Of a stretch of DNA of 5,366 nucleotides, positions 1 to 5,366 are shown piece after piece. Made by a program: the position numbers and the translations under genes. Location: positions 1-5,366 of the forward strand of contig JABIQT010000396.1 of assembly GCA_018667995.1 (NCBI GenBank), written 5' to 3'. This DNA is from Candidatus Latescibacterota bacterium (GTDB lineage Bacteria; JAAXHH01; JABIQT01). The notes below the pieces were generated by a model. The model did no database searches. It was not told the DNA's origin and saw nothing but the letters and a program-made list of their open reading frames with translations. Each line of letters opens with the position of its first letter. Positions within the stretch are counted from its first letter, which is position 1.

Positions 1-2898
1 TACAAGGTCGACCAGCGGAAGACCAACTTTCTCTTCCATATTCTTGTAAGATCTGTAGGCGAGTTCGCCGTTGGTCACACTGGCGAGCTTGAGAATGGCA
101 TTGCAGGTCTCGATATCCTCATCTATAGAGGGATAGGTATTATCGTCCCACGTCTGAGTCGGACCATTCTGTACCATCTCATCGTAGAAATCGTCCACAG
201 CGTATTTGGTGCCATGAGCGCCTATTCCGTTTTCACGTACCAAGGGACCTAGAGAGATATACTGGTTGTAGAGATTCTTGTAGTCTCTATGGATTACCTT
301 AAGCCCCGGCATGGTCTTCCCGGGGATTGCTTCAATCTCACCGTCAATCCAGTTCTTGATCTCAGGCTGGGCGATCTCAGCGGGGGTATCATGGGCAAGA
401 GGGGTGGCTACCACATCAGGCGCGCCATCAGGAAAGTGCTTTTCAGATAGCTCGGAGAACTTCTTGGCGATCTGCTTGAAGATATCCCAGTCACTCTTCG
501 ATTCCCAGCATGGTGGGACAGCCTCGGAAAGAGGATGGATGAAACTGTGCATATCGGTGGAGTTTAGATCGGACTTCTCATACCAGGTGGCTGCCGGGAG
601 CACAATGTCGGAGTAGAGCGCCGACGTGTCCATTCGGAAGTTCAGGTCAACCACCAGATCCATCTTGCCCTGGGGCGCCTTCTCATGCCAGGTGACATCG
701 TGGACCTCGTCACGGGCAAAGCCTTCGTCAGCAATCGTGTTGGTATGGGTACCGAGATAGTGCTTCAGAAAGTACTCATGGCCCTTCGAGCTGGACATCA
801 GGGCGTTACCACGCCAGATGTACCAGACTCGTGGCCAGTTTTCAGGAGCATCCGGATCCTCTACGGAGAACTTCAGGTCTTTACGTTTGAGTTGCTCTAC
901 AATGTCGCCGACGATCACTGATTCATCGTTGGAGCCGGTCGATGCGGCAGTATCTCGAACCAGATCTATGGGGTTCTTGTCGAACTGAGGATAGAATGGC
1001 ATCCAGCCGTTTCGAACAGACTGTACCTGGACATCCATCGTATGACCGGTCGCGATGGAACCTTCAGGTTGATTCTCGGGAACCGTATGGTAATCGATGA
1101 AAGACTTCTCATAGCGCCACTGATCTGTGTTCACATAATGCCAGCTTGGCGCATTCTGCTGACGCGACGGTGGGTACCAATCCTTTGCGAAAGCGATGGC
1201 ACCCCACGACTCACCTGGAGCCAGCTTTTCCTGACCAACGTAATGAGCAAGGCCACCACCGTTGACGCCGATACATCCACAGAACATGAGGGCATGCATA
1301 CCGGCTCTGTACATCAGGTTTCCGTGGTACCAGTGATTGATACCGGCACCGATGATGATGGTACACTTGCCGTCCGTGTGCTCAGCCGTTGTTGCCCATT
1401 CGCGAGCAAATCTGATCAGGTTGTCGCGGGACAGGCCCGTGTACTTCTCGGACCAGGCCGGCGAATAGGGCTGGTCCGGATCATCGTAACTTGTCGGATA
1501 ATCTCCGGACAGCCCACGATCCACACCGTATTGGGCCATCAAAACATCGTAGACGGTTGCAACCGTAACCTCTCCATCCGCCGTCTTCAACTTCTTGACC
1601 GGAACTCCTCGAACCGTCTCGCGGCCCTCTCCGAAGTCGTCGAACTTAACCTGGACCTCGGCATCATTCTCAGTCAGAAATGTCAGAATGGGATCAATCT
1701 CGCTACCGTCGACACCATCCTTCAACTGGAGATTCCATTTACCTTTTTCCTCTCCATGCCGGTGGCCCATGGATCCCATAGGCATTTTCGGTTTGCCTTC
1801 TTTAGCGTCCCACATCAGGAACTTCCACTCCCCGTTCTCCTGGTCGGCGTAGGAAGACATGCGTCCGGCCCGCAACATTTGCCCCAGTTCATACCGGTCC
1901 CCATCTTCCTTCAACTCTACAAGAAGCGGCGCATCGGTGTACTGTTTGGTGTAGTCGATGAAATAAGGTACTGCGCGTTCGTGATGAAATTCCTTGAGAA
2001 TCACGTGGTTGGCTGCCATCCACCACGCGCCATCCTGCCCCGCATTGATAGACATCCATTCATCGGCATATTTGGCGACCTGATTGAAATCCGGTGCAAA
2101 GACATACATCTTGGTGCCATTGTGCCGGGCCTCGGCGGCGAAATGGCAGTCAGGGGTCCGTGTCATGTTGAGATTGGAACCCATCACCGCTAACATTTTG
2201 GCGTTGTACCAGTCTGCAGACTCCTGAACATCAGTCTGCTCTCCCCATGCTTCTGGAGAGGCGGTTGGTAGATCGCAGTACCAGTCGTAGAATGAAAGAG
2301 AGAGACCACCCATGAGTTGAAGCATACGAGCCCCGCCGGCGTAGCTGATCATAGACATAGCGGGGATCGGCGAGAAACCGGCTATTCTGTCTGGCCCGTG
2401 CTCTTTAATTGTATGAACATTTGCGGCGGCCATCATTTCCAGAACTGTGTCCCAGTCTGTTCGCCTGAATCCACCTTTTCCACGTGCTTTCTGCCAGCGA
2501 CTTCTCGATTCTGGGTTCATTACCAAGGAGTTCCAGGCCTCCACCGGATCGTCATATTGTCGGCGGGCATCCACCCAGAGATCCAGCAACGCGCCACGAG
2601 CATAGGGATATTTAACCCTCAACGGACTATACAAATACCAGGAATAGGATATCCCACGCTGGCAGCCACGTGGTTCGTATGGGGGCAGCCCAGGCTCTAA
2701 CAAGGGGTAATCAAGACCTTGCATCTCCCATGTGACGATCCCGTCTTTGACGTGGATATTCCAGGTACATCCGCCGGTGCAGTTTACACCGTGTGTACTC
2801 CGCACGATTTTATCGTATTGCCAGCGATTGCGGTAGAACTGCTCCCACGACCGTTGTTGAGGCGCTACGTCATCTCGAATCCACGACTTGATACTCAT
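1..2898 (-). CDS. narG: NarG/NxrA-type molybdopterin oxidoreductase alpha subunit (nitrate reductase or nitrite oxidoreductase), 3' end outside window
   Basis: Catalytic subunit of a membrane-bound, cytoplasm-facing nitrate reductase or the homologous nitrite oxidoreductase, interconverting nitrate and nitrite at a bis-MGD molybdenum centre. The frame is open from ATG 2898 to the window edge: 966 codons, no internal stop. The family is about 1150-1250 residues, so roughly the last 200-280 residues are missing. H36, C40, C44 and C79 (HGVNCTGGC, then PRGC) have the spacing of the E. coli NarG FS0 cluster ligands H49/C53/C57/C92. D209 in YDWYCD aligns with the molybdenum ligand Asp222 at the same offset of 13. 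Other NarG blocks are [23 protein letters not shown] (about 517-525), FCGCIG (539-544), [12 protein letters not shown] and [19 protein letters not shown] (772-790). The N-terminus lacks a twin-arginine or Sec signal, unlike periplasmic Nxr. A good Shine-Dalgarno supports the start. It lies 105 bases after the cytochrome c gene, probably in the same operon. The family call is firm; direction of catalysis is not decided. Confidence 0.95.
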
Positions 2899-2906
2899 GA
2901 GATCAA

Positions 2907-2912
2907 TCCTTT
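2907..2912 (-). promoter_or_regulatory. Shine-Dalgarno of narG
   Basis: The minus strand reads AAAGGA, 8 bases before the ATG at 2898, a strong ribosome binding site that fixes the narG start. The site lies in the loop of a small dyad (ATCAA at 2902-2906, TTGAT at 2916-2920). Confidence 0.75.
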
Positions 2913-2963
2913 ATCTTGATGCGTGATATATCCTGCGCGCTTAATGATTCAATGATCTGAACA

Positions 2964-2988
2964 TTCCAGAGGTCAACTCGATCTGGAA
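2964..2988 (-). repeat. Inverted repeat in the cytochrome c-narG gap
   Basis: A perfect 7-base inverted repeat, TTCCAGA and TCTGGAA, is separated by 11 bases. No T-run follows on the minus strand, so it does not look like an intrinsic terminator and should not block read-through into narG. It could be an mRNA processing or stabilising hairpin, or a protein site. The loop contains TTGACC, a possible -35 element, but I see no convincing -10 element at the right distance. The rest of the 105-base gap (2899-3003) holds only the narG leader and its ribosome binding site. Confidence 0.4.
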
Positions 2989-3003
2989 CTGGATTAGGTA
3001 CTC

Positions 3004-3882
3004 TTAAGCTTTATCCTTCGTCTTGCTGTATGTAGCGTCATATAGGGGTCGACGTACAGCCTTGAAGCGCTTGCCCCAAAGGCGATCAAATATCACCAGA
3101 AGGACGCCCGCCCCGAATATCCCTGATAGCACGAAGTTAATCGTTGCCGAACTACTTTCGGGAAGATCCTGCTCTGTTTCCTGCTTCATGAATGCTATCA
3201 GAGGGAGAATCTCTTCCTCATCGATAGGATGATCCAAAAACAAAGGACTCATGGTGAGGCTTGGAGGCGCCACCAACCAGGCAGCCAACCCCTTACGGCC
3301 CTCAAGTCGAGCATAGGCACGGGTAAGATTTAGTCCTAGTTTGCCGCCGCCGAGACTACCGACACTGTTAACATGATGGCAACCGATGCAGGCGGGTCCA
3401 CCGTTCTTCAACGGCGTGGATCCCATGAAGAGTGCACGACCCTCTTCTACGTCCTCGGGTAACAATGCTCTATCGCTGACTTGCACACCCGCAAATGCCG
3501 ACTTTTCAAGTAACGACTCTGCGTCAATCAAATCGAGAAGCGCGTTTGCAAGTTCACGTGTAATACCAGGACTTCTCGTCATGACCGCGCCCCGGGCTTC
3601 TTTCTGGAGCTTCGCAGCATAGGGATCGCCGCTCCCCAACACGCCTTCCGGGTCCAGCATCCAGTCCACAAGCCATGCTCGATCCTGCCGGTCGCTGACG
3701 TCTTTCAGATCAGGACCAGTCAGTCTTCCACCGCCAATGGTATGGCAGCTCATACAATTCTGTCTGTAAAAGGCTTCCGGCACTTGGGCACTGGCCAAGC
3801 CGGATCCGATTAGAATCACCGAAACCGCAGCCAGGGCTGTGAGCGTCTTAATGTGATTTGTAGCGGAATTCATAGTCGCCAT
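3004..3882 (-). CDS. Membrane-anchored periplasmic diheme cytochrome c (NarC-like)
   Basis: A 292-residue c-type cytochrome likely to shuttle electrons between the NarG-containing complex and the periplasmic or membrane respiratory chain. Residues 1-32 form a Sec signal peptide: K12, a hydrophobic stretch at 14-30, and cleavage probably after ASA at 30-32. Two class I heme domains follow: CMSCH at 43-47 with M101 as a likely sixth ligand, and CIGCH at 165-169 with M211 (TMSP) as a likely sixth ligand. The segment at about 247-265 is a single transmembrane helix followed by a basic tail (KRFKAVRR), giving both hemes outside and the C-terminus in the cytoplasm. The start at 3882 has a weak GAG ribosome site 6 bases upstream; a second in-frame ATG at 3873 would shorten the n-region by three residues. 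A narG partner directly downstream matches the narC-narG order known in Thermus and cytochrome genes heading some nxr clusters. A near-consensus sigma-54 promoter lies 55 bases upstream of the start. The symbol is left blank because orthology to narC is inferred from layout and architecture only. Confidence 0.92.
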   Translation of the reverse strand: MATMNSATNHIKTLTALAAVSVILIGSGLASAQVPEAFYRQNCMSCHTIGGGRLTGPDLKDVSDRQDRAWLVDWMLDPEGVLGSGDPYAAKLQKEARGAVMTRSPGITRELANALLDLIDAESLLEKSAFAGVQVSDRALLPEDVEEGRALFMGSTPLKNGGPACIGCHHVNSVGSLGGGKLGLNLTRAYARLEGRKGLAAWLVAPPSLTMSPLFLDHPIDEEEILPLIAFMKQETEQDLPESSSATINFVLSGIFGAGVLLVIFDRLWGKRFKAVRRPLYDATYSKTKDKA

Positions 3883-3947
3883 GGTCGTCTCAACGGAATA
3901 GGGTGGTCGGATATCTTCTTTAAGAGATTTATCTGACCTTTACCTAA

Positions 3948-3963
3948 TACAAAAGACGTGCCA
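3948..3963 (-). promoter_or_regulatory. Sigma-54 (RpoN) -24/-12 promoter of the cytochrome c-narG operon
   Basis: The minus strand reads TGGCAC (3963-3958), five bases, then TTGTA (3952-3948). This fits the RpoN consensus TGGCAC-N5-TTGCW except for T in place of C in the -12 GC. The -25/-24 GG and the spacing are exact, and a C precedes the -24 box as in the consensus. The predicted transcription start is near 3937, leaving a 5' leader of about 55 bases before the ATG at 3882. The upstream neighbour encodes an enhancer-binding sigma-54 activator, which makes a chance match less likely. The -12 deviation could weaken the promoter. Confidence 0.7.
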
Positions 3964-3983
3964 GAACTGAGTACGGATGCAAA

Positions 3984-3996
3984 TTCGGATACCGAA
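3984..3996. repeat. Inverted repeat just upstream of the sigma-54 promoter
   Basis: TTCGG-ATA-CCGAA is a perfect 5-base dyad with a 3-base spacer, centred about 53 bases before the predicted start. That is closer than a usual enhancer, so it could be an operator or accessory factor site rather than the activator's binding site. It has no T-run to make it a terminator. Confidence 0.35.
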
Positions 3997-4010
3997 ATAC
4001 ACTAAGGGCT

Positions 4011-4048
4011 TTCAATTACAGTTATTTATAGGATTTTATTAATCATAG
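4011..4048. promoter_or_regulatory. AT-rich spacer between promoter and upstream dyads
   Basis: A markedly AT-rich stretch at about -74 to -111 relative to the predicted start, the position where IHF or intrinsic curvature usually bends DNA between enhancer and sigma-54 promoter. I did not find a full IHF consensus, so this is compositional evidence only. Confidence 0.25.
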
Positions 4049-4065
4049 AGGGATGGTGCGCCAGA

Positions 4066-4078
4066 CCCGTGTTACGGG
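4066..4078. repeat. Inverted repeat CCCGT-GTT-ACGGG
   Basis: A perfect 5-base dyad with a 3-base spacer, centred near -135. No T-run follows on the minus strand, so it is not a clear terminator for the response-regulator gene. A near-palindrome TGGTGCGCCA lies beside it at 4054-4063. Both are at typical enhancer distance. Confidence 0.3.
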
Positions 4079-4154
4079 GCAACAACGCATATCGGAGTAT
4101 ACAATGTCCAACGGAGAAACACTGGAACACCTTGAGAAACTTAGGGTTAACCAG

Positions 4155-4172
4155 TGCATACGTTGGTATGCA
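4155..4172. promoter_or_regulatory. Candidate enhancer (UAS) for an NtrC-family activator
   Basis: TGCATAC-GTTG-GTATGCA is a perfect 7-base inverted repeat with a 4-base spacer, centred about 226 bases upstream of the predicted sigma-54 start. The outer TGCA...TGCA resembles the NtrC site consensus TGCAC-N7-GTGCA, with a slightly different length. It lies between the response-regulator gene and the promoter, where an upstream activating sequence belongs. The dyad is plainly visible; the identity of the binding protein is inferred. Confidence 0.5.
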
Positions 4173-4187
4173 TGAATATTGGGGAAC

Positions 4188-4198
4188 ATACGGAGTAT
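4188..4198. repeat. Inverted repeat ATAC-GGA-GTAT, also half of a direct repeat
   Basis: A perfect 4-base dyad with a 3-base spacer, 16 bases from the larger dyad at 4155-4172. Its core CGGAGTAT recurs at 4093-4100, where it is preceded by CATAT instead of CATA. The two copies are 98 bases apart. This may be a second activator site or an accessory operator. Confidence 0.3.
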
Positions 4199-4254
4199 CG
4201 GTTACGAGGTTTTGGGAGATCTCTGATCCTTGCGCGGCAGGGGAAGCCTATGGA

Positions 4255-5366
4255 TCAGTCGTCGTTTCCGAGCTTTCTATAGATAGTTCTACTGGCAATA
4301 CCCAGGAGTCCGGCTGCCACATTCTTGTCACCATTCACATGGTCCAGCGTTTGCTGTATCACACGTTTCTCGATCTCGTCAAGCGGCGTACCAATAGGAA
4401 TGATCAAGTTTCTTGATTGCTTTTCGGACTGGCTGATATGTGATGGCAGCACATCGGGAGCGATTTCGCTGGCATTACACATAACTACTGCGCGTTCAAT
4501 TACGTTTTCCAGTTCTCTGACATTACCTGGCCAATTATAGTCCGTCAACTGATCCATAGTCTCGGGGAGAATACCATCAATCTGCTTGTCATTCTTCTTG
4601 GTGTAAAGATGCAAAAAATGATGTGCGAGAAGTGGAATGTCGTCGGTTCGATCCCGAAGAGGAGGCAAGGTTAACGATATCACATTGAGCCGATAAAAAA
4701 GGTCTTCGCGGAACTGGCCGTTGGTAACAGCCGCCTGCAGATCAACGTTCGTCGCGGCAATCAGGCGCACGTCCACCTTTATAGTCTTGGTGCTTCCCAA
4801 GCGCTCGAACTCACCTTCCTGCAGTACTCTAAGCAACTTAACCTGCATGGCCATGGACATTTCACTTACTTCGTCGAGCATCAGCGTTCCCTGATGGGCC
4901 GCCTCAAAACGCCCGATACGGCGGGCAGAGGCGCTCGTAAATGCGCCTTTTTCATGTCCAAAAAGTTCGGCTTCAAGCAACGCCTCGGGAAGCGCTGCAC
5001 AGTTCACCTTCAGGAAAGCCTGATCTTTTCGCGTGCTATGGAGGTGGAGAGCGTCAGCAATTCTCTCCTTACCCGTTCCACTATCTCCTTGGATGAGAAC
5101 GGTGGCAGAGCTGGGAGCTACTTGCCGAACCGTGTCCATAATCCTTTTCATTCCGGTGTTGGTGCCGATGATCTGCTGACTGTTCTGAATAGCTTCCAGC
5201 TGCTCACGCAGGCGCTGTTTTTCCTGGCCCAGCATGCGCTTCTCGACCGCGCGCTCAACAACGCGTTCTATTGTGGCTTTTCGCGGTGGTTTGGATATGA
5301 AGTCATAGGCTCCATCTTTAATAGCTTGGACGGCCTCCTCTACAGTACCGTGCCCCGTTATGATAA
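4255..5366 (-). CDS. NtrC-family sigma-54-dependent response regulator, 5' end outside window
   Basis: Transcription activator that uses ATP hydrolysis to open sigma-54 promoters in response to a sensor kinase. The first full codon starts at 5364, and 369 residues plus TGA are visible; residue numbers count from there. Residues 1-28 are the end of the receiver domain, with the conserved Thr (T3 in ITGHG) and Lys (K25 in SKP). The phosphoacceptor Asp is beyond the window. A charged, coiled-coil-like linker covers about 28-60. The AAA+ domain has Walker A GDSGTGKE (93-100), the sigma-54 contact loop GAFTSA (140-145) in place of GAFTGA, Walker B LMLDE (161-165), a sensor I-like AATN, the arginine-finger stretch FYRLNV, PLRDR, and a sensor II-like GNVRELEN. 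A Fis-type helix-turn-helix ends the protein (about 345-366). An internal Met at 5235 is not the start, because receiver sequence continues upstream. It is the likely activator of the cytochrome c-narG promoter next door; its kinase is probably encoded upstream, outside the window. Confidence 0.95.
   Translation of the reverse strand, partial: IITGHGTVEEAVQAIKDGAYDFISKPPRKATIERVVERAVEKRMLGQEKQRLREQLEAIQNSQQIIGTNTGMKRIMDTVRQVAPSSATVLIQGDSGTGKERIADALHLHSTRKDQAFLKVNCAALPEALLEAELFGHEKGAFTSASARRIGRFEAAHQGTLMLDEVSEMSMAMQVKLLRVLQEGEFERLGSTKTIKVDVRLIAATNVDLQAAVTNGQFREDLFYRLNVISLTLPPLRDRTDDIPLLAHHFLHLYTKKNDKQIDGILPETMDQLTDYNWPGNVRELENVIERAVVMCNASEIAPDVLPSHISQSEKQSRNLIIPIGTPLDEIEKRVIQQTLDHVNGDKNVAAGLLGIASRTIYRKLGNDD

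Follow-up and report, generated by a model that had tools for sequence, protein, structure and literature searches.

The stretch of DNA analysed here, a window of 5,366 bases from a Candidatus Latescibacterota genome (G000), raises the question of which σ factor and which activator control a respiratory nitrate reductase operon. Textbook accounts usually place anaerobic nitrate respiration under σ70, FNR and NarL, and the canonical narGHJI operon of E. coli is of this type; NarL, a regulator of the LuxR type, works there together with σ70 and FNR. The original prediction placed the cytochrome c–narG operon of the window under σ54 and assigned it to the NtrC-family gene lying next to it. Our comparison of this locus with its relatives indicates that narC-narGHJI-narK is very probably driven by a σ54 promoter preceded by two enhancers in tandem (UAS), and that the cognate activator is most likely a response regulator encoded on another contig (C81). 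The features are listed in Table 1.

Table 1 Position, strand and basis of the features discussed (window coordinates unless a locus is named)
Feature	Position	Strand	Basis
σ54 −24/−12 element TGGCAC-GTCTT-TTGTA (GG-N10-GT)	3948..3963	minus	exact match, genome-wide excess, conserved position in relatives
Predicted transcription start, ~12 nt past the −12 element	3937..3938	minus	inferred from σ54 promoter geometry
UAS1, distal predicted enhancer TGCATAC-CAAC-GTATGCA, perfect 7-bp inverted repeat	4155..4172	minus	unique genome match
UAS2, proximal predicted enhancer TGTATAC-TCCG-ATATGCG	4086..4103	minus	equivalent at 139-140 in G011, G096, G120 and G237
narG, nitrate reductase alpha subunit, 966 of ~1,215 residues	1..2898	minus	TIGR01580
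NarC-like diheme cytochrome c with a membrane anchor, encoded first in the operon	3004..3882	minus	translation and Pfam
NtrC-type response regulator, probably not the activator of this promoter	4255..5364	minus	PF00158, HTH_8
C81-type response regulator, proposed activator	G000 contig C81, L161:3161-4564	minus	PF00072, PF00158, PF02954
Clade kinases with four-cysteine segment	L162:758-3079, L128:6999-8867, L065:11418-12983		

The predicted −24/−12 element TGGCACGTCTTTTGTA is indeed present, read on the minus strand from 3963 to 3948, and is the only match without a mismatch in the window. The other 16 matches have three mismatches each, and the total, 17 where shuffled sequence gives 11 on average, is barely over chance. 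In the whole 6.06-Mb genome, the pattern TGGCAC-N5-TTGYA occurs 20 times and its reversed control seven times, so that about two-thirds of the genomic sites exceed chance. Four of the 20 exact matches are on contigs that also encode σ54 activators (C41, C188, C284 and C614). The element of the window is intergenic and its TGG lies 81 bp from the ATG of the cytochrome c gene (3882). From this distance, transcription is predicted to begin near 3937, with ~55 nt of leader; positions 3937-3947 belong to the predicted start region, the element proper being 3948-3963. RpoN is encoded in G000 (a PF04552 fragment at a contig edge), and full PF04552 matches were found in G011, G001, G096 and G097. No IHF-site match was found between the enhancers and the promoter.

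The narG product was assigned as a respiratory nitrate reductase by a curated model above its cutoff (TIGR01580, 1184.8 bits vs 1084), although the protein is truncated, and it is homologous to E. coli NarG (PDB 1q16 relatives). The cytochrome c preceding it contains two CxxCH motifs (CMSCH and CIGCH) and a C-terminal hydrophobic segment, and matches Pfam Cytochrom_C. Since contig C60 (L208) carries the C-terminus of NarG followed by narH, narJ, narI and a NarK-type MFS transporter gene, the operon is most likely narC-narGHJI-narK. We infer the joins of contig C289 to C60 and to C822 from homology. G000 is a fragmented, 85% complete MAG. In the related genome G120, a kinase gene and a response regulator gene come first, then the enhancers and promoter, and these are followed by cytochrome c, narG, narH, narJ, narI and two transporters. 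Genes resembling alternative complex III come after the nar operon at L064. Just past the right edge of the window, C822 continues with a divergent PhyH-type gene, moaA and a ThiF/rhodanese (MoeB-like) gene (the latter two at L111 1629-3870); molybdenum cofactor genes are thus located near narG. An open frame of 383 codons antisense to narG (1042-2193, plus strand) appears to be a side effect of the coding strand.

Comparison of the upstream regions revealed two palindromes, UAS1 and UAS2, which were absent from the original prediction. UAS2 starts 140 bp upstream of the −24 box and UAS1 at −209, which gives a spacing of 69 bp. They are the only exact matches to the palindrome pattern in the 6.06 Mb of G000; the pattern was picked after being seen in this genome and support for its relevance comes from the other genomes. 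The one exact copy in G011, a genome of the same order, is located upstream of the homologous operon. Because the exact palindrome occurs in G000 only at this place, the system seems to serve the nar operon alone, as far as an 85%-complete genome can show. The idea of a wider palindrome regulon in G000 was abandoned, as copies with one mismatch elsewhere are about as frequent as those of the reversed control. A second palindrome pair, 67 bp apart, lies between convergent genes in G011 (contig C122, L114 6012-6096) with no −24/−12 element.

The −24/−12 element, the two palindromes and their spacing are conserved in seven genomes, G000 included; the check on conservation of the promoter element in relatives was thus passed in six further genomes. 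The distances given here were measured start to start from the −24 box. The enhancers are at −209 and −140 in G000, at −210 and −140 in the Calditrichota MAG G096 (cytochrome identity 66%, promoter TGGCATAATAGTTGAC), at −209 and −140 in G120 (49%, TGGCACAATTATTGAC), at −186 and −116 in G250 (49%, TGGCACGCAATGTGCA) and at −172 and −103 in G168 (45%, TGGCACAGTCTGTGCA). The spacing within the pair is 69 bp in G000, G120 and G168 and 70 bp in G096 and G250. G011 (73%, CGGCACGGTTTTTGTA) has one clear palindrome instead of two, at −139, and G237 (69%, TGGCATAACAATTGCC) has one at −139 and another 228 bp further upstream, at −367. In five of the seven genomes, the nearer enhancer thus starts 139-140 bp upstream of the −24 box. 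The −12 dinucleotide varies between GT, GC and GA, the last being off consensus.

When promoter and enhancers were scored jointly, with a motif and distances derived from the window, G000 reached 35, G096 and G120 32 each and G011 29, whereas the maximum among 93,566 GG-containing positions of other sequence was 27. None of the 3,000 dinucleotide shuffles made for each of G096, G120 and G011 attained the observed score. Except for one 22-bp segment over a palindrome, blastn detected no similarity among the upstream regions, which argues that the motifs have been kept by selection and not by recent shared ancestry. In about 20 homologous operons that no C81-type regulator adjoins, some of which follow an Rrf2-type gene, the palindrome pair is absent. 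Taken as a whole, the conserved −24 box and enhancer spacing strongly support the predicted control of narC-narGHJI by σ54, now with enhancers added.

The C81 regulator contains a receiver, an AAA+ domain with GAFTGA and a Fis-type HTH. In G120, G237 and G250 a regulator of its type immediately precedes the operon; in G011 (contig C25) one is found on the 3′ side of cytochrome c–narG. With the G120 regulator as the reference, identities are 62% for the C81 protein of G000, 63% for that on G011:C25 and 64% for a contig-end fragment in G096, which adjoins a full kinase gene. In G168 the search for such a regulator covered the operon neighbourhood alone. In the phylogenetic tree, the C81, G011:C25, G120, G237 and G250 proteins form one clade (support 99/97), and the regulator of the window forms a separate clade with G001:C109 and G011:C8 (support 100/99). 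The recognition helix LTRAAFQRIMRKL characterizes the C81 clade and is near-identical wherever the C-terminus is readable; in G120 it reads DLTRAAFQRIMRKL. In G000 itself the gene is unlinked from the operon, being on a separate contig of the fragmented MAG. The binding of the C81-type regulator to the enhancers is predicted from this co-occurrence and synteny. In G011 the regulator gene is frameshifted within the HTH and the adjoining narG ends at 736 residues (L065 7764-11370); these two defects, like an in-frame TAA in the gene on G011:C8, reflect either decay or assembly error.

The kinase partner of the C81 regulator has a HAMP domain (Pfam), and the clade kinases of G096, G120 and G011 share a C-x9-C-x2-C-x9-C segment before HisKA. 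This segment suggests that the kinases could sense the redox state or a metal cluster. Most of the periplasmic domain is missing from the G011 kinase. The C81 regulator and kinase genes (L161 2-5280) face, in convergent orientation, genes of alternative complex III (ActD by Pfam).

The σ54 activator gene that the original prediction placed upstream of the operon does lie there, on the same strand, its 5′ end lying beyond the contig; the N-terminal receiver continues on C822 (L111 2-379), and in G000 this gene has no kinase gene beside it. Such an arrangement is common for an activator and its target, the protein has a complete AAA+ σ54 domain and a Fis-type HTH, and in G120, G237 and G250 an activator in the equivalent position can indeed be the regulator of the operon. 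It is nevertheless unlikely that this neighbour is the cognate activator binding both palindromes. Its orthologue in G001 (contig C109, 74% identity) occurs in a genome in which a cytochrome c match is lacking, the palindrome is absent even with one mismatch allowed, and no C81-type regulator was found above 44%. Conversely, the palindromes are present in G096, where the best matches to the window regulator were only 47-49% and no orthologue was found, and in G120, where no sign of one was seen with the clade regulator as the sole query. In these three genomes the window regulator and the operon with its enhancers were thus not found together. G011 possesses both types, with the orthologue of the window regulator (72%) on C8, while the C81-type regulator adjoins narG. 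The recognition helix of the neighbour, GIASRTIYRKL, is wholly unlike the helix that co-occurs with the palindromes. In place of the GAFTGA of its two closest orthologues, the window regulator has GAFTSA; we dropped this as a sign of a nonfunctional protein, since NorR with the equivalent serine (G266S) keeps its activity (PMC2941729). The neighbour could act alongside the C81-type regulator, but its role as the dedicated activator of the nar promoter is probably wrong: phylogenetic profile, synteny and tree all favour the C81 response regulator/kinase pair, whose type the palindromes track.

Two further readings concern the DNA elements themselves. The palindromes might be sites of a separate regulator, e.g. 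a repressor, outside σ54 activation. Their function is predicted from sequence, and their distance to the −24 box, which shifts to 116 bp in G250 and 103 bp in G168, is not rigid. Two dimer sites 100-210 bp upstream are, however, the standard layout for activators of the NtrC type, and the palindromes co-occur with a specific activator clade, which makes a separate regulator very unlikely. The −24/−12 match might also be incidental or secondary to a σ70-type promoter under FNR/NarL-type or Rrf2 control, as in the E. coli paradigm. A homologous operon at L064 has a σ70-like TTGACA-N17-TATATT; in G127 an Rrf2-family gene (Pfam; L129 2080-2514) directly precedes the homologous operon (L127-L129), and apparently similar Rrf2-type genes are found before the operon in G126 and G238 (L121 and L204). 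In the window, a search of the minus strand gave no σ70-like site, and FNR-like matches are no commoner than expected by chance, in keeping with the original prediction, in which no FNR-type box was seen; in five genomes the −24 box stands at a conserved distance from conserved enhancers. We therefore consider such a σ70-type promoter extremely improbable here, with the reservation that the case for FNR-independence can be no stronger than the lack of a consensus box allows.

According to the favoured model of σ54 control by the C81-type regulator, the HAMP-containing kinase would phosphorylate the regulator, and phosphorylated dimers of this NtrC-family protein would occupy both palindromes and then oligomerise. 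The DNA would loop back over ~100-140 bp, and ATP hydrolysis would open the RNA polymerase–σ54 complex at 3963..3948. The regulator encoded in the window would then be just a neighbour. If this is true, the nar operon of these uncultured lineages would be strictly activator-dependent, i.e. off in the absence of the phosphorylated regulator. The paired TGCATAC-N4-GTATGCA sites, 69-70 bp apart and ahead of GG-N10-GC/GT, may serve as a searchable DNA signature, and the regulator clade is a test object to go with it. The locus would also illustrate clearly that proximity of a regulator gene to an operon does not make it the cognate one. Beyond this locus, we are inclined, with slightly better than even confidence, to think that a widespread, undescribed two-component system with an apparently single target runs nitrate reductase via σ54 and an enhancer pair of fixed geometry in several deep-branching phyla, possibly with redox sensing by four cysteines, and replaces FNR/NarXL there.

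NtrC-type control is known in itself, as are NarG operons and NarC cytochromes; what would be new is the application of NtrC/σ54 two-component control to a respiratory nitrate reductase. In the open-access literature searched, no paper was found that describes a narG-type operon of these groups under σ54/NtrC-type control. A published regulon prediction places many σ54 sites at a COG whose regulated members are nitrate reductases in 42% of cases; this COG is enriched in Proteobacteria and Bacilli and annotated as an uncharacterized anaerobic dehydrogenase (PMC12316311). Unlike the case of G000, neither a respiratory nitrate reductase nor a narC-narGHJI operon was found in that paper. The gene order in G120 and C60 resembles the narCGHJIKT operon of Thermus thermophilus, in which the NarC cytochrome c gene precedes narG and genes of NarK-type transporters follow narI (PMC7694296), the likeness consisting of gene order and diheme motifs. 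The Thermus operon is controlled by DnrS/DnrT, a CRP-type activator with sites at ~−43, and by DrpA/DrpB, and σ54, proposed here, is not mentioned in that work (PMC7694296).

The NarX/NarL-FNR control of E. coli narGHJI is similar to the present system in being two-component, presumably linked to nitrate or redox state, and in acting on the same enzyme type. It differs in that σ54 and an ATPase activator are predicted here and no FNR box was found in the window. The closest analogues of the proposed mechanism are the NtrB/NtrC-type systems at RpoN promoters, such as NtrC at glnA, ZraR, AtoC and NorR at norVW, which likewise combine an AAA+ σ54 activator and its kinase partner with a GG-N10-G(C/T) promoter and dyad enhancers 100-200 bp upstream. 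In contrast to these systems, the target here is a respiratory nitrate reductase operon, the clade kinases carry a PAS-like segment with four cysteines, and the TGCATAC-N4-GTATGCA motif together with its recognition helix appears to mark a distinct clade of regulators.
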